64,000 nt of DNA from an uncultured Granulosicoccaceae bacterium (lineage in GTDB: Bacteria; Pseudomonadota; Gammaproteobacteria; Granulosicoccales; Granulosicoccaceae). Location: NCBI GenBank assembly GCA_937922675.1, contig CALAJN010000011.1, positions 124,001 through 188,000 of the forward strand, given 5' to 3'. Under the pieces are notes generated by a model, which was given only the letters and a program-made list of their open reading frames with translations, searched no databases and had not been told where the DNA came from. A program made the position numbers and the translations under genes. Positions 1 through 64,000 of the stretch are shown here, piece after piece (positions within the stretch are counted from its first letter, which is position 1; each line of letters begins with the position of its first letter).

Positions 1-57
1 GGCGGACGCCACGGCTGAATAAAGTGGCCGATGGGCCGGGAACAGCGCCAGATGACG

Positions 58-86
58 TTGCGTGTTGTATGAGCTGCGCCTACAAT
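58..86 (+). promoter_or_regulatory. Probable sigma-70 promoter of the tRNA-Thr gene
   Basis: A -10 box TACAAT (81-86) matches TATAAT at five of six bases. It is preceded by a weaker -35 TTGCGT (58-63) at the ideal 17-base spacing. The implied start point, about 92, lies just before the mature tRNA 5' end at 96, as expected for a stable-RNA promoter. Confidence 0.6.
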
Positions 87-95
87 GCTCCCTGC

Positions 96-171
96 GCCGG
101 CGTAGCTCAGTTGGTAGAGCAACTGTCTTGTAAACAGTAGGTCCGCGGTTCGATCCCGTGTGCCGGCACCA
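96..171 (+). tRNA. tRNA-Thr (anticodon TGT)
   Basis: Full 76-base cloverleaf. The acceptor stem GCCGGCG pairs with TGCCGGC (closing on one G-T pair), the D-arm carries AGCTCAGTTGGTAGAGC, the anticodon stem ACTGT/ACAGT encloses the loop CTTGTAA with anticodon TGT, and the T-arm contains GGTTCGATCC. The 3' CCA is encoded (169-171). It reads ACA, and by wobble ACG, threonine codons. Its last 26 or so bases recur at 562-587, so the 3' end has probably served as an integration site. Confidence 0.97.
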
Positions 172-726
172 TATTCAATGCGGGTTCCGAGCCGTTTCGC
201 GCTGGTTTCAGGCTCTCGGTACCCTGGCTGTAGTCATAGTCATTTTTCGACAGATAGTGTTTGACGGTAAATTGATGCAATCGGTAGCGTGACCGTCGGT
301 CGCTCAGCGATGACTACCCAGCTATCGCCAGAGCACGCCGATATCTCTGACGTAAACCAGTAATGCAGAGACCGGGCGGGAAGTCTTCGCGACTGCTGTG
401 ATACCGAACGATACACGCACGCAACGTGGCGCAAGCCTATCGGGGACAGGAGCGCGCAGCCAGATCCCGAAGCAGTTGCAACCTCTGTATCAGCCAATGA
501 TGAGCTCATTTTCTACTTGCCCGACGCGTTGGGCTCTGCCGTTGTAGCGGCTTCCACTGGTGCGGTTCGATTCTGTGTGCCGGCACCCTGTTCCCCGCAG
601 AGTCGGGCGGTGCGTAGCGTCGTAGGAATCTGATCGTGGGCTGATAGACTGCCCAACACGCGCGCCTTGGCGGCTATATGCAGCGCGGTTGACTTCCTTC
701 CTATCATCACCCGGAAACCCCTCCCC
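172..726. other. Gene-free stretch between tRNA-Thr and fadB
   Basis: I see no convincing gene in these 555 bases. Open frames on the minus strand are rich in Ser, Arg and Cys and lack family features. An imperfect hairpin lies just after the tRNA, with arms near 183-193 (GGTTCCGAGCC) and 210-222 (GGCTCTCGGTACC). It could end the tRNA transcript, although no T-run follows it. The stretch holds the partial tRNA copy at 562-587. The bases from 588 to 726 must contain the fadBA promoter, but I could not assign boxes. Confidence 0.6.
562..587 (+). repeat. Partial copy of the tRNA-Thr 3' end (att-like direct repeat)
   Basis: These 26 bases (GCGGTTCGAT, then TCT, then GTGTGCCGGCACC) match the T-arm and acceptor 3' half of the tRNA-Thr gene at 145-170 with two mismatches. 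The 50 bases before it do not resemble a tRNA 5' half, so this is not simply a decayed second tRNA. A 3'-end duplication a few hundred bases downstream of the intact gene is the usual trace of site-specific integration into a tRNA. No integrase remains between the copies. Confidence 0.65.
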
Positions 727-4815
<4,089 letters not shown>

Positions 4816-4867
4816 GGCGGTTCATACCGAGGATGATTGGCTCGTAGTCTCCAGAGCAGAAGATCGT

Positions 4868-6160
4868 TTGAGCCACTTGCACATCAAGCAGCAATTGAAC
4901 GAGGCGGTCGCTGCGCGTCGACAAGAGTGCGCGGCACTCACTGCAGAGCTGATCGCTTTCCCAACCGTTAATCCACCGGGGGAAGGCTACCGCGAGATTT
5001 GTGAGTTTCTCAAGAGACGGCTGGCGGCACGCGACTTCACTGTTGAGCTCCTGCGAGCGCACGGGGCACGGGGTGACAGTGACCGCCATCCGCGCTGGAA
5101 CCTTGTGGCTCGCCGCGATGGCGCATCCAGCGGAGAGTGTGTCCACTTCAATTCACATACCGACGTGGTAGCGGCGGGTGAGGGATGGAGTGTTGATCCC
5201 TTCGTTGCAACGATCACCGAGGATCGCGTGTACGGGCGCGGCGCCTGTGACATGAAGGGCGGCTTGGCCACATCGATCATCGCGGCTGAAGTATTTATCG
5301 ACACAGTGCCTGACTACGTGGGTGCGATCGAGATCTCTGCCACCTGCGACGAGGAATCCGGTGGCTTTGGTGGCGTTGCATGGCTGGCTGAACAGAACCG
5401 CTTCGCGCCATCCAGGGTGCAGCATGTGATCATTCCTGAGCCCTTGAACAAGAACCGTATCTGCCTGGGGCATAGGGGTGTGCTGTGGAGCGAAATCGAG
5501 ACGCACGGACACATCGCGCACGGGTCCATGCCCTTTCTCGGAGACTGTGCGATTCGGCACATGGGAGCGATAGTCGACGCACTGGAACAGCAGCTATGGC
5601 CTGCACTGCAACAGCGACATACCGCCATGCCTGTGGTCCCGGAGTCTGCTCGCCGTGCAAGCCTGAACATCAACTCGATTCATGGCGGACTGGAAGAGGC
5701 CTCGGCCGACTACACAGGACTACCGTCCGCTCTGGTTCCTGATCGGTGTCGTATGGTTCTCGATCGTCGCTTTGCTGTTGAAGAATCACTCGATGATGTT
5801 CGGGCTGAAATCGAACAATTGCTGGACGGTGTTCGTGCCGAACGCCCCGGGCTTACCTGTACGCATCGGGAGCTGTTCTCGGTCGTGCCGACGCTCACTG
5901 ACAAGAGTGCACCTGTGGTTCGAGCGGTTGCAGCGGCGGTCGAGGAGCAGTTCGGAGCACCGCCTGAATATGTGGTGTCGCCAGGAACCTACGATCAAAA
6001 GCATATCGACCGCATCGGGCGCTTGCGTAATTGCATTGCCTATGGCCCTGGTGAGCTGGACCTGGCGCATCAGCCTGACGAGTGGGTAGGTATCGATGAC
6101 ATGGTGGATGCAGCGCAGGTCATGGCGCGTGCGCTACTGGCACTGTTAGCGCCAAACTAG
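4868..6160 (+). CDS. M20 family peptidase/deacylase (ArgE/DapE-like)
   Basis: Zinc-dependent amidohydrolase related to acetylornithine deacetylase and succinyl-diaminopimelate desuccinylase. Seen in order: metal His and Asp in FNSHTDVV, bridging Asp in GRGACDMKGG, the catalytic Glu pair in CDEESGG, a metal ligand in IIPEP, and a C-terminal His in TYDQKHID. The open frame reaches back to ATG 4772, but its first 32 residues look non-coding and lie over the divergent phosphatase gene. Starting at TTG 4868 gives MSHLHIKQQLNEAVAARR, close to the usual length of the family N-terminus; TTG 4895 is also possible. No arginine or lysine genes lie alongside, so the acyl-amino-acid substrate is unknown. 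Confidence 0.85.
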   Translation: MSHLHIKQQLNEAVAARRQECAALTAELIAFPTVNPPGEGYREICEFLKRRLAARDFTVELLRAHGARGDSDRHPRWNLVARRDGASSGECVHFNSHTDVVAAGEGWSVDPFVATITEDRVYGRGACDMKGGLATSIIAAEVFIDTVPDYVGAIEISATCDEESGGFGGVAWLAEQNRFAPSRVQHVIIPEPLNKNRICLGHRGVLWSEIETHGHIAHGSMPFLGDCAIRHMGAIVDALEQQLWPALQQRHTAMPVVPESARRASLNINSIHGGLEEASADYTGLPSALVPDRCRMVLDRRFAVEESLDDVRAEIEQLLDGVRAERPGLTCTHRELFSVVPTLTDKSAPVVRAVAAAVEEQFGAPPEYVVSPGTYDQKHIDRIGRLRNCIAYGPGELDLAHQPDEWVGIDDMVDAAQVMARALLALLAPN

Positions 6161-6166
6161 CCGCAG

Positions 6167-8563
6167 CTAGGCGGCCTTGTTCGATTTGCCGAGTTCCAGA
6201 CTACGCCTGTAAACATGCTCCAGAGCGGCGTCGAGGGGCAAGGGTTTACCGATGAAGTATCCTTGCGCGAGGTCTATGCCAATCTCTTGCAGTACGCTGA
6301 GAATGTCTTCGTCCTCAACGAACTCTGCCACCGTTGTCAGTTGCATGGAAACTGCCACATCATTGATCGCCTTGACCATGGCGCGGTCAACGTCATTGCT
6401 GGCAATTTCCTTGATGAATTGGCCATCGATTTTTAGCATGTCGACCGGAAGGTTCTTCAGATATCCGAACGAACTCAGGCCTGAGCCAAAGTCATCCAGT
6501 GCCATTCTGGATCCCAACTCTCGAATGGAATTGGCAAGCTCAACCGCCGTGGAAAAGTGCGTGATCGCTGCGGTCTCGGTGATTTCGAAGCACAGGCGCG
6601 CAGGATCCACCTTGTGAGTGAGAAACTCCTGTTTGATGAAGTCGATCAGTCCGGCATCCGCTGCGGACTGCCCGGACAGATTGATAGCGAATTTCATGTC
6701 GGCTGAGGCGCCGTCCAACGGCGCGATCATGCTCATGGCACGAGAGATGATCCATCGATCAATGTCTTTCATCAAGCCATAGCGTTCGGCAGCCTGGATG
6801 ATGCGCCAGGGTGATGTTTCTCTTCCCTCGTCGTCAGTCAATCGCAACAGAAACTCAAAGTGCGATATGCGCCCAGTCTTGACGTCAGCGAGCGGCTGGG
6901 CATGCAGTCTGAACAGATCCTGATCCAGTGCTTTTTTCAGGTGCGGTAGCCAATTGAGTTCGTTTGAGCGCTTGGCTATGGTTTCATCGTCCGCGCTATA
7001 GACAAACAGTTCGTTGCGCCCGAGTTCCTTGGCCGCATAGCAGGCCATGTCTGCCGCGGCGAGTACATCTGCAACCGAGTCTGACACCTCGTCAAAGTGG
7101 ACAAGGCCGAGGCTTGCGCGTACTGGAAACGCCTTGCCAGAGTCGGTGAACACGAGGGATTGAAACAGCTCGTAGATTTTGTGCGTGACGCTCAGGGCTT
7201 CTTCTGCACTAACATCACTCATGATCAGCCCGAATTCATCACCGCCAATCCGTGACAGAGTGTCCTCCTTGCGACATGCCTTTTGCAGGTTTTGCGTCAG
7301 CTCTACCAGTAAGCGATCGCCTGCGGAGTGCCCAGCCGTATCATTGACGACCTTGAATTGATCAAGATCCATATAAAGTAGTGCGTGCCGTGCATCACTG
7401 GCGCGTTTGCTCTGAACCAGATCCTCAAGGCGTTGCTCGAAGTGAAAGCGGTTTGTACAACCGGTCAGGGCATCGTGGTTGGCCTGATGCTCCAGAGCCT
7501 TGTGCATGGTATCCCGGCTTGCTTCGCGCTCACGTTGCGCACGTTCGCGATGAAGTGAATAAGCCAAGGTCAGCACCAAGAGCAGGCTCAGTAGTGTCAG
7601 TACTGCCGCTGTTGCGATGAGATAGAAAGGCAGGATGCCAAACTGTGCGCTTAGCGACAGCTTCAGATGCGAGTTGCCAATCTTGAAGAACTGCTGCGTG
7701 GTGCGCGGTGCCACAAACGAGTCAAGCAGGGTGTCGCTTTCAGCTGATGCGGGGTGCTCGGCGATTCTCAGCAGGCCAAGTGGGCTTTGCAGGTCGAGCG
7801 TTCGCGTGTATCTTTCGAGTCCGTCTGTGAGCCCACCGGGAAAGGCTGCCGGATCAATGATCATCCAGTAGCCACCGTTTGCCTGTGCCTGCCGATCTGC
7901 AACGCTTGCTGGAACATGCAGCCCCTGGTAAACAGGTCGAAACAACATCAGTTGTCCGGCTGCCGGCCAATGCTCGGGTACGACGATCAAGGTATCTCTG
8001 TGCTCGGTGTTGATCAGTTTCAACTCCTGCGCAAGGTCGGCTTCTGACGCAAGATCCGACCCCAGCAAAGCGAGCAGGTCCGGGCTCATGGGTTCAATGA
8101 AAGAGATCGGTAGTGCGTCGGTGCGCATGGGTGCAGGCACGCGGTCGCCGCTCTTGCCAAGATCAGTAACACGATAGTTGTAGAGCCCAAGCTGATTCAT
8201 GTCCTGCACAAACTGCTCGCGATCATCAGGAGCCAGATTGCGATATCGACCGATGGCCGTGATCATCGGATTGCGCGCGCGCAGCTGCTCGGCGAAGGCG
8301 ACAACGGCATCCTCGCCATCGCTTTGATTGGCGTAGTGCATGCCACCGAGTGCCGACATCAAAGATTGTATCTCGCCAACCTGGCGTGCGACTTCACGTG
8401 AGAGTTGGCTGGAAGCTGCGTCCTGAGCGCTCTTTTGCTCCAGCGTGTTCAGTGTGTACGCTCCCATCAGTACCAGCGGCACGATAACCGTCAGATAAAC
8501 GGCAACCGTCATGGCGCGCCAGCTGAGCAAGCGATGGGCACGGATTGGCAGGAAGGCGTCCAC
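6167..8563 (-). CDS. Membrane-bound GGDEF-EAL (EFL variant) cyclic-di-GMP protein
   Basis: Inner-membrane sensor of 798 residues that should make and/or degrade cyclic-di-GMP. An N-terminal membrane helix (about 13-35), a periplasmic sensor of about 270 residues and a second helix (about 310-340) precede the GGDEF domain. That domain has an intact GGDEF and the inhibitory RxxD motif (RKED) five residues before it. The C-terminal phosphodiesterase domain has FEFLLRL, so EAL reads EFL, but keeps INLSG, FEITET, LDDFGSG, LKIDG, AEFVE and QGY, so most metal and catalytic residues are present. It sits eight bases after the periplasmic binding-protein gene at 8572-9573 and is almost certainly co-transcribed with it. 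Whether net synthesis or breakdown wins is not predictable. Confidence 0.92.
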   Translation of the reverse strand: MDAFLPIRAHRLLSWRAMTVAVYLTVIVPLVLMGAYTLNTLEQKSAQDAASSQLSREVARQVGEIQSLMSALGGMHYANQSDGEDAVVAFAEQLRARNPMITAIGRYRNLAPDDREQFVQDMNQLGLYNYRVTDLGKSGDRVPAPMRTDALPISFIEPMSPDLLALLGSDLASEADLAQELKLINTEHRDTLIVVPEHWPAAGQLMLFRPVYQGLHVPASVADRQAQANGGYWMIIDPAAFPGGLTDGLERYTRTLDLQSPLGLLRIAEHPASAESDTLLDSFVAPRTTQQFFKIGNSHLKLSLSAQFGILPFYLIATAAVLTLLSLLLVLTLAYSLHRERAQREREASRDTMHKALEHQANHDALTGCTNRFHFEQRLEDLVQSKRASDARHALLYMDLDQFKVVNDTAGHSAGDRLLVELTQNLQKACRKEDTLSRIGGDEFGLIMSDVSAEEALSVTHKIYELFQSLVFTDSGKAFPVRASLGLVHFDEVSDSVADVLAAADMACYAAKELGRNELFVYSADDETIAKRSNELNWLPHLKKALDQDLFRLHAQPLADVKTGRISHFEFLLRLTDDEGRETSPWRIIQAAERYGLMKDIDRWIISRAMSMIAPLDGASADMKFAINLSGQSAADAGLIDFIKQEFLTHKVDPARLCFEITETAAITHFSTAVELANSIRELGSRMALDDFGSGLSSFGYLKNLPVDMLKIDGQFIKEIASNDVDRAMVKAINDVAVSMQLTTVAEFVEDEDILSVLQEIGIDLAQGYFIGKPLPLDAALEHVYRRSLELGKSNKAA

Positions 8564-8571
8564 GTTAGTCG

Positions 8572-9573
8572 TTACAGGCGCCTGGCATTCTCATCGACCT
8601 GGCTGGGCAGTATCACCCCGCTGGCTTCGAGCAGTTTTTCATTGATCCAGGTATCCCATTGACGGTTGGTTACGATGGGGATGGAGGCGGGGCTGGAACC
8701 TGCAAGGATGGCGAGAGCTGACTCTGCTGCCCACTGGCCTTGTTCTTCTGGCAGGGTGGTATATCCCAAAGCGCTGAATGGCATCATCCAGTCGTGACTG
8801 GTCACACTGAATGTACGTGTGCTTTCATTCGCGAAGGCCTCGGCGGCGCCTGAGTCCCAGTCGTCGATCTCGGTAGCGTTACCGATGATGACGAAGTCAA
8901 ATTCCTGGGCAATCTTGAAGTCCTGTTTCCAGGTGTCAAAACTGTTTGACATCAGTGCCACAAGCTCGATGCCTTGCTGCTCTGCTACGTGTTCATAGCG
9001 CTTGAAGTTGTCGTTTTCGGTCACTGTTGCGGCACCCACATAAGCGACTCGATCAGCATCTGGAATCGATGCGACAGCTTGTTCGATCAGAGGTCGTATG
9101 GGTGATGCTTCAACCATGCCGGTGACGTTCTCGACCGGAAAGCCGTATTGCTCTACTGTCCAGTCAACACCGGTAAACACAACAGGTGTCCGCGTGCCGG
9201 CCAGATGCGGCACGATCAGGTATTCAGCGGCATCGTCGTCGGAGGTCAGAACAACATCCGCGCCCAGCGATTGAATCAGTGACAGGGCTTCGGCAGCGGC
9301 TTCTACCTTGAATTCATTCGACGCATGGCGCTTGGTGTCCATGTTGTACTGCACTAGCCTGCATTCATTTTCGAGACCCTCGCGCAGGCCGTCTTCAATG
9401 CGATCAGACCATTCAAGACCCTGGTGATAGGAGGACACATAGACGCACACGCTGTCGCCGTTGTTGTCGGCCCGGATATCAGCCACGGTCGCAAGCAGAG
9501 TGACACACACAGCGGCTGCTGCTAGCGTCCTTGCTTGTAAAACACTGTTACCTTGGGGTGATATCCCGCACAT
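8572..9573 (-). CDS. Periplasmic ABC-type substrate-binding protein, probable ligand sensor for the GGDEF-EAL protein
   Basis: Exported protein of 333 residues of the uncharacterised ABC substrate-binding family (COG2984-like). It has a signal-peptide-like N-terminus (about 15-35, ending near ADIRA), then CVYVSSYHQGLEWSDRI, a region LGADVVLTSDD, and PVVFTGVDWT followed by ENVTG, the typical fold marks of the family. No permease or ATPase lies beside it. Instead the next gene, eight bases on, is the membrane GGDEF-EAL protein, so it probably presents a small ligand to that sensor rather than feeding a transporter. This partnership is inferred from gene order. The bound ligand is unknown; an unlinked permease could also use it. 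Confidence 0.82.
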   Translation of the reverse strand: MCGISPQGNSVLQARTLAAAAVCVTLLATVADIRADNNGDSVCVYVSSYHQGLEWSDRIEDGLREGLENECRLVQYNMDTKRHASNEFKVEAAAEALSLIQSLGADVVLTSDDDAAEYLIVPHLAGTRTPVVFTGVDWTVEQYGFPVENVTGMVEASPIRPLIEQAVASIPDADRVAYVGAATVTENDNFKRYEHVAEQQGIELVALMSNSFDTWKQDFKIAQEFDFVIIGNATEIDDWDSGAAEAFANESTRTFSVTSHDWMMPFSALGYTTLPEEQGQWAAESALAILAGSSPASIPIVTNRQWDTWINEKLLEASGVILPSQVDENARRL

Positions 9574-9775
9574 CAGATGGTGGTATTTGTCTCAGTTCCG
9601 TTGTTGACTACCGGTCGAACCGCCCCGGAGAAGGCGCTTCGGTGGTATGTCCAGCAATTTGCATACCGTGCTTTTACAATGGCGCCTGCAGCAGCCCATC
9701 CCCGACCCGGGTATGCGCTCTGTTAGTCTCCAAGCGGGTGCAAGTGGTGCCCGACAATTGATGAGGTTGTGAAGC

Positions 9776-11251
9776 ATGTCTGCTCCCGGATTCCTGTATG
9801 TTGCGATCGCTAGCGTCTGGCTGGCGTCTGCTGCGCAGGCGGCGCGCACCGATGTCACGATCGGTATGCAGCTCGAGCCGCCGAACCTGGATCCCACCGG
9901 CGGGGCGGCTGCGGCCATCGACGAGATTGTGTATGCCAACGTGTTCGAGGGGCTGACGCGCTTCGGTCCGGATGGCAGTGTGCTGCCGGGTCTGGCGCTG
10001 GAATGGTCCCCGAAGGATGGTGGCAAGTACTACGTCTTTGCCCTGCGTGACAACGTCACCTTCCATGACGGGTCAGCTTTTACGGCAGAAGATGTCGTGT
10101 TCACGCTTGATCGTGCCCGATCCGAGGACTCCACCAATGCCCAGAAAGCGCTGTTCGAGAACATCGAGCGGGTGGATATCATCGACCCGACCACTGTCGA
10201 GATTCATCTTGCTGAGCCCTCGGGCGTCTTGCCCTTCAATCTCGCTTGGGGAGATGCTGTCATGGTGGATGAAGCCTCGGTCGATACCTTGGCCACAGCA
10301 CCGGTAGGTACCGGTCCCTTTCGCTTCGAGCGGTGGGTGCAAGGTGATCGTGTGGAGCTTGTGCGCAATGATGACTACTGGGGTGAGGCTGTGGCGCTGG
10401 AGAAAGCCAGCTTCCGCTTCATATCAGAGCCCACCGCGGCCTTCTCTGCGATGATGGCGGGCGATATCGATGCTTTCCCCAATTTTCCAGCACCCGAGAA
10501 TATCCCTCAGTTCGAAGCGGATCCGCGCTTTAGTGCAGTTGTTGGCTCAACCGAGGGCGAAACAATCCTTGCCATGAACAATGCCAAGGCCCCTTTGGAC
10601 GATATACGTGTGCGTCGCGCGATTGCCCATGCTATTGATCGTGCTGCCATCATCGATGGTGCGATGTTTGGTTTTGGAACACCCATCGGTACACACTTCG
10701 CGCCCCACCATCCCGACTACGTGGATCTTGTGGAGGCATCGGGCTTTGACCAGGATGCTGCCAAGGCTCTACTCGATGAAGCCGGTGTCACTGATCTGAC
10801 CCTGTCACTCAAGCTGCCACCCCCATCGTATGCACGCCGCGGTGGCGAGATCATTGCTGCTCAACTGCGCGAGATTGGTATCAACACAGAGATCGAGAAC
10901 CTTGAGTGGGCACAGTGGCTTGAGCAAGTATTCAAGGGCAAGGACTTTGACCTGACGATCGTGTCGCATACCGAGCCTCTGGACATCGGCATCTATGCAC
11001 GCCCGGACTACTACTTTCAGTACGACGATGCGGATTTTCAGGCAATGATGGAGAGCCTCGCCACGGAGACCGATGCAGCTGCTCGTTCGGCGCTACTGGT
11101 GGATGCGCAAAACAAGATTGCCGAGGATCAGGTCAATGCCTATCTGTTTCAGTTGGCCAAGACCGGTGTTGCGGCGGTAGGTCTGCAAGGTCTGTGGGAA
11201 AATTCGCCCACTCAGGCCAATGATCTGACCGGCGTTTTCTGGCAGGACTAA
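9776..11251 (+). CDS. Peptide-type ABC transporter substrate-binding protein (SBP_bac_5)
   Basis: Periplasmic binding protein of the DppA/OppA family, 491 residues. A signal peptide ends near AAQAART. The domain then shows the typical order: LEPPNLDPTGG, EGLTRFGPDG, LRDNVTFHDGSAF followed by TAEDVVF, and VGTGPFRFERW near 180. It is the first gene of a five-cistron run (binding protein, two permeases, fused ATPase, aldehyde dehydrogenase) and would deliver substrate to the permease pair. The family binds peptides, opines, nickel or sugars; the neighbouring P1 peptidase and aldehyde dehydrogenase favour a peptide or amino-acid derivative, but this is only inference from context. Confidence 0.93.
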   Translation: MSAPGFLYVAIASVWLASAAQAARTDVTIGMQLEPPNLDPTGGAAAAIDEIVYANVFEGLTRFGPDGSVLPGLALEWSPKDGGKYYVFALRDNVTFHDGSAFTAEDVVFTLDRARSEDSTNAQKALFENIERVDIIDPTTVEIHLAEPSGVLPFNLAWGDAVMVDEASVDTLATAPVGTGPFRFERWVQGDRVELVRNDDYWGEAVALEKASFRFISEPTAAFSAMMAGDIDAFPNFPAPENIPQFEADPRFSAVVGSTEGETILAMNNAKAPLDDIRVRRAIAHAIDRAAIIDGAMFGFGTPIGTHFAPHHPDYVDLVEASGFDQDAAKALLDEAGVTDLTLSLKLPPPSYARRGGEIIAAQLREIGINTEIENLEWAQWLEQVFKGKDFDLTIVSHTEPLDIGIYARPDYYFQYDDADFQAMMESLATETDAAARSALLVDAQNKIAEDQVNAYLFQLAKTGVAAVGLQGLWENSPTQANDLTGVFWQD

Positions 11252-11261
11252 TTTCCCAGGA

Positions 11262-12200
11262 GTGATCTTTGCGCTAAAGCGCCTGGTGGCGCTCGCTGTA
11301 ACCTTGATGGTTGCGAGTGTCCTGGTCTTTTTCGTGGTCGAAGTGGTACCGGGCGATCCCGCCGCCTATATGTTGGGGCTCAACGCGGCGCCGGACACGG
11401 TGTCAGCCTTGCGCAGCGAGCTCGGGCTGGATCGGACCGGTTTTGCGCGCTGGTTTGAATGGATCAGTGGCATGCTGGTCGGTGACTTTGGAGTCTCATA
11501 CACCTACCGCACCGAGATCTCGACCATGGTGCTGGATCGTGTTGTTGTCTCACTGCCACTTGCAATCTATGCGCTCCTGCTCGCTGTCGTGATCGCGTTT
11601 CCTGCCGGAGTGCTGGCTGCCAGTCATCGGCGCGGTGTCGGCGACACCGCCGTGATGGGTTTTACCCAGATCGGTGTTGCGATACCCAACTTCTGGTTTG
11701 CCATGTTGCTGGTTCTGGTATTCGCGATTCACTGGCGCTGGTTTCCATCGGGTGGTTTTCCGGGCTGGTCGGGCGGTGCCTTTGATGCTCTCAAGGCGCT
11801 CACCCTGCCTGCGATAGCTCTCGCGTTACCGCAAGCAGCTATCCTTGCTCGCGTGTTGCGCTCTTCCCTGTTGGACACGCTTGGCCAGGACTACATCCGA
11901 ACTGCGCGTGCCAAGGGTTTATCGCCGCGTGCCACGCTATGGAAGCATGCGCTACGCAATGCAATGATTCCTGTGTTGACCATCGTTGGTTTGCAGTTCA
12001 GCTTCTTGCTGGCTGGCGCCATCATCATCGAGAACGTCTTCTATCTGCCGGGTCTTGGCCGCTTGATATTCCAGGCCATCAGCAGTCGTGATCTTGTGGT
12101 GGTGGAGAGTGTGGTCATGCTCCTTGTGTTTGCTGTGGTGGTTGTGACTTTTGTAGTGGATCTGGCCTATGCGTGGATCGATCCGCGACTCAGGCGCTGA
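11262..12200 (+). CDS. Peptide-type ABC transporter permease (DppB-like)
   Basis: Inner-membrane channel subunit of 312 residues with about six hydrophobic segments. It begins with the typical helix LVALAVTLMVASVLVFFVVE, followed by VPGDPA, and carries the coupling-loop motif that contacts the ATPase (RTARAKGLSPRATLWKHALR near 210-230). The start is GTG at 11262, eleven bases after the stop of the binding-protein gene; the AGGAG that should serve it sits unusually close to the start. Its stop overlaps the next permease start by one base (TGATG), showing translational coupling. Confidence 0.92.
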   Translation: MIFALKRLVALAVTLMVASVLVFFVVEVVPGDPAAYMLGLNAAPDTVSALRSELGLDRTGFARWFEWISGMLVGDFGVSYTYRTEISTMVLDRVVVSLPLAIYALLLAVVIAFPAGVLAASHRRGVGDTAVMGFTQIGVAIPNFWFAMLLVLVFAIHWRWFPSGGFPGWSGGAFDALKALTLPAIALALPQAAILARVLRSSLLDTLGQDYIRTARAKGLSPRATLWKHALRNAMIPVLTIVGLQFSFLLAGAIIIENVFYLPGLGRLIFQAISSRDLVVVESVVMLLVFAVVVVTFVVDLAYAWIDPRLRR

Positions 12201-13015
12201 TGCGCCGTACAGCCGCAGCGATAGGTGTCTTTCTGGTTGCACTGCTTGTAGTGATGGCGCTGCTGTCTTTGGTGTGGACACCCTACGATGTCACCCGCCT
12301 GGCCATTCCCGACAAGTTGCAAACACCCGGTGCTGCACATTGGCTGGGTACGGACCACTTTGGGCGCGACATCTTGTCGATGCTTATGGTCGGGGCACGC
12401 ACCTCAATCAGTGTTGCACTGATTGCGGTAGGTATTGGGCTAGGAGCCGGGGTACCGCTTGGGCTGCTTGCTGCAAGTGGCGCCGGTGGTTGGATAGATG
12501 AAGCCGTCATGCGCTTCAATGACCTTGTGTTCGCGTTTCCAGCTTTGGTTATCGCTATCTTGATAACCGCGGTATACGGCCCGGGTGCTGTCAATGCGAT
12601 GATCGCTATCGGAATTTTCAATGTTCCCGTTTTTGCACGCTTGACGCGAGGGGCAGCACTTGCGTTGTGGCCAAGGGAGTTTGTTCTGGCAGCAAGGGTG
12701 GCGGGTAAGGGGTCGCTGCGCATATCGGTTGAACACATCCTGCCCAATCTTTCCAATCTGCTGATTGTTCAATCCACGATCCAGTTTTCGCTAGGCATCC
12801 TTGCTGAGGCAGGTCTTTCCTATGTGGGTCTAGGGGCGCAGCCGCCCATTCCCAGCTGGGGGCGCATGTTGGCAGAAAGCCAGACTTTGATAACGCTCAG
12901 TCCGCATGTTGCGATCTTCCCCGGCCTCGCCATTGTGGTTAGCGTGCTTGGCTTGAACTTGCTTGGCGATACCTTGCGAGACAAGCTTGACCCGCGACTG
13001 ACGCATGAGCGCTAG
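12200..13015 (+). CDS. Peptide-type ABC transporter permease (DppC-like)
   Basis: Second channel subunit, 271 residues. It shows the DppC pattern: one N-terminal helix, the periplasmic signature WLGTDHFGRDILSMLMVGAR, then the membrane domain with the EAA coupling loop (near AARVAGKGSLRISVEHILPN). The ATG at 12200 overlaps the stop of the first permease gene; an in-frame start 27 bases upstream lies within that gene and is less likely. Its 3' end overlaps the ATPase gene by 11 bases, so all transport components are translated as a linked set. Confidence 0.92.
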   Translation: MRRTAAAIGVFLVALLVVMALLSLVWTPYDVTRLAIPDKLQTPGAAHWLGTDHFGRDILSMLMVGARTSISVALIAVGIGLGAGVPLGLLAASGAGGWIDEAVMRFNDLVFAFPALVIAILITAVYGPGAVNAMIAIGIFNVPVFARLTRGAALALWPREFVLAARVAGKGSLRISVEHILPNLSNLLIVQSTIQFSLGILAEAGLSYVGLGAQPPIPSWGRMLAESQTLITLSPHVAIFPGLAIVVSVLGLNLLGDTLRDKLDPRLTHER

Positions 13016-14651
13016 TGTCCAGGGGTGCAGGGTCGATACGCCCTTGCTGCGTGTCGATTCTCTGAGTCTGTCCATTGGCGAGGATGCCATTCTTCAAACG
13101 CTCTCCTTTCAGCTGCACGCCGGTGACACATTGGGGATCGTTGGGGAGTCCGGCTCAGGCAAGTCAATGACAGCCCTTGCGATCATGCAACTGTTGCCAG
13201 TTGGTGCAGAGTTGCAGGGGTCCATCGCATTCTGTGGCGAGGAGCTTGTCGATCTCGACGAAGCCCGGATGCAACACATTCGTGGCGCGGACATCGGCAT
13301 GGTCTTTCAGGAGCCCATGACCGCATTGAACCCTGTGCATACCATCGCGGCCCAGGTCGCCGAGAGCATACGTCTGCATCGTGGCCTGACTCGAGACGAA
13401 TCGTTTACCGAGGCGAGGGCTACGCTTGATCGGGTTGGGCTCTCGGATATTGCCGGTGATCGGTATCCGCATGAACTCTCCGGAGGTCAGCGGCAGCGCG
13501 TGGTCATCGCCATAGCCATTGCCTGCCGGCCGCGTTTGTTGATAGCTGACGAGCCGACGACTGCTCTCGATGTCACTACCCAGGCCGGCATACTTGCCTT
13601 GCTTGACGAGTTGCAGCGTGAAACCGGCATGGCGATGATTCTTGTCTCTCATGATCTTGCGGTTGTGGCAAAAACGGTGGACAAGCTACTGGTCATGCGT
13701 GATGGCACTATTCTGGATAGTGGCGATACTGAAGATATCTTCTCGGCCACTGCCTCCGCGTATACAAGAACCCTGTTGGACGCATCGACCTGGTCTCCGC
13801 CCTCCGTGTCTCGGCGCGCAGATCACAATACAGTGCTGTTGCAAGTTGACGGTCTGGTTGCTGGATATCCCTCAGGCAGGCGTCGCCTGTTCGCCCCACG
13901 CCAAATCAAAAACGCAGTCGATAATGTGAGTTTCGCCGTGCATGCGGGGGAAAACCTGGGTCTCGTTGGTGAGAGCGGCTCTGGCAAATCAACTCTTGCA
14001 CGGTGTCTGTTGGGCTTGATGCCGATAGAGGCAGGTATGGTCAGCTTGAACGGTAGGACCTTGTCTCTGCCCAAGCGAGTGCAGTCTCGTTCACAGCAAG
14101 AATGGGGGCGCGCAGTCAGACGTGACATACAGATTGTCTTTCAAGATCCTTATGGCTCGTTCAATCCGCGCCATCGTGTTGAGCGACTCGTTGCCGAGCC
14201 TCTGCATCTTCTGGATGAACCCATGACACGCTCTCAGCGGCGCCAGCGTGTGTCTGCTTTGCTCGAACGTGTAGGTATCGAGCCTGCTGATGCCCTGGGG
14301 CGCTATGTGCATGAGTTTTCCGGCGGGCAACGCCAGCGGATTGCGCTTGCCCGTGCGCTTATCGTGCAGCCCTCCCTTATCATTCTTGACGAGGCGGTGT
14401 CTGCTTTGGATGTATCGGTGCGTGCCCAGGTGCTCGCCTTGCTAGCTGAGTTGGCAGCCGATGAGGGACTCGCCTATTTGTTTGTGTCACATGATTTGTC
14501 AGTGGTGCGCAATGTGACTGACCGGGTGCTGGTCATGCGTGGCGGCTGTGTCGTTGAATCTGGTCTGACCGACGAGGTGTTGTCGCAGCCGCGCTCTGCC
14601 TATACCCGATCTCTGGTGGACGCCATTCCCACACTCCCTGTTTTGACGTAG
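13005..14651 (+). CDS. Fused double ATP-binding protein of the peptide-type ABC transporter (DppD-DppF-like)
   Basis: Cytoplasmic ATPase of 548 residues formed by two complete nucleotide-binding domains in one chain, where E. coli uses separate DppD and DppF. The first half has Walker A GESGSGKS, Q-loop MVFQEPMTALNPVH, signature LSGGQRQR and Walker B LLIADEPTTALD. The second half repeats them with GESGSGKS, IVFQDPYGSFNPRH, FSGGQRQR and LIILDEAVSALD, in which the usual DEP proline is alanine. Each half ends in an oligopeptide-type C-terminal extension (SAYTRTLLDA, SAYTRSLVDA). It overlaps the upstream permease gene by 11 bases and powers the two permeases. Confidence 0.94.
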   Translation: MSASVQGCRVDTPLLRVDSLSLSIGEDAILQTLSFQLHAGDTLGIVGESGSGKSMTALAIMQLLPVGAELQGSIAFCGEELVDLDEARMQHIRGADIGMVFQEPMTALNPVHTIAAQVAESIRLHRGLTRDESFTEARATLDRVGLSDIAGDRYPHELSGGQRQRVVIAIAIACRPRLLIADEPTTALDVTTQAGILALLDELQRETGMAMILVSHDLAVVAKTVDKLLVMRDGTILDSGDTEDIFSATASAYTRTLLDASTWSPPSVSRRADHNTVLLQVDGLVAGYPSGRRRLFAPRQIKNAVDNVSFAVHAGENLGLVGESGSGKSTLARCLLGLMPIEAGMVSLNGRTLSLPKRVQSRSQQEWGRAVRRDIQIVFQDPYGSFNPRHRVERLVAEPLHLLDEPMTRSQRRQRVSALLERVGIEPADALGRYVHEFSGGQRQRIALARALIVQPSLIILDEAVSALDVSVRAQVLALLAELAADEGLAYLFVSHDLSVVRNVTDRVLVMRGGCVVESGLTDEVLSQPRSAYTRSLVDAIPTLPVLT

Positions 14652-14712
14652 GCGCCTCTCTGGAGTACACAGCAGGGCACCATTCAACTCTGGCTTTAAT
14701 GGAGAGGCATGC

Positions 14713-16170
14713 ATGAGCAATCCACTCAAGAGCTTTGGCATCGATAGTCGTCATGTCCTGATCGGCGGGCAGTGGCGGGCTGCAAGTGGTGGCACGCTGG
14801 AGGTTGAAAACCCTTCTGACGGCGGCAGTCTTGGTGAGATTGCCCGCGGCAATGCGCAAGACATTGATGCGGCGGTAGCATCAGCGCAGGCTGCCTTGTC
14901 TGCGGAGTGGGGGCGCAGCACTGCAGTGGAGCGTGGACGATGCCTTGCGCGACTCTCTACCATGGTGATGGAGCATGCAGATGCACTGGCACGGCTGGAG
15001 TCACTGGATGTAGGCAAGCCACTGACGCAAGCGCATCGAGATGTTGTGGCGCTTGCTCGCTACTGTGAGTTTTATGCAGGCGCGGCTGACAAGATCCATG
15101 GTGAGACCTTGCCCTTCATGGAGGGCTATACGGTTTACACCTTGCGCGAACCGCATGGCGTAACCGGACATATCGTGCCGTGGAATTACCCCATGCAAAT
15201 AATCGGTCGTTCGGTCGTTGCGGCATTGTGCATGGGTAACGCGACGGTACTCAAGCCAGCCGAAGAAGCGTGTCTCACAGCCTTGGCATTTGCTGAGTTG
15301 GCGTGTCGAGCAGGGCTCCCCGCTGGAGCGATCAACGTGGTGCCAGGTGTGGGTATGGAAGCAGGTGCGGCCTTGGCGGGGCATGCGGGTGTGCAACATG
15401 TCTCGTTTACAGGCTCAGTGGCTACCGGTACGGCTGTCCAGCGCTCTGCTGCGGAAAATGTTGTGCCAGTCACACTGGAGTTGGGCGGCAAGTCTGCGCA
15501 ACTGATCTTCGATGACGCTGATATTGATGCTGCCATGCCGCTGCTTGTGGGCGCGGGTATTCAGAATGCAGGGCAAACCTGCTCGGCCGCATCACGCTTG
15601 TTGGTGCAACGTGGCATTTATGATGTTGTGTGTTCGCGCATCGCACAACACTATGCGGCATTGCGTGTAGGCCCCGCTATCGATGATCATGATCTTGGGC
15701 CGCTGATTTCAGCGCGCCAGTTGAGCATTGTTGAGGATTACCTGTCACAGGGTAGTGATCTTGAGTTGCTTGCGACCGGCCAGCCTGTCGAGTCGCTGCC
15801 CGCCGGAGGGCATTATCTGGTGCCAACTGTTTTTTGTGACGTGGGGGCCGAGCATGCGCTTGCTCAGCAGGAGATCTTCGGGCCTGTGCAAGTCATCATT
15901 CCCTTTGACGATGAGCTCGAGGCCATCGCGATCGCGAACGGCACTGAATACGGTCTGGTAGCAGCGGTATGGTCGCGTGATGGATCAAGGCAGATGCGTC
16001 TCGCACGTCAGCTTGCCGCAGGTCAGGTGTTTGTCAATGACTATGGCGCCGCCGGCGGTGTTGAGCTGCCTTTCGGTGGTGTGGGAAAATCCGGTCATGG
16101 GCGCGAGAAGGGTTTTGAAGCCCTGTACGGATTCTCGTCATTGAAGACCGTCGCTGTACGTCATGGATGA
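14713..16170 (+). CDS. NAD(P)-dependent aldehyde dehydrogenase family protein
   Basis: Cytoplasmic oxidoreductase that converts an aldehyde to its acid, 485 residues, full family length. Seen: cofactor-binding PWNYPMQI and KPAEEACL, FTGSVATG, the catalytic Glu in LELGGKSAQ and the nucleophilic Cys in GQTCSAASR. The overall pattern is nearest to betaine-aldehyde or gamma-aminobutyraldehyde dehydrogenases, but the substrate cannot be read from sequence. A strong ribosome site (GGAGAGG) precedes the ATG. It follows the ABC transporter by 61 bases and precedes the SDR remnant, so it probably acts on an aldehyde released from the imported compound. Confidence 0.93.
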   Translation: MSNPLKSFGIDSRHVLIGGQWRAASGGTLEVENPSDGGSLGEIARGNAQDIDAAVASAQAALSAEWGRSTAVERGRCLARLSTMVMEHADALARLESLDVGKPLTQAHRDVVALARYCEFYAGAADKIHGETLPFMEGYTVYTLREPHGVTGHIVPWNYPMQIIGRSVVAALCMGNATVLKPAEEACLTALAFAELACRAGLPAGAINVVPGVGMEAGAALAGHAGVQHVSFTGSVATGTAVQRSAAENVVPVTLELGGKSAQLIFDDADIDAAMPLLVGAGIQNAGQTCSAASRLLVQRGIYDVVCSRIAQHYAALRVGPAIDDHDLGPLISARQLSIVEDYLSQGSDLELLATGQPVESLPAGGHYLVPTVFCDVGAEHALAQQEIFGPVQVIIPFDDELEAIAIANGTEYGLVAAVWSRDGSRQMRLARQLAAGQVFVNDYGAAGGVELPFGGVGKSGHGREKGFEALYGFSSLKTVAVRHG

Positions 16171-16198
16171 GTAAAGCCAGCGTACTCTGTGGTCAACT

Positions 16199-16435
16199 AT
16201 GCGGCTTGCAGGCAAGACAGCTATCGTGACCGGAGCGGCTTCTGGCTTTGGCGCAGCAATCGCTGACATCAACGGACCCACAGCCACACTCGGTCACGGG
16301 GATGTTCTGGTCAACAATGCGGGTGTCAGCTAACGGCAGCGACTGACCTGGTACAACGCCTCCAAAGGCTGGATGATCACGGCCACTCGCAGGTGACCGG
16401 TGTTGCTCTGGAAGTGGACGGTGGCCGCTGTAATC
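16199..16435 (+). pseudogene. Collapsed short-chain dehydrogenase (SDR) pseudogene
   Basis: Remains of an SDR oxidoreductase normally about 250 residues long. From ATG 16199, 44 codons run to a stop at 16331-16333 and encode MRLAGKTAIVTGAASGFG (the TGxxxGxG cofactor motif), then ADINGPTA, then DVLVNNAGVS (the NNAG motif), joined directly with the intervening parts missing. Past the stop, YNASKGWMITATR (catalytic YxxxK, from about 16352) and VTGVALEVDGGRC (C-terminal signature, to about 16435) can still be read in other frames. At least three internal deletions are needed to explain this. The gene lies between the aldehyde dehydrogenase and the P1 peptidase and was probably part of the same pathway. 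It cannot make a functional enzyme. Confidence 0.85.
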
Positions 16436-16475
16436 AGGGTGATGCCAATCGTGGTCCGAGTCGGTATTATCCAGC

Positions 16476-17537
16476 ATGATTTCTGATACGGCTCGCTTGA
16501 TTCCGGGCGCATGCAATTTGATCACCGATGTGCCCGGGGTGCTCGTAGGGCACGCCTCGGACACCCACGTCAAGTCGGGGGTAACTGTTGTGACCGCTCG
16601 TGACGCGTTTGTAGCAAGCGTTGATGTCATGGGTGGTGCACCAGGTACACGTGAGACTGACTGCCTTGCGCCAGATCGTTTGGTAGACCGTGTAGATGCA
16701 ATTGTGCTTGCAGGCGGTTCGGCACTTGGGCTGGATGCGGCAAGTGGCGTTGCCGACGAATTGCGCGCTGAGGGGCGCGGCTACGCTATAGGGCCAGCCA
16801 AGGTGCCCATCGTCCCTGCGGCCATTATCTTTGATCTACTCAATGGTGGTGCATCGGATTGGCAGACAAACCCTTATCGGGCACTGGGGATCAAAGCCTT
16901 GCAGGCGGCGGCCGTTGACTTTGAGCTTGGCAGCGCCGGTGCCGGTGAGGGCGCGACCACGGCCAACCTCAAGGGTGGTATCGGGTCAAGTTCTCTGATT
17001 TTGCCTGGTGGCACCGTGGTGGGGGCACTTGCTGTAGCCAACCCCAATGGGGCTGCTGTTGATGACGCCACCGGTCGATTCTTTGCGGCGTCACATGAAT
17101 TTGGTGATGAGTTTGGAGGCAGAGGAGTCGGTGAGGCCAATGACCCAGCGGTGATTCCGCAAAACGAAAAATTATCGGCCTACGCCAAGCTGCAGGCAGG
17201 CACCACCAACGGCGACTTGGCTGGGGCCAACACCACTCTGGTCGTCGTGGCAACCGATGCGCCGCTGGGCAAGACAGCCTTGAAACGACTTGCAGTGGCA
17301 TCTCAAGACGGTTTTGCGCGAGCTCTGTTGCCGTCTCATACATCTCTGGATGGTGATCTGGTGTTTTCGCTTTCAACGAGCGGGTTGTCAGGAGCCCGCG
17401 AGCTCGCCCTGAGTGATCAAGTGTTGTTAGGTCATGCAGCTTCGGTGTGTGTCTCTCGAGCTATCGCCCGTGGTGTGTATGAGGCCACGGCGAAGTACCT
17501 TGATACGTTGCCTACCTGGGCAAGTCGATACCTCTAG
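16476..17537 (+). CDS. P1 family peptidase (S58, DmpA-like aminopeptidase/amidohydrolase)
   Basis: Member of the self-cleaving Ntn-like S58 family that includes DmpA L-aminopeptidase/D-esterase and beta-peptidyl aminopeptidases. The 353-residue protein shows DVPGVLVGH near the N-terminus, the Gly-rich GGSALGLDAASGV, KGGIGSSSL and ANTTLVVVATDAPL at about 251-264. In DmpA the chain is cut before the nucleophile at the equivalent place; here N252-T253 is the likely cleavage site, with Thr as nucleophile, by analogy only. No signal peptide is visible, so it acts in the cytoplasm. It lies 40 bases after the SDR remnant and could release amino acids or amines from the compound imported by the upstream ABC system. 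Confidence 0.88.
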   Translation: MISDTARLIPGACNLITDVPGVLVGHASDTHVKSGVTVVTARDAFVASVDVMGGAPGTRETDCLAPDRLVDRVDAIVLAGGSALGLDAASGVADELRAEGRGYAIGPAKVPIVPAAIIFDLLNGGASDWQTNPYRALGIKALQAAAVDFELGSAGAGEGATTANLKGGIGSSSLILPGGTVVGALAVANPNGAAVDDATGRFFAASHEFGDEFGGRGVGEANDPAVIPQNEKLSAYAKLQAGTTNGDLAGANTTLVVVATDAPLGKTALKRLAVASQDGFARALLPSHTSLDGDLVFSLSTSGLSGARELALSDQVLLGHAASVCVSRAIARGVYEATAKYLDTLPTWASRYL

Positions 17538-17549
17538 CGGACCCAGCAA

Positions 17550-19505
17550 GTGGATATTCCTGACAACGGTGAGGACGTCGCCCTGCAGTTCTCTGCACAA
17601 GGGATGCTCTCAATCATGCCCGCAGCAGCGCTGTTTTTTGAGGTTGACGGCAGGATTAGGCACGTCAATGCACTGTTTGAGGAGAGGTTTGACTCAAACA
17701 ACTACGTCGGCGAATCTGTATTCGATATTGTTCAGCAAGAAAACGAAGTGCAGCTTGATGACTATGTCGTAGAGGCTTTGCGGCAGTGTTCAACTGACAA
17801 AAGTGCAAGCCCGGAAATCAGAGTTGAGTTGATTGCTGGCGAAGCCCCGTTTGTTGTCACAACCTGCAAGAACGCATCAGGCGCTTGCGCAGGATTTTTG
17901 GCGTGTCTCGAGAGGTTCAGGTATGAACCGCACAGTGAATATCTGCATGATGCACTTGCTGCCGGCAAAGTTGGGCTTTGGCACTATGATCTGGCCGATG
18001 AGATCCCGTACCAGTCACGATCCTGGTGGATGATACGCGGGTACAACGCCCAACCGGACAAGCCGTTTGTCTGGAGCGAATGGATTGAACGAGTACACCC
18101 TGATGATCGGCGCGAATTTCTCGCTCTTGACATGCAACAAGACAGTGTGTTCACCAGTCGTTACCGCGAGAGGCATCGGGACGGTCATTGGATATGGATT
18201 CTGTCTCGGGGTCGAGTCTCGATACGTGACCAAGATGGACTGCCTTTAGCGAAAGAGGGCTTTGACACGGATATCACAGAGATGGTCGAGGCTGAGGAAG
18301 CGCGTACTGAGATGGCCTTGCAGCTCAGCCATGCGCAGCGGCTCCAATCTGTCGGACAGCTCTCTGGTGGTGTCGCACACGATTTCAATAACCTTCTCTC
18401 TGTCATTTTAGGTAGTGCGCAACTACTCGAAGCTGAAAGTGCGGAGTCATGCGAGCATCTTCGCAATATTATTGATGCGGCAACCCGCGGTTCAAAGCTG
18501 ACTCAGCACTTGCTTGCTTTCTCCCGCAAACAGGCCCTGCATCCGGAACCGCTCGACGTGAGTCAGTTGCTTCGTGACATGCGATACATGATCTGGCAGG
18601 CAGTCGGTAGTGAAGTAACGGTAGAGATCAATTCGCCAACAGATCAATGGCCGTGTTATGTAGATGGCTTGCAGTTGAAAAACGCTATTTTGAACCTGGC
18701 GCTCAATGCAGGGGACGCCATGCCAGTTGCCGGGCAATTAAAAATCAACACCGCCAACCGTTTACTGGATAGAAGATCATGTGCGCACCTGGAAGACGTG
18801 CAACCGGGTGAGTACGTCATGATCGAAGTGATTGACACGGGGGTGGGTATTGAGCCTCAAGTAGTCAGTCAGGCGTTTGAACCGTTTTTTACCACCAAGG
18901 AGGCCGGAAAGGGTTCCGGACTCGGGCTGAGTATGGTGTCCGGTTTTGTGAAGCAGTCTGGCGGACATGTCGAGCTCAGGTCTACACCGGGTAACGGTAC
19001 CAGGGTCAGATTGCTTCTCCCTCGCTCCAAGGTGACAGCTGAATGCGCCGAGGAACCTGCTGCAGGCCCCAGACAGGCTGCGCGCGATACTCGTTCTTTG
19101 ATCGCAGTGGTCGAGGACGATTTGAGCGTGCAACAAGTTGTTGTCAGTATTCTGGAAACACTCGGCTATCAACCGTTGGCTTTCAGCTCTGGAGCAGAGG
19201 CACTAGCTGCGCTCAATCATGTCGAGAATCTGGATCTTTTGCTATCCGATATCCGGCTAACAGATGGTATGGATGGTCGTGAGCTCGGCGCCGTGTTACT
19301 AAGACGTTATTCGCAACTCAAGATCGTTTACATGAGCGGGTACGTCGACAATGATATGCGTGAAAGCGGTCTGGATTCTTGCGCCTGGCCACGGCTAGAC
19401 AAGCCATTTACTGTTGACCAGCTTGCCAAGGTAGTAGCGGACTCCCTGTCTCCAGCAAGTGATTCTGTGGCCCGTCAAACAAGGCTTGCTCATCAGCATG
19501 TTTAG
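17550..19505 (+). CDS. Hybrid sensor histidine kinase with PAS domains and a receiver
   Basis: Soluble hybrid kinase of 651 residues without membrane helices. Predicted order: PAS-like region (about 20-120), PAS_3 fold (135-250, with WSEWIERVHPDDR), histidine phosphotransfer helix with H277 in GGVAHDFNN, ATPase domain (about 370-495: NLALNAGDAMP, DTGVGI, GKGSGLGLSMV) and a receiver domain (515-640) with acidic VVEDD, phospho-acceptor D567 in LLSDIRL and lysine in DKPF. The start is GTG 17550; ATG 17604 is an alternative. No DNA-binding response regulator lies nearby, so the output partner is unknown. The 3' end overlaps the DUF2461 gene by eight bases, which hints at shared regulation. Confidence 0.92.
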   Translation: MDIPDNGEDVALQFSAQGMLSIMPAAALFFEVDGRIRHVNALFEERFDSNNYVGESVFDIVQQENEVQLDDYVVEALRQCSTDKSASPEIRVELIAGEAPFVVTTCKNASGACAGFLACLERFRYEPHSEYLHDALAAGKVGLWHYDLADEIPYQSRSWWMIRGYNAQPDKPFVWSEWIERVHPDDRREFLALDMQQDSVFTSRYRERHRDGHWIWILSRGRVSIRDQDGLPLAKEGFDTDITEMVEAEEARTEMALQLSHAQRLQSVGQLSGGVAHDFNNLLSVILGSAQLLEAESAESCEHLRNIIDAATRGSKLTQHLLAFSRKQALHPEPLDVSQLLRDMRYMIWQAVGSEVTVEINSPTDQWPCYVDGLQLKNAILNLALNAGDAMPVAGQLKINTANRLLDRRSCAHLEDVQPGEYVMIEVIDTGVGIEPQVVSQAFEPFFTTKEAGKGSGLGLSMVSGFVKQSGGHVELRSTPGNGTRVRLLLPRSKVTAECAEEPAAGPRQAARDTRSLIAVVEDDLSVQQVVVSILETLGYQPLAFSSGAEALAALNHVENLDLLLSDIRLTDGMDGRELGAVLLRRYSQLKIVYMSGYVDNDMRESGLDSCAWPRLDKPFTVDQLAKVVADSLSPASDSVARQTRLAHQHV

Positions 19506-20175
19506 TGAACAGACCTTTCAGTTTCTCGAGCAATTGCATGCTAATAACGAGCGGGACTGGTTCGATAGAAACAGGCAGCGCTACGAGACCACTGTTCGTG
19601 AACCGGCCTTCGAGTACATCCGTTCAATGGAAGGGCATATTGCACGCTTGTCGCCACATTTTCTGGTGGCGGCCAAGAAAACTGGCGGGTCCTTGATGCG
19701 AGTTTTTAGAGATACGCGATTTGCAAAGGACAAAAAACCCTACAAGACCAATATCGGTATTCAGTTTCGGCACGCGTCCGGAAAGGATGTGCATTCACCA
19801 GGCTTTTACTTGCACATTGAGCCCAACGAAATATTCCTCGCTGCCGGGATATGGGCGCCCGATAATGCAACCTTGAGCAAGGTCCGCATGCTGATGGACG
19901 AGTACCCGGATGAATGGCTCAGCATCAAGAGACCCTTGTTGCGCGGACGTGCGCCTTTCGATATGCACGGCGAGTCACTAAAGACGGCACCACGAGGGTT
20001 CAGCACTGATCATCCGCTGATTGACGATCTCAGGCGCAAGCACGTCATTGTAGTGCGTCATCTTGAGCGAAAGGATGTCATCGGCAAGGCTGCCACCCGC
20101 CGCACCTCCGCCTTGTTTGAACGCGCAGCGCCACTCGTCAAGTTTATCTGTGAAGCGACTGATCTGGCTTACTGA
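19498..20175 (+). CDS. DUF2461 (TIGR02453 family) protein
   Basis: Protein of 225 residues of a widespread family without known function. Seen: N-terminal FLEQLHANNERDWFDRNR, then GGSLMRVFRDTRFAKDKKPY, and GFYLHIEPNEIFLAAGIW in the middle, all typical of DUF2461. It is expected to be soluble and cytoplasmic. The start ATG 19498 lies within the end of the hybrid kinase gene (eight-base overlap); a start 39 bases upstream is in frame but inside the kinase coding sequence. Its 3' end overlaps the convergent hydrolase gene by seven bases. I cannot assign a reaction. Confidence 0.88.
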   Translation: MFSEQTFQFLEQLHANNERDWFDRNRQRYETTVREPAFEYIRSMEGHIARLSPHFLVAAKKTGGSLMRVFRDTRFAKDKKPYKTNIGIQFRHASGKDVHSPGFYLHIEPNEIFLAAGIWAPDNATLSKVRMLMDEYPDEWLSIKRPLLRGRAPFDMHGESLKTAPRGFSTDHPLIDDLRRKHVIVVRHLERKDVIGKAATRRTSALFERAAPLVKFICEATDLAY

Positions 20176-20996
20176 GTCAGAAAGTCGATGATGTTCCTTG
20201 TTACCTGTTCCGGTTGTTCCCAGTGCAAGGCGTGCGCCGCGTTGCTGACGATGGCGTGTTGCACCTGCGATCCCGGCAATGACCCTGGTGCGGTAATGCT
20301 GTTCATACGCTTGGCCAGCATGGATGGTGGCATGAGTACGTCTTGCTCGCCGGTTATGCTTAGTACCGGGCAAGAGACTTGATCGATTGCCGGTGTTTCG
20401 ATAAAGCTGCTCAGTGCTAGCGACTGCGCCGCAAGGGCTTCGGTGGATTGGCGATGTGGATAGGCCAGAGCGCTGATAATTGCCGCCTCCACGCGATCTG
20501 GTTCATTGAAAAAGGAAGGTGAGAAAAGCGCATGAAACAACAAGCGGTACCAGACTTCAGGTGCGCTGCTGGCGCGGAGGCTTGACAGGGTCTCGAAGAA
20601 ATCAATACGGGCCGGGGTGACTTCCGGTAGGCCACTCATGGCAAGCAGTGCGCAAATACGCTCTGGGGCACGTGCCGCGAGTGCCCATCCGAGCATGGCG
20701 CCCATGGAATGCCCCACCACAGCAACTTGAGCAATTTCCAATGCGTCAAGCAGTGCCGAGAGATCATCAAGCATCGCCTCACGCGAGTTCTTCACAGGGT
20801 TGGGGACGGTCTGGCCAGTACAGCGATTGTCCGGTGCAATGACGTCAAAATGTTCCGCTAGCGCAGGTAGGATCGGCTGCCAGCTCGCAGAATCGCTCGC
20901 CATTCCGGCGATCAGTAGCAACGGCGGTTTTTCGCCTCCGCGCGGGCCTTGTCGACGGTAGTGCAGTCGCAGGTCCTGCAGGTCTACATAAGGCAC
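20169..20996 (-). CDS. Alpha/beta hydrolase
   Basis: Cytoplasmic hydrolase of 275 residues. The nucleophile elbow is GHSMG (about 95-99), the acid is probably the Asp in ITGEQDVLMPP, and the histidine is in NAAHALHWEQP near the C-terminus, giving a complete Ser-Asp-His triad. The N-terminal RLHYRRQGPRG and LLLIAGMASDSASW are typical of the esterase, lactonase and haloperoxidase-like branch. The oxyanion-hole region is intact. The substrate is not predictable. The gene converges on the DUF2461 gene and shares seven bases with its end. Confidence 0.9.
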   Translation of the reverse strand: MPYVDLQDLRLHYRRQGPRGGEKPPLLLIAGMASDSASWQPILPALAEHFDVIAPDNRCTGQTVPNPVKNSREAMLDDLSALLDALEIAQVAVVGHSMGAMLGWALAARAPERICALLAMSGLPEVTPARIDFFETLSSLRASSAPEVWYRLLFHALFSPSFFNEPDRVEAAIISALAYPHRQSTEALAAQSLALSSFIETPAIDQVSCPVLSITGEQDVLMPPSMLAKRMNSITAPGSLPGSQVQHAIVSNAAHALHWEQPEQVTRNIIDFLTQ

Positions 20997-21018
20997 CGGT
21001 CAGGCTATCAGCGCAATT

Positions 21019-21522
21019 CTAGGGTCGGGCGTCGCGCTGGATGCGGATAGGAACAAACTGAATTCCGACCTGATCAAGCGAAGGAGCGCCGGGAAACCCG
21101 CGGCTGGCAGCCGTGGAGTACCACCTGGCTGCGTCGGCCAGCGCATCATTGGCGGCGGCAGGCGCAAAAGAAAGTAGCGTGGCCTCGCGCGCAAAATCGG
21201 CGCCAAGAGCAACCTGAGCACCGCGAGAACCCTCATCAGCCAACCGCTGAAGCTCAGGCCGCGGTAGTGACTCCAGTGCCAACTGCTCGGTACGGACCTG
21301 CTCCTGCAGTGTGACAGGGTCGGATACTGGAGCGCCCGGTTGAGGCGCAGCCTGGTCAAACACCGGCCGGTCGAGCACGCCCGAGGTGTCCTGGTCCCCG
21401 GTAACAACCTGATTGGTAACACCCTGATTGGCAACACCCTGGGCGCACATCCCAAGCACAGTTGAAAACAGCAGGGTGGCTCTGGCTGCGAGCGTGTATC
21501 GAGAGGTCAATGGTGCTGTCAT
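21019..21522 (-). CDS. Small secreted protein, hypothetical
   Basis: Product of 167 residues that I do not recognise. The N-terminus reads as a signal peptide (basic residues, then LLFSTVLGMCA), followed by a low-complexity stretch with VANQGVTNQVV and a Pro-rich part. The C-terminal half contains DEGSRGAQVALG and DAARWYSTAASRGFPGA, which resemble single Sel1-type helical repeats, so it may bind proteins in the periplasm. The composition is more protein-like than that of the overlapping frame at 21000-21455. It is transcribed away from the beta-propeller gene that begins 140 bases upstream on the other strand. Confidence 0.6.
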   Translation of the reverse strand: MTAPLTSRYTLAARATLLFSTVLGMCAQGVANQGVTNQVVTGDQDTSGVLDRPVFDQAAPQPGAPVSDPVTLQEQVRTEQLALESLPRPELQRLADEGSRGAQVALGADFAREATLLSFAPAAANDALADAARWYSTAASRGFPGAPSLDQVGIQFVPIRIQRDARP

Positions 21523-21662
21523 TGCGGCAGTTTAGCTGCGGCTTCCAGATCTTGATAGGGCTCGCGTGTGACCCAATAGACAGGAGCGTGTACGAATTTT
21601 GCAAGCGGGTCCATTCAGACCTCCGTAATCCTGCGGCGGTCCTTGACCCGGGTTGTTGGCCG

Positions 21663-23873
21663 ATGTTTGACAAGCTACTGGTGTGGACTGGACACGTGCT
21701 AATGGGCAGCGTGTTGGTGCTGATTGCCTCACAGCAGTCAGTATTTGCTCAGGACGACATTGTCGAGGAGCCCCTTGATGAATCCGTCGACGAAATTGTC
21801 GTGGAGGAGCCCGTCGAAGTCAGCGGCACGATCGCTGTTCCTCTCTCCGGGATGGGTCAGGCAGTGCGTATCGGAAACCTGTCAGCCACGCCGAGCACCA
21901 CATCGCTGGGCGTTGTGGAAATCGGTGAGACCGTGAACACCGAGGTTGTCCTGACCCACACCGGAGGTACTGACAGCCCTGCGATCGAGATTGGAGCGGT
22001 TGACGTGTTTGGGCAAAGTGCTGCAGAGCTCTCTACCTCTTTTGGCGGCTTCACCAGCTTGTCGCCTGGTGAATCGATAACGGTTGGAATCGCTTTCACA
22101 CCAGCGGTTACCGGGTCCAAGTCAGGAGGGTTGACGCTTGAGGTTGCAGGCGCCACAGCGCCCTTCGTCATCCTGCTGGAGGCGCAAGCGCGCTACCCCT
22201 ATCTTGCAGAAATCGGTAGCTCTGAATCCAGTCTGGGCTTTGGACAGGTGTTCCCCAACTTGACCTCCAGTCGCTCGGTTGTCTTGACCAATACCGGTGA
22301 GGAAGGGGCGCCGATGCTCAATGTCCTGTCAGCGCAGATCACCGGTGAACACGCTAGCTCCTTTGAAATGAACTTTGAACCGGTTGTACTTGCCAGCGGG
22401 GAGCTCTACGAGTTCGATATCACGCTTCAGGATGCGGCGGTAGGTGTTAAACAAGCAACACTTGCCATTGAACACGATGGAAACAACTTCGCCCTGTCTA
22501 TCCCTCTGGAAGGCAAGGTAGTCACGCCTGCCGATGTACCGGTCAGCTTTGATCAGAAGAATATTGCTACTGATATCGATAACGGCACCACCTTGGCTTT
22601 TGGTCCGGACGACAAGTTGTACATCGGGCAGCAGGACGGCAGCATTCACGTATTCAACGCTCAGCGCAGCGGCAACGGCAACTACTCGGTCAACAAACTT
22701 GAAGTCATCAACCTGATCAAGAATGTTCAGAATCACGATGATGATGGTGATGTCAACAACGCCATCAGTGAGCGCTTGCTGACGGGTATCTACCTGACAG
22801 GGACTGCGGCTCAGCCTGTCATCTGGGCGGCTTCCAGTGACCCACGAATTGGCGGTGGCCCCTCGGGTGCTGACAAGAATCTTGATACCAACTCGGGCAT
22901 TCTTCACAAGCTGACCAAGTCCGGCGGTACCTGGAGCAAACAGGATGTAGTAAGAGGACTTCCTCGCTCCGAAGAGAATCACGCCTCCAACGGCATCACC
23001 TTCAAAGATGGCAAGTTGCTGTTGATGTCCGGTGGGTTTACCAATTCCGGCTTGCCGTCCAACAACTTTGCAGAGACCTCCGAATACGCATTGTCAGCGG
23101 CTCTGCTTGAAATCGATGTAGATGCGATCGGCAATTCGACCTACGACTTGCCGACACTCGACGATGAAGATCGTCCGGGTGACCCGGATAACAATGATCC
23201 TTTTGGCGGTAATAACGGCAAAAATCAGGCAATGCTTGTCAGCGGTGGTCCGGTTCAGATCTACAGCCCGGGCTATCGTAATGCCTACGATATCGTGTTG
23301 ACTCAGTCGGGTCGCTTGTACACCTTTGACAATGGCCCGAATGCCGGTTGGGGTGGCGAGGCTGGTGGCGCTGCTTGCTCAAACGACTACATGGACGGTG
23401 GCAAAACGCATATCGATCATCTGCATTACATCACGCGCGGTTTCTATGCCGGTCACCCCAATCCGGTGAGGGGTAACAAGTCAAACACGTTTAACGATAG
23501 CAACCCGCAATCACCTATCGAAGTCGCTGCGAACCCGGACGAGTGTCAATACAAAGGGCCAAAGTCGGATGGCTCACTGACGTCCATCCAGGGCTCTACA
23601 AACGGCATTGACGAGTACACGGCTGACAATTTTTTCGGAACCATGGTCGGTGACATTATTGCCGTCACATTGAGCAGTAAAGCGGTAACACGAGTCGAGC
23701 TGAATGGCGCCGGGACCAAGGCCACCTCCAAGGAGACCATTGCCAATCTGAGTGGCGCAGTGGCACCTCTCGACCTGGTAGTACAAGGCGAGGACGATCT
23801 GTTCCCTGGAACAATCTGGGTCGTTGATTTTCAGAATTCGGATCTCTTTGTTCTGGAGCCTGACGACTACTGA
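21663..23873 (+). CDS. Exported choice-of-anchor-D / beta-propeller protein
   Basis: Secreted protein of 736 residues. The ATG at 21663 gives a clear signal peptide ending near SVFAQDD; the frame extends 201 bases further upstream, but those residues look non-coding and overlap the neighbouring gene. After an acidic linker there are two ASH/choice-of-anchor-D-like beta sandwiches (about 60-165 and 170-290; compare NTEVVLTHTGG with SRSVVLTNTGE). From about 300 a beta-propeller of the glucose/sorbosone-dehydrogenase type follows (LAFGPDDKLYIGQQDG, SPGYRNAYDIVLTQSGRLY). Asp-rich loops such as NHDDDGDVNN may bind calcium. The enzymatic residues of quinoprotein dehydrogenases could not be confirmed, so it may be an adhesin or an enzyme. 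It probably shares a transcript with the pentaheme gene. Confidence 0.8.
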   Translation: MFDKLLVWTGHVLMGSVLVLIASQQSVFAQDDIVEEPLDESVDEIVVEEPVEVSGTIAVPLSGMGQAVRIGNLSATPSTTSLGVVEIGETVNTEVVLTHTGGTDSPAIEIGAVDVFGQSAAELSTSFGGFTSLSPGESITVGIAFTPAVTGSKSGGLTLEVAGATAPFVILLEAQARYPYLAEIGSSESSLGFGQVFPNLTSSRSVVLTNTGEEGAPMLNVLSAQITGEHASSFEMNFEPVVLASGELYEFDITLQDAAVGVKQATLAIEHDGNNFALSIPLEGKVVTPADVPVSFDQKNIATDIDNGTTLAFGPDDKLYIGQQDGSIHVFNAQRSGNGNYSVNKLEVINLIKNVQNHDDDGDVNNAISERLLTGIYLTGTAAQPVIWAASSDPRIGGGPSGADKNLDTNSGILHKLTKSGGTWSKQDVVRGLPRSEENHASNGITFKDGKLLLMSGGFTNSGLPSNNFAETSEYALSAALLEIDVDAIGNSTYDLPTLDDEDRPGDPDNNDPFGGNNGKNQAMLVSGGPVQIYSPGYRNAYDIVLTQSGRLYTFDNGPNAGWGGEAGGAACSNDYMDGGKTHIDHLHYITRGFYAGHPNPVRGNKSNTFNDSNPQSPIEVAANPDECQYKGPKSDGSLTSIQGSTNGIDEYTADNFFGTMVGDIIAVTLSSKAVTRVELNGAGTKATSKETIANLSGAVAPLDLVVQGEDDLFPGTIWVVDFQNSDLFVLEPDDY

Positions 23874-23897
23874 TCTGTGGGAAACAAACACAGATCA
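23871..23897 (+). terminator. Perfect 9-bp hairpin at the end of the beta-propeller gene
   Basis: TGATCTGTG (23871-23879) and CACAGATCA (23889-23897) pair perfectly around a nine-base loop, and the stem includes the stop codon. No T-run follows, so it may be a partial terminator or an mRNA-stabilising stem between this gene and the pentaheme gene. Confidence 0.4.
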
Positions 23898-24043
23898 CCG
23901 ATAAGTGTGCCGTGATCCACAGTTCTGACTTGTCGACTCAGCTTTTGCAAACGGCTCAATGTCGCTCCTCGTTCTGCCGCTAAAGGGGGGGTGAAAGGAA
24001 AGATCTCTCGACATGGTCGTTGAAACTTGAAGCTGGTAACACG

Positions 24044-26011
24044 ATGACAAACGCTCGTACATCTCTGTTCGTTGCCGCTGCTGCCTTGCTGATGGCTGCC
24101 TGTAATGGCGGCGGTGAATCCAGCAACAACCTCGATTTCTCGCAGGTAGATCCCTTGCCGCAGAAGCGCAACCTGCTACCGAGTATTTCGCAGGCTGACG
24201 CCACCTTCAATACAGTCCACCACGCCGGTTCCGAGGTGTGCAGTGAGTGCCACAGCTCCGACGAGATGACCGTGCCCACCGATTCAGGTGTGGACAAGAA
24301 CGTGTCCATTGGTATGGCCTGGCGTACCAGTGTCATGGCCAATGGTGCCCGAGACCCGTATTGGCACGCTGTTGTTGCCTGGGAGCTCGACGAGTACCCG
24401 ATGCTCGAGGACACGATCAACGACAAATGCACGGTGTGTCATGCACCCATGGCGCACGACTATGCAAAAAAAGAAGGTTTGACTCTACGCCTGTTTGATG
24501 ACATTCAAACAGGTGAGCCTGGAATCTACAGCTGGGAACGGCCAGAGCTTGACGAGACAGAAGAGGGCGGCATCGAGCCTGAGCGCAGCGCCGAGCAGCT
24601 GATCGGCGACACACTCTTTGATCATGCGATGGACGGTATCAGTTGCTCGCTGTGCCACCAGATGGACGGCGGAAACTTTGGCACCGAGGATAGCTTCACA
24701 GGGGGCTACGCCATCCTTGATGCTCGCGATCTCGATAGCAGGCCGGCGTATGGTCAGTACGAGAATCCGGATGCCGCGTACATGAATGCACAGACAGCAC
24801 GCCCGGCAGATGACATCCCAGGCTTTCTTGCCCAACAGTCACCGCACATCAGCACCTCGGAGACCTGTGCAACCTGTCACAACCTCAACATTCAGCCCGT
24901 GGATACCAATGGTGTGCCTCTCGAGGATGGTGTGCACTTCGCAGAACAGGCCAACTACACCGAGTGGTTGCTTAGTGATTACCGCACGGGAGGGCCGCTG
25001 GAGGCGTCATGCCAGGATTGCCATATGCCCAAATTGGATACGCCGGTAAAAATAGCGTCTGGTACCGGCAACTTCCCTCGGGAAGACTTTGCCGAGCACA
25101 CGTTTCTGGGTGCGAATACCGTCATGCAGACCATGTTCCGCGACTTCAGCGAGGAGCTGGGTATTCCCGCTGACATCAGCGCTGCAGACTTTGATGAGTC
25201 GATCAAACGTAACCGTGAGTTTCTCAGAACGTCGGCCGACCTGGAGGTGCTCAACCTCGAGCGTGAGCCTGTTGTCGTCGCTGACACTGTCACTGCTACT
25301 GAAGAAGAACCGGCCGAGTCAGAAGCCACTGAGTCCGAGGTAGTCGAAGGCGAGGCGGCCGAGGCAATGGAGGAGCTTTCCTTCGATGTTGTCATCGAGA
25401 ACAATGCCGGACATAAACTGCCTACGGGCTATCACTCACGTCGAGTCTATGTGCATGTGCAAATCTCCAGTGATGAAGGTGTTGTCTGGCAAAGCGGCCG
25501 GATTGATGAGGCTGGACGTATTGCAGGACTATCCGAGGACACCAATGCGCATAGTTGGGAGTTGCATTACGACGTAATCACAGATCAGTCGCAAGTGCAG
25601 GTCTACCAGGCAGTCGTGGGTAATTCCGACGGTGATCGCACGCCGTCGCTCATCAACGGCAACCATTATCTGAAGGACAATCGGATTCTGCCCAAGGGCT
25701 ACGACAAGGCGGCTGTCGCCAATGGGGCCGCCCAGCTCCCGAGCTTTGGTACCTTTGGTGAGGCTGCCAACGACAATGACTTTGACGGTGGCACTGACAC
25801 GATTACCTACAAGGCTCGCGTCCCGGCGGGAGCCGACTACCGGGTGCTCGTGGAGCTGCGCTATCAGCCAATGGCCTACGGACACCTGCAAGAGCTCTTT
25901 CTCAAGAGCGATCGGCTCGATGTGATGGACATGTTCAGGACGATCTACGATGCCACCGAGTTGCGCGATGAGGTTATCGCCACCAAAACGGTTCTGTTGG
26001 ATGCCCAGTAG
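24044..26011 (+). CDS. Pentaheme c-type cytochrome lipoprotein
   Basis: Electron-transfer lipoprotein of 655 residues. A signal sequence ends in the lipobox LMAAC with lipidated Cys at 20. Five CxxCH heme sites are visible: CSECH at 66, CTVCH at 129, CSLCH at 201, CATCH at 275 and CQDCH at 323. A Glu-rich linker (about 405-440) then leads to a beta-rich C-terminal domain that begins near NNAGHKLPTGYHSRR, a pattern typical of cytochrome c554-like multiheme proteins. The residue after the lipidated Cys is Asn, not Asp, which predicts sorting to the outer membrane. The start ATG 24044 is preferred to TTG 24020. It lies 170 bases after the beta-propeller gene. The electron donor and acceptor are unknown. 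Confidence 0.9.
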   Translation: MTNARTSLFVAAAALLMAACNGGGESSNNLDFSQVDPLPQKRNLLPSISQADATFNTVHHAGSEVCSECHSSDEMTVPTDSGVDKNVSIGMAWRTSVMANGARDPYWHAVVAWELDEYPMLEDTINDKCTVCHAPMAHDYAKKEGLTLRLFDDIQTGEPGIYSWERPELDETEEGGIEPERSAEQLIGDTLFDHAMDGISCSLCHQMDGGNFGTEDSFTGGYAILDARDLDSRPAYGQYENPDAAYMNAQTARPADDIPGFLAQQSPHISTSETCATCHNLNIQPVDTNGVPLEDGVHFAEQANYTEWLLSDYRTGGPLEASCQDCHMPKLDTPVKIASGTGNFPREDFAEHTFLGANTVMQTMFRDFSEELGIPADISAADFDESIKRNREFLRTSADLEVLNLEREPVVVADTVTATEEEPAESEATESEVVEGEAAEAMEELSFDVVIENNAGHKLPTGYHSRRVYVHVQISSDEGVVWQSGRIDEAGRIAGLSEDTNAHSWELHYDVITDQSQVQVYQAVVGNSDGDRTPSLINGNHYLKDNRILPKGYDKAAVANGAAQLPSFGTFGEAANDNDFDGGTDTITYKARVPAGADYRVLVELRYQPMAYGHLQELFLKSDRLDVMDMFRTIYDATELRDEVIATKTVLLDAQ

Positions 26012-26109
26012 GTGCCGGCTCGGCTGACGTTTCGCTATACTCCGCAGCAAGCGAGCCGCGCAAGTATCTGAATCGACTCAGATGCCGCGCTCCTTCGGAG
26101 TTGCGTTTC

Positions 26110-26730
26110 ATGATCCTGAGCCCCTTCAAGGCGCTTTGCGCCGCGTCCAAGCTGTCACCAGAGGCCGCTCTCACGCGTGTCATGGCCAAAGTCGGCCTTG
26201 TCATCCTGATGCTGTGCGGTGGCTCAGCGTTCGCACAGAGCAACCTCGAATACCGTATCGGGCCTGAGGACGTACTTCACATCTCGGTCTGGCAGGAAGA
26301 AGATCTCGACCGCGAGGTGCTGGTGCGCCCGGATGGCGGTATCTCCTTTCCGCTTGCCGGAGATTTGCAGGTCTCGGGGCGAACTCCTCTGGAAATTCAG
26401 GACGAGATTCGCTCGCGCCTACAGCGTTTTGTGCCGGATGCCGAAGTCACCGTATCGGTCGAGACCGTATCTGGCTACACCATTTTTGTGCTCGGCGAGG
26501 TCAACAAGCCAGGACAATACACCTTGGGACGCTATGTCGATGTCCTTCAGGCATTGACCTTGGCGGGGGGTACCACGGCCTTTGCCAATGAGCGAAGCGT
26601 GACGATCAGACGCCGGCAGGACGGCCAGGAAATTATCCTGCCTTTCAACTATCGCGACGCCAAGCGTGGCCGCGAGCGCGACGGGCAGAATGTGATTCTG
26701 CAAAGCGGTGATGTAGTGGTCGTTCCCTGA
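26110..26730 (+). CDS. Polysaccharide export protein (Wza/KpsD-like, Poly_export + SLBB)
   Basis: Periplasmic or outer-membrane export protein of 206 residues. After a signal peptide (ILMLCGGSAFAQ) comes the Poly_export domain (YRIGPEDVLHISVWQEEDL, VLVRPDGGISFPLAGDLQV) and one SLBB domain (FVLGEVNKPGQYTLGRYVDV to ILQSGDVVVVP). The size matches the short Wza relatives tied to exosortase-type polysaccharide systems, not the longer octameric Wza. No lipobox is visible. Starts at TTG 26101, ATG 26110 and ATG 26182 are all in frame; ATG 26182 gives the neatest signal peptide. It sits 31 bases before the outer-membrane barrel gene. No glycosyltransferase or Wzc-like kinase is nearby. Confidence 0.9.
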   Translation: MILSPFKALCAASKLSPEAALTRVMAKVGLVILMLCGGSAFAQSNLEYRIGPEDVLHISVWQEEDLDREVLVRPDGGISFPLAGDLQVSGRTPLEIQDEIRSRLQRFVPDAEVTVSVETVSGYTIFVLGEVNKPGQYTLGRYVDVLQALTLAGGTTAFANERSVTIRRRQDGQEIILPFNYRDAKRGRERDGQNVILQSGDVVVVP

Positions 26731-26761
26731 GGCAGCAGCAAAGCGCGGCGGACTGCAACCG

Positions 26762-28297
26762 ATGGTATCGCACTTACCGGCCGAGGCCGTGTTGAGGCCG
26801 GGCTCATGGTCAGGTTCAATCGCGGCTGTGATCGCAGGTTTGCTGTTGGCCTCTGCAGCCGATGCGAACTGGATATTCAGACCCTCTCTGGGGCTCGATC
26901 AGCGCTTTGACGATAACTACAGCCTTGTGCCCGTCGGCGAGGATGCGATCAGCGCAACTCGATTGATTACGGATTTGAGGCTGTCACGCGAGACTCCCAC
27001 ATTCAGTCTTCAGGGTATTGCACGAGCCGACATACGGCTGGAGATCGGTGACACTGACGACAATGAACTGCAATCCAATCGATTGCTGTTACTTGATATG
27101 GAGCGTCGGGGCAGACGTTCGCGCTTTGGTCTGGATGCGCAAGCGATTCTGGATACGCCGAGTCGGGATATCGTCTCGGACGTGACCAACTCCAGTGATG
27201 TGGCCGTCGATAGCGGCGTGGTAACACAGAGTTTTGATGTCGAGCGGTTTCGCCGTGATATCTCGCCCTCGTTTCAGTTTGACCTGTCGAGGCGTTCGAC
27301 TATCGAAGGAGGGCTGACGTACAGTCTCGTCAAGCATCAGACGCCGTCGGTACAGGACACCTTGTTTGATCAGTATCAGCGGTTACTGAGCTCTGGAAGC
27401 GACACCCAGCCTGCCCCCACACCGGAAACGCGCCCGGAACTATTTGACGAGAACGGTGAGATATTCACCCGCGACACGGTCTCGACCGACCAGACGGGCG
27501 TGTTTACACCCTCGGGTGAGTTGGATGACTACGAGGATCTATCGTTAACGCTCGGCTATCGGTATAGCCTTTCTCGTATCTCCAGCGTGTCGTTCAATAT
27601 TGGCTACAGCCTGTTGACCGCTGAGGAAGAGGTCGATGGCAGTGCGCTCACTTTCGAGGACCTGACCTTCAGCGAAGCCGCTCCGGAAATCAGACGTGCG
27701 CCACGCCGAGAGTCTGAAGACACAACTACCAGTATTCGTCTTGGTTATCAGCGTTCGCTGACTCAGACGTTGGATGCAGGGGTGCAAATCGGTGCGTACA
27801 GCAATACCAGCGACGAAACCCTCTTGTTTACCAGCCTGAGCGACGGGAGTATCACGACTGCTGACCCGACCAAGACTAAAGATGACGGTTTTCTTGCCAG
27901 TATTTCTCTAGACAAGGACGCAGGATTGACTCGTTACTCAGTCAGATTCGCCGTCGATGTATTGCCTAGCAGTACAGGTGGTCGGGTGGAGACCAATGAA
28001 CTGATTGGTCAGGTGTTCAGGACGATTACTCCACGGTTTGATGTGTCTCTGCGAGGGCAGGCTTATGAGCCAGATCGACTCGGCACACAGGATCAGGATC
28101 GCTTCTCGCGCCGCTTCATCAGTCTTGAGCCGCGACTGATCTGGCGCTTCCAACGTGATTGGACCCTCGGAGCCGCGTATCGCTATCGGCGGCAAAAGGC
28201 GCGCGTGGATGCTGAATCCAGCGAGAGTAATGCGATACTGCTTTCGATCAGGTATGTGCCACCGTCAAAGATCCGCGATCGCAACGAGAATCTGTAA
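26762..28297 (+). CDS. Outer-membrane beta-barrel protein
   Basis: Product of 511 residues with an N-terminal signal peptide (IAAVIAGLLLASAADA) and then alternating polar and hydrophobic strands rich in aromatic and Arg residues (LTLGYRYSLSRISSVSFNIG, TSIRLGYQRSL, TLGAAYRYRRQKA), the pattern of a large transmembrane barrel. The strand near the C-terminus is NAILLSIRYV, followed by a short basic tail. It resembles outer-membrane proteins associated with exopolysaccharide or PEP-CTERM systems and lies directly after the polysaccharide export gene, so the two probably form one secretion unit. Its position after the pentaheme cytochrome also allows a role as an outer-membrane conduit, which is speculative. 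Confidence 0.78.
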   Translation: MVSHLPAEAVLRPGSWSGSIAAVIAGLLLASAADANWIFRPSLGLDQRFDDNYSLVPVGEDAISATRLITDLRLSRETPTFSLQGIARADIRLEIGDTDDNELQSNRLLLLDMERRGRRSRFGLDAQAILDTPSRDIVSDVTNSSDVAVDSGVVTQSFDVERFRRDISPSFQFDLSRRSTIEGGLTYSLVKHQTPSVQDTLFDQYQRLLSSGSDTQPAPTPETRPELFDENGEIFTRDTVSTDQTGVFTPSGELDDYEDLSLTLGYRYSLSRISSVSFNIGYSLLTAEEEVDGSALTFEDLTFSEAAPEIRRAPRRESEDTTTSIRLGYQRSLTQTLDAGVQIGAYSNTSDETLLFTSLSDGSITTADPTKTKDDGFLASISLDKDAGLTRYSVRFAVDVLPSSTGGRVETNELIGQVFRTITPRFDVSLRGQAYEPDRLGTQDQDRFSRRFISLEPRLIWRFQRDWTLGAAYRYRRQKARVDAESSESNAILLSIRYVPPSKIRDRNENL

Positions 28298-28330
28298 CAG
28301 GAGCCAGTAGCGCGCGTCGGCCCTGGTCGG

Positions 28331-29266
28331 TTAACTCCGGGTCAACAAAAACTCGATCAACGCCTTCTGTGCGTGCAAGCGATTGCCCGCTTCAGCCCAG
28401 ACGACACTCATCGGCCCATCGATGACATCGGCCTCCACTTCCTCGCCGCGATGCGCGGGCAGGCAGTGCATGAACAAGGCGCCCTCGGCAGTCTCCTGCA
28501 TCAGTTGCATGTTTACGCAATAGTCTGCAAAGGCCTTCTTGCGCTGCGCCTCTTCTTCCTCTTGACCCATGCTGGCCCAAACGTCTGTGACCACAAGGTC
28601 TGCGCCGCGGCATGCTTCAGCAGGTGTTGTTACACGCTGCGCATTGGAGCCTGCAGCGGTGAGCAAGTTGGCGTCCGGAGTGTAATTGTCCGGGCAGGCA
28701 ATCAGTAATTCAAAGTCGAGCAGCTTGGCGGTATTGATGTAGGAGTTGCACATGTTGTTGCCATCACCGATCCACGCAACACGCTTGCCTGCGATGTCTC
28801 CGGAGTGATCCAGAAAGGTCTGCATATCCGCAAGCATCTGGCAGGGATGCAACAGATCGGTCAGGGCATTGATCACAGGAACTCTGCTCGCGGCCGCGAA
28901 ACGTTCCAATGCGGTGTGCGAAAAAGTGCGCACAGAGATAACGTCGACCATTTCGGAGAGCACACGCGATGTATCCTCGATCGGCTCCCCGCGACCAATC
29001 TGGGTGTCGTTTGGCGAGAGATAGATCGCGTGCCCTCCGAGCTGCGTCATGGCAACTTCAAAAGAGACACGTGTACGTGTTGATGACTTTTCGAAGATCA
29101 TGCCGAGCGTTCGGCGCGGCAACAGGGCTTCGCTGGTGCCAGACTCGTGTTGCTCGCGAAATTCACCACCGCGTTTGATGATCTGCCGAAACTCGTCTGC
29201 GCTCAGATCAAACTCGCTCAGAAAATGGCGTGCTGAGTCAAGCTGCGAACTACGCATGAGACTCAT
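28331..29266 (-). CDS. argF: Ornithine carbamoyltransferase
   Basis: Arginine biosynthesis enzyme that joins carbamoyl phosphate and ornithine to give citrulline; cytoplasmic trimer. About 311 residues with the carbamoyl-phosphate motif SSTRTR in EKSSTRTRVSFEVAMTQLGG, HPCQMLAD, and the ornithine-site HCLPAHRGEEV. The whole family length is present. Three in-frame starts lie close together (TTG 29272, ATG 29266, ATG 29257); all overlap the end of argD, so translation is coupled. I chose ATG 29266. Gene order argD-argF is a common arginine arrangement; no argR or ARG box could be recognised upstream of argD. Confidence 0.96.
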   Translation of the reverse strand: MSLMRSSQLDSARHFLSEFDLSADEFRQIIKRGGEFREQHESGTSEALLPRRTLGMIFEKSSTRTRVSFEVAMTQLGGHAIYLSPNDTQIGRGEPIEDTSRVLSEMVDVISVRTFSHTALERFAAASRVPVINALTDLLHPCQMLADMQTFLDHSGDIAGKRVAWIGDGNNMCNSYINTAKLLDFELLIACPDNYTPDANLLTAAGSNAQRVTTPAEACRGADLVVTDVWASMGQEEEEAQRKKAFADYCVNMQLMQETAEGALFMHCLPAHRGEEVEADVIDGPMSVVWAEAGNRLHAQKALIEFLLTRS

Positions 29267-30434
29267 TTTCAAGAAAGACTACGATCAGCCCGGCAACACG
29301 GTCCACCACATCATCCGCCTCGGCATCTGTCAGCACATAAGGCGGTAGCAAGCGCACCACTGAGCCCGCCGTGACATTGATCAGTATTCCGGCCTCAAGT
29401 GCCTTGAGCATAAGCTCTGAACAGGGTCGATCAAGCTCAATACCAATCATCAGGCCGCGGCCGCGAATGTCCTTGATGCCGGCTCTGTTGTGCAGAGCGC
29501 TGCGAAAACGATCAAGCATGCGTGTGCCGAGTGCGTCGGCGCGCTCAACATAGCCCTTGTCTTCGATTTCCTGAACAACGGTCAAGGCTGTGCGGCAGGC
29601 GATCGGGTTGCCGCCGAAAGTTGTGCCGTGACTGCCCGGCTGTATCAACTCAGCCGCGGCACCATGAGCAAGGCAAGCCCCTATAGGCATGCCATTGCCA
29701 AGCGACTTGGCAAGACTCATGACATCAGGCTTGATACCGGCATGCTGGTGAGCAAACCAACGCCCGGTGCGCCCCATGCCAGATTGAATTTCGTCGCACA
29801 TGAGTAGCCAGTTCTGCTTGTCGCAGATGGCGCGCAAGCCTGGTAGATAGTTGTCGCCTGGTACATTGATACCGCCTTCACCTTGCACCGGTTCGATGAG
29901 CACCGCCGCAATGTCATCACGAGATATGGCCAATGACTCGATCGCATTCAGATCATCGAAGGGCACCACCAGAAAGCCTGGCGTACGCTGACCAAAGCCA
30001 TCCATCAACTTCTCGTTGCCTGTGGCTGAAATGGTTGCAAGTGTTCGGCCGTGAAAAGCGGTGTCCGTGACGATCACCATCGGCTCGGCAATACCGCGGC
30101 CGGTACCATGACGGCGGGCAATCTTGATGGCAGCCTCGTTGGCCTCAGCGCCCGAGTTACAAAAAAAGGCCTTGTCCATGCCGGAGACCCGGCACAGTTC
30201 TGTGCCCAGGGATTCTTGCTCAGGGATTCCGTAGAGGTTGGAGACGTGCAGCAGGGTGCTCGCCTGATCAGCGATGGCAGCGGCGATGGTGCTATTGGCA
30301 TGACCCAGCGAGCACACGGCTATTCCTGACAGAGCGTCGAGGTAGCGGCGGCCCTCGGTGTCCCACAGCGTGGCACCTTCACCACGCGCCATCGTGACCG
30401 GAAGGCGGCCATAGGCGGACATCAATGCACTCAT
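29250..30434 (-). CDS. argD: Acetylornithine/succinyldiaminopimelate aminotransferase
   Basis: Pyridoxal-phosphate enzyme of arginine (and possibly lysine) biosynthesis, 394 residues, class III aminotransferase. Seen: LSGIAVCSLGHA, FFCNSGAEANEAAIKIAR, the cofactor Asp in LLMCDEIQSGMGRTG, the Schiff-base Lys in SLAKSLGNGMPIG, and GTTFGGNPIACR. The 3' end overlaps argF, which follows on the same strand, so the two steps are co-expressed. The gene is divergent from rlmA, and the roughly 60 bases between them must hold both promoters. Confidence 0.96.
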   Translation of the reverse strand: MSALMSAYGRLPVTMARGEGATLWDTEGRRYLDALSGIAVCSLGHANSTIAAAIADQASTLLHVSNLYGIPEQESLGTELCRVSGMDKAFFCNSGAEANEAAIKIARRHGTGRGIAEPMVIVTDTAFHGRTLATISATGNEKLMDGFGQRTPGFLVVPFDDLNAIESLAISRDDIAAVLIEPVQGEGGINVPGDNYLPGLRAICDKQNWLLMCDEIQSGMGRTGRWFAHQHAGIKPDVMSLAKSLGNGMPIGACLAHGAAAELIQPGSHGTTFGGNPIACRTALTVVQEIEDKGYVERADALGTRMLDRFRSALHNRAGIKDIRGRGLMIGIELDRPCSELMLKALEAGILINVTAGSVVRLLPPYVLTDAEADDVVDRVAGLIVVFLENESHA

Positions 30435-30493
30435 CTGAGCTCAAAACCCGTTTGGGGGTTGGGCATGGTAATCGACATAAGACATGATGGGGC

Positions 30494-31399
30494 ATGAGTC
30501 ATAGCCTGAACAAGAGCCCGAACCAGAGTCTGGACACCGTTTTGGACCAGGTCCCCCTCACATGCCCGCACGACGGTCTCAGGCTGCATCGTTTCGTACA
30601 GAGCCTCCGTTGCTCCGCAGGGCACAGCTTTGACATTGCGCGGCAGGGCTACGTCAACCTGCTGCCGGTTGCGCACAAGGCCTCACGTCATCCAGGTGAT
30701 AGCGCGCAGATGGTGCAGGCTCGTGCCCGCATCATGGGCAGTGGCTTGTTTGACCCGGTAGCGACGGCGCTCGCTGAGGTAGTCGCTTCAAGATGCGGTC
30801 CAGGCCTGATTGTCGATGCGGGTTGTGGCGACGGGTGGTTTACCCAGCGAGTGCTGCAATTGGCACAAGGCCCGAGGCTACTGGCGCTCGATGTATCCAA
30901 GGATGCAATACGTGCCGCTGCTCGACGAAGCGCGAGCGCCAGTGATATGGCCGGTCAATTCGCTTGTGTTGTTGCAAGCTCCAAGGCCTTGCCCGTCGCC
31001 AGTGGCGCGATCAACACTCTGTTGTGTGTGTTCGGATTTCCCTTCTGGAGTCACTGGAGCGAGCACCCGTGCCAGCGCGTTATCACCGTGGACCCAGGGC
31101 CTGATCACTTGCTGGAGCTTCGCGAGGCGATCTATCCCGAGGTTCGCAGACACGCCGCGCCAGCGCACGAGCAAGCTCTGGTCAGCGGCTACAAACTTGT
31201 CCACACAGAAGGTATCGTCACTCCCAACGGGCAGGTCGATGCCTGGCTGGATCTTCTGGACATGACGCCACACGGCAGGCGCTGTAGCAGCGAGGCTCGT
31301 GAGCGTCTGGCAGCGGCAGCTTCGGGCAAGGTCAGGCTAGATGTGATGCTGAAGGTGTATGAGAAGGCGGACCCACCGCAAGAGTGTGTCCCGCGGTAA
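30494..31399 (+). CDS. rlmA: 23S rRNA (guanine-N1)-methyltransferase RlmA
   Basis: Methylates N1 of a guanine in helix 35 of 23S rRNA (G745 in E. coli) with S-adenosylmethionine. The product has 301 residues. The N-terminal zinc-binding part shows CPHDGLRL and LRCSAGHSFD followed by the family block RQGYVNLLPV. The SAM pocket is VDAGCGDGWFTQRV. HPGDSAQMVQARARIMGSG is also characteristic. A run of six T (31407-31412) lies just after the stop and may be part of a weak terminator. The gene is divergent from argD. Confidence 0.93.
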   Translation: MSHSLNKSPNQSLDTVLDQVPLTCPHDGLRLHRFVQSLRCSAGHSFDIARQGYVNLLPVAHKASRHPGDSAQMVQARARIMGSGLFDPVATALAEVVASRCGPGLIVDAGCGDGWFTQRVLQLAQGPRLLALDVSKDAIRAAARRSASASDMAGQFACVVASSKALPVASGAINTLLCVFGFPFWSHWSEHPCQRVITVDPGPDHLLELREAIYPEVRRHAAPAHEQALVSGYKLVHTEGIVTPNGQVDAWLDLLDMTPHGRRCSSEARERLAAAASGKVRLDVMLKVYEKADPPQECVPR

Positions 31400-31584
31400 G
31401 CACGGTTGTTTTTTCTTGTTCCCCAATTTTCTATCCATGCTTGCGGTATTGCCTCCAATCCACCCGCCGCTCCCAATGGGGTGCATCAATGCAGTCAGGA
31501 CTCCCCCGTTTTATCGCGATTAGTGAGTTCTGTCTCCAAGCCCGTTAGGATGCAGGCTTGATCAAATCCAATCGTTGCGCCCGC

Positions 31585-33351
31585 ATGACCAAAACGCCAG
31601 AGTTTCGCAGCCGTGCCTGGTTTGCCGATTCGCATCGCCCCGATCAGACCGCGCTCTACCTCGAGCGCTATACCAACCAACGCTATACGCTGGAGGAGCT
31701 GCGCTCGGGCAAGCCGATCATTGGCATCGCGCAGACGGGTTCGGACCTGTCTCCGTGCAATCGTATCCACGTGGATCTGGCGCAACGGGTCAGAGATGGC
31801 ATTGTTGCCGCAGGCGGTATTCCGATGGAGTTCCCGGTGCACCCGATACAGGAAACCGGGCGCAGGCCGACCGCCGCCCTTGATCGCAATCTTGCCTACC
31901 TCGGTCTGGTGGAAATTCTGCACGGTTATCCGATAGACGCCGTGGTGTTGACCACGGGGTGTGACAAGACCACACCGGCGTGTTTGATGGCGGCAGCCAC
32001 CGTGGATATTCCGGCGATCGTTCTGTCTGGTGGCCCAATGCTCGATGGCTACTGGGACGGGGACCCGCTGATGGGCTCCGGCACCTGCATCTGGCGTATG
32101 CGTCGTCGCGTGGCCGCCGGAGAGATTACCGATGAGGAGATGATTACCGCAGCGGCAGCTTCCACTCCCTCTGCCGGGCACTGCAACACGATGGGTACGG
32201 CATCAACCATGAACGCGCTTGCCGAGGCGGTCGGTATGTCGCTAACCGGCTGCTCTGCCATTCCTGCGCCCTATACAGAACGTCAAGCCATGGCATTGGC
32301 CACGGGCAAACGCATCGTCGAGATGGCCTTTGAGGACCTCAAGCCGTCCGACATCTTGACGCGTGAGGCCTTTCTCAACGCGATCATGGTCAACTCGGCG
32401 ATCGGGGGCTCCACCAACGCGCAGCCTCACCTGGTGGCTATAGCGAGACATATTGGTGTGGCGCTGAAGCCGAGTGACTGGCAGGAACATGGGCACGATG
32501 TGCCATTGCTGGTCAACATGCAGCCGGCGGGCAAATACCTGGGTGAACGTTTTTTCCGTGCCGGTGGTGTACCGGCTGTCATGTGGGAGCTGCTCGAGGC
32601 GGGACGTCTGCACGCGGCGAATACCGTTACCGGCAAAGCCATGGCCGATAATCTCGAGGGCCGCAAGAGTCACGATCGAGAGATGATTTGCGCCTACGAC
32701 GAGCCGCTGACCGAGAAGGCAGGTTTTGTCGTGATGCGCGGCAATCTGTTTGACAGCGCCATCATGAAGACCTCGGTGATCACCGAGGAATATCGTTCGC
32801 GCTACCTGTCTACACCTGGTAGCGAGAACATCTTCGAGGGCAGGGCCATTGTGTTCGAAGGCTCCGAGGACTATCACGATCGCATCAACGATCCTGCACT
32901 GCAGATCGATGAGCGCTGCATACTTGTGATTCGCGGGTGTGGACCGATCGGTTGGCCAGGTTCTGCCGAGGTGGTGAACATGCAGCCGCCTGATGCATTG
33001 ATTCAGCGTGGTGTGATGAGCCTGCCCACCATCGGCGACGGCCGCCAGTCTGGTACCGCTGATAGTCCCTCCATTCTCAATGCGTCACCGGAGGCGGCCG
33101 CGGGCGGTGGGCTTGCGCGTTTGCGTACCGGAGACATCGTTCGCATTGATCTGGTGAACGGCCGATGCGATGCACTGGTGGACGATACCGAGTGGGAGGC
33201 CCGCGAGGAGCTGGTCGATGTGCCGGTCAATCAGACGCCCTGGCAGGCTCTGGCTCGGGCGAATACCGGGCAGCTGGCCGAGGGTGCCACCTTCGAGCAG
33301 GCGGTAGAGTTTCAGCGCGTGCGAGAGACCTTGCCGCGGCACAATCATTGA
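31585..33351 (+). CDS. IlvD/Edd family dehydratase, probably acting on a sugar acid
   Basis: Iron-sulfur dehydratase of 588 residues related to dihydroxy-acid dehydratase, phosphogluconate dehydratase and the pentonate dehydratases. Cluster-binding cysteines are seen in TGCDKTTPAC and in GHCNTMGTAST; the first is preceded by an N-terminal region with GIAQTGSDLSPCN. The YWDGDPLMGSGTCIWRMRR segment and the length point to the arabonate/xylonate dehydratase branch rather than the valine-pathway IlvD. ATG 31585 is preferred; an in-frame TTG 27 bases upstream is possible. No aldolase, permease or regulator for sugar acids is adjacent, so the exact substrate is unknown. Confidence 0.88.
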   Translation: MTKTPEFRSRAWFADSHRPDQTALYLERYTNQRYTLEELRSGKPIIGIAQTGSDLSPCNRIHVDLAQRVRDGIVAAGGIPMEFPVHPIQETGRRPTAALDRNLAYLGLVEILHGYPIDAVVLTTGCDKTTPACLMAAATVDIPAIVLSGGPMLDGYWDGDPLMGSGTCIWRMRRRVAAGEITDEEMITAAAASTPSAGHCNTMGTASTMNALAEAVGMSLTGCSAIPAPYTERQAMALATGKRIVEMAFEDLKPSDILTREAFLNAIMVNSAIGGSTNAQPHLVAIARHIGVALKPSDWQEHGHDVPLLVNMQPAGKYLGERFFRAGGVPAVMWELLEAGRLHAANTVTGKAMADNLEGRKSHDREMICAYDEPLTEKAGFVVMRGNLFDSAIMKTSVITEEYRSRYLSTPGSENIFEGRAIVFEGSEDYHDRINDPALQIDERCILVIRGCGPIGWPGSAEVVNMQPPDALIQRGVMSLPTIGDGRQSGTADSPSILNASPEAAAGGGLARLRTGDIVRIDLVNGRCDALVDDTEWEAREELVDVPVNQTPWQALARANTGQLAEGATFEQAVEFQRVRETLPRHNH

Positions 33352-33387
33352 TCGATTGACTCATCTACAGATATTGGCACTTGCCCC

Positions 33388-33404
33388 GGAGGGGCTGCGC
33401 CTCC
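33388..33404 (+). terminator. Weak hairpin after the dehydratase gene
   Basis: GGAGG (33388-33392) pairs with CCTCC (33400-33404) around a seven-base loop and is followed by ATTATT. The position, 36 bases after the dehydratase stop and before the superoxide dismutase gene, suits a terminator, but the T-tail is weak. Confidence 0.3.
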
Positions 33405-33474
33405 ATTATTCGCAGTCAAGCCTCTATTTCTGCGGCCACCGGTCGCGAATCACTGACCCACAGGAACCTCGTTC

Positions 33475-34080
33475 ATGGCCTTCGAATTCCCCGATCTTCC
33501 CTACGACTATTCCGCACTCGAGCCCCACGTCGATGCGATGACGATGGAGATTCACTACGATCGGCATCACCGAACCTATTTCAACAATTTCACAGGCGCC
33601 GTAGACGGTACGCCGAATGCGGACAAGTCCCTCGAGGACGTGATGAAGAGCGTTGATGCCAATGCTTCTCCTGCGATCCGTAACAACGGTGGCGGCTATT
33701 ACAACCACATCCTGTATTGGGAATCCATGTGCAACGGTGGCAGCGCTCCGAGCGATGCCTTCAAGGGCGCTGTAGACAGCACTTTTGGTTCGGTTGACAA
33801 GCTCAAAGAAGAGCTCAAGCAGGCTGGGATCACGCGTTTCGGTTCTGGTTTTGCGTGGCTGATCGTGGCTGACGGCAAGCTCGCTGTGACATCCACCCCA
33901 AACCAGGACAACCCCCTGATGCCGGTTGCGCCAATGCAGGGCACACCGATCCTCGCCCTGGACGTCTGGGAGCATGCCTACTACCTCAAGCACCAGAACA
34001 AGCGCCCTGCGTACATCGATGCCTACTTTGACGTCGTTGACTGGGCCAAAGTGTCCGAGCGCTTTGGCGCGCTGGCCTGA
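33475..34080 (+). CDS. Superoxide dismutase, Fe/Mn family
   Basis: Converts superoxide to hydrogen peroxide and oxygen; cytoplasmic, as no signal peptide is present. The 201 residues contain the metal ligands: the first His in EIHYDRHHRTY, the second in GGGYYNHILYW, and Asp and His in DVWEHAYYLKHQNKR. The Gly before YYNH and the Gln in PNQDNP are placed as in Mn-type or cambialistic enzymes rather than classical FeSOD, so metal use is uncertain. The grxD-like gene begins 14 bases later and is probably co-transcribed. Confidence 0.95.
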   Translation: MAFEFPDLPYDYSALEPHVDAMTMEIHYDRHHRTYFNNFTGAVDGTPNADKSLEDVMKSVDANASPAIRNNGGGYYNHILYWESMCNGGSAPSDAFKGAVDSTFGSVDKLKEELKQAGITRFGSGFAWLIVADGKLAVTSTPNQDNPLMPVAPMQGTPILALDVWEHAYYLKHQNKRPAYIDAYFDVVDWAKVSERFGALA

Positions 34081-34094
34081 GAAGCGAGCCTGAC

Positions 34095-34430
34095 ATGAGC
34101 GAACAAGACGACGTTGCTGCGCGTATCAAGCAGCAGATTGCCGATAACCCGGTGATTCTCTACATGAAAGGCACGCCGCAGATGCCGATGTGTGGTTTCT
34201 CGATGCGCACGGTTGAGGTGTTGAAGCAGTGTGAGCAGGAGTTCGCCTTCGTCAACATCATTGCTGATCCGAGCATCCGCGAGACACTTCCCAAGGTGTC
34301 CGATTGGCCGACGTTCCCACAGCTCTATATCGAAGGCGAGCTGGTCGGTGGTTGTGACATTACGATGGAGCTGGCCGAAAGCGGTGAGCTCAAGAAGATG
34401 ATCGACGCGGCTGCTTCAAAGGCCGCTTGA
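34095..34430 (+). CDS. grxD: Grx4 family monothiol glutaredoxin
   Basis: Small cytoplasmic protein (111 residues) that with glutathione binds and passes on [2Fe-2S] clusters. The single active-site Cys is C33 in CGFS, after the typical LYMKGTPQMPM, and the glutathione-binding WPTFPQLYIEGELVGG and GGCDI are intact. It follows the superoxide dismutase gene by 14 bases, which couples cluster handling to oxidative-stress defence. A hairpin at 34437-34479 ends the unit. Confidence 0.96.
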   Translation: MSEQDDVAARIKQQIADNPVILYMKGTPQMPMCGFSMRTVEVLKQCEQEFAFVNIIADPSIRETLPKVSDWPTFPQLYIEGELVGGCDITMELAESGELKKMIDAAASKAA

Positions 34431-34436
34431 AGACCG

Positions 34437-34479
34437 TTGCTGGGCAGTGCCGCATTTTATCGTGGCACTTGCCCGGCAA
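34437..34479. terminator. Bidirectional hairpin between grxD and arfB
   Basis: Three nested arm pairs, TTGC/GCAA, GGGCA/TGCCC and TGCC/GGCA, form an interrupted stem around an AT-rich loop (GCATTTTATCGT). It fills the 50 bases between two convergent genes, so it can end both transcripts. No long T-run is present. Confidence 0.55.
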
Positions 34480-34480
34480 T

Positions 34481-34915
34481 TCAGTCCGGGTCCACGCGTC
34501 CGCGGCCTGCCTTGACCTGTGAGCGGCGTGTCTTGGATTCCAGCCGGCGTTTGACTGCGCCCTTCGAGGGGCGTGTTGGCCGTCTCGGAGCTTGTGTTTT
34601 TGCTGCGTCGCGAATGATCTCGGCCAAGCGCTGAAGGGCCTCCTCCCGATTACGATCCTGGCGCCGGTGAGACTGCGCCTTGAGCACGATGACGCCTTCC
34701 TTGGTAATGCGCCGGTCGCGCAAGTTCAACAGCCTGTCGCGAATGTGCTCGGGCAGGCTGGACTGGCTGATGTCAAAGCGCAGGTGGACAGCTGAGGACA
34801 CCTTGTTGACGTTCTGGCCGCCAGCCCCTTGAGCGCGAACGGCATGCCACTCGATTTCCTGCAGCGGCAACGACAGATGAGCGTTGATCTGCAGCAGATC
34901 GTCACTCTCGCTCAT
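34481..34915 (-). CDS. arfB: Alternative ribosome-rescue factor ArfB (YaeJ), peptidyl-tRNA hydrolase
   Basis: Release-factor-like protein that frees ribosomes stalled at the end of an mRNA lacking a stop codon. The 144-residue form starting at ATG 34915 has the catalytic GGQ in [13 protein letters not shown], the domain-3-like fold, and a basic C-terminal tail ([20 protein letters not shown]) that enters the empty mRNA channel, as in E. coli ArfB. The frame extends upstream, but those residues lie within the RNase T gene. The start overlaps the rnt stop by four bases, so RNA processing and ribosome rescue are translated together. Confidence 0.94.
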
Positions 34916-35550
34916 CTCTGTATTGAGCGACTCTGGTGCAGGGACTCCCATCGGTTGACGATGCGGCAGAAGAGTTCGGCTGTCATCCGCGTGTCGTAGA
35001 CCGCACCGTGCGCTTCCTCGGTGTCCCATTCCAGCCCGGCAGCAGCGACCGAGCGTGCCAGCACCGTCTGTCCGAAAGCGAGGCCTGCAAGCGATACGGT
35101 ATCCAGACAGCTGAATGGGTGGAAGGGGTTCTTCTTGATGTTGGTGCGCTCGGCCGCAGCGTTGATGAACTTCAGATCAAAGAAGGCGTTGTGTCCTACC
35201 AGTATCGCGCGCGAGCAGTTGGCGTCTGAAACGGCGTTTCTGACAGGTCCGAAGATATGCATCAGCGCTTCGCGCTCGGCACGCGCCGCGCGCAGTGGGT
35301 GGAAAGGATCTATCCCCGTGATTTCCAGCGACTTGGGGTCCAGATTGGCGCCCTCGAAAGGGATCACGTGGGTCGAGATGGTTTCCCCGACGCGCAGTGT
35401 GCCATCGCCTTCTTGCTCGAGCAGCACAGCGGCGACTTCAAGCAGTGCGTCGGTGCGTTCATCGAAGCCGCCGGTCTCGACGTCTACCACCACGGGCAGA
35501 AAGCCTCGAAAACGTTCAGACAGTGGCGTTGCACGACCAGGCTGGTACAT
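34912..35550 (-). CDS. rnt: Ribonuclease T
   Basis: 3'-5' exoribonuclease of the DEDDh family that trims tRNA and other stable RNA 3' ends; acts as a dimer. Starting at ATG 35550 it has 212 residues, the usual length, with the first Asp/Glu pair in [10 protein letters not shown], the second Asp in HNAFFDLKF, and the His and last Asp in [17 protein letters not shown]. Also typical are [11 protein letters not shown] and the N-terminal [10 protein letters not shown]. The open frame extends 64 codons upstream, but that part is unlike the family. It is followed by arfB with a four-base overlap. Confidence 0.94.
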
Positions 35551-35687
35551 GGTGATTAGCAGTCCTGACCGTGTGCGAAGAGGCGAGCCTACGGGATCAT
35601 ACAGGTGCCTTTCGCATCGGGGGTCTGTTGCCTCTGAGCGACTGGCCGGTGATACGATCCGATGCCCCGGACGCGTTGGCGATCTGA

Positions 35688-36194
35688 GTGACTGATCTTT
35701 TTCGACTGTTCTTCCGTGTCGCGTTCCTGATGTCGCCGCCACAGGTGATACCCGCTGGTGAGCGCCCGTTCCATATCGGCGTTCTGAGCGCCGTGGTTAC
35801 CTACGTTGCAGCGCTCGCTGTTGACTTCGGGATCGGCTACGCATTTGCCAGGGCGGTTGTCGATATTTCGGTCAGCGGTGCGGCCTTATGGGCTTTTTTG
35901 CGCATGAACGGTCGCCAGGCCCGTTTCCAGCAGGCCTATGGCGCCTATTGCGGCGCGGTAGCCTTTCCGAATGCGGCAGCTCTTGTTCTCTACTCAGGTG
36001 GTGCCGCCGGTGGGCAGGCTTTTTCGATCGCCGACTTTGTGCTGCTTGTGTGGAATCTCTCGCTGTTGGGGCATGTCATCCGTCACAGCTTTGAGCTGCG
36101 AATGTCGCTCAGTATTGTTGCGGCACTGGGATACGTCTACATGATCACAAGCCTGCTGTTTTTGTTGCTGCCCCTTCCGAGCGCGGGGACCTGA
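35688..36194 (+). CDS. Hypothetical inner-membrane protein
   Basis: Product of 168 residues with four or five hydrophobic segments (about 30-52, 55-68, 88-110, 115-130 and 145-163) and short loops. I do not recognise a family; the overall shape recalls Yip1-type membrane proteins, but no signature is visible. The start is GTG 35688. It is divergent from rnt (138 bases apart) and followed after 149 bases by the kinase gene on the same strand. It may be co-expressed with that gene, but the gap leaves room for a separate promoter. Confidence 0.62.
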
Positions 36195-36343
36195 GCTGCA
36201 AACAAGCCACGTGCCGTGCGCCATTCAACAGCGAGACCGGCCAATAGTCATACCTGTTGGGAATGGGACCGTTTGGGCTGGCGGTGGTGCTATGCTTTAT
36301 TCTCGCGTAGTCCGCGCGCTATCTGTGTTTCTAGCCTGGGAAC

Positions 36344-37873
36344 GTGCCCATCAATCGCCGACAACGAGCAACAAAATCGCGCATTACGCGTCGACATGCG
36401 TCGGCGCGAGCGGGTGAGTTTGTGGCGGCTCTGGACGAATCCTTGATCGGTGCTTCACAGGCACGATCTCCCGCACCTCCGGTGTCCCAGGTGCCAGTCA
36501 AAAAAACACCGGCCATCCCGGATGAACTTGACAAGCGTGAGCGGGGCACGCGGGGGGCGGGCAAGATCAAGCCACTGGATATCGCGGTGCCGGAGCGCAT
36601 CGGTCGGTATGTCATCGGGGCGCGCATCGGTTCTGGCACCTGTGGAATCGTGCATCAGGCGATGGATGAAAGGCTAGGTCGTCAAGTAGCCATAAAACTT
36701 TCGCCGGTTGGCGAGGCCCATATCTCCACCGGTAAGGTACCGGGCGCACAGCGAGCCTATCAGACCGAAATTGTTGCGGCTGGCCGACTCACGCATCCCA
36801 ATATCGTCACCGTATTCGATGCTGGCACAGCGGACGGGCTCAACTTCCTGGTGATGGAGGTGATTGAGGGACGTTCCCTGAAGGAGTTTGGCAAGGGCAA
36901 GGCCCTGCTACCGGTCCATCGCGCGCTGTCCGCTATCGCTGATTGCTGTCGTGCTCTGGATTACTCACATGCGCGCGGCATACTGCACCGGGATATCAAG
37001 CCGGCCAACGTCATGTTGAGCAGTGAGGGTGCGGTCAAGTTGCTGGATTTCGGTATCGCCGTGGGTCTTGACGGGGAGACCGGGTTGGACCGAAGTGGGC
37101 CGACTCTGGGTACACCCAACTACATGTCTCCGGAACAGATTCTCGGTCGAGAGTTGACGCCGGAGAGCGACTTTTATTCATTGACGACCGTGCTGTTCGA
37201 GTTACTGACCGGGCGTCAGCTGTTCAAGGCCAAGAAGGTCAAGGAGCTGTTTCGTATCGTTGTGCACCGGCCTGCGCCACGGCTTGACGTGCTGAGACCC
37301 GAGTTGCCAGCAGCGCTTGCGGATGTGCTTGCCAAGGGCTTGTCCAAAGACCCTGCCGAGCGGTTTGAGTCTGGTGAAGCGTTTGCTGCCGCTTTGCAGC
37401 CTTTCATAGAGCGTTATCGCATCGTTGAGCAACGACCGGCTGCGCAGAGACGTTTCATCCGCGCACTGCAGAAGCAGACGTTCTTTCTGGATTTTCCAGA
37501 TGTTGAAATCGCCCAGCTGCTCGAGTTGGTCAAGGTGCGTACATTTCGCGCCGGTGAACCCCTGTTGTCACCGGGTAGCGGTGAGCGGAGGTTGCTTGTA
37601 CTCACTGATGGTGTAGCAAAGGTCAGTGAAAACGGTGATTTGCTCGGTGTGGTGGGCGAGGGCGACTCGGTAGGCGAGTCCGGCTTCATCAATGGAGTGC
37701 CCGAGCCTCGTCGGGTCGAGGCGCTCACCACGGTTAACGCGTTGGAGATTTCAGCGGACGCCTTGAGCGATCTGCCACCCAAGGTTCACCTGCACTACTA
37801 CAGAAGCATCTCGGACAGGCTCGCCAAACGTCTGGCGCGCGACGGGCGACTGAACCTGGATTTTCTGCTGTAG
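36344..37873 (+). CDS. Serine/threonine protein kinase fused to a cyclic-nucleotide-binding domain
   Basis: Hanks-type kinase of 509 residues without membrane helices. An N-terminal basic, Pro-rich tail (1-85) precedes the kinase domain (about 88-355): Gly loop IGSGTCG, K118 in VAIKLS, HRD at 215-217 in LHRDIKPANVML, DFG at 235-237, and GTPNYMSPEQIL. From about 375 to 490 a cNMP-binding beta-roll follows (FRAGEPLLSPGSGERRLLVL, GVVGEGDSVGESGFING), where GESGF may be the phosphate-binding cassette. The layout suggests a kinase switched by cAMP, cGMP or a similar ligand. It starts with GTG and stands alone; no phosphatase or FHA-domain partner is adjacent. Confidence 0.9.
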   Translation: MPINRRQRATKSRITRRHASARAGEFVAALDESLIGASQARSPAPPVSQVPVKKTPAIPDELDKRERGTRGAGKIKPLDIAVPERIGRYVIGARIGSGTCGIVHQAMDERLGRQVAIKLSPVGEAHISTGKVPGAQRAYQTEIVAAGRLTHPNIVTVFDAGTADGLNFLVMEVIEGRSLKEFGKGKALLPVHRALSAIADCCRALDYSHARGILHRDIKPANVMLSSEGAVKLLDFGIAVGLDGETGLDRSGPTLGTPNYMSPEQILGRELTPESDFYSLTTVLFELLTGRQLFKAKKVKELFRIVVHRPAPRLDVLRPELPAALADVLAKGLSKDPAERFESGEAFAAALQPFIERYRIVEQRPAAQRRFIRALQKQTFFLDFPDVEIAQLLELVKVRTFRAGEPLLSPGSGERRLLVLTDGVAKVSENGDLLGVVGEGDSVGESGFINGVPEPRRVEALTTVNALEISADALSDLPPKVHLHYYRSISDRLAKRLARDGRLNLDFLL

Positions 37874-37885
37874 CGGACCTCGATT

Positions 37886-37912
37886 ACTGACGCTCAGGTT
37901 GCCGCCGTCAGT
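37886..37912. terminator. Hairpin between the kinase gene and galE
   Basis: ACTGACG (37886-37892) and CGTCAGT (37906-37912) pair perfectly around a 13-base loop. It lies between two convergent genes and covers the galE stop codon. There is no T-run on either side. Confidence 0.35.
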
Positions 37913-38918
37913 CGCCAGGTTGATTGTGCCTGCGCTCCATCAGCACCTTCTCCCATGCCAATGAGGTTTGCACGATTACATCAATGTCGTCGTGCTCCGG
38001 TTGCCAGTCCAGGGTTGCGTGGATCTTGTCCACATTTGCTACCAGCGCAGGTGGGTCTCCGGCGCGGCGTGGCTCCTCGATAACCGGTATCGGGCTTCCG
38101 TGATTGCGATTCACTGCATCGATGACCTCTCGCACGCTGAAGCCCTTTCCGTAACCGCAATTCATCAACGTGGACGCGCCGCCATCACGCAGATAATCAA
38201 GCGATGCAAGATGCGCACTGGCAAGGTCTGTCACATGGATGTAGTCACGCACGCCGGTCCCGTCCGCTGTCGGGAAGTCCGTACCAAAGACCTTGAGTTG
38301 CTCGCGCTTGCCAACAGCCACCTCGGCTGCCACCTTGATCAGTAGCGTAGCCTTTTCGGTGGATTGTCCAATGCGCCCATCGGGATCGGAACCTGCCACG
38401 TTGAAATACCGCAAGATCACATGCTTGAGGTCGCTGGCGGCCGAGAGATCACGCAGCATGTACTCGCTCATGAGTTTGGAGGTGCCGTAGGCATTGATAG
38501 GAGCGGTAGGTAGCTCCTCATGACAACCGTCAGGGTTGTCTGGAATGCCATAGGTTGCTGCGGTCGACGAAAAAATGAAGTGTTTGACGCTGTTGTCGTT
38601 GCAGGCTTGCAGGAGGTTGCGAGTACTGCAGGTATTGTTGCCGTAGTACTTCAAGGGATTGCTGACACTCTCTGGCACGATGGTGTGCGCCGCAAAGTGC
38701 ATGACCGTATCGATGCTGTGCTCGCGCAACAGGCGCGATACCAGTTCGGTATCTCCGGTCTTGCCGACCACCAGTTCACCGTGAAGTACCGCTTCGGCGT
38801 TGCCTGTGGACAGGTCATCGAGAACGATGACGCGCTCTCCTCGTTCACCGAGTAGCTTGACAACGTGGCTACCGATGTAACCAGCTCCGCCGGTCACGAG
38901 AATGGGAGATGAGCTCAT
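37908..38918 (-). CDS. galE: UDP-glucose 4-epimerase
   Basis: Interconverts UDP-glucose and UDP-galactose and supplies UDP-galactose for surface glycans. The 336-residue protein is an extended SDR: NAD motif TGGAGYIG (9-16), IVLDDLSTGNAEAV, SSTAATYG with the catalytic Ser/Thr, and Y144-xxx-K148 in NAYGTSKLM. The C-terminal sugar-binding region includes TGVRDYIHVTDLA. Full length with no damage. It is alone on its strand apart from the membrane protein about 100 bases upstream, which is read in the same direction. The link to the export proteins at 26-28 kb is possible but not shown. Confidence 0.95.
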   Translation of the reverse strand: MSSSPILVTGGAGYIGSHVVKLLGERGERVIVLDDLSTGNAEAVLHGELVVGKTGDTELVSRLLREHSIDTVMHFAAHTIVPESVSNPLKYYGNNTCSTRNLLQACNDNSVKHFIFSSTAATYGIPDNPDGCHEELPTAPINAYGTSKLMSEYMLRDLSAASDLKHVILRYFNVAGSDPDGRIGQSTEKATLLIKVAAEVAVGKREQLKVFGTDFPTADGTGVRDYIHVTDLASAHLASLDYLRDGGASTLMNCGYGKGFSVREVIDAVNRNHGSPIPVIEEPRRAGDPPALVANVDKIHATLDWQPEHDDIDVIVQTSLAWEKVLMERRHNQPGD

Positions 38919-39018
38919 ACAGGATTAGATGCCGCTGACAACAGTGCGCATCTTAACTGTGTAGGGGTCCGAGGTGGCTCGTGTTGTCGCGGTCGCTGCC
39001 TGGCTGGCGCTCGGTTTG

Positions 39019-39435
39019 CTAGATGGCGCTCAGTTTTACGATTGCTCGCTGCAACGAAAGGTTGACCAACATCGCACAAAGGATGGTGGGAGGCAGCCAG
39101 AGAAACCCGCTCAGGCTGAAAGTGGCTATCGCTGGATAGAGCGCAGCATCCAGTGTGATCCATGCCCAACCGAGTACGCTGGTCAGTAGCCCCGTGCCCA
39201 CGCTGCTGTTGAAGGTGTGCTCGTCTGATCGGCTATGCCGTTGCCAGACAGCCGCAAGAACAAAAGGCAAGGCTGTACCGGTGCCAACCAGAAACACGTG
39301 CATCATGTTGAATCCCGAACTACCCCCGGAAAGCGAGAGAATCAGGACCGACAGTGCGGGTAGGCACATCGCCATAACGGCTGGCAGACATCTTTTGCCG
39401 CGTGGCGCGAGGGTATGTGCAAGATCCAGGGGCAT
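39019..39435 (-). CDS. Hypothetical small membrane protein
   Basis: Product of 138 residues with four hydrophobic segments (about 18-38, 44-63, 80-105 and 108-128) separated by a short charged loop (WQRHSRSDEHTFNSS). I do not recognise a family. Codon use and the ordered spacing of helices favour a real gene, but no conserved motif supports it. It lies between the CaiB-like gene and galE on the same strand and could share a transcript with either. Confidence 0.5.
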   Translation of the reverse strand: MPLDLAHTLAPRGKRCLPAVMAMCLPALSVLILSLSGGSSGFNMMHVFLVGTGTALPFVLAAVWQRHSRSDEHTFNSSVGTGLLTSVLGWAWITLDAALYPAIATFSLSGFLWLPPTILCAMLVNLSLQRAIVKLSAI

Positions 39436-39491
39436 ACCGAGGATGATCGGCTAGTCCGGCAAGAATACATGTGAACAACCGTGACAAAGTG

Positions 39492-40652
39492 CTATGGAGA
39501 CCTGGGTGAGGGCCAGTCAGGCGACGCGGCGATATCGTCGTGTTCGCCCAGCCGTGGAGCCGGATTTCGCACGACACCTGGTGTACGCGACAGCTTCGGA
39601 ACGATGCCAGGCATCGTGATCGGGCGTCCGTCGCGAGCGGTTGTGTTCAGTAACATGTCGCGTGCCTTGTAGTGCGGATCAGCGACGATATCTGCCACTG
39701 AAAAAATGCGCCCAGACGGTACCCGGGCGCCCTCCAGAGCCTGCAGTGCTTCAGCGACAGTGTGCCTGGCTGTCCACTCGCCGATGGCGGCATCGAGTTC
39801 CGTAGCACGTTCAACGCGGCCGTCGTTGTGCGCAAGCTGCTCGTCTACGGCAAGATCTGCCCGCCCGATCAGCCTCATCAGATCGCGAAAGATGCGATCC
39901 CCGTTGCCGCCGATCAGGATGGTGCCGTCCTGGCAGGGGTAGGCATTGGAAGGGGAAATGCCGGGCAGAGCGCTGCCCGCTGGTTGTCGAATGACCCCCT
40001 TCTCGGTGTACTCCGGCACAAGGCTTTCCATGACGTTGAAGACGCTCTCGTAGAGTGCAGTGTCTATCACCTGACCTTCGCCCGTGCTGTCTCTGTGACG
40101 CAGCGCCATCAGTATTCCAATCACGCCATGCAGTCCGGCAAGCGTGTCGCCGATGGAGACGCCTGTACGTACGGGTACGCGGTCAGGCTCTCCGGTCAGA
40201 TAGCGCAGGCCTGCCATCGCCTCTCCGAGCAGACCAAAACCCGGCTTCTCTGCATACGGCCCATCTTGACCGTAGCCCGAGATGCGCAGCATCACCAATC
40301 CAGGATTCTCAGGTGCCAGTGAGGCACGGTCCAGCGACCACTCCTCGAGTTTGCCGGGACGAAAGTTCTCGATGATGACATCGGCCTCGACAGCGAGGCG
40401 GCGGGCGACAACGCGATCGGAGGGGTTGCCCAGATCAAGGGCGAGGGATCGTTTGCCACGTGACTGCACTTCCCACCACAACGAGGTGTCACCGCGCATT
40501 TCCCGCCATCGCCGCAAGGGATCACCTCCGTCACGACTCTCTACCTTGATGACATCAGCCCCGAAGTCGGCCAGCATGCGCCCGGCAAACGGCCCTGCTA
40601 TCAGTTGACCGAGTTCGAGCACCTTGAGCCCATCGAGTGCGTGCATGCTCAA
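39492..40652 (-). CDS. CaiB/BaiF family CoA-transferase (class III)
   Basis: Cytoplasmic enzyme of 386 residues that moves CoA between carboxylic acids. Seen: KVLELGQLIAGPFAGRMLADF, GADVIKVE, the KRSLALDL block, IENFRPGKLEEW, ISGYGQDGPY, and VSIGDTLAGLHG with the likely catalytic Asp near 170. Full length. The donor and acceptor cannot be told from sequence; neighbours give no clue. The fatty acid oxidation genes at the window start show that acyl-CoA metabolism is active, but are 35 kb away. Confidence 0.93.
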   Translation of the reverse strand: MSMHALDGLKVLELGQLIAGPFAGRMLADFGADVIKVESRDGGDPLRRWREMRGDTSLWWEVQSRGKRSLALDLGNPSDRVVARRLAVEADVIIENFRPGKLEEWSLDRASLAPENPGLVMLRISGYGQDGPYAEKPGFGLLGEAMAGLRYLTGEPDRVPVRTGVSIGDTLAGLHGVIGILMALRHRDSTGEGQVIDTALYESVFNVMESLVPEYTEKGVIRQPAGSALPGISPSNAYPCQDGTILIGGNGDRIFRDLMRLIGRADLAVDEQLAHNDGRVERATELDAAIGEWTARHTVAEALQALEGARVPSGRIFSVADIVADPHYKARDMLLNTTARDGRPITMPGIVPKLSRTPGVVRNPAPRLGEHDDIAASPDWPSPRSP

Positions 40653-40678
40653 GGCCCGGTCTGGTGGCGCAATGTGTC

Positions 40679-40792
40679 TGGCGCGCGGGATCCGCGACTG
40701 TTTACCGGCTCGACGATCACACTGAATGCCATGGCCAAGTAGACATAACCTCCGGGAATGAATCCAGCAAGTCGCGATGCAGTGTCGCGCAC
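40679..40792 (-). pseudogene. Fragment resembling the C-terminus of a TerC-family membrane protein
   Basis: A short minus-strand frame (40649-40855) encodes ASRLAGFIPGGYVYLAMAFS followed by VIVEPVNSRGSR. This resembles the last helix of TerC/YoaE-type integral membrane proteins, where xIPKGYIYFAMAFS and VExLNLR are typical. The body of the protein (about 200 residues) is absent on either side, so this is most likely a gene remnant. It lies just upstream of the CaiB-like gene, between two intact genes. The similarity is recalled from family patterns, not from a search. Confidence 0.5.
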
Positions 40793-40821
40793 GTTCGGCA
40801 TTGTAGCGGCTTGGGGAATGC

Positions 40822-40863
40822 AGACGTGCCGCAGTCCTTGACGGGACAGCGGCACGTCTTTTT
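40822..40863 (+). terminator. Strong rho-independent-type hairpin with T-tail
   Basis: AGACGTGCCGC (40822-40832) pairs perfectly over 11 bases with GCGGCACGTCT (40849-40859), and four more T follow (40860-40863). The T-tail faces the plus strand, yet no plus-strand gene lies upstream. On the minus strand it is placed right after the BON gene stop (40874), so it may end that transcript with help, or block antisense transcription into it. Confidence 0.7.
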
Positions 40864-40873
40864 CTGCACTGAT

Positions 40874-41146
40874 CTAGCTATTGGTCAAGATCAGGTTGAT
40901 CACCTGGTTAACACCTGCGGAGTTCTCTGCAGCACGCTGAGCGGCTGCACGGTCAAGGGCGTTGCCGTAGCCTCGCAAGGTCGCTGTGTCGCCATTCACG
41001 ACGACAGAAATATTCGCCGAGGCTCCGTGTACCGCTGATCTGACGCTCTGCTTGACATCGCTTTGCGACACGACGGCCGAGGCGGGTGCCGCGAAGGCAA
41101 CAGCGGATACAAGGGCGATGGCAGCGCTGAGGTTACGTGAGTTCAT
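40874..41146 (-). CDS. Small periplasmic BON-domain protein
   Basis: Exported protein of 90 residues. Starting at ATG 41146 it has a classic signal peptide (SAAIALVSAVAFAAPASA), then one BON-like module: SQSDVKQSVRSAVHG, NISVVVNGDTATLRGYGNAL, and a helix ending VNQVINLIL. BON domains are found in OsmY-type envelope-stress proteins and are thought to bind phospholipid. A ribosome site GGAG lies upstream. The frame extends to 41398 but that part lacks coding character. A strong hairpin follows the stop, and two ATTCGAAT palindromes lie in the upstream region. Confidence 0.85.
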   Translation of the reverse strand: MNSRNLSAAIALVSAVAFAAPASAVVSQSDVKQSVRSAVHGASANISVVVNGDTATLRGYGNALDRAAAQRAAENSAGVNQVINLILTNS

Positions 41147-41181
41147 GGTGAGTCTCCGATTGATTGAGTCGTTATGAATTG

Positions 41182-41271
41182 GATTCGAATCGCAGCGACG
41201 TTTGCCTGGGTGCGCCTTGATTCGATGGATGTAGTATCGGAGCTTCGGGTTGCGGGTAGATGTATTCGAAT
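41182..41271. promoter_or_regulatory. Paired ATTCGAAT palindromes upstream of the BON gene
   Basis: GATTCGAATC (41182-41191) and ATTCGAAT (41264-41271) are perfect palindromes about 81 bases apart centre to centre. They bracket the gap between the BON gene start and the end of the small gene at 41272. Repeats of this type can be operator sites, but no regulator is known. Confidence 0.35.
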
Positions 41272-41469
41272 TTACGCTGGTGTAAGGTCCGGCGCGGCAA
41301 ATAGCGACAGCACATCTTCGGTTGACAAGCCACCGATACCAGCGGCTTCGTCTTGCTCGATTGTGGCATCGGCCAGGGCCTGTTTGAAACGCATCCATGG
41401 CTTGCTGTCGTTTGCGCGTTTTGCCTGCGCGTCGAATAGCGTGATCGGCATGTCGGTTATTGAAGGCAT
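41272..41469 (-). CDS. Small hypothetical protein divergent from the AddB-like gene
   Basis: Product of 65 residues that I do not recognise: a hydrophilic, balanced sequence including LFDAQAKRANDSKPWMRFKQ and GIGGLSTEDVLSLFAAPD. No membrane helix, zinc site or signal peptide is seen. It looks more like real protein than the opposite-strand frame, which is unusually rich in Cys, Ser and Arg over the same bases. If real, the AddB-like gene must start downstream of 41469. It precedes the BON gene on the same strand. Confidence 0.5.
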   Translation of the reverse strand: MPSITDMPITLFDAQAKRANDSKPWMRFKQALADATIEQDEAAGIGGLSTEDVLSLFAAPDLTPA

Positions 41470-41593
41470 GGTGATAGCCTACCGGCCGGGCGAGACCGAT
41501 TGCGTCTATCGCGGGAAAAGACTGGCAATATATCCAGGTATTTGCTGCTCTTCAGACACGTCCAACACCGACACTCAGGATGTAGCCAACAAC

Positions 41594-44290
41594 GTGCAAG
41601 ACGCCTTCGATTTCAGCGACCCGGATGCCGGGACCAGCGTAGCGCCGGACCCGAGTGCCACTGATATTGACAATTTGCTTGACCTTGCGGCCCATGCTAC
41701 CGAGCGTACCCATGGCGCAGGGGGCGGTATTGTCATTGCCACCGTCAACCGGCGGCTGGCGCGTCATTTGTCCACGCGTTTTGTGCAACGGCAGAGTGGA
41801 GCCGGCCGCACCTGGTGGGAGACGCCGTCAATTCTGCCGCTGTCCAACTGGCTTACTGCCTTGCATGACGAGGCGTTGGCTGCGGGCACCTCGCAACGCT
41901 CCCGCCTGGCACCGCTGGCAGCGCGCTTGCGTTGGCGTCGTGAGGTGCAGCGTCGTCACAGCAAGTTGCTGGATGTCGACTCTGCAGCGCGGGAGGCCAT
42001 GCGCGCATGGCGTCTTGCACATGCCTGGCATTGCAACCCAGATCGACAAACCTATCTGGCGGACGATGTACACGCATGGTCAGGCTGGGCCGATGCCTAC
42101 GCTAACTCACTCGAGGCCGATCAGTTGGTGGACGAAGCCACCTTGCCCGGACACTTGTCAACCCTCGTGCAAGAGCGCAAGTTGAGGCCACCACAGACGC
42201 TGGTGCTCGCAGGTTTTATCAGTCCGACGCCCGAGTTGCAGGCCATGGTCGCAGCGTTTGAGGCGGCAGGTACCCGCGTCGTTTTTCCGGTTGATTCTCC
42301 GCCTGCTGTGCCACGTTGTATGTCGTGGCATGACGATGCTGAAGAGCTGGCAGCTGTTGCCAGCGAGGTGCGGCAGCGCCTTGATGTCAGCCCGGACGCT
42401 GTGCTCGGTGTTGTGGTGCCTGATCTGGATTCGCGACGGGTTGAGGTGTTGCGGGCATTTGACAACTGTTTTTTTCCGGGACTTTCGCCTGCCATGATCG
42501 ATGCGCGGCAGCGGCCTTACGATCTCTCGGCGGGCTTGCCATTGCTCGACAACCCGGTGGTAGCCACTGCCTTGCAGATTCTCACGCTTGCCTGGCAAGG
42601 GCTCGACCGTCATGGCGTCTCTGCCTTGTTGTTATCGCCTTATCTCAAAAGTGCGGAGGCCGAGCGAAGCGATCGTCAATCGGCCGAGCGTACCTTGCGT
42701 GACTGGCGCGTCCGACGCGCAGACCTCGAACGCTTTCGCCGGCGTCTTGCCAAGGACAGTGATTTGGGTGCTCCCTTGTATGGGTTGGTGCAAGAGCTGG
42801 CTGAGCAACGTGAAGCTGATGCGGGCAAAGGCGCTGCGCGATCCGTATGGGCGACGCGCTTCTCGGCGGTGCTCAAGGCCTTTGGTTGGCCGGGGGAGGG
42901 GCTCGGTAGTGAGGAGCATCAGGCCGTTCAGGCTACTCACGCTGTGCTTGATGATCTGCAAGCGCTGGATGACAGCGATCTGTTGACAGTGTCGACGGCT
43001 CTCTCCGAGCTCAAGCGCCTCGCGCGCGAGCGCGTGTTCCAACCGGAGACACCGGACGTACCGGTGCGTGTGCTTGGGCGCCTTGAGAGTCATGGTCAGC
43101 ACGTCGACGTGCTCTGGATCACCGGCCTCGATAGCGAACGCTGGCCTGCTGCGGCGCGTCCTACCCCGTTTCTCCCTGTACTACAGCAACAAGAGGTGGG
43201 TATGCCAGAGGCCTCACCTGAAGCGCGACTGAGACTTGCCAAGCGTGAGTTCAGGCACTGGTGCGCCAATGCGCCCGAAGTCGTCGCAAGTCATGCGAGA
43301 GAGCGTGATGACAAGCCTTTGGTGGCAGCGCCCGTCCTTGCTGACATCCTTGAGGGTGAGGCGGCTGCCTTGCAGGTGTTTGATCTGGTTCGCTCAGCGA
43401 CTGGCACCGAAGTCATCAATGATGCGCGTGGTCCTGATGTGATGGCAGGTACTCCGGTACGCGGTGGCGCTCGTTTACTTGAGGATCAGGCGGCTTGTCC
43501 CTTTCGTGCCTTTGCGCTTCACAGACTCGAGATTCGTTCGCTGGAAGAGGCAGGCCTGGGGTTGGACGCACGTCAGCGTGGGACCTTTCTGCACCGCGCG
43601 CTGGAGTTTTTTTGGCAAGAGACTGTCACTCACAAGGCCTTGCTTGACTTGTCGGACGAAGATCTCGGCGAGCGTGTGCAAGTAGCGGTCGATGCATCCT
43701 TGTCAGAAGATGAATTTGTCGACAAGACTATTTCGCTTCTTGAGCGAGAGCGCATCGCTCGATTGATTCGTGAGTGGCTCGAAGGTATTGAAATGCCGCG
43801 CACACCGTTTGAAGTAGAAGCCTTCGAGCAGGCCGTCGAGTTTGAACACTCAGGGATCGCCATCAACCTCAAGATAGATCGCGTGGATCGGGTAGGTGAC
43901 GCACGCGTGGTGATTGACTACAAGTCAGGTACTACCAACAAGATTGACAGCTGGGGCAAGGAGCGAATCGCGAATCCACAGTTGCCTCTCTACGCCCTCG
44001 CTCGTGATGACATTGATGGTGTTGCCTTTGCGCAGATCGCACGTGAGAAGTGCCGCTTTGTCGGTATAGCGGGCGACTCGGATCTCCTGGAGGGTGTGGG
44101 GTCTGGTGATCCGCCACTGAGTTGGGAGGATTGGCGTGCGCACTGGCAGCGTGCTCTCAATGTGGTGGTCGAAGAGATTGCGCACGGGCTTGCCGTGCCC
44201 ACACCCGGCCCGGATACCTGCAAGTATTGTGAGTTGAAAGGTCTTTGCCGCGTGGCAGTAGACGCTTCACTGGACGAGGACGGCGCATGA
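41594..44290 (+). CDS. AddB-like PD-(D/E)XK nuclease, DNA double-strand-break repair subunit
   Basis: About 898 residues. The N-terminal part is a degenerate helicase-like domain (GGGIVIATVNRRLARHLSTR, WWETPSILPLSNWL). The C-terminal part is a RecB-type nuclease (GTFLHRALE, KIDRVDRV, VVIDYKSG). Four cysteines placed for an iron-sulfur staple are seen: one in QAACPFRAFA and three in CKYCELKGLC. This matches AddB and the related family TIGR03623, partners of AddA. The frame is open back to ATG 41174, but the stretch before about 41560 has non-coding composition and lies over the small minus-strand gene; GTG 41594 is my best start, ATG 41468 an alternative. The stop overlaps the helicase gene (ATGA). 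Confidence 0.85.
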   Translation: MQDAFDFSDPDAGTSVAPDPSATDIDNLLDLAAHATERTHGAGGGIVIATVNRRLARHLSTRFVQRQSGAGRTWWETPSILPLSNWLTALHDEALAAGTSQRSRLAPLAARLRWRREVQRRHSKLLDVDSAAREAMRAWRLAHAWHCNPDRQTYLADDVHAWSGWADAYANSLEADQLVDEATLPGHLSTLVQERKLRPPQTLVLAGFISPTPELQAMVAAFEAAGTRVVFPVDSPPAVPRCMSWHDDAEELAAVASEVRQRLDVSPDAVLGVVVPDLDSRRVEVLRAFDNCFFPGLSPAMIDARQRPYDLSAGLPLLDNPVVATALQILTLAWQGLDRHGVSALLLSPYLKSAEAERSDRQSAERTLRDWRVRRADLERFRRRLAKDSDLGAPLYGLVQELAEQREADAGKGAARSVWATRFSAVLKAFGWPGEGLGSEEHQAVQATHAVLDDLQALDDSDLLTVSTALSELKRLARERVFQPETPDVPVRVLGRLESHGQHVDVLWITGLDSERWPAAARPTPFLPVLQQQEVGMPEASPEARLRLAKREFRHWCANAPEVVASHARERDDKPLVAAPVLADILEGEAAALQVFDLVRSATGTEVINDARGPDVMAGTPVRGGARLLEDQAACPFRAFALHRLEIRSLEEAGLGLDARQRGTFLHRALEFFWQETVTHKALLDLSDEDLGERVQVAVDASLSEDEFVDKTISLLERERIARLIREWLEGIEMPRTPFEVEAFEQAVEFEHSGIAINLKIDRVDRVGDARVVIDYKSGTTNKIDSWGKERIANPQLPLYALARDDIDGVAFAQIAREKCRFVGIAGDSDLLEGVGSGDPPLSWEDWRAHWQRALNVVVEEIAHGLAVPTPGPDTCKYCELKGLCRVAVDASLDEDGA

Positions 44291-47200
44291 ACAAGGCACT
44301 TGCAGACGCCGCCGAGCGTATACAAGCGCTGGATACAACGCGCTCCTTCATCGTTCAGGCACCTGCAGGTTCAGGCAAGACAGAGCTGCTGACGCGTCGT
44401 GTATTGACCTTGTTGACTACAGTTGACCGGCCCGAAGAAGTCCTTGCAATTACCTTCACGCGCAAGGCCGCAGCCGAGATGCGACATCGCGTTGTCATGG
44501 CCTTGAAGCGCGCCAGCGATCAGGCTCCGGTCGACGATGTCTACGAGCAGGAAGGGCTGGAGCTTGCGCGGCGTGTGCTGGCACGAGACGGCGACCTGGG
44601 CTGGCAATTGATCGAGGATCCTGAACGCCTTGGCATCCGCACCATTGATTCGCTGGCGACAAACCTGGCGCATCGTCTACCGGTGTTGTCGTCTCTGGGT
44701 GCTGCAACCGGTTTGGTTGACGATGCCAGCGCTCTCTATCAGGAAGCCGCCGAGCGTTTCATTGATCAGCACATAAGCAAGATTGCTGCGGTCTCGCAGA
44801 AGCTTGATAACCGCCTCGAAACCCTGCGCGGCTTGTTGGTCAACTTGCTGGCAGTGCGTGATCAGTGGGTTCGTTATGCCGTTGAAGACTTCACGGATGA
44901 TCGCTTGCGTGAAGTGCTTGAGCAGATGCTGTGTGCCTTGCTCCAGTCTCGCGTGCGGGCCTTGTGCGCATCAGCGCCACCAGGGCTTGGCGCCTCTTTG
45001 CTGCCGGTAGTGCAAGGCTGCGCGTTTTATCTACGTGAGCTCAAGGCAGTCGGTGCGCTTGAGCTGGAAAGTCCACACCTCGCGGTACTCGCTCTGGCGG
45101 ATGCGCTCGAAGCCTCCGGTGGACAGTTGCCTGATAGCGAGGTTGACGAGATAGGCAGCTGGTCGTTGATAGCGGACTTCCTGTTGACCACCTCCGGTAC
45201 ACCGAGGCGCAAGCTGACGATCAAGGAAGGGTTTCCAGCGCAGTCAGCAGACAAGCAGATCAGTGCCAGCAAGAGCGAGCTCAAGGAACACAAGGCCACA
45301 GCAGAAGACATGCTGCGCCAACTCGACGGTGAGTCCACCTTCACTGAGCTGCTCGCTGAGGTGCGCAAGCTGCCTGAGCCGCACTATCGGGACGAGGATT
45401 GGGCGCTGCTTGGGCAGTTGGGTGTTGGTTTGCAATACCTTCTCGCTGAGTTGCAGTTGGTATTTGCCGAACGTCGCGAAGTGGATTTTCTTGAAATCTC
45501 TGCAAGAGCCTTGCAGTCACTCGGTGACGACCAGACGCCTACGGATCTCTCGCTGGCGATGGATCTCAAGATAAAGCACCTGCTGGTTGATGAGTTTCAG
45601 GACACCTCTCGCGCCCAGTTTGCGTTGTTCGAGCGCCTGGTCGCGGGTTGGGAGCCCGGTGATGGAAGGACCTTCTTTGCTGTTGGCGACCCGATGCAAT
45701 CCATCTATCGGTTTCGTGAAGGCGATGTTGGTCTGTTCTTGCAGGCAGTGGACGAAGGGATCGGCCCTGTTGATCTCCAGCCACTAAAGCTGGTCGTCAA
45801 CTTTCGATCTGTGCCAGCCGTTATCGACTGGGTCAATGCACGTTTCTCGGCGGCCTTTCCTGCTCGGTCTGATCGCGATATTGGTGCAGTGACCTATGAG
45901 CCGTCAGAGCCAAAGCCATCGGAAAGGGACAAGCCGGACAAGGGTGAAATCAGGATGCATGTGCTTGAGCGCGACGCCACTGGAGGTGCATCCGTACCCG
46001 ACGCCAATGCGGCAGCAGAGGCCGAGCAGGTAGCCAGTCTTGTGGCTGCATCTCTTGCTGAAGATAGCCAAGGGACGGTGGGGATATTGTTGCGAGCCCG
46101 CACGCATGCACCAGCGATAGTGAGCGCCCTGCAGGTACGCGGTATACCGTTTCGCGCAGTGGAACTTGAGCGGTTGGGTGACAGGCCTGTAGTGCGCGAT
46201 ATCGTGGCTTTGGTTCTGGCACTGCGCTATCCACACGACCGAATCAGTTGGCTGTCCCTGTTGCGTGGGCCGCTTTGCGGGCTTGTGCTGTCTGACCTGC
46301 ACGCGCTATGTGCGGATAGCCATCGTGAGTCCGTGATAGAACTGGCGCAACAAACAGCACGTGTCGCCTTGATGAGTGCTGATGGCCAGAAGCGTCTGCA
46401 AGGCTTTTTGAATGAGGTCTTGCCTGCTGTGCACAGCGCGCCGCGCACCAGGATTGTCCCGTGGGCTGAAGCCTTGTGGCTACGACTCGGTGGGCCTTCG
46501 GTCTGTGTGGACGATGTCGATCTTGATGCGGCCGAGAGAGCATTGATACGGCTGGCCGCGCTTGAGCAGAATAGCGGTTTGTGGCAACGCCAGGCAGTGG
46601 CGCAGGCGATGGAGTCGCTCTATGCCGGCGAAAATCCTGACCCCGCGGCACAACGCGTGCAACTGATGACTTTGCACAAATCCAAGGGGCTGGAGTTTGG
46701 CACGGTGATTCTGCCGTCTCTCGGTCGGCAAGGTCGTGGCGATGATCGGCGCTTGTTGGACTGGTACGAATCCACGATTGATGGCCGACCCAGCTTGCTG
46801 CTCGCACCCATTGATGCTCCCGGTATCAATGACGGGCAACGCAGCGCGATTGGACGCTTGCTCAGGCGATTCAGAAGTCGTGCTGATGAGGCAGAGCGGC
46901 TGCGCCTGCTGTATGTAGCCTGTACCCGTGCGCAGCGTCAGCTGCACCTGGTCGCAACACTTGCCTGCGGTGATGATGGCATGGCCAAGGCGCCCGCCAG
47001 CGGTAGCTTGCTCGCGCCGCTGTGGCCGCAGCTATCAGCAGAACACGGACGTTTGCGTGAGCCTCTATCCGAACCTGTGGCTGACACTGGCCTGGCAACG
47101 ACCAGAGCAGCCAACGAGCCTCATTTGGCAGAAGACGATTGCAGTATTCAACGAGCACCCTTCAAGCGCACTGTTTCAGACTGGGCGTTCCCACAGCTTG

Positions 47201-47802
47201 ATGCTTTTGTCTGGCAGAACACGCCGCCGGTAAAGCTTGCCGCCGTTGCGATCGAGTACGACTGGCAGGGCAGTACCGCAAGAGATGTGGGTACTGCCGT
47301 ACATCGAGAGCTGCAACGCCTTGCAGATATACCTCATGCCGAGCGCGCGCCTCCGGGTAGTGAGGATCTTGGCAGGATCGCCCGACAGCTGCGCACGCTC
47401 GGTGTCGTTGAGGCATCACTGGATGATGCGGTGGCTCAGGTCGCTCAGGCCTTGCGCAATACACTCGATGATGAGCGCGGACGTTGGACCTTGCATAGCC
47501 ACAAGGAAGCGCGCAGTGAATGGGCACTCAGCGTGCCGCATGTCCACGGTAAGCGTGTTGTCAGCGTCGAGCGCATCATCATTGATCGCACGTTTGTTGA
47601 TACCGACGGCAACCGATGGATCGTGGACTACAAGACGGGCTCACATGCTGGTGGAGGACTTGATGCCTTTCTTGATCGCGAAGTGGAGCGATATCGTGAG
47701 CAATTGGAGACTTATGCGCGCGTGATGCAGCGTATTGATCCTGAACATGCAGTCAGAGTGGGGTTGTGGTTTCCGATGGTGCGTGGGTGGCGGGAGTTGT
47801 GA
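44287..47802 (+). CDS. AddA-like UvrD/Rep superfamily helicase-nuclease
   Basis: ATP-driven 3'-5' helicase with a C-terminal nuclease, 1171 residues; with the upstream AddB-like protein it should process DNA double-strand ends for RecA. Walker A is APAGSGKTELLTRR (near 25), then ITFTRKAAAEM, LLVDEFQDTSRAQ with the Walker B DE, AVGDPMQSIYRFREGD, LMTLHKSKGLEF and LLYVACTRAQ. The RecB-type nuclease end has GTAVHRELQRL and WIVDYKTG. ATG 44287 overlaps the AddB-like stop (ATGA). Both subunits therefore carry nuclease motifs, as in AddAB rather than RecBCD. Confidence 0.92.
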   Translation: MNKALADAAERIQALDTTRSFIVQAPAGSGKTELLTRRVLTLLTTVDRPEEVLAITFTRKAAAEMRHRVVMALKRASDQAPVDDVYEQEGLELARRVLARDGDLGWQLIEDPERLGIRTIDSLATNLAHRLPVLSSLGAATGLVDDASALYQEAAERFIDQHISKIAAVSQKLDNRLETLRGLLVNLLAVRDQWVRYAVEDFTDDRLREVLEQMLCALLQSRVRALCASAPPGLGASLLPVVQGCAFYLRELKAVGALELESPHLAVLALADALEASGGQLPDSEVDEIGSWSLIADFLLTTSGTPRRKLTIKEGFPAQSADKQISASKSELKEHKATAEDMLRQLDGESTFTELLAEVRKLPEPHYRDEDWALLGQLGVGLQYLLAELQLVFAERREVDFLEISARALQSLGDDQTPTDLSLAMDLKIKHLLVDEFQDTSRAQFALFERLVAGWEPGDGRTFFAVGDPMQSIYRFREGDVGLFLQAVDEGIGPVDLQPLKLVVNFRSVPAVIDWVNARFSAAFPARSDRDIGAVTYEPSEPKPSERDKPDKGEIRMHVLERDATGGASVPDANAAAEAEQVASLVAASLAEDSQGTVGILLRARTHAPAIVSALQVRGIPFRAVELERLGDRPVVRDIVALVLALRYPHDRISWLSLLRGPLCGLVLSDLHALCADSHRESVIELAQQTARVALMSADGQKRLQGFLNEVLPAVHSAPRTRIVPWAEALWLRLGGPSVCVDDVDLDAAERALIRLAALEQNSGLWQRQAVAQAMESLYAGENPDPAAQRVQLMTLHKSKGLEFGTVILPSLGRQGRGDDRRLLDWYESTIDGRPSLLLAPIDAPGINDGQRSAIGRLLRRFRSRADEAERLRLLYVACTRAQRQLHLVATLACGDDGMAKAPASGSLLAPLWPQLSAEHGRLREPLSEPVADTGLATTRAANEPHLAEDDCSIQRAPFKRTVSDWAFPQLDAFVWQNTPPVKLAAVAIEYDWQGSTARDVGTAVHRELQRLADIPHAERAPPGSEDLGRIARQLRTLGVVEASLDDAVAQVAQALRNTLDDERGRWTLHSHKEARSEWALSVPHVHGKRVVSVERIIIDRTFVDTDGNRWIVDYKTGSHAGGGLDAFLDREVERYREQLETYARVMQRIDPEHAVRVGLWFPMVRGWREL

Positions 47803-47845
47803 TGCACACCGGCCCACTCCAGCTCCACGATCACGCGTCGGCACG

Positions 47846-49060
47846 CTATGCGATCAACTCCAGGCTGCCCACCTCCTTGACGCCAGCAAGGCGGGTCAGT
47901 CTTTTGAGTTCAGCGTGTATGCGATCACGTCGTGCAGGGGGCATGCGCACACCTGACTCGGGCCACCAGCCTTGTATATCCAGCCGATCACATTCCTTGT
48001 TGGTACGCACTTCAATGCGCCCGATCAAGCGGCAAGCTTCGAGGACCGGGAAGACGTAGTAGCCGTACTGACGCTTGTTGACCGGAACATAGATCTCGAT
48101 TCTGAAGTTAAAGCCAAACAGTCGCTCGATGCGTGCGCGGTCGCGAACGAGGGGGTCAAATGGGTTGAGAATGCGTACGCGAGGTGGCGGATCACGCAAC
48201 TCGTTCACGCGCACCTCAATGTCAGCTGGTGCGATAGCCTCGTGCCACTTGCCGGTTGCGTCTTCCACGCTCACCTTGGTCCAGGCCTGGCGGTGCTCGT
48301 CCAGCCATCGCTGTACTTCCTGGCTCGTGCAGCTGTCCCAGAAGCGCTGAATCTCAGCTCGCGTAGCCATACCCAGTCGCTCCAATGCCATGCTGCACAG
48401 GGTGTCCGTTTGCGACTCGGCCGGGATCTCCCGGTCGAGAAACTCTTTGGGTATGACGCGTTCGGCCAGATCGTAGAACTTGTGAAAACGTCGGCGATGA
48501 CTGACCGCAAGATGTCCTTGCAGCCAGAGTTGTTCCAGCATCATCTTGTGAGGTGGCCGAGCCCACGCGTGCTTGCTCTTGTCAGCCGAGCCTGTGCGCT
48601 TGACATCAAAGTCGCGCGAACTCAGTGGCCCTGTCTCGCTGATGCGGGCAAGAATGTCATCGCGCAGACTGAGTTTGCGTTTGTCCTTGCCGAGCACACT
48701 GTTGCCGTAACGTGTACCGCAGCGAGCCCGTGCGCGTGCCCAGTAGGGCCAAAGCGCCATTGGCAAGATGGCTGCATCGTGCGTGAAGTGTTCGAACACA
48801 CAACGCGTGCCTTCCAGCAAGGTGTCGTAGTGCTTTGGGCGGTAGGCGCTGTGGCGTGTCCAGAGTATGTGGTGGTGGGCGCGGGCAAGCGGTGCCAGTG
48901 GATCCAGTTGCACCATCCCCAGGCGCTCGACGGTGGCCGCCAGTGCTGTGTGACTTGCCTCTGCGGACGGTGGGGAGCTCAAGCCCTGACATTGCAGCCA
49001 GAGGCGTCGTGCGGTGCGGTTGTCAATGGGCAGGCTGGGGTGGCATCGCGCATCGTTCAT
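47846..49060 (-). CDS. YcaQ-type interstrand-crosslink DNA glycosylase (winged-helix)
   Basis: About 404 residues of the HTH_42/AlkX family, whose E. coli member YcaQ unhooks DNA interstrand crosslinks. The catalytic motif QxD is seen as Q51-L-D53 in MVQLDPLAPLARAHHHILWT, with the His run just after it. The barrel region carries NPFDPLVRDR and the C-terminal part VNKRQYGYYVFPVLE. ATG 49060 overlaps the stop of the FtsX-like gene (four bases); a longer in-frame start lies inside that gene. It sits convergent to and just after the AddAB-like pair, so DNA repair genes meet here. A long open frame on the opposite strand is an artefact. Confidence 0.9.
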   Translation of the reverse strand: MNDARCHPSLPIDNRTARRLWLQCQGLSSPPSAEASHTALAATVERLGMVQLDPLAPLARAHHHILWTRHSAYRPKHYDTLLEGTRCVFEHFTHDAAILPMALWPYWARARARCGTRYGNSVLGKDKRKLSLRDDILARISETGPLSSRDFDVKRTGSADKSKHAWARPPHKMMLEQLWLQGHLAVSHRRRFHKFYDLAERVIPKEFLDREIPAESQTDTLCSMALERLGMATRAEIQRFWDSCTSQEVQRWLDEHRQAWTKVSVEDATGKWHEAIAPADIEVRVNELRDPPPRVRILNPFDPLVRDRARIERLFGFNFRIEIYVPVNKRQYGYYVFPVLEACRLIGRIEVRTNKECDRLDIQGWWPESGVRMPPARRDRIHAELKRLTRLAGVKEVGSLELIA

Positions 49061-51606
49061 GACACCTCGCGCAACAGTCGCGCGGGTGAGGCTGACAGAG
49101 AACGTGCCACCCACAGTGCTCCAGCACCCAGGCAGATCGCGGCAATACCCACGGCGACAGCGGGCCCTGTGAGCAGTGCCGGCATTCCGAGCGGCAACTC
49201 CAGCCAGTACACCGCAACAACAGCGCCCAAGGCGCCGCCGACCACGGCGGCGAACACGGCGAGCACCACGCCCAGCAAGCTGTACTCGATGCCGAGTGCG
49301 CGCATCAATACGCCGTGGCGCGTACCGATGGCATGCAGAATAGACGCCTCTTGCAATTGGCGTCGTCTGTTGGCTGCAACGACGCTTGCGAGTACCAGCA
49401 AGCTCGCAGCAAGGCTTGTGGCTGCGACCAATCCGACGGCAAGTGCTGCGGCGCCCAGAACTCGACGCGCGGTCTCGAGGCCGCGGGCAGTGCGGATGGT
49501 CACTACGGTGGGGAAGCTGTCGGCGATGGTATTGGCAGCGGCGATGTCGGCGCCATCTGCTGTGGTTTCACCGATCGCGTCTGTGAGCCAGGCCACGCCT
49601 ACATGACGAGTGATGAAGGGATCCAGTGCGCCCGGGCTGAACAGCGCCTCGAACCAGAAGCGCGTTTCGAAGTTTCCTTGCGCATAGATCACGGCAAGTT
49701 CTGCGGTGACTTGCTCGCCGAGAATAGAAAATACAAGAGTGTCGCCTACATCCACGCCGATTTGGCCGGCTTCCCTGTCTTCCATGGCCACCAACGGTGG
49801 GCCGTTGTAGTCTTCTGCCCACCAGCTACCGCTGGTCGCACGTACATTGTCGATAGCGGCAACGCGATAGCCAAGTTTGTGCTCGTCGTTAGCCTCCAGT
49901 GCCTCGGCTGCATCTCCCCGGTTTGCCAGCGGTTCTCCGTTGACCGAAATCATGCGACCGAGTACCAGCGGCACCGTCTCCACCCTCGCGATGGCCTTGG
50001 TGTCGCTGACGATCTGTTGAAATTCAGCGATTTCGTAGTCCTGAATATCGTAGAAGGCGAGCGCCGGTGCACGCTTGGGCACGGTGCTGTCAAGTAGCGA
50101 TAGCATGGAGACGATGACAACGGCCGCCGCGACCAGCAATGTTGAGGCAATGCCCAATGACAAAAGCAGTGGTCGTAGAGCAGAGCCCGGTTGATCAAGG
50201 CCTGCAATGGCGCGGCGTGCGGCAAAGTGCCCATCGAGTGAACCTGCGCTGACAGTGGCGCGAGCGGCCCGTCGTATCACAGCGATGATGCCGCTCAGGA
50301 CGAAGTAGAGCGCGATCATCGCGAGCACGAAACCGATGCCGATGATTCGATCCGGCACAAGGGCGATCAACGCAACGGCGGCGGCGACAGCGAGTGCCAT
50401 GGATGCAGCGCGTGCCGTGCCGGTTAGCGGTGCACGGGCATCGCTGTCGGTGTCACCACGCAGCAGACGAGCAGGGGGTGTAGCCAGACATCGTCCGAGT
50501 GCGGGCGCTGCGAACGCCAATGCCGCAAGCGTTCCAAAGGCTGCTGAGACAAGCGTTGGGCCCACAAGATCCGAGAATGAGCTCGACATCGGCAGCGATT
50601 CTCCGAGGCGACGCGAGATGCGCCATGCGATGAGTGTTCCAAGCAGTGCTGCCAGTGTGCTGGTGGCGAGGGCTACCAGGGTCACCTGACCGGTAACCAC
50701 ACGCGCTACCCAATTGCCGCGAGCACCGATAGCCGACAAGGTGGCAAGATCACCACGCTTGGCGTCCAGCCAGGCGGCTACCCCATTGGCAACGCCGAGC
50801 CCACCCACAAGCAATGTGGCAACGGCGATCAACAACAGGACTGATGCGACTTCGTTGAGTCTCTCGGTAACGCGGTCGTTGCGCTCTTCGACAGTGTTGA
50901 CCTCGGCAGATGCATCGGGAAACTGCTCGCGCCACGCATCACGAAATTGCGCTGTGGTGAGTGGCTCATCGCGGGTATCAGCCTCGAGACGCACGCGATA
51001 TTCGTAGTCGACCAGGCTTGTCGGTGTGATGAGTCCGGTGGCGTCGAGGGTTTGCTGTGAGACCAGTACCGGAGGCCCGCGCACATCTGCCGACAGCGCC
51101 CTGTCAGGCTGCTCCTCGATGATGGCGCGCACGGTGGCGTCCGTCCCGCCAATGCTGATCAGATCCCCGACAACGAGTCCAAGGTCAGCCGCGAGAGCCG
51201 GGTCGATAGCGATACCCTTGTCTGCGGTTGCTTGGGCCAGCGTCATATCGGGGGAGAAGCGCACGCGCCCATACAGCGGGTAGGCATCATCAACGCTCTG
51301 TAGCTCCACGACGGTGAATCGTCCGTCCTGTGTGCCGGCCATGGTGCGAATTTCCAACAGCCTGGACACGGTGCCATGTCTGTTGATCCAGTCCAGTTCT
51401 GCCCGTTTCAAGGGTGCGCGCACATCCAGTTCGACATCCCCTCCAAACAGTCTGCGTTCTTCGTGGGCAATTCCATCTCGTACCAGCGCCAGCAGACTCG
51501 TACAAGCCGCAATCAACAAAACACCGAGAAACAGGCTGGCCGCGAGCAATTGCAGGGGTCTTGCGCCGAGGCTGCCGATCAGGTCACGCCACAGGAAACG
51601 CATCAT
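49057..51606 (-). CDS. FtsX-like ABC transporter permease (YbbP-like)
   Basis: Inner-membrane permease of 849 residues. An N-terminal helix (LLAASLFLGVLLIAACTSL) is followed by a large periplasmic MacB-like domain, then FtsX-type membrane blocks near 250-360, helices around 395-435 and 475-495, a second periplasmic domain, and a last block of helices at 700-835. The double layout matches E. coli YbbP. It is four bases overlapped with the ATPase gene upstream (ATGA) and with the YcaQ-type gene downstream. This family (type VII ABC) usually extracts lipids or lipoproteins, or transmits mechanical signals, rather than importing solutes. Its substrate is unknown. Confidence 0.9.
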   Translation of the reverse strand: MMRFLWRDLIGSLGARPLQLLAASLFLGVLLIAACTSLLALVRDGIAHEERRLFGGDVELDVRAPLKRAELDWINRHGTVSRLLEIRTMAGTQDGRFTVVELQSVDDAYPLYGRVRFSPDMTLAQATADKGIAIDPALAADLGLVVGDLISIGGTDATVRAIIEEQPDRALSADVRGPPVLVSQQTLDATGLITPTSLVDYEYRVRLEADTRDEPLTTAQFRDAWREQFPDASAEVNTVEERNDRVTERLNEVASVLLLIAVATLLVGGLGVANGVAAWLDAKRGDLATLSAIGARGNWVARVVTGQVTLVALATSTLAALLGTLIAWRISRRLGESLPMSSSFSDLVGPTLVSAAFGTLAALAFAAPALGRCLATPPARLLRGDTDSDARAPLTGTARAASMALAVAAAVALIALVPDRIIGIGFVLAMIALYFVLSGIIAVIRRAARATVSAGSLDGHFAARRAIAGLDQPGSALRPLLLSLGIASTLLVAAAVVIVSMLSLLDSTVPKRAPALAFYDIQDYEIAEFQQIVSDTKAIARVETVPLVLGRMISVNGEPLANRGDAAEALEANDEHKLGYRVAAIDNVRATSGSWWAEDYNGPPLVAMEDREAGQIGVDVGDTLVFSILGEQVTAELAVIYAQGNFETRFWFEALFSPGALDPFITRHVGVAWLTDAIGETTADGADIAAANTIADSFPTVVTIRTARGLETARRVLGAAALAVGLVAATSLAASLLVLASVVAANRRRQLQEASILHAIGTRHGVLMRALGIEYSLLGVVLAVFAAVVGGALGAVVAVYWLELPLGMPALLTGPAVAVGIAAICLGAGALWVARSLSASPARLLREVS

Positions 51607-52259
51607 GTAAGCCTGCCTCCTCCAAGCGTGACGCGTCGCTGGCAGCGTGCGGCGAGAGCCGGATCGTGCGTCACCAACACCAGCGTGGCGTCGGTTTCGT
51701 CGTTCAATTCAAACAGCAGGTCGGCTACCGCGCCTCCCGTCTCGCCATCGAGATTGCCGGTAGGCTCATCGGCAACAATCAGGGTGGGTGAATGCACCAG
51801 AGCCCTGGCAATTGCCACACGTTGCATCTCGCCTCCGGACAGCGCGTTTGGGTAATGATCGAGTCGATGAGCAAGGCCAACTCGATCCAGCATGGCAGTC
51901 GCGCGCGTGCAGCTGTCCGGGCTGGCGCCAATGTCCAGCGGTAGTGCGACGTTCTCGCGCGCAGTGAGGCTCGGTATCAGGTGAAAGCTCTGAAACACGA
52001 TGCCGATGTGCTCGCGCCTGAGGTCCGCGCGGGCATCTGCATCAAGCGCATCAAGGGTGGTGTCATTGATGCTCACGTGTCCCGTGTCGGGAGCCTCCAG
52101 GCCGGTCAACACCAATAGCAGCGACGTCTTTCCAGAACCTGAGGGTCCCACGATGGCCACGCTCTCTCCCGAGTTGACCGACAAGGAGGCGCCATTGAGC
52201 ACAGGTACGGAGCGCCCCGCAGCACGGTAGGCGAGGTGAACATCGTCGAGAACAATCAT
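51603..52259 (-). CDS. ABC transporter ATP-binding protein (YbbA/LolD-like)
   Basis: ATPase of 218 residues that pairs with the FtsX-like permease. Seen: Walker A GPSGSGKTSLL (37-47), Q-loop IVFQSFHLIPSL, signature LSGGEMQRVAIARAL, Walker B LIVADEPTGNLD and H-loop LVTHDPALA. Length and NLD are typical of the MacB/LolD/YbbA group. The permease start overlaps its stop by four bases. The region upstream (52260-52479) is shared with the divergent AI-2E family gene. Confidence 0.93.
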   Translation of the reverse strand: MIVLDDVHLAYRAAGRSVPVLNGASLSVNSGESVAIVGPSGSGKTSLLLVLTGLEAPDTGHVSINDTTLDALDADARADLRREHIGIVFQSFHLIPSLTARENVALPLDIGASPDSCTRATAMLDRVGLAHRLDHYPNALSGGEMQRVAIARALVHSPTLIVADEPTGNLDGETGGAVADLLFELNDETDATLVLVTHDPALAARCQRRVTLGGGRLT

Positions 52260-52316
52260 GGATACAAAGAGTACGCCAGCCGCCTTCAGAGTGTGTGACA
52301 GTAAGCCGTTGGATTC

Positions 52317-52329
52317 GTTGTGTCACAAC
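52317..52329. promoter_or_regulatory. 13-base palindrome in the divergent YbbA-like / AI-2E intergenic region
   Basis: GTTGTG-T-CACAAC is a perfect palindrome with a one-base centre, 58 bases upstream of the ATPase gene start and about 150 before the permease start. It may be an operator for a dimeric regulator. No promoter boxes could be placed with certainty. Confidence 0.3.
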
Positions 52330-52479
52330 TTTCTGCTGCGCGAGGTGGCCTGCAAATCCGGTAGCTGGAATCTTCTTGCAACGAGACTCATTGTATTTTG
52401 CCTTACTATTGGTGTTGCCCTGAATGAGACACGATAGACGCAGCTCTTCTGAGTTTTCGGCCTCGCTCATCACAGCCGT

Positions 52480-53604
52480 ATGTCGGCATCTAAAGTAGGT
52501 TGCATGGAGACGAAGCCTGTGGACGAAGCAGATGTTTCTGCATCAAGTGACGCTGTAGCTGTTCTGATATCGATCAGGCGCTTGTTGCTTGGCATCCTGT
52601 TACTGGTGTCTGCTGCGGCCTTGTACATTGGCAAGTCGATCTCGATGCCACTTGTGCTGGGCTTGCTGATGACGTTTACCTTGTCCCCCTTGACCCGCTG
52701 GTTGAAGCGCTTGGGACTGCCCTATGTCATCTCCGGGCCGCTCGTTGTCTTCCTGGTCGCCGGCAGTATCGGAATGGGTGGTTACTTGCTTAGCGGTACC
52801 TTGTCCAAAACGGTAGACAGTGTTCCGCAAATTGTGTCCAACCTCAAGGCCAGGCTCGTCACCGTCAGGGAGTCGGTAGATGCCCTGTCCGAGGTATCTT
52901 CAGTGGCCGAGTCTCCGGCAGACGAAACAGCAGCGTCAGAGTTTGTGGTCGCGCAACCGGGCATTCTGACCGGCGCGGCATCATCTGCCGCGAGTGGTCT
53001 TACGTCATTCGCTGTCGCCGTGTTGATGGCGCTGATTCTCTTGAGTAGCGGCACGTTCGTGGACGAAAAGCTGGTGTCTGCCGCACCGTTGCTTGAAGAC
53101 AAGAAACGCACGCTACGAATACTGCGTGACGTTGAACGTAAAGTGTCCAGTTACCTGCTGACGATCACCCTGATCAATATCAGTCTTGGCCTGGTGGTTG
53201 GCGGCTTGCTCAGCATGTATGGAACCAAGAATGCGATCCTTTGGGGAGCCATCGCAGCCGTTCTCAATTTTCTTCCCTACATTGGGGCACTGATCGGGGC
53301 GAGCTTTCTTGCGGTCGTGTCGCTCGGTGACAGTGTGAGCATCGCTGCTGCATTGGTTCCCCCTCTGATCTACTACGGCTGCAGTGCGATCGAAGGTAAT
53401 CTGATCACGCCGCTGATAGTCGGTAGAAACCTCAGCCTGAATGTGATCGCTGTATTTGTTTCCATCGCTGTATGGAGCTGGCTATGGGGATTTGCAGGTG
53501 CCTTGATGGCAGTGCCGATTCTTGTTGTTGTCAAGGTGGTGTGCGACCACGTCGAGAGCTGGCACACCTTGGGGCATTTCCTGTCTGCGCGTACACCGCC
53601 TTGA
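52480..53604 (+). CDS. AI-2E family transporter (PerM/TqsA-like membrane protein)
   Basis: Inner-membrane protein of 374 residues with about seven helices. A soluble tail of 25 residues leads to two helices (LLLGILLLVSAAALYIGKS and further), an amphipathic, more variable region (about 100-165), and then the conserved C-terminal block: NISLGLVVGGLLSMYG, AILWGAIAAVLNFLPYIGAL, ISLNVIAVF-like LSLNVIAVFVSIAVWSW, and FAGALMAVPILVVVK. The family includes TqsA (AI-2 export), but most members have no proven substrate. The start ATG 52480 could also be ATG 52504. Confidence 0.9.
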   Translation: MSASKVGCMETKPVDEADVSASSDAVAVLISIRRLLLGILLLVSAAALYIGKSISMPLVLGLLMTFTLSPLTRWLKRLGLPYVISGPLVVFLVAGSIGMGGYLLSGTLSKTVDSVPQIVSNLKARLVTVRESVDALSEVSSVAESPADETAASEFVVAQPGILTGAASSAASGLTSFAVAVLMALILLSSGTFVDEKLVSAAPLLEDKKRTLRILRDVERKVSSYLLTITLINISLGLVVGGLLSMYGTKNAILWGAIAAVLNFLPYIGALIGASFLAVVSLGDSVSIAAALVPPLIYYGCSAIEGNLITPLIVGRNLSLNVIAVFVSIAVWSWLWGFAGALMAVPILVVVKVVCDHVESWHTLGHFLSARTPP

Positions 53605-53626
53605 GCCGACGCTACTTGATGTTGAC

Positions 53627-54055
53627 TCAATCATCGTCAGAGCGTTTTGACACCACTCCGGCCCATGTGACTGACCCTGCCAGTGCACCCAAGGCCACAC
53701 ACGCAGCCGCTACGATCAATGGATGCCGTTTCAACGCATCACGCTTGTGCGAGGCCTTTGTTTCCTCTTGCTCATCGGGGGATGAACTGCTTTTCATACC
53801 GTGAAAACGATCGACAGCCCACAGCGCGGCCGCAGCACCAAGCAACGCCACAGGCAAGGAACGTGCTCGCCGCTGCGGGCCTGACAACAGTTCACTGCCA
53901 ATGAGGCTTGCTAGTTCAGGCAAGTCGTTTGTGATTGCGGTCTTGTTGCCGTAGCTCAAGCCGCTTTCAATGGCGCGATGTCGTAATTCGATTTCACGCT
54001 CCAGCGTATCGATGGACCTGGCCGATCCCGCTGAGCCAGCAACTCGATTTTTCAC
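53627..54055 (-). CDS. DUF3618-like membrane-anchored protein
   Basis: Product of 142 residues from GTG 54055, which overlaps the holin-like gene stop (GTGA). The N-terminal part has a helix with IDTLEREIELRHRAIESG, resembling the start of DUF3618 proteins. Two hydrophobic segments follow (ARSLPVALLGAAAALWAV and HPLIVAAACVALGALAGSV), with a charged linker rich in Ser, Glu and Lys between them. It is the last gene of a three-gene cluster with the holin-like and DUF883-like genes; such trios recur in Proteobacteria. Function unknown, probably an envelope-stress or membrane-organising role by analogy. Confidence 0.7.
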   Translation of the reverse strand: MKNRVAGSAGSARSIDTLEREIELRHRAIESGLSYGNKTAITNDLPELASLIGSELLSGPQRRARSLPVALLGAAAALWAVDRFHGMKSSSSPDEQEETKASHKRDALKRHPLIVAAACVALGALAGSVTWAGVVSKRSDDD

Positions 54056-54492
54056 CGCACTGACTCCAACAACAGGCGAGCTGTTTGCCGGAACGCTTGC
54101 AGGCTGCGTGTCGGTACGATCGAGTGTTTGGAAGATGTGATCTTGCTGATCAATAGAAGTAGCGCACCGGCAACACTGCCCAGTCCGCCAATCACCAGAA
54201 AGCCTGACCACGCCGGCAACGACAAGTAGTCCGCGACAGCCAGAGCCATGCCGACCATGAGCAAGGGTACGCTACTGCAAGTGAGTAGCGCCGCTGTCAA
54301 GACAAGGACAATACTCGAGCGCAGACCGCGAACACCGACTTGCATCTCCTGGCGCGCAAGTAACCACTCGTAATGCAGCAGCTCTCCCATATTGCTTGCC
54401 AGCCGCAGAGCTGCTCGCAGGCTTGTGCGCGAGCTTCTGGTTGTAGGCCCGTCCGGGTGCTTGTTCTCGGTATTGGCTTGATCCGGGTTCAT
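54052..54492 (-). CDS. Phage-holin-family-like membrane protein (DUF1469/Hol_VI-like)
   Basis: Product of 146 residues. After a polar N-terminus, an amphipathic helix with ALRLASNMGELLHYEWLLAR and QEMQ leads into two membrane helices (SSIVLVLTAALLTCSSVPLL and WSGFLVIGGLGSVAGALLLL). This is the pattern of the 'phage holin family' proteins of chromosomal stress loci, which are not lysis holins. It overlaps the gene before and after it by one to four bases, so the trio is one operon. The function is unknown. Confidence 0.75.
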   Translation of the reverse strand: MNPDQANTENKHPDGPTTRSSRTSLRAALRLASNMGELLHYEWLLARQEMQVGVRGLRSSIVLVLTAALLTCSSVPLLMVGMALAVADYLSLPAWSGFLVIGGLGSVAGALLLLISKITSSKHSIVPTRSLQAFRQTARLLLESVR

Positions 54493-54863
54493 CAGGCGTC
54501 AGTCTCGCTGGCTTGTTTGTCAGGTCGATCAGCTGGCCGTGCTGGTGGGTCTTCGCTCAACAGTCGTGATGCAGCGAAGCCCACAGCGACGGCTGCCAGC
54601 GCGAACAATGCAGGCTTTTCTGTTGCGAGTTTGCGTCCGGCATGCAAAAAATCTTCGACGCTCATGGATTCCACTTGCTCTGCCATATCGGCAAGTTGAC
54701 TCGAAATCGTACCCGCGTATTCGCGAACACCGACCTCAGCGGCATGCAGCCCTTCACTCAATGATGCTGCGCCGCGCGCGGCAACCTCGTCACGTGCCTG
54801 CCGGATGGTATCGATGGCTTCCGTAGCCACATCTGTGGCATCACGGTCATCAGAACGAGTCAC
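54492..54863 (-). CDS. DUF883/YqjD-like C-terminally anchored protein
   Basis: Product of 123 residues, first gene of the trio. A long amphipathic helical region (ATEAIDTIRQARDEVAARG, YAGTISSQLADMAEQVESM) precedes a single hydrophobic segment (ALFALAAVAVGFAASRLL) and a short polar tail. This fits the nutrient-deprivation-induced and ElaB/YqjD-like families, which in E. coli bind ribosomes to the inner membrane in stationary phase; that role is not shown here. Its stop touches the next start (one-base overlap at 54492). Confidence 0.72.
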   Translation of the reverse strand: MTRSDDRDATDVATEAIDTIRQARDEVAARGAASLSEGLHAAEVGVREYAGTISSQLADMAEQVESMSVEDFLHAGRKLATEKPALFALAAVAVGFAASRLLSEDPPARPADRPDKQASETDA

Positions 54864-55018
54864 TCGGGATATCCTCCAATGAGAATTGACGTCGGATTCT
54901 CAGCCGACAATAGCGGTACTGTACATGCTGGCACTCCGCTGACTGTATGGCCGTGTACTGGCAAACTGCAGACCAGGCCTCACCGCAGTGACCCGAGCTT
55001 CCTGCAAGGAGAGTTGTC

Positions 55019-55687
55019 ATGCAACAAGACTACTGGTTGAAAGCCTGGGACGAAAATCGCACCGGTTTTCATCAGGACCAGGCGAACAAACGGCTGAAGC
55101 GTTTTTGGCCAAAGCTCGGCCTGGCGGCTGGAGCAGAAGTGTTTGTACCGCTTGCCGGCAAGACGCTCGATATGCTGTGGTTGCATGAGCAGGGCTATCG
55201 TGTTTTCGGGGTGGAGCTGTCGAGAAAGGCGGTTGAAGCCTTTTTTGCTGAAAACAAGCTGGCCCACACGACTCACAAGACGGACCGCGGTACCGAGTTT
55301 CGTGGCTCAGCTGCAGCCGCTGGGCTGCGCGTACTGGCGGGCGATTTCTTTGACCTGGCTCCCGTTGACCTTGAGGGCATCACTGGTGTGTACGATCGCG
55401 CTTCGCTGATTGCCATGGATGAGTCGATGCGCGCTGAATACACCAGGCAACTGGCAAAACTGGTTCCGCGCAGTGCACGAGGGCTTCTTTTGACCATTGA
55501 CTATGACCCATCGCGAATGCAGGGACCGCCCTTTGCGGTACCCGATGCGACCACGCGTTTGCTGCTGGAGGAGGGCTTCGAGATCGAGGAGCTTGAGAGG
55601 TATGCAGGGCCCGAGCGCCTTGGCAACTTGAAAGGCCGTGGACTGGATACACTTGTAGAATATGTCTACCGGCTTACCCGGCGGTAG
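55019..55687 (+). CDS. tpm: Thiopurine S-methyltransferase (TPMT)
   Basis: SAM-dependent methyltransferase of 222 residues. The N-terminus YWLKAWDENRTGFHQDQAN, then VFVPLAGKTLDMLWL and VFGVELSRKAVEAFF, are diagnostic, followed by LRVLAGDFFDL and VYDRASLIAM. Bacterial members methylate thiopurines and also tellurium and selenium oxyanions; the Pseudomonas syringae gene was found as a tellurite-resistance determinant. Ribosome site GGAGAG is eight to nine bases before ATG 55019. The oxyanion- and envelope-stress genes begin about 100 bases downstream on the same strand, with a hairpin between. Confidence 0.93.
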   Translation: MQQDYWLKAWDENRTGFHQDQANKRLKRFWPKLGLAAGAEVFVPLAGKTLDMLWLHEQGYRVFGVELSRKAVEAFFAENKLAHTTHKTDRGTEFRGSAAAAGLRVLAGDFFDLAPVDLEGITGVYDRASLIAMDESMRAEYTRQLAKLVPRSARGLLLTIDYDPSRMQGPPFAVPDATTRLLLEEGFEIEELERYAGPERLGNLKGRGLDTLVEYVYRLTRR

Positions 55688-55693
55688 AGGGCC

Positions 55694-55726
55694 TGCGGTC
55701 AGCCACTCGTCTGCCGTCTGACCGCA
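55694..55726 (+). terminator. Perfect 9-bp hairpin after tpm
   Basis: TGCGGTCAG (55694-55702) and CTGACCGCA (55718-55726) pair perfectly around a 15-base loop seven bases after the tpm stop. Only TT follows, so termination may be partial and allow read-through into the downstream stress genes. Confidence 0.45.
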
Positions 55727-55792
55727 TTCCGGTCATGTTCTGGTCGCGCGTGTCAGCCCCCCCACCCGCGTCAGTCACTGTATGGTGCATTT

Positions 55793-55987
55793 ATGAGTAC
55801 AGAATCCACATCGCCAGTGCGGCACAAGCCAGCGCCGGCATCCGCAGTACGTCAGCACGAGACCGGTCAGCAGACTCCGGCCCAGACGCGCGATCGCATT
55901 ATTCCCAAGCCACTGCAACGTGTACTGGGGTTTTTCGTGCTGCTGTTCTCGGTAGGCTTTGTGTCGTGCCACGCGCTCCTGAACTGA
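55793..55987 (+). CDS. Small one-helix membrane protein, first gene of the XpaC-TelA operon
   Basis: Product of 64 residues, not recognised. A polar, Pro/Gln/Thr-rich N-terminus (PVRHKPAPASAVRQH) leads to one hydrophobic helix at the C-terminus (LGFFVLLFSVGFVSCHALLN), giving a tail-anchored topology. The gene ends 19 bases before the XpaC-like gene and has a similar start region (MSTE versus MSTS), so it is probably co-translated with it. A small partner or adaptor of the membrane proteins is plausible, but only by position. Confidence 0.65.
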   Translation: MSTESTSPVRHKPAPASAVRQHETGQQTPAQTRDRIIPKPLQRVLGFFVLLFSVGFVSCHALLN

Positions 55988-56006
55988 GTCGACAGGAGAC
56001 AGAGTC

Positions 56007-56858
56007 ATGAGTACAAGCGTTCGTCCCTACGACCCTGATGCCAAGCAACCGATCGTCTGGCGCGGCTGGTTGTTGTATCTGTTGCCCTTGCCACTGCTGC
56101 CAGCGACGTTTCTGGCGCTTGCGAGCGGCAACGTGGGCGCAGCCTTGGCGCGAGCTGCCGGCTTTGTGTTGATCATGGGAGCCGCGAGCTTCATCAGAAA
56201 AGGCATCAAGATCGACAACGAGGCCGTGCGTCGCAACTTGCGTCGTCGTGCCAGCACCGTTCGTTATCGCTTTGTTGGGGCCATCATGGCCTCAGTCGGG
56301 ACTTTTCTGGTCGCCTGGATTGGCATTGTTGGTAGTCACGGTCTGATCTCGTCAATCCTGTTTGCGCTCGCCGTGCTTGGCGGCTGCTATTTGTATTACG
56401 ACTTTGATGACCCTGCGCGCCTGCCTGGCGTCGCTGGTGTGGGTATCACCAACGAAGAGTTGATTGAGCTACTCGACGAGGCCGAAGGACGAATACAACG
56501 GATAGAAGCGGATGCACGGCGCATCAATAACACTGAATTTCGTGACCGTCTGCGCCGTATCGCCGTTGAGGCACGCGAGATCCTGCGCACCATTGAGCAA
56601 GATCCAGTTGACGCTCGCCGAGCGCGCAAGTTTCTAAAGGTGTACCTGGATGGTGCACAGCAAGTGACAGAGGGTTATGCGCGCGCTCACCGCGGAGAAA
56701 AGGACCCTGCACTGGAAGACAACTTTCGTCGTGTGCTCGGCACTATCGAGACAGTTATCGGTGAGCAGCAGAAAAAGCTTGCCGAGAATAATTCCACTGA
56801 TCTTGACGTGAAGATCGAGGTGCTACAGATGCAGTTGGAACAGGAGGGCGTGGTATGA
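56007..56858 (+). CDS. XpaC-like protein (5-bromo-4-chloroindolyl phosphate hydrolysis family)
   Basis: Membrane protein of 283 residues. Hydrophobic segments near 20-40 and 45-60 are followed by a basic loop (VRRNLRRRASTVRYR) and two further helices (about 90-105 and 110-130). The C-terminal half (about 145-280) is a soluble helical domain: ELIELLDEAEGRIQRIEADA, AREILRTIEQDP, ARKFLKVYLDGAQQV, typical of the XpaC family (Halogen_Hydrol). The name comes from an old screen; no hydrolase chemistry is proven. Such genes sit next to telA in many bacteria, for example xpaC-yaaN in Bacillus subtilis, as here. A good GGAGA ribosome site precedes ATG 56007. Confidence 0.85.
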   Translation: MSTSVRPYDPDAKQPIVWRGWLLYLLPLPLLPATFLALASGNVGAALARAAGFVLIMGAASFIRKGIKIDNEAVRRNLRRRASTVRYRFVGAIMASVGTFLVAWIGIVGSHGLISSILFALAVLGGCYLYYDFDDPARLPGVAGVGITNEELIELLDEAEGRIQRIEADARRINNTEFRDRLRRIAVEAREILRTIEQDPVDARRARKFLKVYLDGAQQVTEGYARAHRGEKDPALEDNFRRVLGTIETVIGEQQKKLAENNSTDLDVKIEVLQMQLEQEGVV

Positions 56859-56886
56859 CCGGGAACAGGGGAGATTCTCAGCGATC

Positions 56887-57165
56887 ATGAGATTGATTGG
56901 TCCCTGGCTGTTCGTCCTTGTGGGTCTGGCTATCGGTCTTGCGACGACTCGTGCTTTTGGCAGCAACCCCTTGCGATTCCTGCCTAATGCGGTGATGGGT
57001 GTTGTGGGCTCGTTCTTCGGCCTGTTCGTGCGTGATGTATTCGATGTGACCTGGGGTGGCAAGCTGGGTGGTGCATTCGTTGCGGCTGTTGTTGGTGCAC
57101 TGGTGCTGACCGTGATCGGAAACCTCGCCTATAACGCTCTGTTGCTCAAGCGGGACCCTGATTGA
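56887..57165 (+). CDS. GlsB/YeaQ/YmgE-like small membrane protein
   Basis: Product of 92 residues with three hydrophobic helices (WLFVLVGLAIGLATTRAF, FLPNAVMGVVGSFFGLFV, GGAFVAAVVGALVLTVIGNL). The Gly-rich pattern with an N-terminal GLxxG-type helix and GGxxGA in the third matches the YeaQ/transglycosylase-associated family, which is linked to general stress. It lies 28 bases after the XpaC-like gene and is probably in the same transcript. A run of seven T (57187-57193) follows and may mark an attenuator before telA. Confidence 0.75.
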   Translation: MRLIGPWLFVLVGLAIGLATTRAFGSNPLRFLPNAVMGVVGSFFGLFVRDVFDVTWGGKLGGAFVAAVVGALVLTVIGNLAYNALLLKRDPD

Positions 57166-57294
57166 CCCTGGTGGCTGGGCGGTACCTTTTTTTGTGACGT
57201 TTTGTTGACAAGGCCGATTCTGGCCGAGTTGACCGGGACGTGAGAGCCGCATTGCAGTATGGTTGGAGGTTGATTTCGCGAAGGAGAACGAGCC

Positions 57295-58509
57295 ATGTCA
57301 ACCCCTAGCGCCTCCGTGCAGGACAGAACCCAGGTAGACCTTGCCACGGCCAATGCCGATCTGATCTCCGGGAGCGAGCTGCTACTCCCTGAAGTCGCCA
57401 ACGAAATGGTCCCCTATGAGCGAGTGGATCCTGAGGAGCGGGCGCGTATTGACGGGTTGATGCAGGAGATCAATCTCTCGGACTCCAACTCGATCATCTT
57501 TTTTGGCAGCAAGGCTCAGCAGGAGCTGACCACCATCTCCGACAGCATGCTCGAGGGTGTACGCAACAAGGATCTGGGCTCTGCTGGCAACTCGCTCAAT
57601 GACATGGTCACGGTGCTGCGAGGTTTTGAAGTTGCTGACTACGATCCGCGCGCCAAACCGAATATCTTTGTGCGTTTGTGGCGCAAGTTGTTTGGTGGCA
57701 TTACTCCGGTCGCCAAGTTCATACAACAGTACGAAGGCGTGCGCAAGCAGGTCGATGTAGTAACCGATGATCTTGAAGGGCACAAGACGCAACTGCTGCG
57801 TGACATCAAATCGCTCGACAAGTTGTATGCCGCCAACCTCGACTATTTCCACGACCTTGAGGTCTACATCCTCGCTGGCGAACAAAAACTTCAGATCATT
57901 GATCGGGACATCATCCCGGCTGCCGAAGCAGAGGCTGCCAATTCCGATGATGTGCTCAAGGCGCAGGAGCTGCGCGACGTGCGTTCCGGTCGCGATGATC
58001 TCGAGCGTCGGGTGCATGATCTCAAACTCACGCGTCAGGTTGCCATGCAGGGTTTGCCGAGCATCCGCCTGATTCAGGAAAACGACAAGGGCCTGGTCAA
58101 CAAGATCAATTCAACCCTGGTCAACACCGTACCCTTGTGGCGCCAACAGCTGGCCCAGGCGGTCACGATTTTTCGATCTGCTGAGGCTGCCAAGAGTGTG
58201 CAGCGCGCATCAGACTTGACCAATGATCTTCTGGAAAAGAACGCAGAGAACCTGAAGACAGCCAACCGCACGGTACGCGAGGAGCTCGAGCGCGGCGTGT
58301 TTGATGTCAATGCGGTTCGTCGTGCCAACGAAAACCTGATTGCGACTGTCGAGGAATCACTGCAGATCGCTGATGAAGGCAAGCGCCGTCGCGCAGACGC
58401 CGAGAAGCAACTCGTCGAGATGGAAGAGGAGCTGAAGCAAACCCTGAAATCTGCTGCTGCCAGTGCATCAAATGTTGCCTCTGGCACCACCGCTGGCGTT
58501 CGAGGCTAA
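57295..58509 (+). CDS. telA: Toxic anion resistance protein TelA family
   Basis: Soluble, largely helical protein of 404 residues. Typical blocks are IIFFGSKAQQELTTISDSML, LFGGITPVAKFIQQYEGV, LRDIKSLDKLYAANLDYFHD and AGEQKL, then MQGLPSIRLIQENDKGLV and the C-terminal coiled coil (EKNAENLKTANRTVREELER). Named from tellurite resistance on RK2 (KlaA/TelA); the wider family appears in envelope-stress operons with XpaC, SPFH and PspA-type partners. A strong ribosome site (AAGGAG, 57281-57286) and a 129-base leader precede ATG 57295, so it may have its own promoter; a TTGACA lies at 57205-57210. The SPFH gene follows after four bases. Confidence 0.92.
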   Translation: MSTPSASVQDRTQVDLATANADLISGSELLLPEVANEMVPYERVDPEERARIDGLMQEINLSDSNSIIFFGSKAQQELTTISDSMLEGVRNKDLGSAGNSLNDMVTVLRGFEVADYDPRAKPNIFVRLWRKLFGGITPVAKFIQQYEGVRKQVDVVTDDLEGHKTQLLRDIKSLDKLYAANLDYFHDLEVYILAGEQKLQIIDRDIIPAAEAEAANSDDVLKAQELRDVRSGRDDLERRVHDLKLTRQVAMQGLPSIRLIQENDKGLVNKINSTLVNTVPLWRQQLAQAVTIFRSAEAAKSVQRASDLTNDLLEKNAENLKTANRTVREELERGVFDVNAVRRANENLIATVEESLQIADEGKRRRADAEKQLVEMEEELKQTLKSAAASASNVASGTTAGVRG

Positions 58510-58513
58510 ACCG

Positions 58514-59626
58514 ATGGGACTTCTGGACAAGCTGTTTGGTGAATTTGTAGACATCATCGAGTGGACTGATGATTCGTCCAACACAATGGTGTACCGCTTT
58601 GAACGTTACGGTAACGAGATCAAGTACGGCGCCAAGTTGATCGTTCGGGAGTCGCAGTATGCGGTGTTTGTCAACGAGGGGCAGGTGGCGGATGTGCTTG
58701 GTCCGGGAACATGGGAGCTTGAGACCAAGAACCTGCCGCTGCTGACAACGCTCAAGAGCTGGCAGCACGGGTACAGCAGCCCGTTCAAGTCAGAGGTCTA
58801 TTTTTGTAATGCGCGCCGCTTTACCGATCTCAAATGGGGCACCAAGCAGCCCCTGATGTTACGTGACGCCGAGTTCGGTGGTCTGCGCCTGCGTGCCTTT
58901 GGTACTTACGGTGTGCGTATAACTGACCCACTGACGTTTATTCGCGAGATCGTAGGCACAGAAGGCGTGTTCACGACAGAAGAGATCTCCGATCAGCTGC
59001 GCAATCTGATCACCTCGCGGTTTGCGACGATCATCGGATCAGCCAATATCCCGATCCTCGATGTGGCAGCTAATCAGGATCAGCTGGGTGAATTTCTGAC
59101 CAAGCGTATCGCCCCCGAGTTCGGTGAGTATGGTCTTGAATTGACCAAGCTCCTGGTGGAGAACATCTCTCTGCCGCCAGCGGTCTCTGAAGCGCTCGAT
59201 AAGAGAACCTCGATGGGCATGACCGGCAACCTTGATGCGTATTTGAAGTATCAGGCAGGTGAAGGCCTGGCGCAGGGTGGTGGTGCCGGCGATGTAGTCG
59301 GCATGGGGGTCGGACTTGCAGTTGGTCGGACTATGGCCGAAGGGGTAGGGCAAGCAACTATTGCCGGCGGTGGCGCTGGCTTGCCACCACCGCTGAAGAA
59401 CGCGCCCAGGTTTCATGTTGCACTGGCTGGTACAGCCGATGGCCCGCACACGCTGGAGACATTGAGCAGCATGGTCGATGCAGGCAAACTCACGCGGGAA
59501 ACGCTTGTGTGGACGCCAGAGCTGACTGACTGGACGGCAGCCGCACAGGTGCCCGGCGTGGCCGCCCTGTTCGGTGAGCGTGCGGCTACACCGCCGCCAC
59601 TGCCATCGCCCACCACCTCTGGCTGA
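58514..59626 (+). CDS. SPFH-domain protein with C-terminal GYF_2 domain (YdjI-like)
   Basis: Product of 370 residues. The N-terminus GLLDKLFGEFVDIIEW and the following MVYRFERYGNEIKYGAKLIV are those of the YdjI/virion-core-like SPFH family; the SPFH core runs to about 240 (FTTEEISDQLRNLITSRFA, LDVAANQDQLGEFL). A Gly/Ala-rich stretch (about 255-300) leads to a GYF_2 domain (about 307-365: FHVALAGTADGPHTLETLSS, ETLVWTPELTDW), which binds partner peptides. No membrane helix is seen. It begins four bases after telA and precedes the zinc-ribbon gene. SPFH proteins mark membrane microdomains, so it may scaffold the TelA system. Confidence 0.88.
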   Translation: MGLLDKLFGEFVDIIEWTDDSSNTMVYRFERYGNEIKYGAKLIVRESQYAVFVNEGQVADVLGPGTWELETKNLPLLTTLKSWQHGYSSPFKSEVYFCNARRFTDLKWGTKQPLMLRDAEFGGLRLRAFGTYGVRITDPLTFIREIVGTEGVFTTEEISDQLRNLITSRFATIIGSANIPILDVAANQDQLGEFLTKRIAPEFGEYGLELTKLLVENISLPPAVSEALDKRTSMGMTGNLDAYLKYQAGEGLAQGGGAGDVVGMGVGLAVGRTMAEGVGQATIAGGGAGLPPPLKNAPRFHVALAGTADGPHTLETLSSMVDAGKLTRETLVWTPELTDWTAAAQVPGVAALFGERAATPPPLPSPTTSG

Positions 59627-59667
59627 ACAGTTTTGAGTAAGCCAACACATCGATTCCCTGTATTGAT

Positions 59668-61011
59668 GTGAGCAACAGTGACAAGCGTGACGCGGGTGAC
59701 CTCAAGGAGCGTCTGGTTGCCATGGAAGAGGCTGCGCGTCGCGGTGAGGCCTACCAGTGGGATACGCAGGTTGCAGAGCGTGTTGGCGAGGCGCGCACGC
59801 GAAGCCTGACCGAGACACGTTTTCCCTGTGGGCAGTGTGGGGCGTCTCTGCACTACGCGATAGGAACCGACTCACTGTCATGTCGGTACTGCGGGCATCT
59901 CAACCAGATCGAGCAAGGGCACGAGCCACTGGTCGAGCTTGACTTGCATACAGCACTTGCGGAGCTGGAGCAAGCCGAGAGGCGCTCACCCGAGTCGCAG
60001 ATAATATCGTGCCCGAACTGTGCGGCGAGTTTTGCCCTGGATGCCCATATCCACGCTGGTGAGTGTCCGTTCTGCGGCACGGGGGTCGTCACCGAGACCG
60101 CAGACAGCAAGCCGATCAAGCCCAGGGGTTTGTTGCCTTTTGCCATCACTGCCGAGCAGGCGCGCGAGTTTTACAAGAGTTGGCTCAAGTCACTGTGGTT
60201 TGCACCGAACGCGCTCAAGGAATTCGCCCGTGATGATGCGCAGCTCAATGGCGTATATATCCCGTATTGGACATACGATAGCGACACTGCCACTGCCTAT
60301 CGCGGCCAGCGCGGCGATGTCTACTACGTGACGCAACGCTACAGAACCGTTGTCAATGGGCGCAGCGTATCGCGTACGCGACGCATACCCAAGATCCGTT
60401 GGTCGCCGGCATCAGGCCGAACATCCCGGCACTTTGACGATGTGTTGGTCGGTGCAACGCGCACCTTGCCGAGAAAGATCACCGACTGGCTCGCGCCCTG
60501 GGATCTTGAAAAGCTGGTGCCGTATCGCGAGGATTACTTGAGTGGATTCTCCAGTGAGGTGTACCAGGTTGATCTGGATGAGGGTTTCAATCATGCGCAA
60601 GCGATCATGGACAAGGTCATACGTGGCGATGTGAGGCGATCGATCGGTGGGGACCAGCAGCGCATACATTCGCTGCGAACACAACACAGCGACACCACCT
60701 TCAAACATGTCTTGTTGCCGGTGTGGAGCGCAGGCTTTACCTTCCGCGACAAGAGCTACCGATTTGTTGTCAATGGGCGCAGTGGCAAGGTACGCGGTGA
60801 GCGGCCCTGGAGTAGGGTCAAGATTGCACTAGCGGTGTTGGCGGCGCTGGCTGTGGCGCTGCCGCTGTTGTTTTTTGTCGCGGCCTCGCAGAGTGGCAGT
60901 ATGAGCGCGGGCAGGACGCTTGAATTCGACTTCAATCTGCCTCGTTACGAAGTGTTTGACTGGAGCGGTGAACCGTCACCGTCAAACTGGCCCCAAGGAA
61001 GTAACTGGTAG
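59668..61011 (+). CDS. Double zinc-ribbon, single-helix membrane protein (YdjG-like)
   Basis: Product of 447 residues. Two zinc ribbons lie in the N-terminal third: CGQC with CRYC, and CPNC with CPFC. A beta-rich middle follows (VYIPYWTYDSDTATAYRGQR, ISGF-like LSGFSSEVYQVDL, HVLLPVWSAGFTFRDKSYRF), then a hydrophobic helix near the C-terminus (IALAVLAALAVALPLLFFVA) and a periplasmic tail of about 40 residues. Databases often call such proteins 'primosomal protein N-prime', which is misleading since no helicase motif exists. YdjG of Bacillus subtilis has this layout and sits with YdjI. The start is GTG 59668, 41 bases after the SPFH gene. Confidence 0.85.
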   Translation: MSNSDKRDAGDLKERLVAMEEAARRGEAYQWDTQVAERVGEARTRSLTETRFPCGQCGASLHYAIGTDSLSCRYCGHLNQIEQGHEPLVELDLHTALAELEQAERRSPESQIISCPNCAASFALDAHIHAGECPFCGTGVVTETADSKPIKPRGLLPFAITAEQAREFYKSWLKSLWFAPNALKEFARDDAQLNGVYIPYWTYDSDTATAYRGQRGDVYYVTQRYRTVVNGRSVSRTRRIPKIRWSPASGRTSRHFDDVLVGATRTLPRKITDWLAPWDLEKLVPYREDYLSGFSSEVYQVDLDEGFNHAQAIMDKVIRGDVRRSIGGDQQRIHSLRTQHSDTTFKHVLLPVWSAGFTFRDKSYRFVVNGRSGKVRGERPWSRVKIALAVLAALAVALPLLFFVAASQSGSMSAGRTLEFDFNLPRYEVFDWSGEPSPSNWPQGSNW

Positions 61012-61118
61012 CGACAGCCGCCGTGGGTTGTGCAGCTATCCCACTAGGCAGGCTCCTGTTTGTTTCGTAAGATCAACCGCCCTGTAGGCCGGCATGGCCG
61101 TGCATCCAACCTGGTTCG

Positions 61119-61673
61119 GTGAATATGCTCCTCGATACGCCCGCAGTTGATCTTGGTTGGAAAGCTCCCGACTTTACCTTGCCCGATCTGGACGGTTCAC
61201 CGGTCTCGTTCGGCGAGAGCCTCGGTGCCAAGGGGGCGGCTGTGATTTTCATGTGTAATCACTGTCCGTACGTCAAGGCGATCATGACGCGACTGGTTGA
61301 AGATGCGAAGGTGCTGATGCAAGAAGGGTTTGGTGTTCTTGCGGTGATGTCCAACGACTATCAGTCAGTGCCGGCTGACAATCCCGCGGCCATGCGTGCC
61401 TTTGCTGAGCAGTATGGAATGCGTTTTCCCTACCTGCTCGATGAGGATCAGTCAGTTGCTCGTGCGTTCGGTGCGGTTTGTACGCCTGATATCTTCGGTT
61501 TTAACAGTGATGGTGAACTGCATTATCGGGGTCGCTTTGATTCTGCGGGTATGGGGCCTGCCGCCGGGCGTACTGCGGATTTGCAAGAGGCTATGCGGCA
61601 GATCGGGCGTACGGGCAAGGGGCCTGTTGAGCAGGTCGCGAGTGCGGGCTGTTCGATCAAGTGGCGCGTGTGA
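61119..61673 (+). CDS. Thioredoxin-fold protein (AhpC/TSA-like, CxxC)
   Basis: Soluble redox protein of 184 residues. The fold is seen in APDFTLPDLDGSPVSFG, the active site in FMCNHCPYVKAIM (CNHC), then VMSNDYQSVPADN and the family pattern ARAFGAVCTPDIFGF with the cis-Pro. This group is annotated as thioredoxin-family or peroxiredoxin-like and usually occurs without a partner. No signal peptide is present. The first start is GTG 61119; ATG 61125 is two codons in. It is separated from the zinc-ribbon gene by 107 bases. Confidence 0.9.
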   Translation: MNMLLDTPAVDLGWKAPDFTLPDLDGSPVSFGESLGAKGAAVIFMCNHCPYVKAIMTRLVEDAKVLMQEGFGVLAVMSNDYQSVPADNPAAMRAFAEQYGMRFPYLLDEDQSVARAFGAVCTPDIFGFNSDGELHYRGRFDSAGMGPAAGRTADLQEAMRQIGRTGKGPVEQVASAGCSIKWRV

Positions 61674-61790
61674 TGGCGCATTTTGCGTCAATATTCAGTC
61701 GGGTTTGTTTGTCGCCAGACGTGCATCCGTTGCGCGAAGCCTGCCGTAGAGGTAGAGGTAGGAAAACTCCACACAGCTGATACATACTTT

Positions 61791-62207
61791 ATGAAAATAT
61801 CATTCACCGCTCTCGCTGCCCTCACTTTGGCTTCTTCTGTCGCCTTGGCTGCCGGGCATTCGGCAACGCCAATGGTCGAGGCGGCTGACCAGAGCGTCGC
61901 CAATGGGGTCGTTAGCGCCAGCAAGGTCTCTGCTGCCGAAAATGGCTGGTTGGTCGTACACCGTACTGACGCCAGCAACAAGCCCGGCCCCGTCGTTGCC
62001 TATGCGCCGCTGCGTCACGGTGACAACTATGACGTCGCTGCCATACTGCAAGAGCCGATTGCCTCGGGCGAGCGATTGATGTTGATGGTGCACGCAGAGG
62101 TCGGTGGCACCGCAACGGGCGTTTTCGAATACACATTGGGTGCAAAAGAAGACGGGCCGATCCGTGTTGACGGTGAATTGGTCATGACGGTCATCACGGC
62201 CAAGTAA
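61791..62207 (+). CDS. Small periplasmic DUF7282-like protein
   Basis: Exported product of 138 residues from ATG 61791: a signal peptide (SFTALAALTLASSVALAAG), then DQSVANGVVSASKVSAAENG, WLVVHRTDASNKPG, a beta-rich VVAYAPLRHGDN, and LMLMVHAEVGG leading to FEYTLGAKEDGP. This pattern is that of a single DUF7282-type domain, found in exported proteins of unknown role. The frame extends upstream to 61683, but the signal peptide marks ATG 61791. A GC-rich hairpin follows at 62240-62268. Confidence 0.8.
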   Translation: MKISFTALAALTLASSVALAAGHSATPMVEAADQSVANGVVSASKVSAAENGWLVVHRTDASNKPGPVVAYAPLRHGDNYDVAAILQEPIASGERLMLMVHAEVGGTATGVFEYTLGAKEDGPIRVDGELVMTVITAK

Positions 62208-62239
62208 GACACCGCACTCCACAGTTTCACGTTACAGCA

Positions 62240-62268
62240 AGCGCGCACCGGCTCAACAGGTGCGCGCT
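62240..62268 (+). terminator. GC-rich hairpin after the DUF7282-like gene
   Basis: AGCGCGCACC (62240-62249) and GGTGCGCGCT (62259-62268) pair perfectly over ten bases around a nine-base loop, followed by ATTCT. It sits 32 bases after the gene stop and 50 before the next start, so it is a likely terminator despite a short T-tail. Confidence 0.6.
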
Positions 62269-62318
62269 ATTCTGTGAAAATTGACGCATGATGTCCCTCT
62301 GTTTCAGCGGCGACCATC

Positions 62319-63308
62319 ATGTTTCGATTCGGCATCCTGTCTACCGCTCGTATCGGCGAGCAACATGTCCTCCCGGCGATCTCACGGGCCAGCAACTGCG
62401 TGGTGTCGGCGATTGCCTCCCGCGATCTCAAGCGCGCGCAAAAATTTGCTGATCGCTTTGGCGTACCGCTGGCCTTCGGCTCTTACGAGCAGATGCTTGC
62501 CTCGGACGAGATCGACGGCGTGTACATACCCCTGCCGACTTCCCAGCATGTGGAGTGGGCGGTAAAAGCGGCCAAGGCTGGCAAGCACGTGCTTGTCGAA
62601 AAGCCTTTGGCATTGAAGGCGCGTGACATTGCCAGGGTTGTTGCGGCACGCGATGGATCCGGCGTTGTGGTGTCCGAGGCCTTCATGGTGGCCTACCACC
62701 CGCAGTGGTTGAAGGTCAGGGAGCTACTGGCCAAGGGTGCCATCGGCAGCTTGCGCATGGTTGATGCCTCGTTCACCTACTACAACGTCAACCCTGACAA
62801 CATGCGCAACCGTCCGGAGCTCGGTGGCGGCGTGATCCCTGATATCGGGGTGTACCCAACGGTGGCTACCCGGCTGGCAACCGGTCAGGAGCCCACGCGT
62901 GTGCAAGCACATATCGATTGGGATCCAGACTTTGGAACAGATTGCTTTGCGAGCGTACGGGCTGATTTTGTGGATTTCGAGCTGTCCTTTTATCTGTCCA
63001 CTCAGCTCGCCAACCGTCAATCCATCGTATTCCATGGGGACAAAGGCTTCATCGAGCTGACCGCGCCGTTCAATTCCAATCTCTATGAAGGGGATGAGTT
63101 GCGCATTCATGATCGGGGTCATGCCAAGACTCAGGTGCTCCGCTACTCGGGGGTGGATCAGTATCAGCTGCAGGTCGAGGCCTTTGCACGAGTAGCCAGC
63201 GGCGGGCGCGGTGAGTTGTTCTCACTGGAGGAGTCGGTGTTGAATCAGCGAGTCATCGACGCAATCTACAAGGCCGGCAAGAGTGGTCGCTGGGCCGCCG
63301 TACAGTGA
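62319..63308 (+). CDS. Gfo/Idh/MocA family NAD(P)-dependent oxidoreductase
   Basis: Cytoplasmic sugar- or polyol-type oxidoreductase of 329 residues. The Rossmann N-terminus is [20 protein letters not shown], followed by VSAIASRD, then [20 protein letters not shown] and the family motif [10 protein letters not shown] with the catalytic Lys. The C-terminal beta-sheet domain starts with [12 protein letters not shown] and includes [13 protein letters not shown]. The substrate is not predictable. It follows the hairpin at 62240 and seems to stand as its own unit. Confidence 0.92.
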
Positions 63309-63426
63309 TCTTGTGTCAATATTTCGTCCTTGCCTGGCGTATCGGCACGGAGCTTGTAGTCTTTGACCAGAACGGCTGCGTACCGAGAAGGTCAGAGTCG
63401 TTACCATCCAGAGGAGTCCGGGACAG

Positions 63427-64000
63427 ATGAGTTCGAGAGTTGCCCTTTCCATGCGCGTCGTTGATGCATCGTGCCGCTGTCGCACATCGTCTGTTATCGG
63501 GTTGGCGCTCGGCCCGGTGCTTGCTCTCGCTTTGGGCTCCACGACCGCGCTGGCAGAGTCAAGCCATGGAATTTCGGCCTTCGGAGACCTGAAATACCCC
63601 GCTGATTTTGAGCATTTTGAATACGCCAGCCCGGATGCGATCAAGGGAGGCTCTGTCACCTTGTCGTCTCTTGGTACTTTCGACAACCTGAACCCCTTCA
63701 TTCTCAAGGGTGTTTCTGCCGCGGGCGCTGCCGGTGTCTTCGATACTCTGATGAGCACGGCGCTGGATGAGTCCTCGTCAATGTACGGACTTGTTGCCGA
63801 GTCAATAGAAGTCGCCGAAGACGGGCAGTCAGTTGTCTTTCGTCTGCGCCCTGAAGCACGCTTTCACGATGGCCATGCCATCGATGCCGAGGATGTGGTC
63901 TGGACCTTCGACACCTTGATGAACGATGGCCACCCGTTGTACCGAAACTACTACGCCAGTGTTTCCGGAGCCGAAGCCATCGATGAGGGTACGGTGAGGT
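63427..64000 (+). CDS. YejA-like oligopeptide ABC transporter substrate-binding protein (5' part; runs off the window)
   Basis: The first 191 codons of a periplasmic binding protein; the window end cuts it. From ATG 63427 there is a long signal peptide (IGLALGPVLALALGSTTALA) and then HGISAFGDLKYPADFEHFEY, GGSVTLSSLGTFDNLNPFI, LDESSSMYGLVAESIEV, RFHDGHAIDAEDVVWTFDTL and HPLYRNYYASV. This order is typical of YejA, which brings in peptides such as microcin C in E. coli. AGAGGAG upstream is a good ribosome site. YejB, YejE and YejF homologues would be expected just outside the window. Confidence 0.92.
   Translation, partial: MSSRVALSMRVVDASCRCRTSSVIGLALGPVLALALGSTTALAESSHGISAFGDLKYPADFEHFEYASPDAIKGGSVTLSSLGTFDNLNPFILKGVSAAGAAGVFDTLMSTALDESSSMYGLVAESIEVAEDGQSVVFRLRPEARFHDGHAIDAEDVVWTFDTLMNDGHPLYRNYYASVSGAEAIDEGTVR

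Follow-up and report, generated by a model that had tools for sequence, protein, structure and literature searches.

We analyzed a 64,000-nucleotide stretch of contig CALAJN010000011.1 from an uncultured, Granulosicoccus-like gammaproteobacterium of the Granulosicoccaceae, referred to as the window, and focused on a run of seven ORFs on the forward strand (+) at positions 55019-61011. A preliminary description of this DNA had reported seven genes with short gaps on one strand, and this layout was recovered with every spacing as given. The first gene, tpm (55019..55687), encodes a thiopurine S-methyltransferase (TPMT) of the Se/Te type according to NCBIfam, and the nearest solved relative of its product is 1pjz. 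After a spacing of 105 bases, a 64-residue ORF (55793..55987) is followed by genes for an XpaC-like protein (56007..56858), a YeaQ/Transglycosylase-associated-type small membrane protein (56887..57165), TelA/YaaN (57295..58509), an SPFH protein of the Band_7_1, YdjI type with a C-terminal GYF_2 domain (58514..59626), and a double zinc-ribbon protein with a GTG start (59668..61011). The gaps within the last six genes are 19, 28, 129, 4, and 41 bases. A scan of positions 54860-61400 found 0 promoters against 2.4 expected and 12 terminator-like sites against 5.6 expected; all of the latter were intragenic, and no conclusion was drawn from the scan. A terminator hairpin between tpm and the small ORF was rejected (z 0.08 against shuffles). 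Because of the 105-base gap, co-transcription of tpm with the genes downstream remains putative in the window.

TelA and XpaC are widespread proteins, the former named for tellurite and the latter for a phosphatase-type stain, and we know of no mechanism for either. The XpaC-like protein matched PF10112 (XpaC/Halogen_Hydrol) at 89.4 bits (cut-off 29.8), with four TM segments predicted from hydropathy preceding a soluble C-terminal domain. TelA matched PF05816 at 367.4 bits (cut-off 30) and was predicted to be entirely helical, three of its helices being long. For this protein, folds resembling ESCRT-III/PspA or a pore were considered and set aside, as the model was undecisive (pLDDT 73) and gave no Foldseek match at E<=0.001. 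The best VIA Z score, 11.8 to alpha-helical pore-forming proteins, lies below the meaningful level for helical bundles, and the absence of PspA and ESCRT-III among the 50 matches listed per TelA structure comparison carries no weight. Comparison with solved structures revealed no clear relative, the best match being a phage P4 protein (E 0.0009 over 70 positions).

Examination of telA loci in the family revealed a single-strand order of tpm, microprotein (the conserved part of the small ORF), xpaC, telA, spfh, and znr, the zinc-ribbon gene. The last five genes were all present in 30/30 Granulosicoccaceae loci having upstream sequence, each with xpaC upstream of telA. Since the same order and strand are seen again in relatives, the run is not a chance arrangement. 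In the window, the YeaQ-type gene lies between xpaC and telA. Its product scored 21.6 bits against PF04226, below the cut-off of 25.3, and the gene was found at none of the 31 relatives' telA loci, being in the operon only in the window genome. The nearest relative has a 74%-identical copy located elsewhere, and copies away from the operon occurred in 9 of 11 other genomes searched.

The preliminary description had also interpreted the locus as a merger of an XpaC-TelA module with an SPFH/zinc-ribbon module. The union is present but nothing special, being common in Pseudomonadota. Outside Granulosicoccaceae, the SPFH gene occurred in 16 and the zinc-ribbon gene in 11 of the 24 class loci with xpaC, and in another class of the same phylum (f223), presumably Alphaproteobacteria, the SPFH gene was present in 13/13 xpaC-telA loci. 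In a tree of TelA and SPFH, the outgroup rows were misplaced owing to long branches. Overall, the earlier reading was partly supported: the linkage of tpm and the small protein to telA and the absence of PspA held, whereas the YeaQ-type gene as an operon part and the special merger did not.

The SPFH protein scored 325.5 bits against PF13421 Band_7_1 (cut-off 24) and 49.5 against GYF_2 (25.8). The zinc-ribbon protein gave no Pfam match over cut-off; it contains eight Cys in four CxxC pairs, a beta domain, and one predicted C-terminal TM helix (residues 386-404), a YdjG-like layout. The top match of its structure model was weak, to the C-terminal domain of YpeB (5boi; Z 4.9 over 66 residues). 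PspA (PF04012) was absent from the window's own genome (0/1), while the control search was positive in 9 of 14 named genomes. Neither a YdjH-type TPM_phosphatase among the seven gene products (Pfam, E<=0.1) nor Ter-family proteins (terB/C/D/Z) among these products and the scanned flanking proteins were found.

The 64-residue ORF proved to be a microprotein with an N-terminal extension, and G003, the nearest relative, has a similar one. Conservation is confined to a core formed by the final 28 residues (55901..55987, 28 codons and stop), which contains a single predicted TM helix; the window core has an ATT codon where most other members have ATG. Between the window and G003, differences at the three codon positions were 3/0/17 over the last 27 codons of the core, and for a 25-codon core among 23 genus members they were 7.57/1.46/14.31. 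The extension was less constrained, with 16/7/22 over 37 codons. The microprotein is thus under strong coding constraint, and it matched no Pfam or NCBIfam family. The consensus is about MPKxLQ[RK]IIGFxxLLxTVGxxSCQALL (27-30 residues), with one Gly kept in 49/49 aligned members. The SC near the helix end looks lipobox-like. A lipoprotein was rejected and a TM helix favored because the Cys occurs in just 34/49 aligned members.

The small protein had been suggested to accompany telA, and a match was indeed present at 30/30 family loci having upstream sequence, two of these matches being weak (E 1e-3 to 5e-4). A microprotein HMM gave 44 matches (E<=0.01) among 22,064 ORFs, each just 5' of xpaC, covering 44 of 55 xpaC loci; 43 positions were assigned by a distance rule and one (L042) by hand, and 19 of the 44 matches were training rows. 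Of seven loci not used for training, five (L123, L125, L128, L129, and L131) had the ORF upstream of xpaC as their top match, but L132 and L134 did not. Most of the gammaproteobacterial loci examined, as well as two Campylobacterota MAGs, have the microprotein directly 5' of xpaC. Among the 24 xpaC-bearing class loci beyond Granulosicoccaceae, no candidate was present in L072, L083, or L084, L078 had an ambiguous one only, and the upstream sequence of L063 was too short. In f223, a small ORF agreeing in position and appearance was present in 11/13 xpaC-telA loci. The gammaproteobacterial HMM ranked f223 ORFs first (E 0.1) and third (E 1.1) among 5,418 ORFs, and codon-position differences were 7.93/3.78/9.24 over 14 codons in 10/11. 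As hydropathy and position guided the choice of these ORFs and no null model was applied, their homology is suggestive only.

The product of tpm matched TPMT PF05724 at 205.6 bits (cut-off 26), exceeded the curated equivalog cut-off of NCBIfam TIGR03840 'TMPT_Se_Te' (226.6 vs 223.2), and scored 236.1 against NF009732 (cut-off 213). It has Ala in the PLCGK motif where 42/45 compared rows carry Cys, the pattern having landed at another place in two rows. The test set in advance to refute linkage of tpm to telA did not refute it: tpm was upstream in 27/31 telA-bearing Granulosicoccaceae relatives, comprising 26/30 loci with upstream sequence and G028, where tpm was seen at the end of a different contig. 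Two rows used to train the tpm HMM (L032 and L056) were wrongly cut, and tblastn independently showed tpm at both loci. Within the genus, excluding the window and G003, 18/21 loci had tpm, its stop lying 10-79 bases from the microprotein start. Beyond Granulosicoccaceae, the stretches fetched showed linked tpm in 0/24 xpaC-bearing class loci and 0/20 phylum loci. Within the family, no linked-type TPMT was found in the four TelA-less genomes. As judged from gene order, tpm is a lineage-specific upstream member of the operon in Granulosicoccaceae.

Whether this position reflects inherited order was considered. In the family, the usual upstream neighbor is addA, a UvrD helicase-nuclease gene (44245..47802, +; about 7 kb away in the window), preceded 5' by an addB-type PD-(D/E)XK gene (41174..44290, +). 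Since addA was upstream in 25/30 loci, almost as constant as tpm, part of the tpm linkage may reflect an inherited addB-addA-tpm-module block. Taken alone, this would leave tpm with no functional tie and the microprotein, xpaC, telA, SPFH, and zinc-ribbon genes as the sole real unit, which two tpm losses with the module kept would also fit. However, tpm persisted in three genomes without addA (G031, G029, and G033) and in the window and G003, where addA sits about 7-9 kb off, and the other flanking genes of the window (AI-2E, redoxin, and Gfo) were kept beside the operon in <=1/31 relatives. Linked and unlinked TPMTs also clustered separately on a TPMT tree, in which L032 and L056 were recut, L143 (99 residues) was left out, and the long-branch L154 was retained; there, the linked rows could be accommodated only with two label changes and are not shown to form one clade. 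We consider frozen gene order as the whole explanation unlikely.

In both loss events, the remaining operon was intact, which indicates that tpm is dispensable to it. An unlinked TPMT was present in 2/2 events, the G025 copy being a fragment (sign test p 0.5, too few events). Because the role of a lost tpm appears to be taken over by another TPMT encoded elsewhere in the genome, tpm seems to be an add-on and not a core gene.

A dedicated tellurium/selenium-response operon, induced by tellurite or selenite, in which TelA, XpaC, and their partner proteins handle or exclude the oxyanion and TPMT methylates and volatilizes it, was also weighed against excerpts of published work. The Se/Te-type classification of the enzyme (226.6 against 223.2) agrees with it, as do the separate entries of telA of R. 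sphaeroides and the P. syringae TPMT gene as tellurite determinants in the part of a review consulted (PMC6955997). Human TPMT is reported to methylate tellurite-derived Te (PMC11742336, abstract), and in L. cremoris an sRNA lowering ORF53, TelA, TelB, and TelC gave higher tellurite sensitivity (PMC13109727, excerpt). By contrast, the phenotypes of the xpaC-telA pair, as far as the excerpts extend, concern mainly stress on the envelope or membrane, the effect of tellurite being smaller (PMC3139573, PMC12791056). Membrane-protein overproduction in L. lactis raised the XpaC-like gene 10.3-fold and telA1 3.44-fold, and joint deletion partly impaired growth (PMC3139573). A Listeria telA mutant was reported as 4-fold more susceptible to nisin and 2-fold more to tellurite (PMC12791056, citing Collins 2010). 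Furthermore, none of the 44 other xpaC loci showed linked tpm across the stretches fetched, and the same review excerpt describes loss of Te as volatile methyl compounds as negligible (PMC6955997). Such a dedicated operon thus appears improbable.

The reading we prefer, with a probability of about 0.6, takes the locus to be the XpaC-TelA (YaaN) envelope-stress operon in its Pseudomonadota form, with tpm as a stable upstream gene in Granulosicoccaceae. Its most likely function, as far as sequence can suggest, would be to protect the membrane or envelope under stress, TPMT being a detoxifying addition specific to this lineage. XpaC with its four TM segments, together with the microprotein and the zinc-ribbon protein with one each, may anchor soluble TelA and SPFH-GYF2 at the inner membrane, by analogy with YdjG and YdjH holding YdjI and PspA in B. 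subtilis, and the resulting assembly could stabilize the stressed membrane. The microprotein would most likely act as a small subunit or regulator bound to the XpaC TM bundle. In the cytosol, TPMT may methylate chalcogen species that are toxic (Te, Se, or reactive sulfur), so that chemical protection would be expressed alongside physical membrane protection. We tentatively propose, at slightly less than even odds, that the microprotein is an overlooked core subunit of Gram-negative XpaC-TelA which completes or controls the XpaC membrane domain, and that in Granulosicoccaceae this membrane machinery as a whole is co-expressed with a chalcogen methyltransferase. Its tie to xpaC offers a new handle on whether XpaC-TelA needs a regulatory subunit. 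As the tpm linkage joins two separately listed tellurite determinants, 'toxic-anion' and 'envelope' functions become testable in one strain.

Compared with known systems, the locus shares adjoining XpaC- and TelA-type genes with the Firmicutes xpaC-telA/yaaN pairs (L. lactis llmg_1115-1116 and Listeria lmo1966-1967), but adds SPFH-GYF2, the zinc ribbon, a leading TM microprotein, and upstream tpm; no microprotein match was found beside xpaC in L134, the sole Firmicutes-type locus examined. As in B. subtilis pspA-ydjGHI, an SPFH protein accompanies a double zinc-ribbon TM protein, and the weak YpeB match agrees with an excerpted description of YdjG (PMC11237479), a likeness by description. In that system, membrane recruitment of YdjI and PspA requires YdjG and YdjH (PMC8581546, excerpt), whereas the window set is without PspA or a YdjH-type protein and has TelA and XpaC, and its SPFH protein carries GYF_2 where YdjI has a C-terminal zinc ribbon. 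Paracoccus ferrooxidans CP038202.1 shows the same telA, SPFH, and zinc-ribbon order, but a DUF2927 gene separates telA and SPFH, and neither XpaC nor tpm was matched on the telA strand of that stretch. Like bacterial TPMT of P. syringae (1pjz), the tpm product is full-length and above the Se/Te-type cut-off; unlike it, tpm sits in a telA operon and its product has Ala in the PLCGK motif. The set of xpaC, telA, and partner genes is therefore known, and the extras here are the family-limited tpm and the more widespread, unnamed membrane microprotein.

The tpm-telA operon of the window (55019-61011) is real and conserved, and the preliminary description of it holds in part. All open reading frames (ORFs), strands, and gaps described for its seven-gene run were present in the sequence. 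TPMT (Pfam and NCBIfam), XpaC (PF10112), TelA, and Band_7_1 plus GYF_2 of the SPFH protein (Pfam) exceeded their cut-offs; Pfam assignment of the YeaQ-type and zinc-ribbon proteins stayed under threshold. In the zinc-ribbon protein, four CxxC pairs account for eight cysteines, and one transmembrane helix is predicted. Hydropathy prediction indicated four transmembrane segments in XpaC, and prediction on the window's TelA, SPFH, and TPMT proteins gave none. The genome has one TelA, the window lies on contig C11, and the nearest named relatives are Granulosicoccaceae/Granulosicoccus MAGs. In TPMT (55019-55687), the motif reads PLAGK, whereas most relatives have PLCGK (Cys to Ala); the cysteine is present in 42 of 45 rows compared. 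Profile positions 44-113 of TelA (57295-58509) weakly matched the phage P4 protein 4blq in the PDB (E 0.0009).

The telA surroundings (7-16.5 kb each) of 31 relatives in the family Granulosicoccaceae were retrieved and scanned using tblastn and HMMs; in the 31st (G028), the contig starts within telA, so that upstream sequence is missing there. The order and strand of xpaC, telA, SPFH, and zinc-ribbon genes were kept in all 30 relatives with upstream sequence, and tpm was located upstream of the module in 26 of these. A separate contig of G028 terminates in addA-tpm-xpaC, bringing the linked tpm to 27/31, and the proposed tpm-telA linkage was thus not refuted in relatives. The linked gene was lacking in G021, G002, G025, and G030. 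The window's remaining neighbours are not conserved beside the operon: its AI-2E gene was found near telA in none of the 31 relatives (26 with sufficient upstream sequence), and the adjoining redoxin and Gfo genes in one (G003).

Clustering of ORFs near telA revealed addA as a second constant neighbour, upstream in 25 of 30 family loci, with approximately 1.6 kb between addA and tpm at locus L035. Another cluster lying upstream at 16 loci was presumed to be addB, and the usual family order is addB-addA-tpm-microprotein-xpaC-telA-SPFH-zinc ribbon. Because addA is nearly as constant a neighbour, the inference from tpm is weakened, and the addB-addA-tpm order, taken alone, could be frozen gene order. 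In the window and G003, addA lies on the same strand, 7-9 kb upstream; the window's addB-addA pair (41174-47802, operon strand, upstream) is about 7 kb from tpm, and the insert of that length between addA and tpm holds AlkZ-like, FtsX/ABC, AI-2E, and holin-X-type genes. No addA was present in the genomes of G031, G029, and G033, where the best matches were distant UvrD-type proteins, yet tpm was kept. Since addA is lost or split off while tpm stays, tpm tracks the module more closely than it tracks addA. G021, G002, and G025 kept addA and lacked tpm, and G030 lacked both. The tie of tpm to the module is stronger than that to addA, yet not absolute.

TPMT was searched in 59 genomes, 36 of them from the family. 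Each family genome had one strong TPMT except G034 (two), G025 (a fragment only), and G010, G011, and G022 (none). Linked and unlinked rows separated on the TPMT tree with 2 label changes (0/500 shuffles as low), and the linked TPMTs were not one clade. All four genomes without linked tpm have the other paralogue (in G025, the fragment at a contig end), as does one of 28 genomes with linked tpm (G034). Loss of linked tpm counts as two events when placed on the TelA+SPFH tree. The paralogue pattern suggests that the function of the enzyme was replaced, and the presence of a paralogue where linked tpm was lost argues that TPMT would work in parallel with the module rather than as a physical component. 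Four family genomes lacking TelA (G009, G010, G011, and G022) had no linked-type TPMT; G009 had the other paralogue. In these genomes, which are 63-92% complete, telA, linked-type TPMT, and the addA orthologue are all missing together, consistent with loss, or failed assembly, of the entire block.

The window's TelA was present in 32 of 57 genomes searched, its own included, comprising 32/36 family genomes versus 0/21 non-family genomes. TelA is not restricted to the family, because a profile search of 369 gammaproteobacterial genomes gave matches in 46 (39 over cut-off). A divergent TelA type was seen at 13 of 37 loci of the class (L086-L092 and L094-L099), and xpaC, SPFH, and tpm were not found near these 13. 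TelA-like proteins also occur on 618 plasmid records of PLSDB, chiefly from Acinetobacter and Enterobacter; 572 are predicted to be conjugative, and identity to the window's TelA was below 60% in all.

XpaC matched in 41 of 398 genomes of Pseudomonadota (37 over cut-off). Among 20 loci fetched, telA directly followed xpaC in 13, all from one family (f223), presumably of the Alphaproteobacteria; SPFH accompanied all 13, zinc-ribbon matches were found in 11, and in 11 xpaC was preceded by a small hydrophobic ORF. The annotation of Paracoccus ferrooxidans reads telA-DUF2927-SPFH-zinc ribbon, and L170 carries a tandem pair of XpaC-type ORFs upstream of telA. The two modules described as merged are indeed merged in the window, but this is not special to it: given the SPFH/zinc-ribbon genes at other loci of the phylum, the merger is common in Pseudomonadota. 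In contrast, the YeaQ-type gene, proposed as a module part, lies between xpaC and telA only in the window, and 9 of 11 other genomes searched carry copies elsewhere. tpm was found in none of the 20 phylum loci and none of 24 non-family class loci with xpaC (21 with >2.2 kb upstream of telA).

The 64-residue protein recurred with telA, mostly in a shorter form: aligned ORFs revealed that it and a similar G003 protein are extended forms of a 27-30-residue microprotein. The window has ATT at the usual ATG site, so translation would begin at the upstream ATG (55793) or at a rare start codon. Across 23 genus members including the window, the 25-codon core showed 7.57/1.46/14.31 differences per pair at codon positions 1/2/3 (window versus G003, 27 codons: 3/0/17), and because differences concentrate in this way, coding constraint is strong. 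An HMM built from 19 family rows matched 44 of 22,064 ORFs, each directly upstream of xpaC (43 by distance rule; the L042 xpaC ORF extends further upstream), covering 44/55 xpaC loci; among the non-family class loci with xpaC, it matched 13/24. Fitting ORFs were seen by eye at six more loci (L065, L068, L077, L080, L082, and L085); L078 was ambiguous, the upstream sequence of L063 was too short, and neither HMM nor eye found a candidate in L072, L083, and L084. A second HMM (49 members) was run on nine named loci, two of which (L120 and L124) repeat training loci. In five of the other seven, the ORF that precedes xpaC ranked first: E was 1.3e-11 and 5.9e-13 in two MAGs of Campylobacterota, 5e-11 in Crenothrix, and 1.8e-10 in L123, which is related to a training locus; the match in a Lysobacterales MAG was weak (0.011). 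It found none upstream of xpaC in Saccharospirillum (L132) and Ezakiella (L134). One glycine is present in 49/49 members, and cysteine is not fixed (34/49). Four members matched no Pfam model at E<=1 and had one chance-level NCBIfam match (0.21), and a search of open-licence papers, which leaves most subscription journals outside, returned nothing on the microprotein.

The xpaC-telA-SPFH-zinc-ribbon set is already known; as far as our searches show, the conserved microprotein and the family-wide tpm linkage, with its fate relative to addA and the TPMT paralogue, are new. TPMT may detoxify chalcogen species. Te methylation by human TPMT has been published (PMC11742336), and a review lists telA of R. 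sphaeroides and a TPMT gene of P. syringae as tellurite determinants, describing the volatilised amounts as negligible (PMC6955997). Phenotypes of the XpaC-TelA pair concern envelope and membrane stress in PMC3139573 and PMC12791056, the latter citing Listeria mutant data from Collins 2010; the orf53-telA-telB-telC locus of L. cremoris, tied to tellurite in PMC13109727, counts against this placement. As previously described, PspA is absent from the genome. In B. subtilis, membrane recruitment of YdjI and PspA requires YdjG and YdjH, according to PMC8581546. Together with the XpaC-TelA phenotypes, this analogy and the absence of PspA suggest that the operon may encode a PspA-less membrane-protection assembly, with TelA perhaps in the role of PspA; the predicted TelA model speaks neither for nor against this substitution. 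The text of PMC11237479 contains no occurrence of TelA or XpaC and gives the make-up of YdjG as a pair of zinc ribbons, a domain related to YpeB, and a transmembrane segment. The top row for the model of the window's zinc-ribbon protein was a YpeB C-terminal domain, a weak match (Z 4.9, 66 residues).
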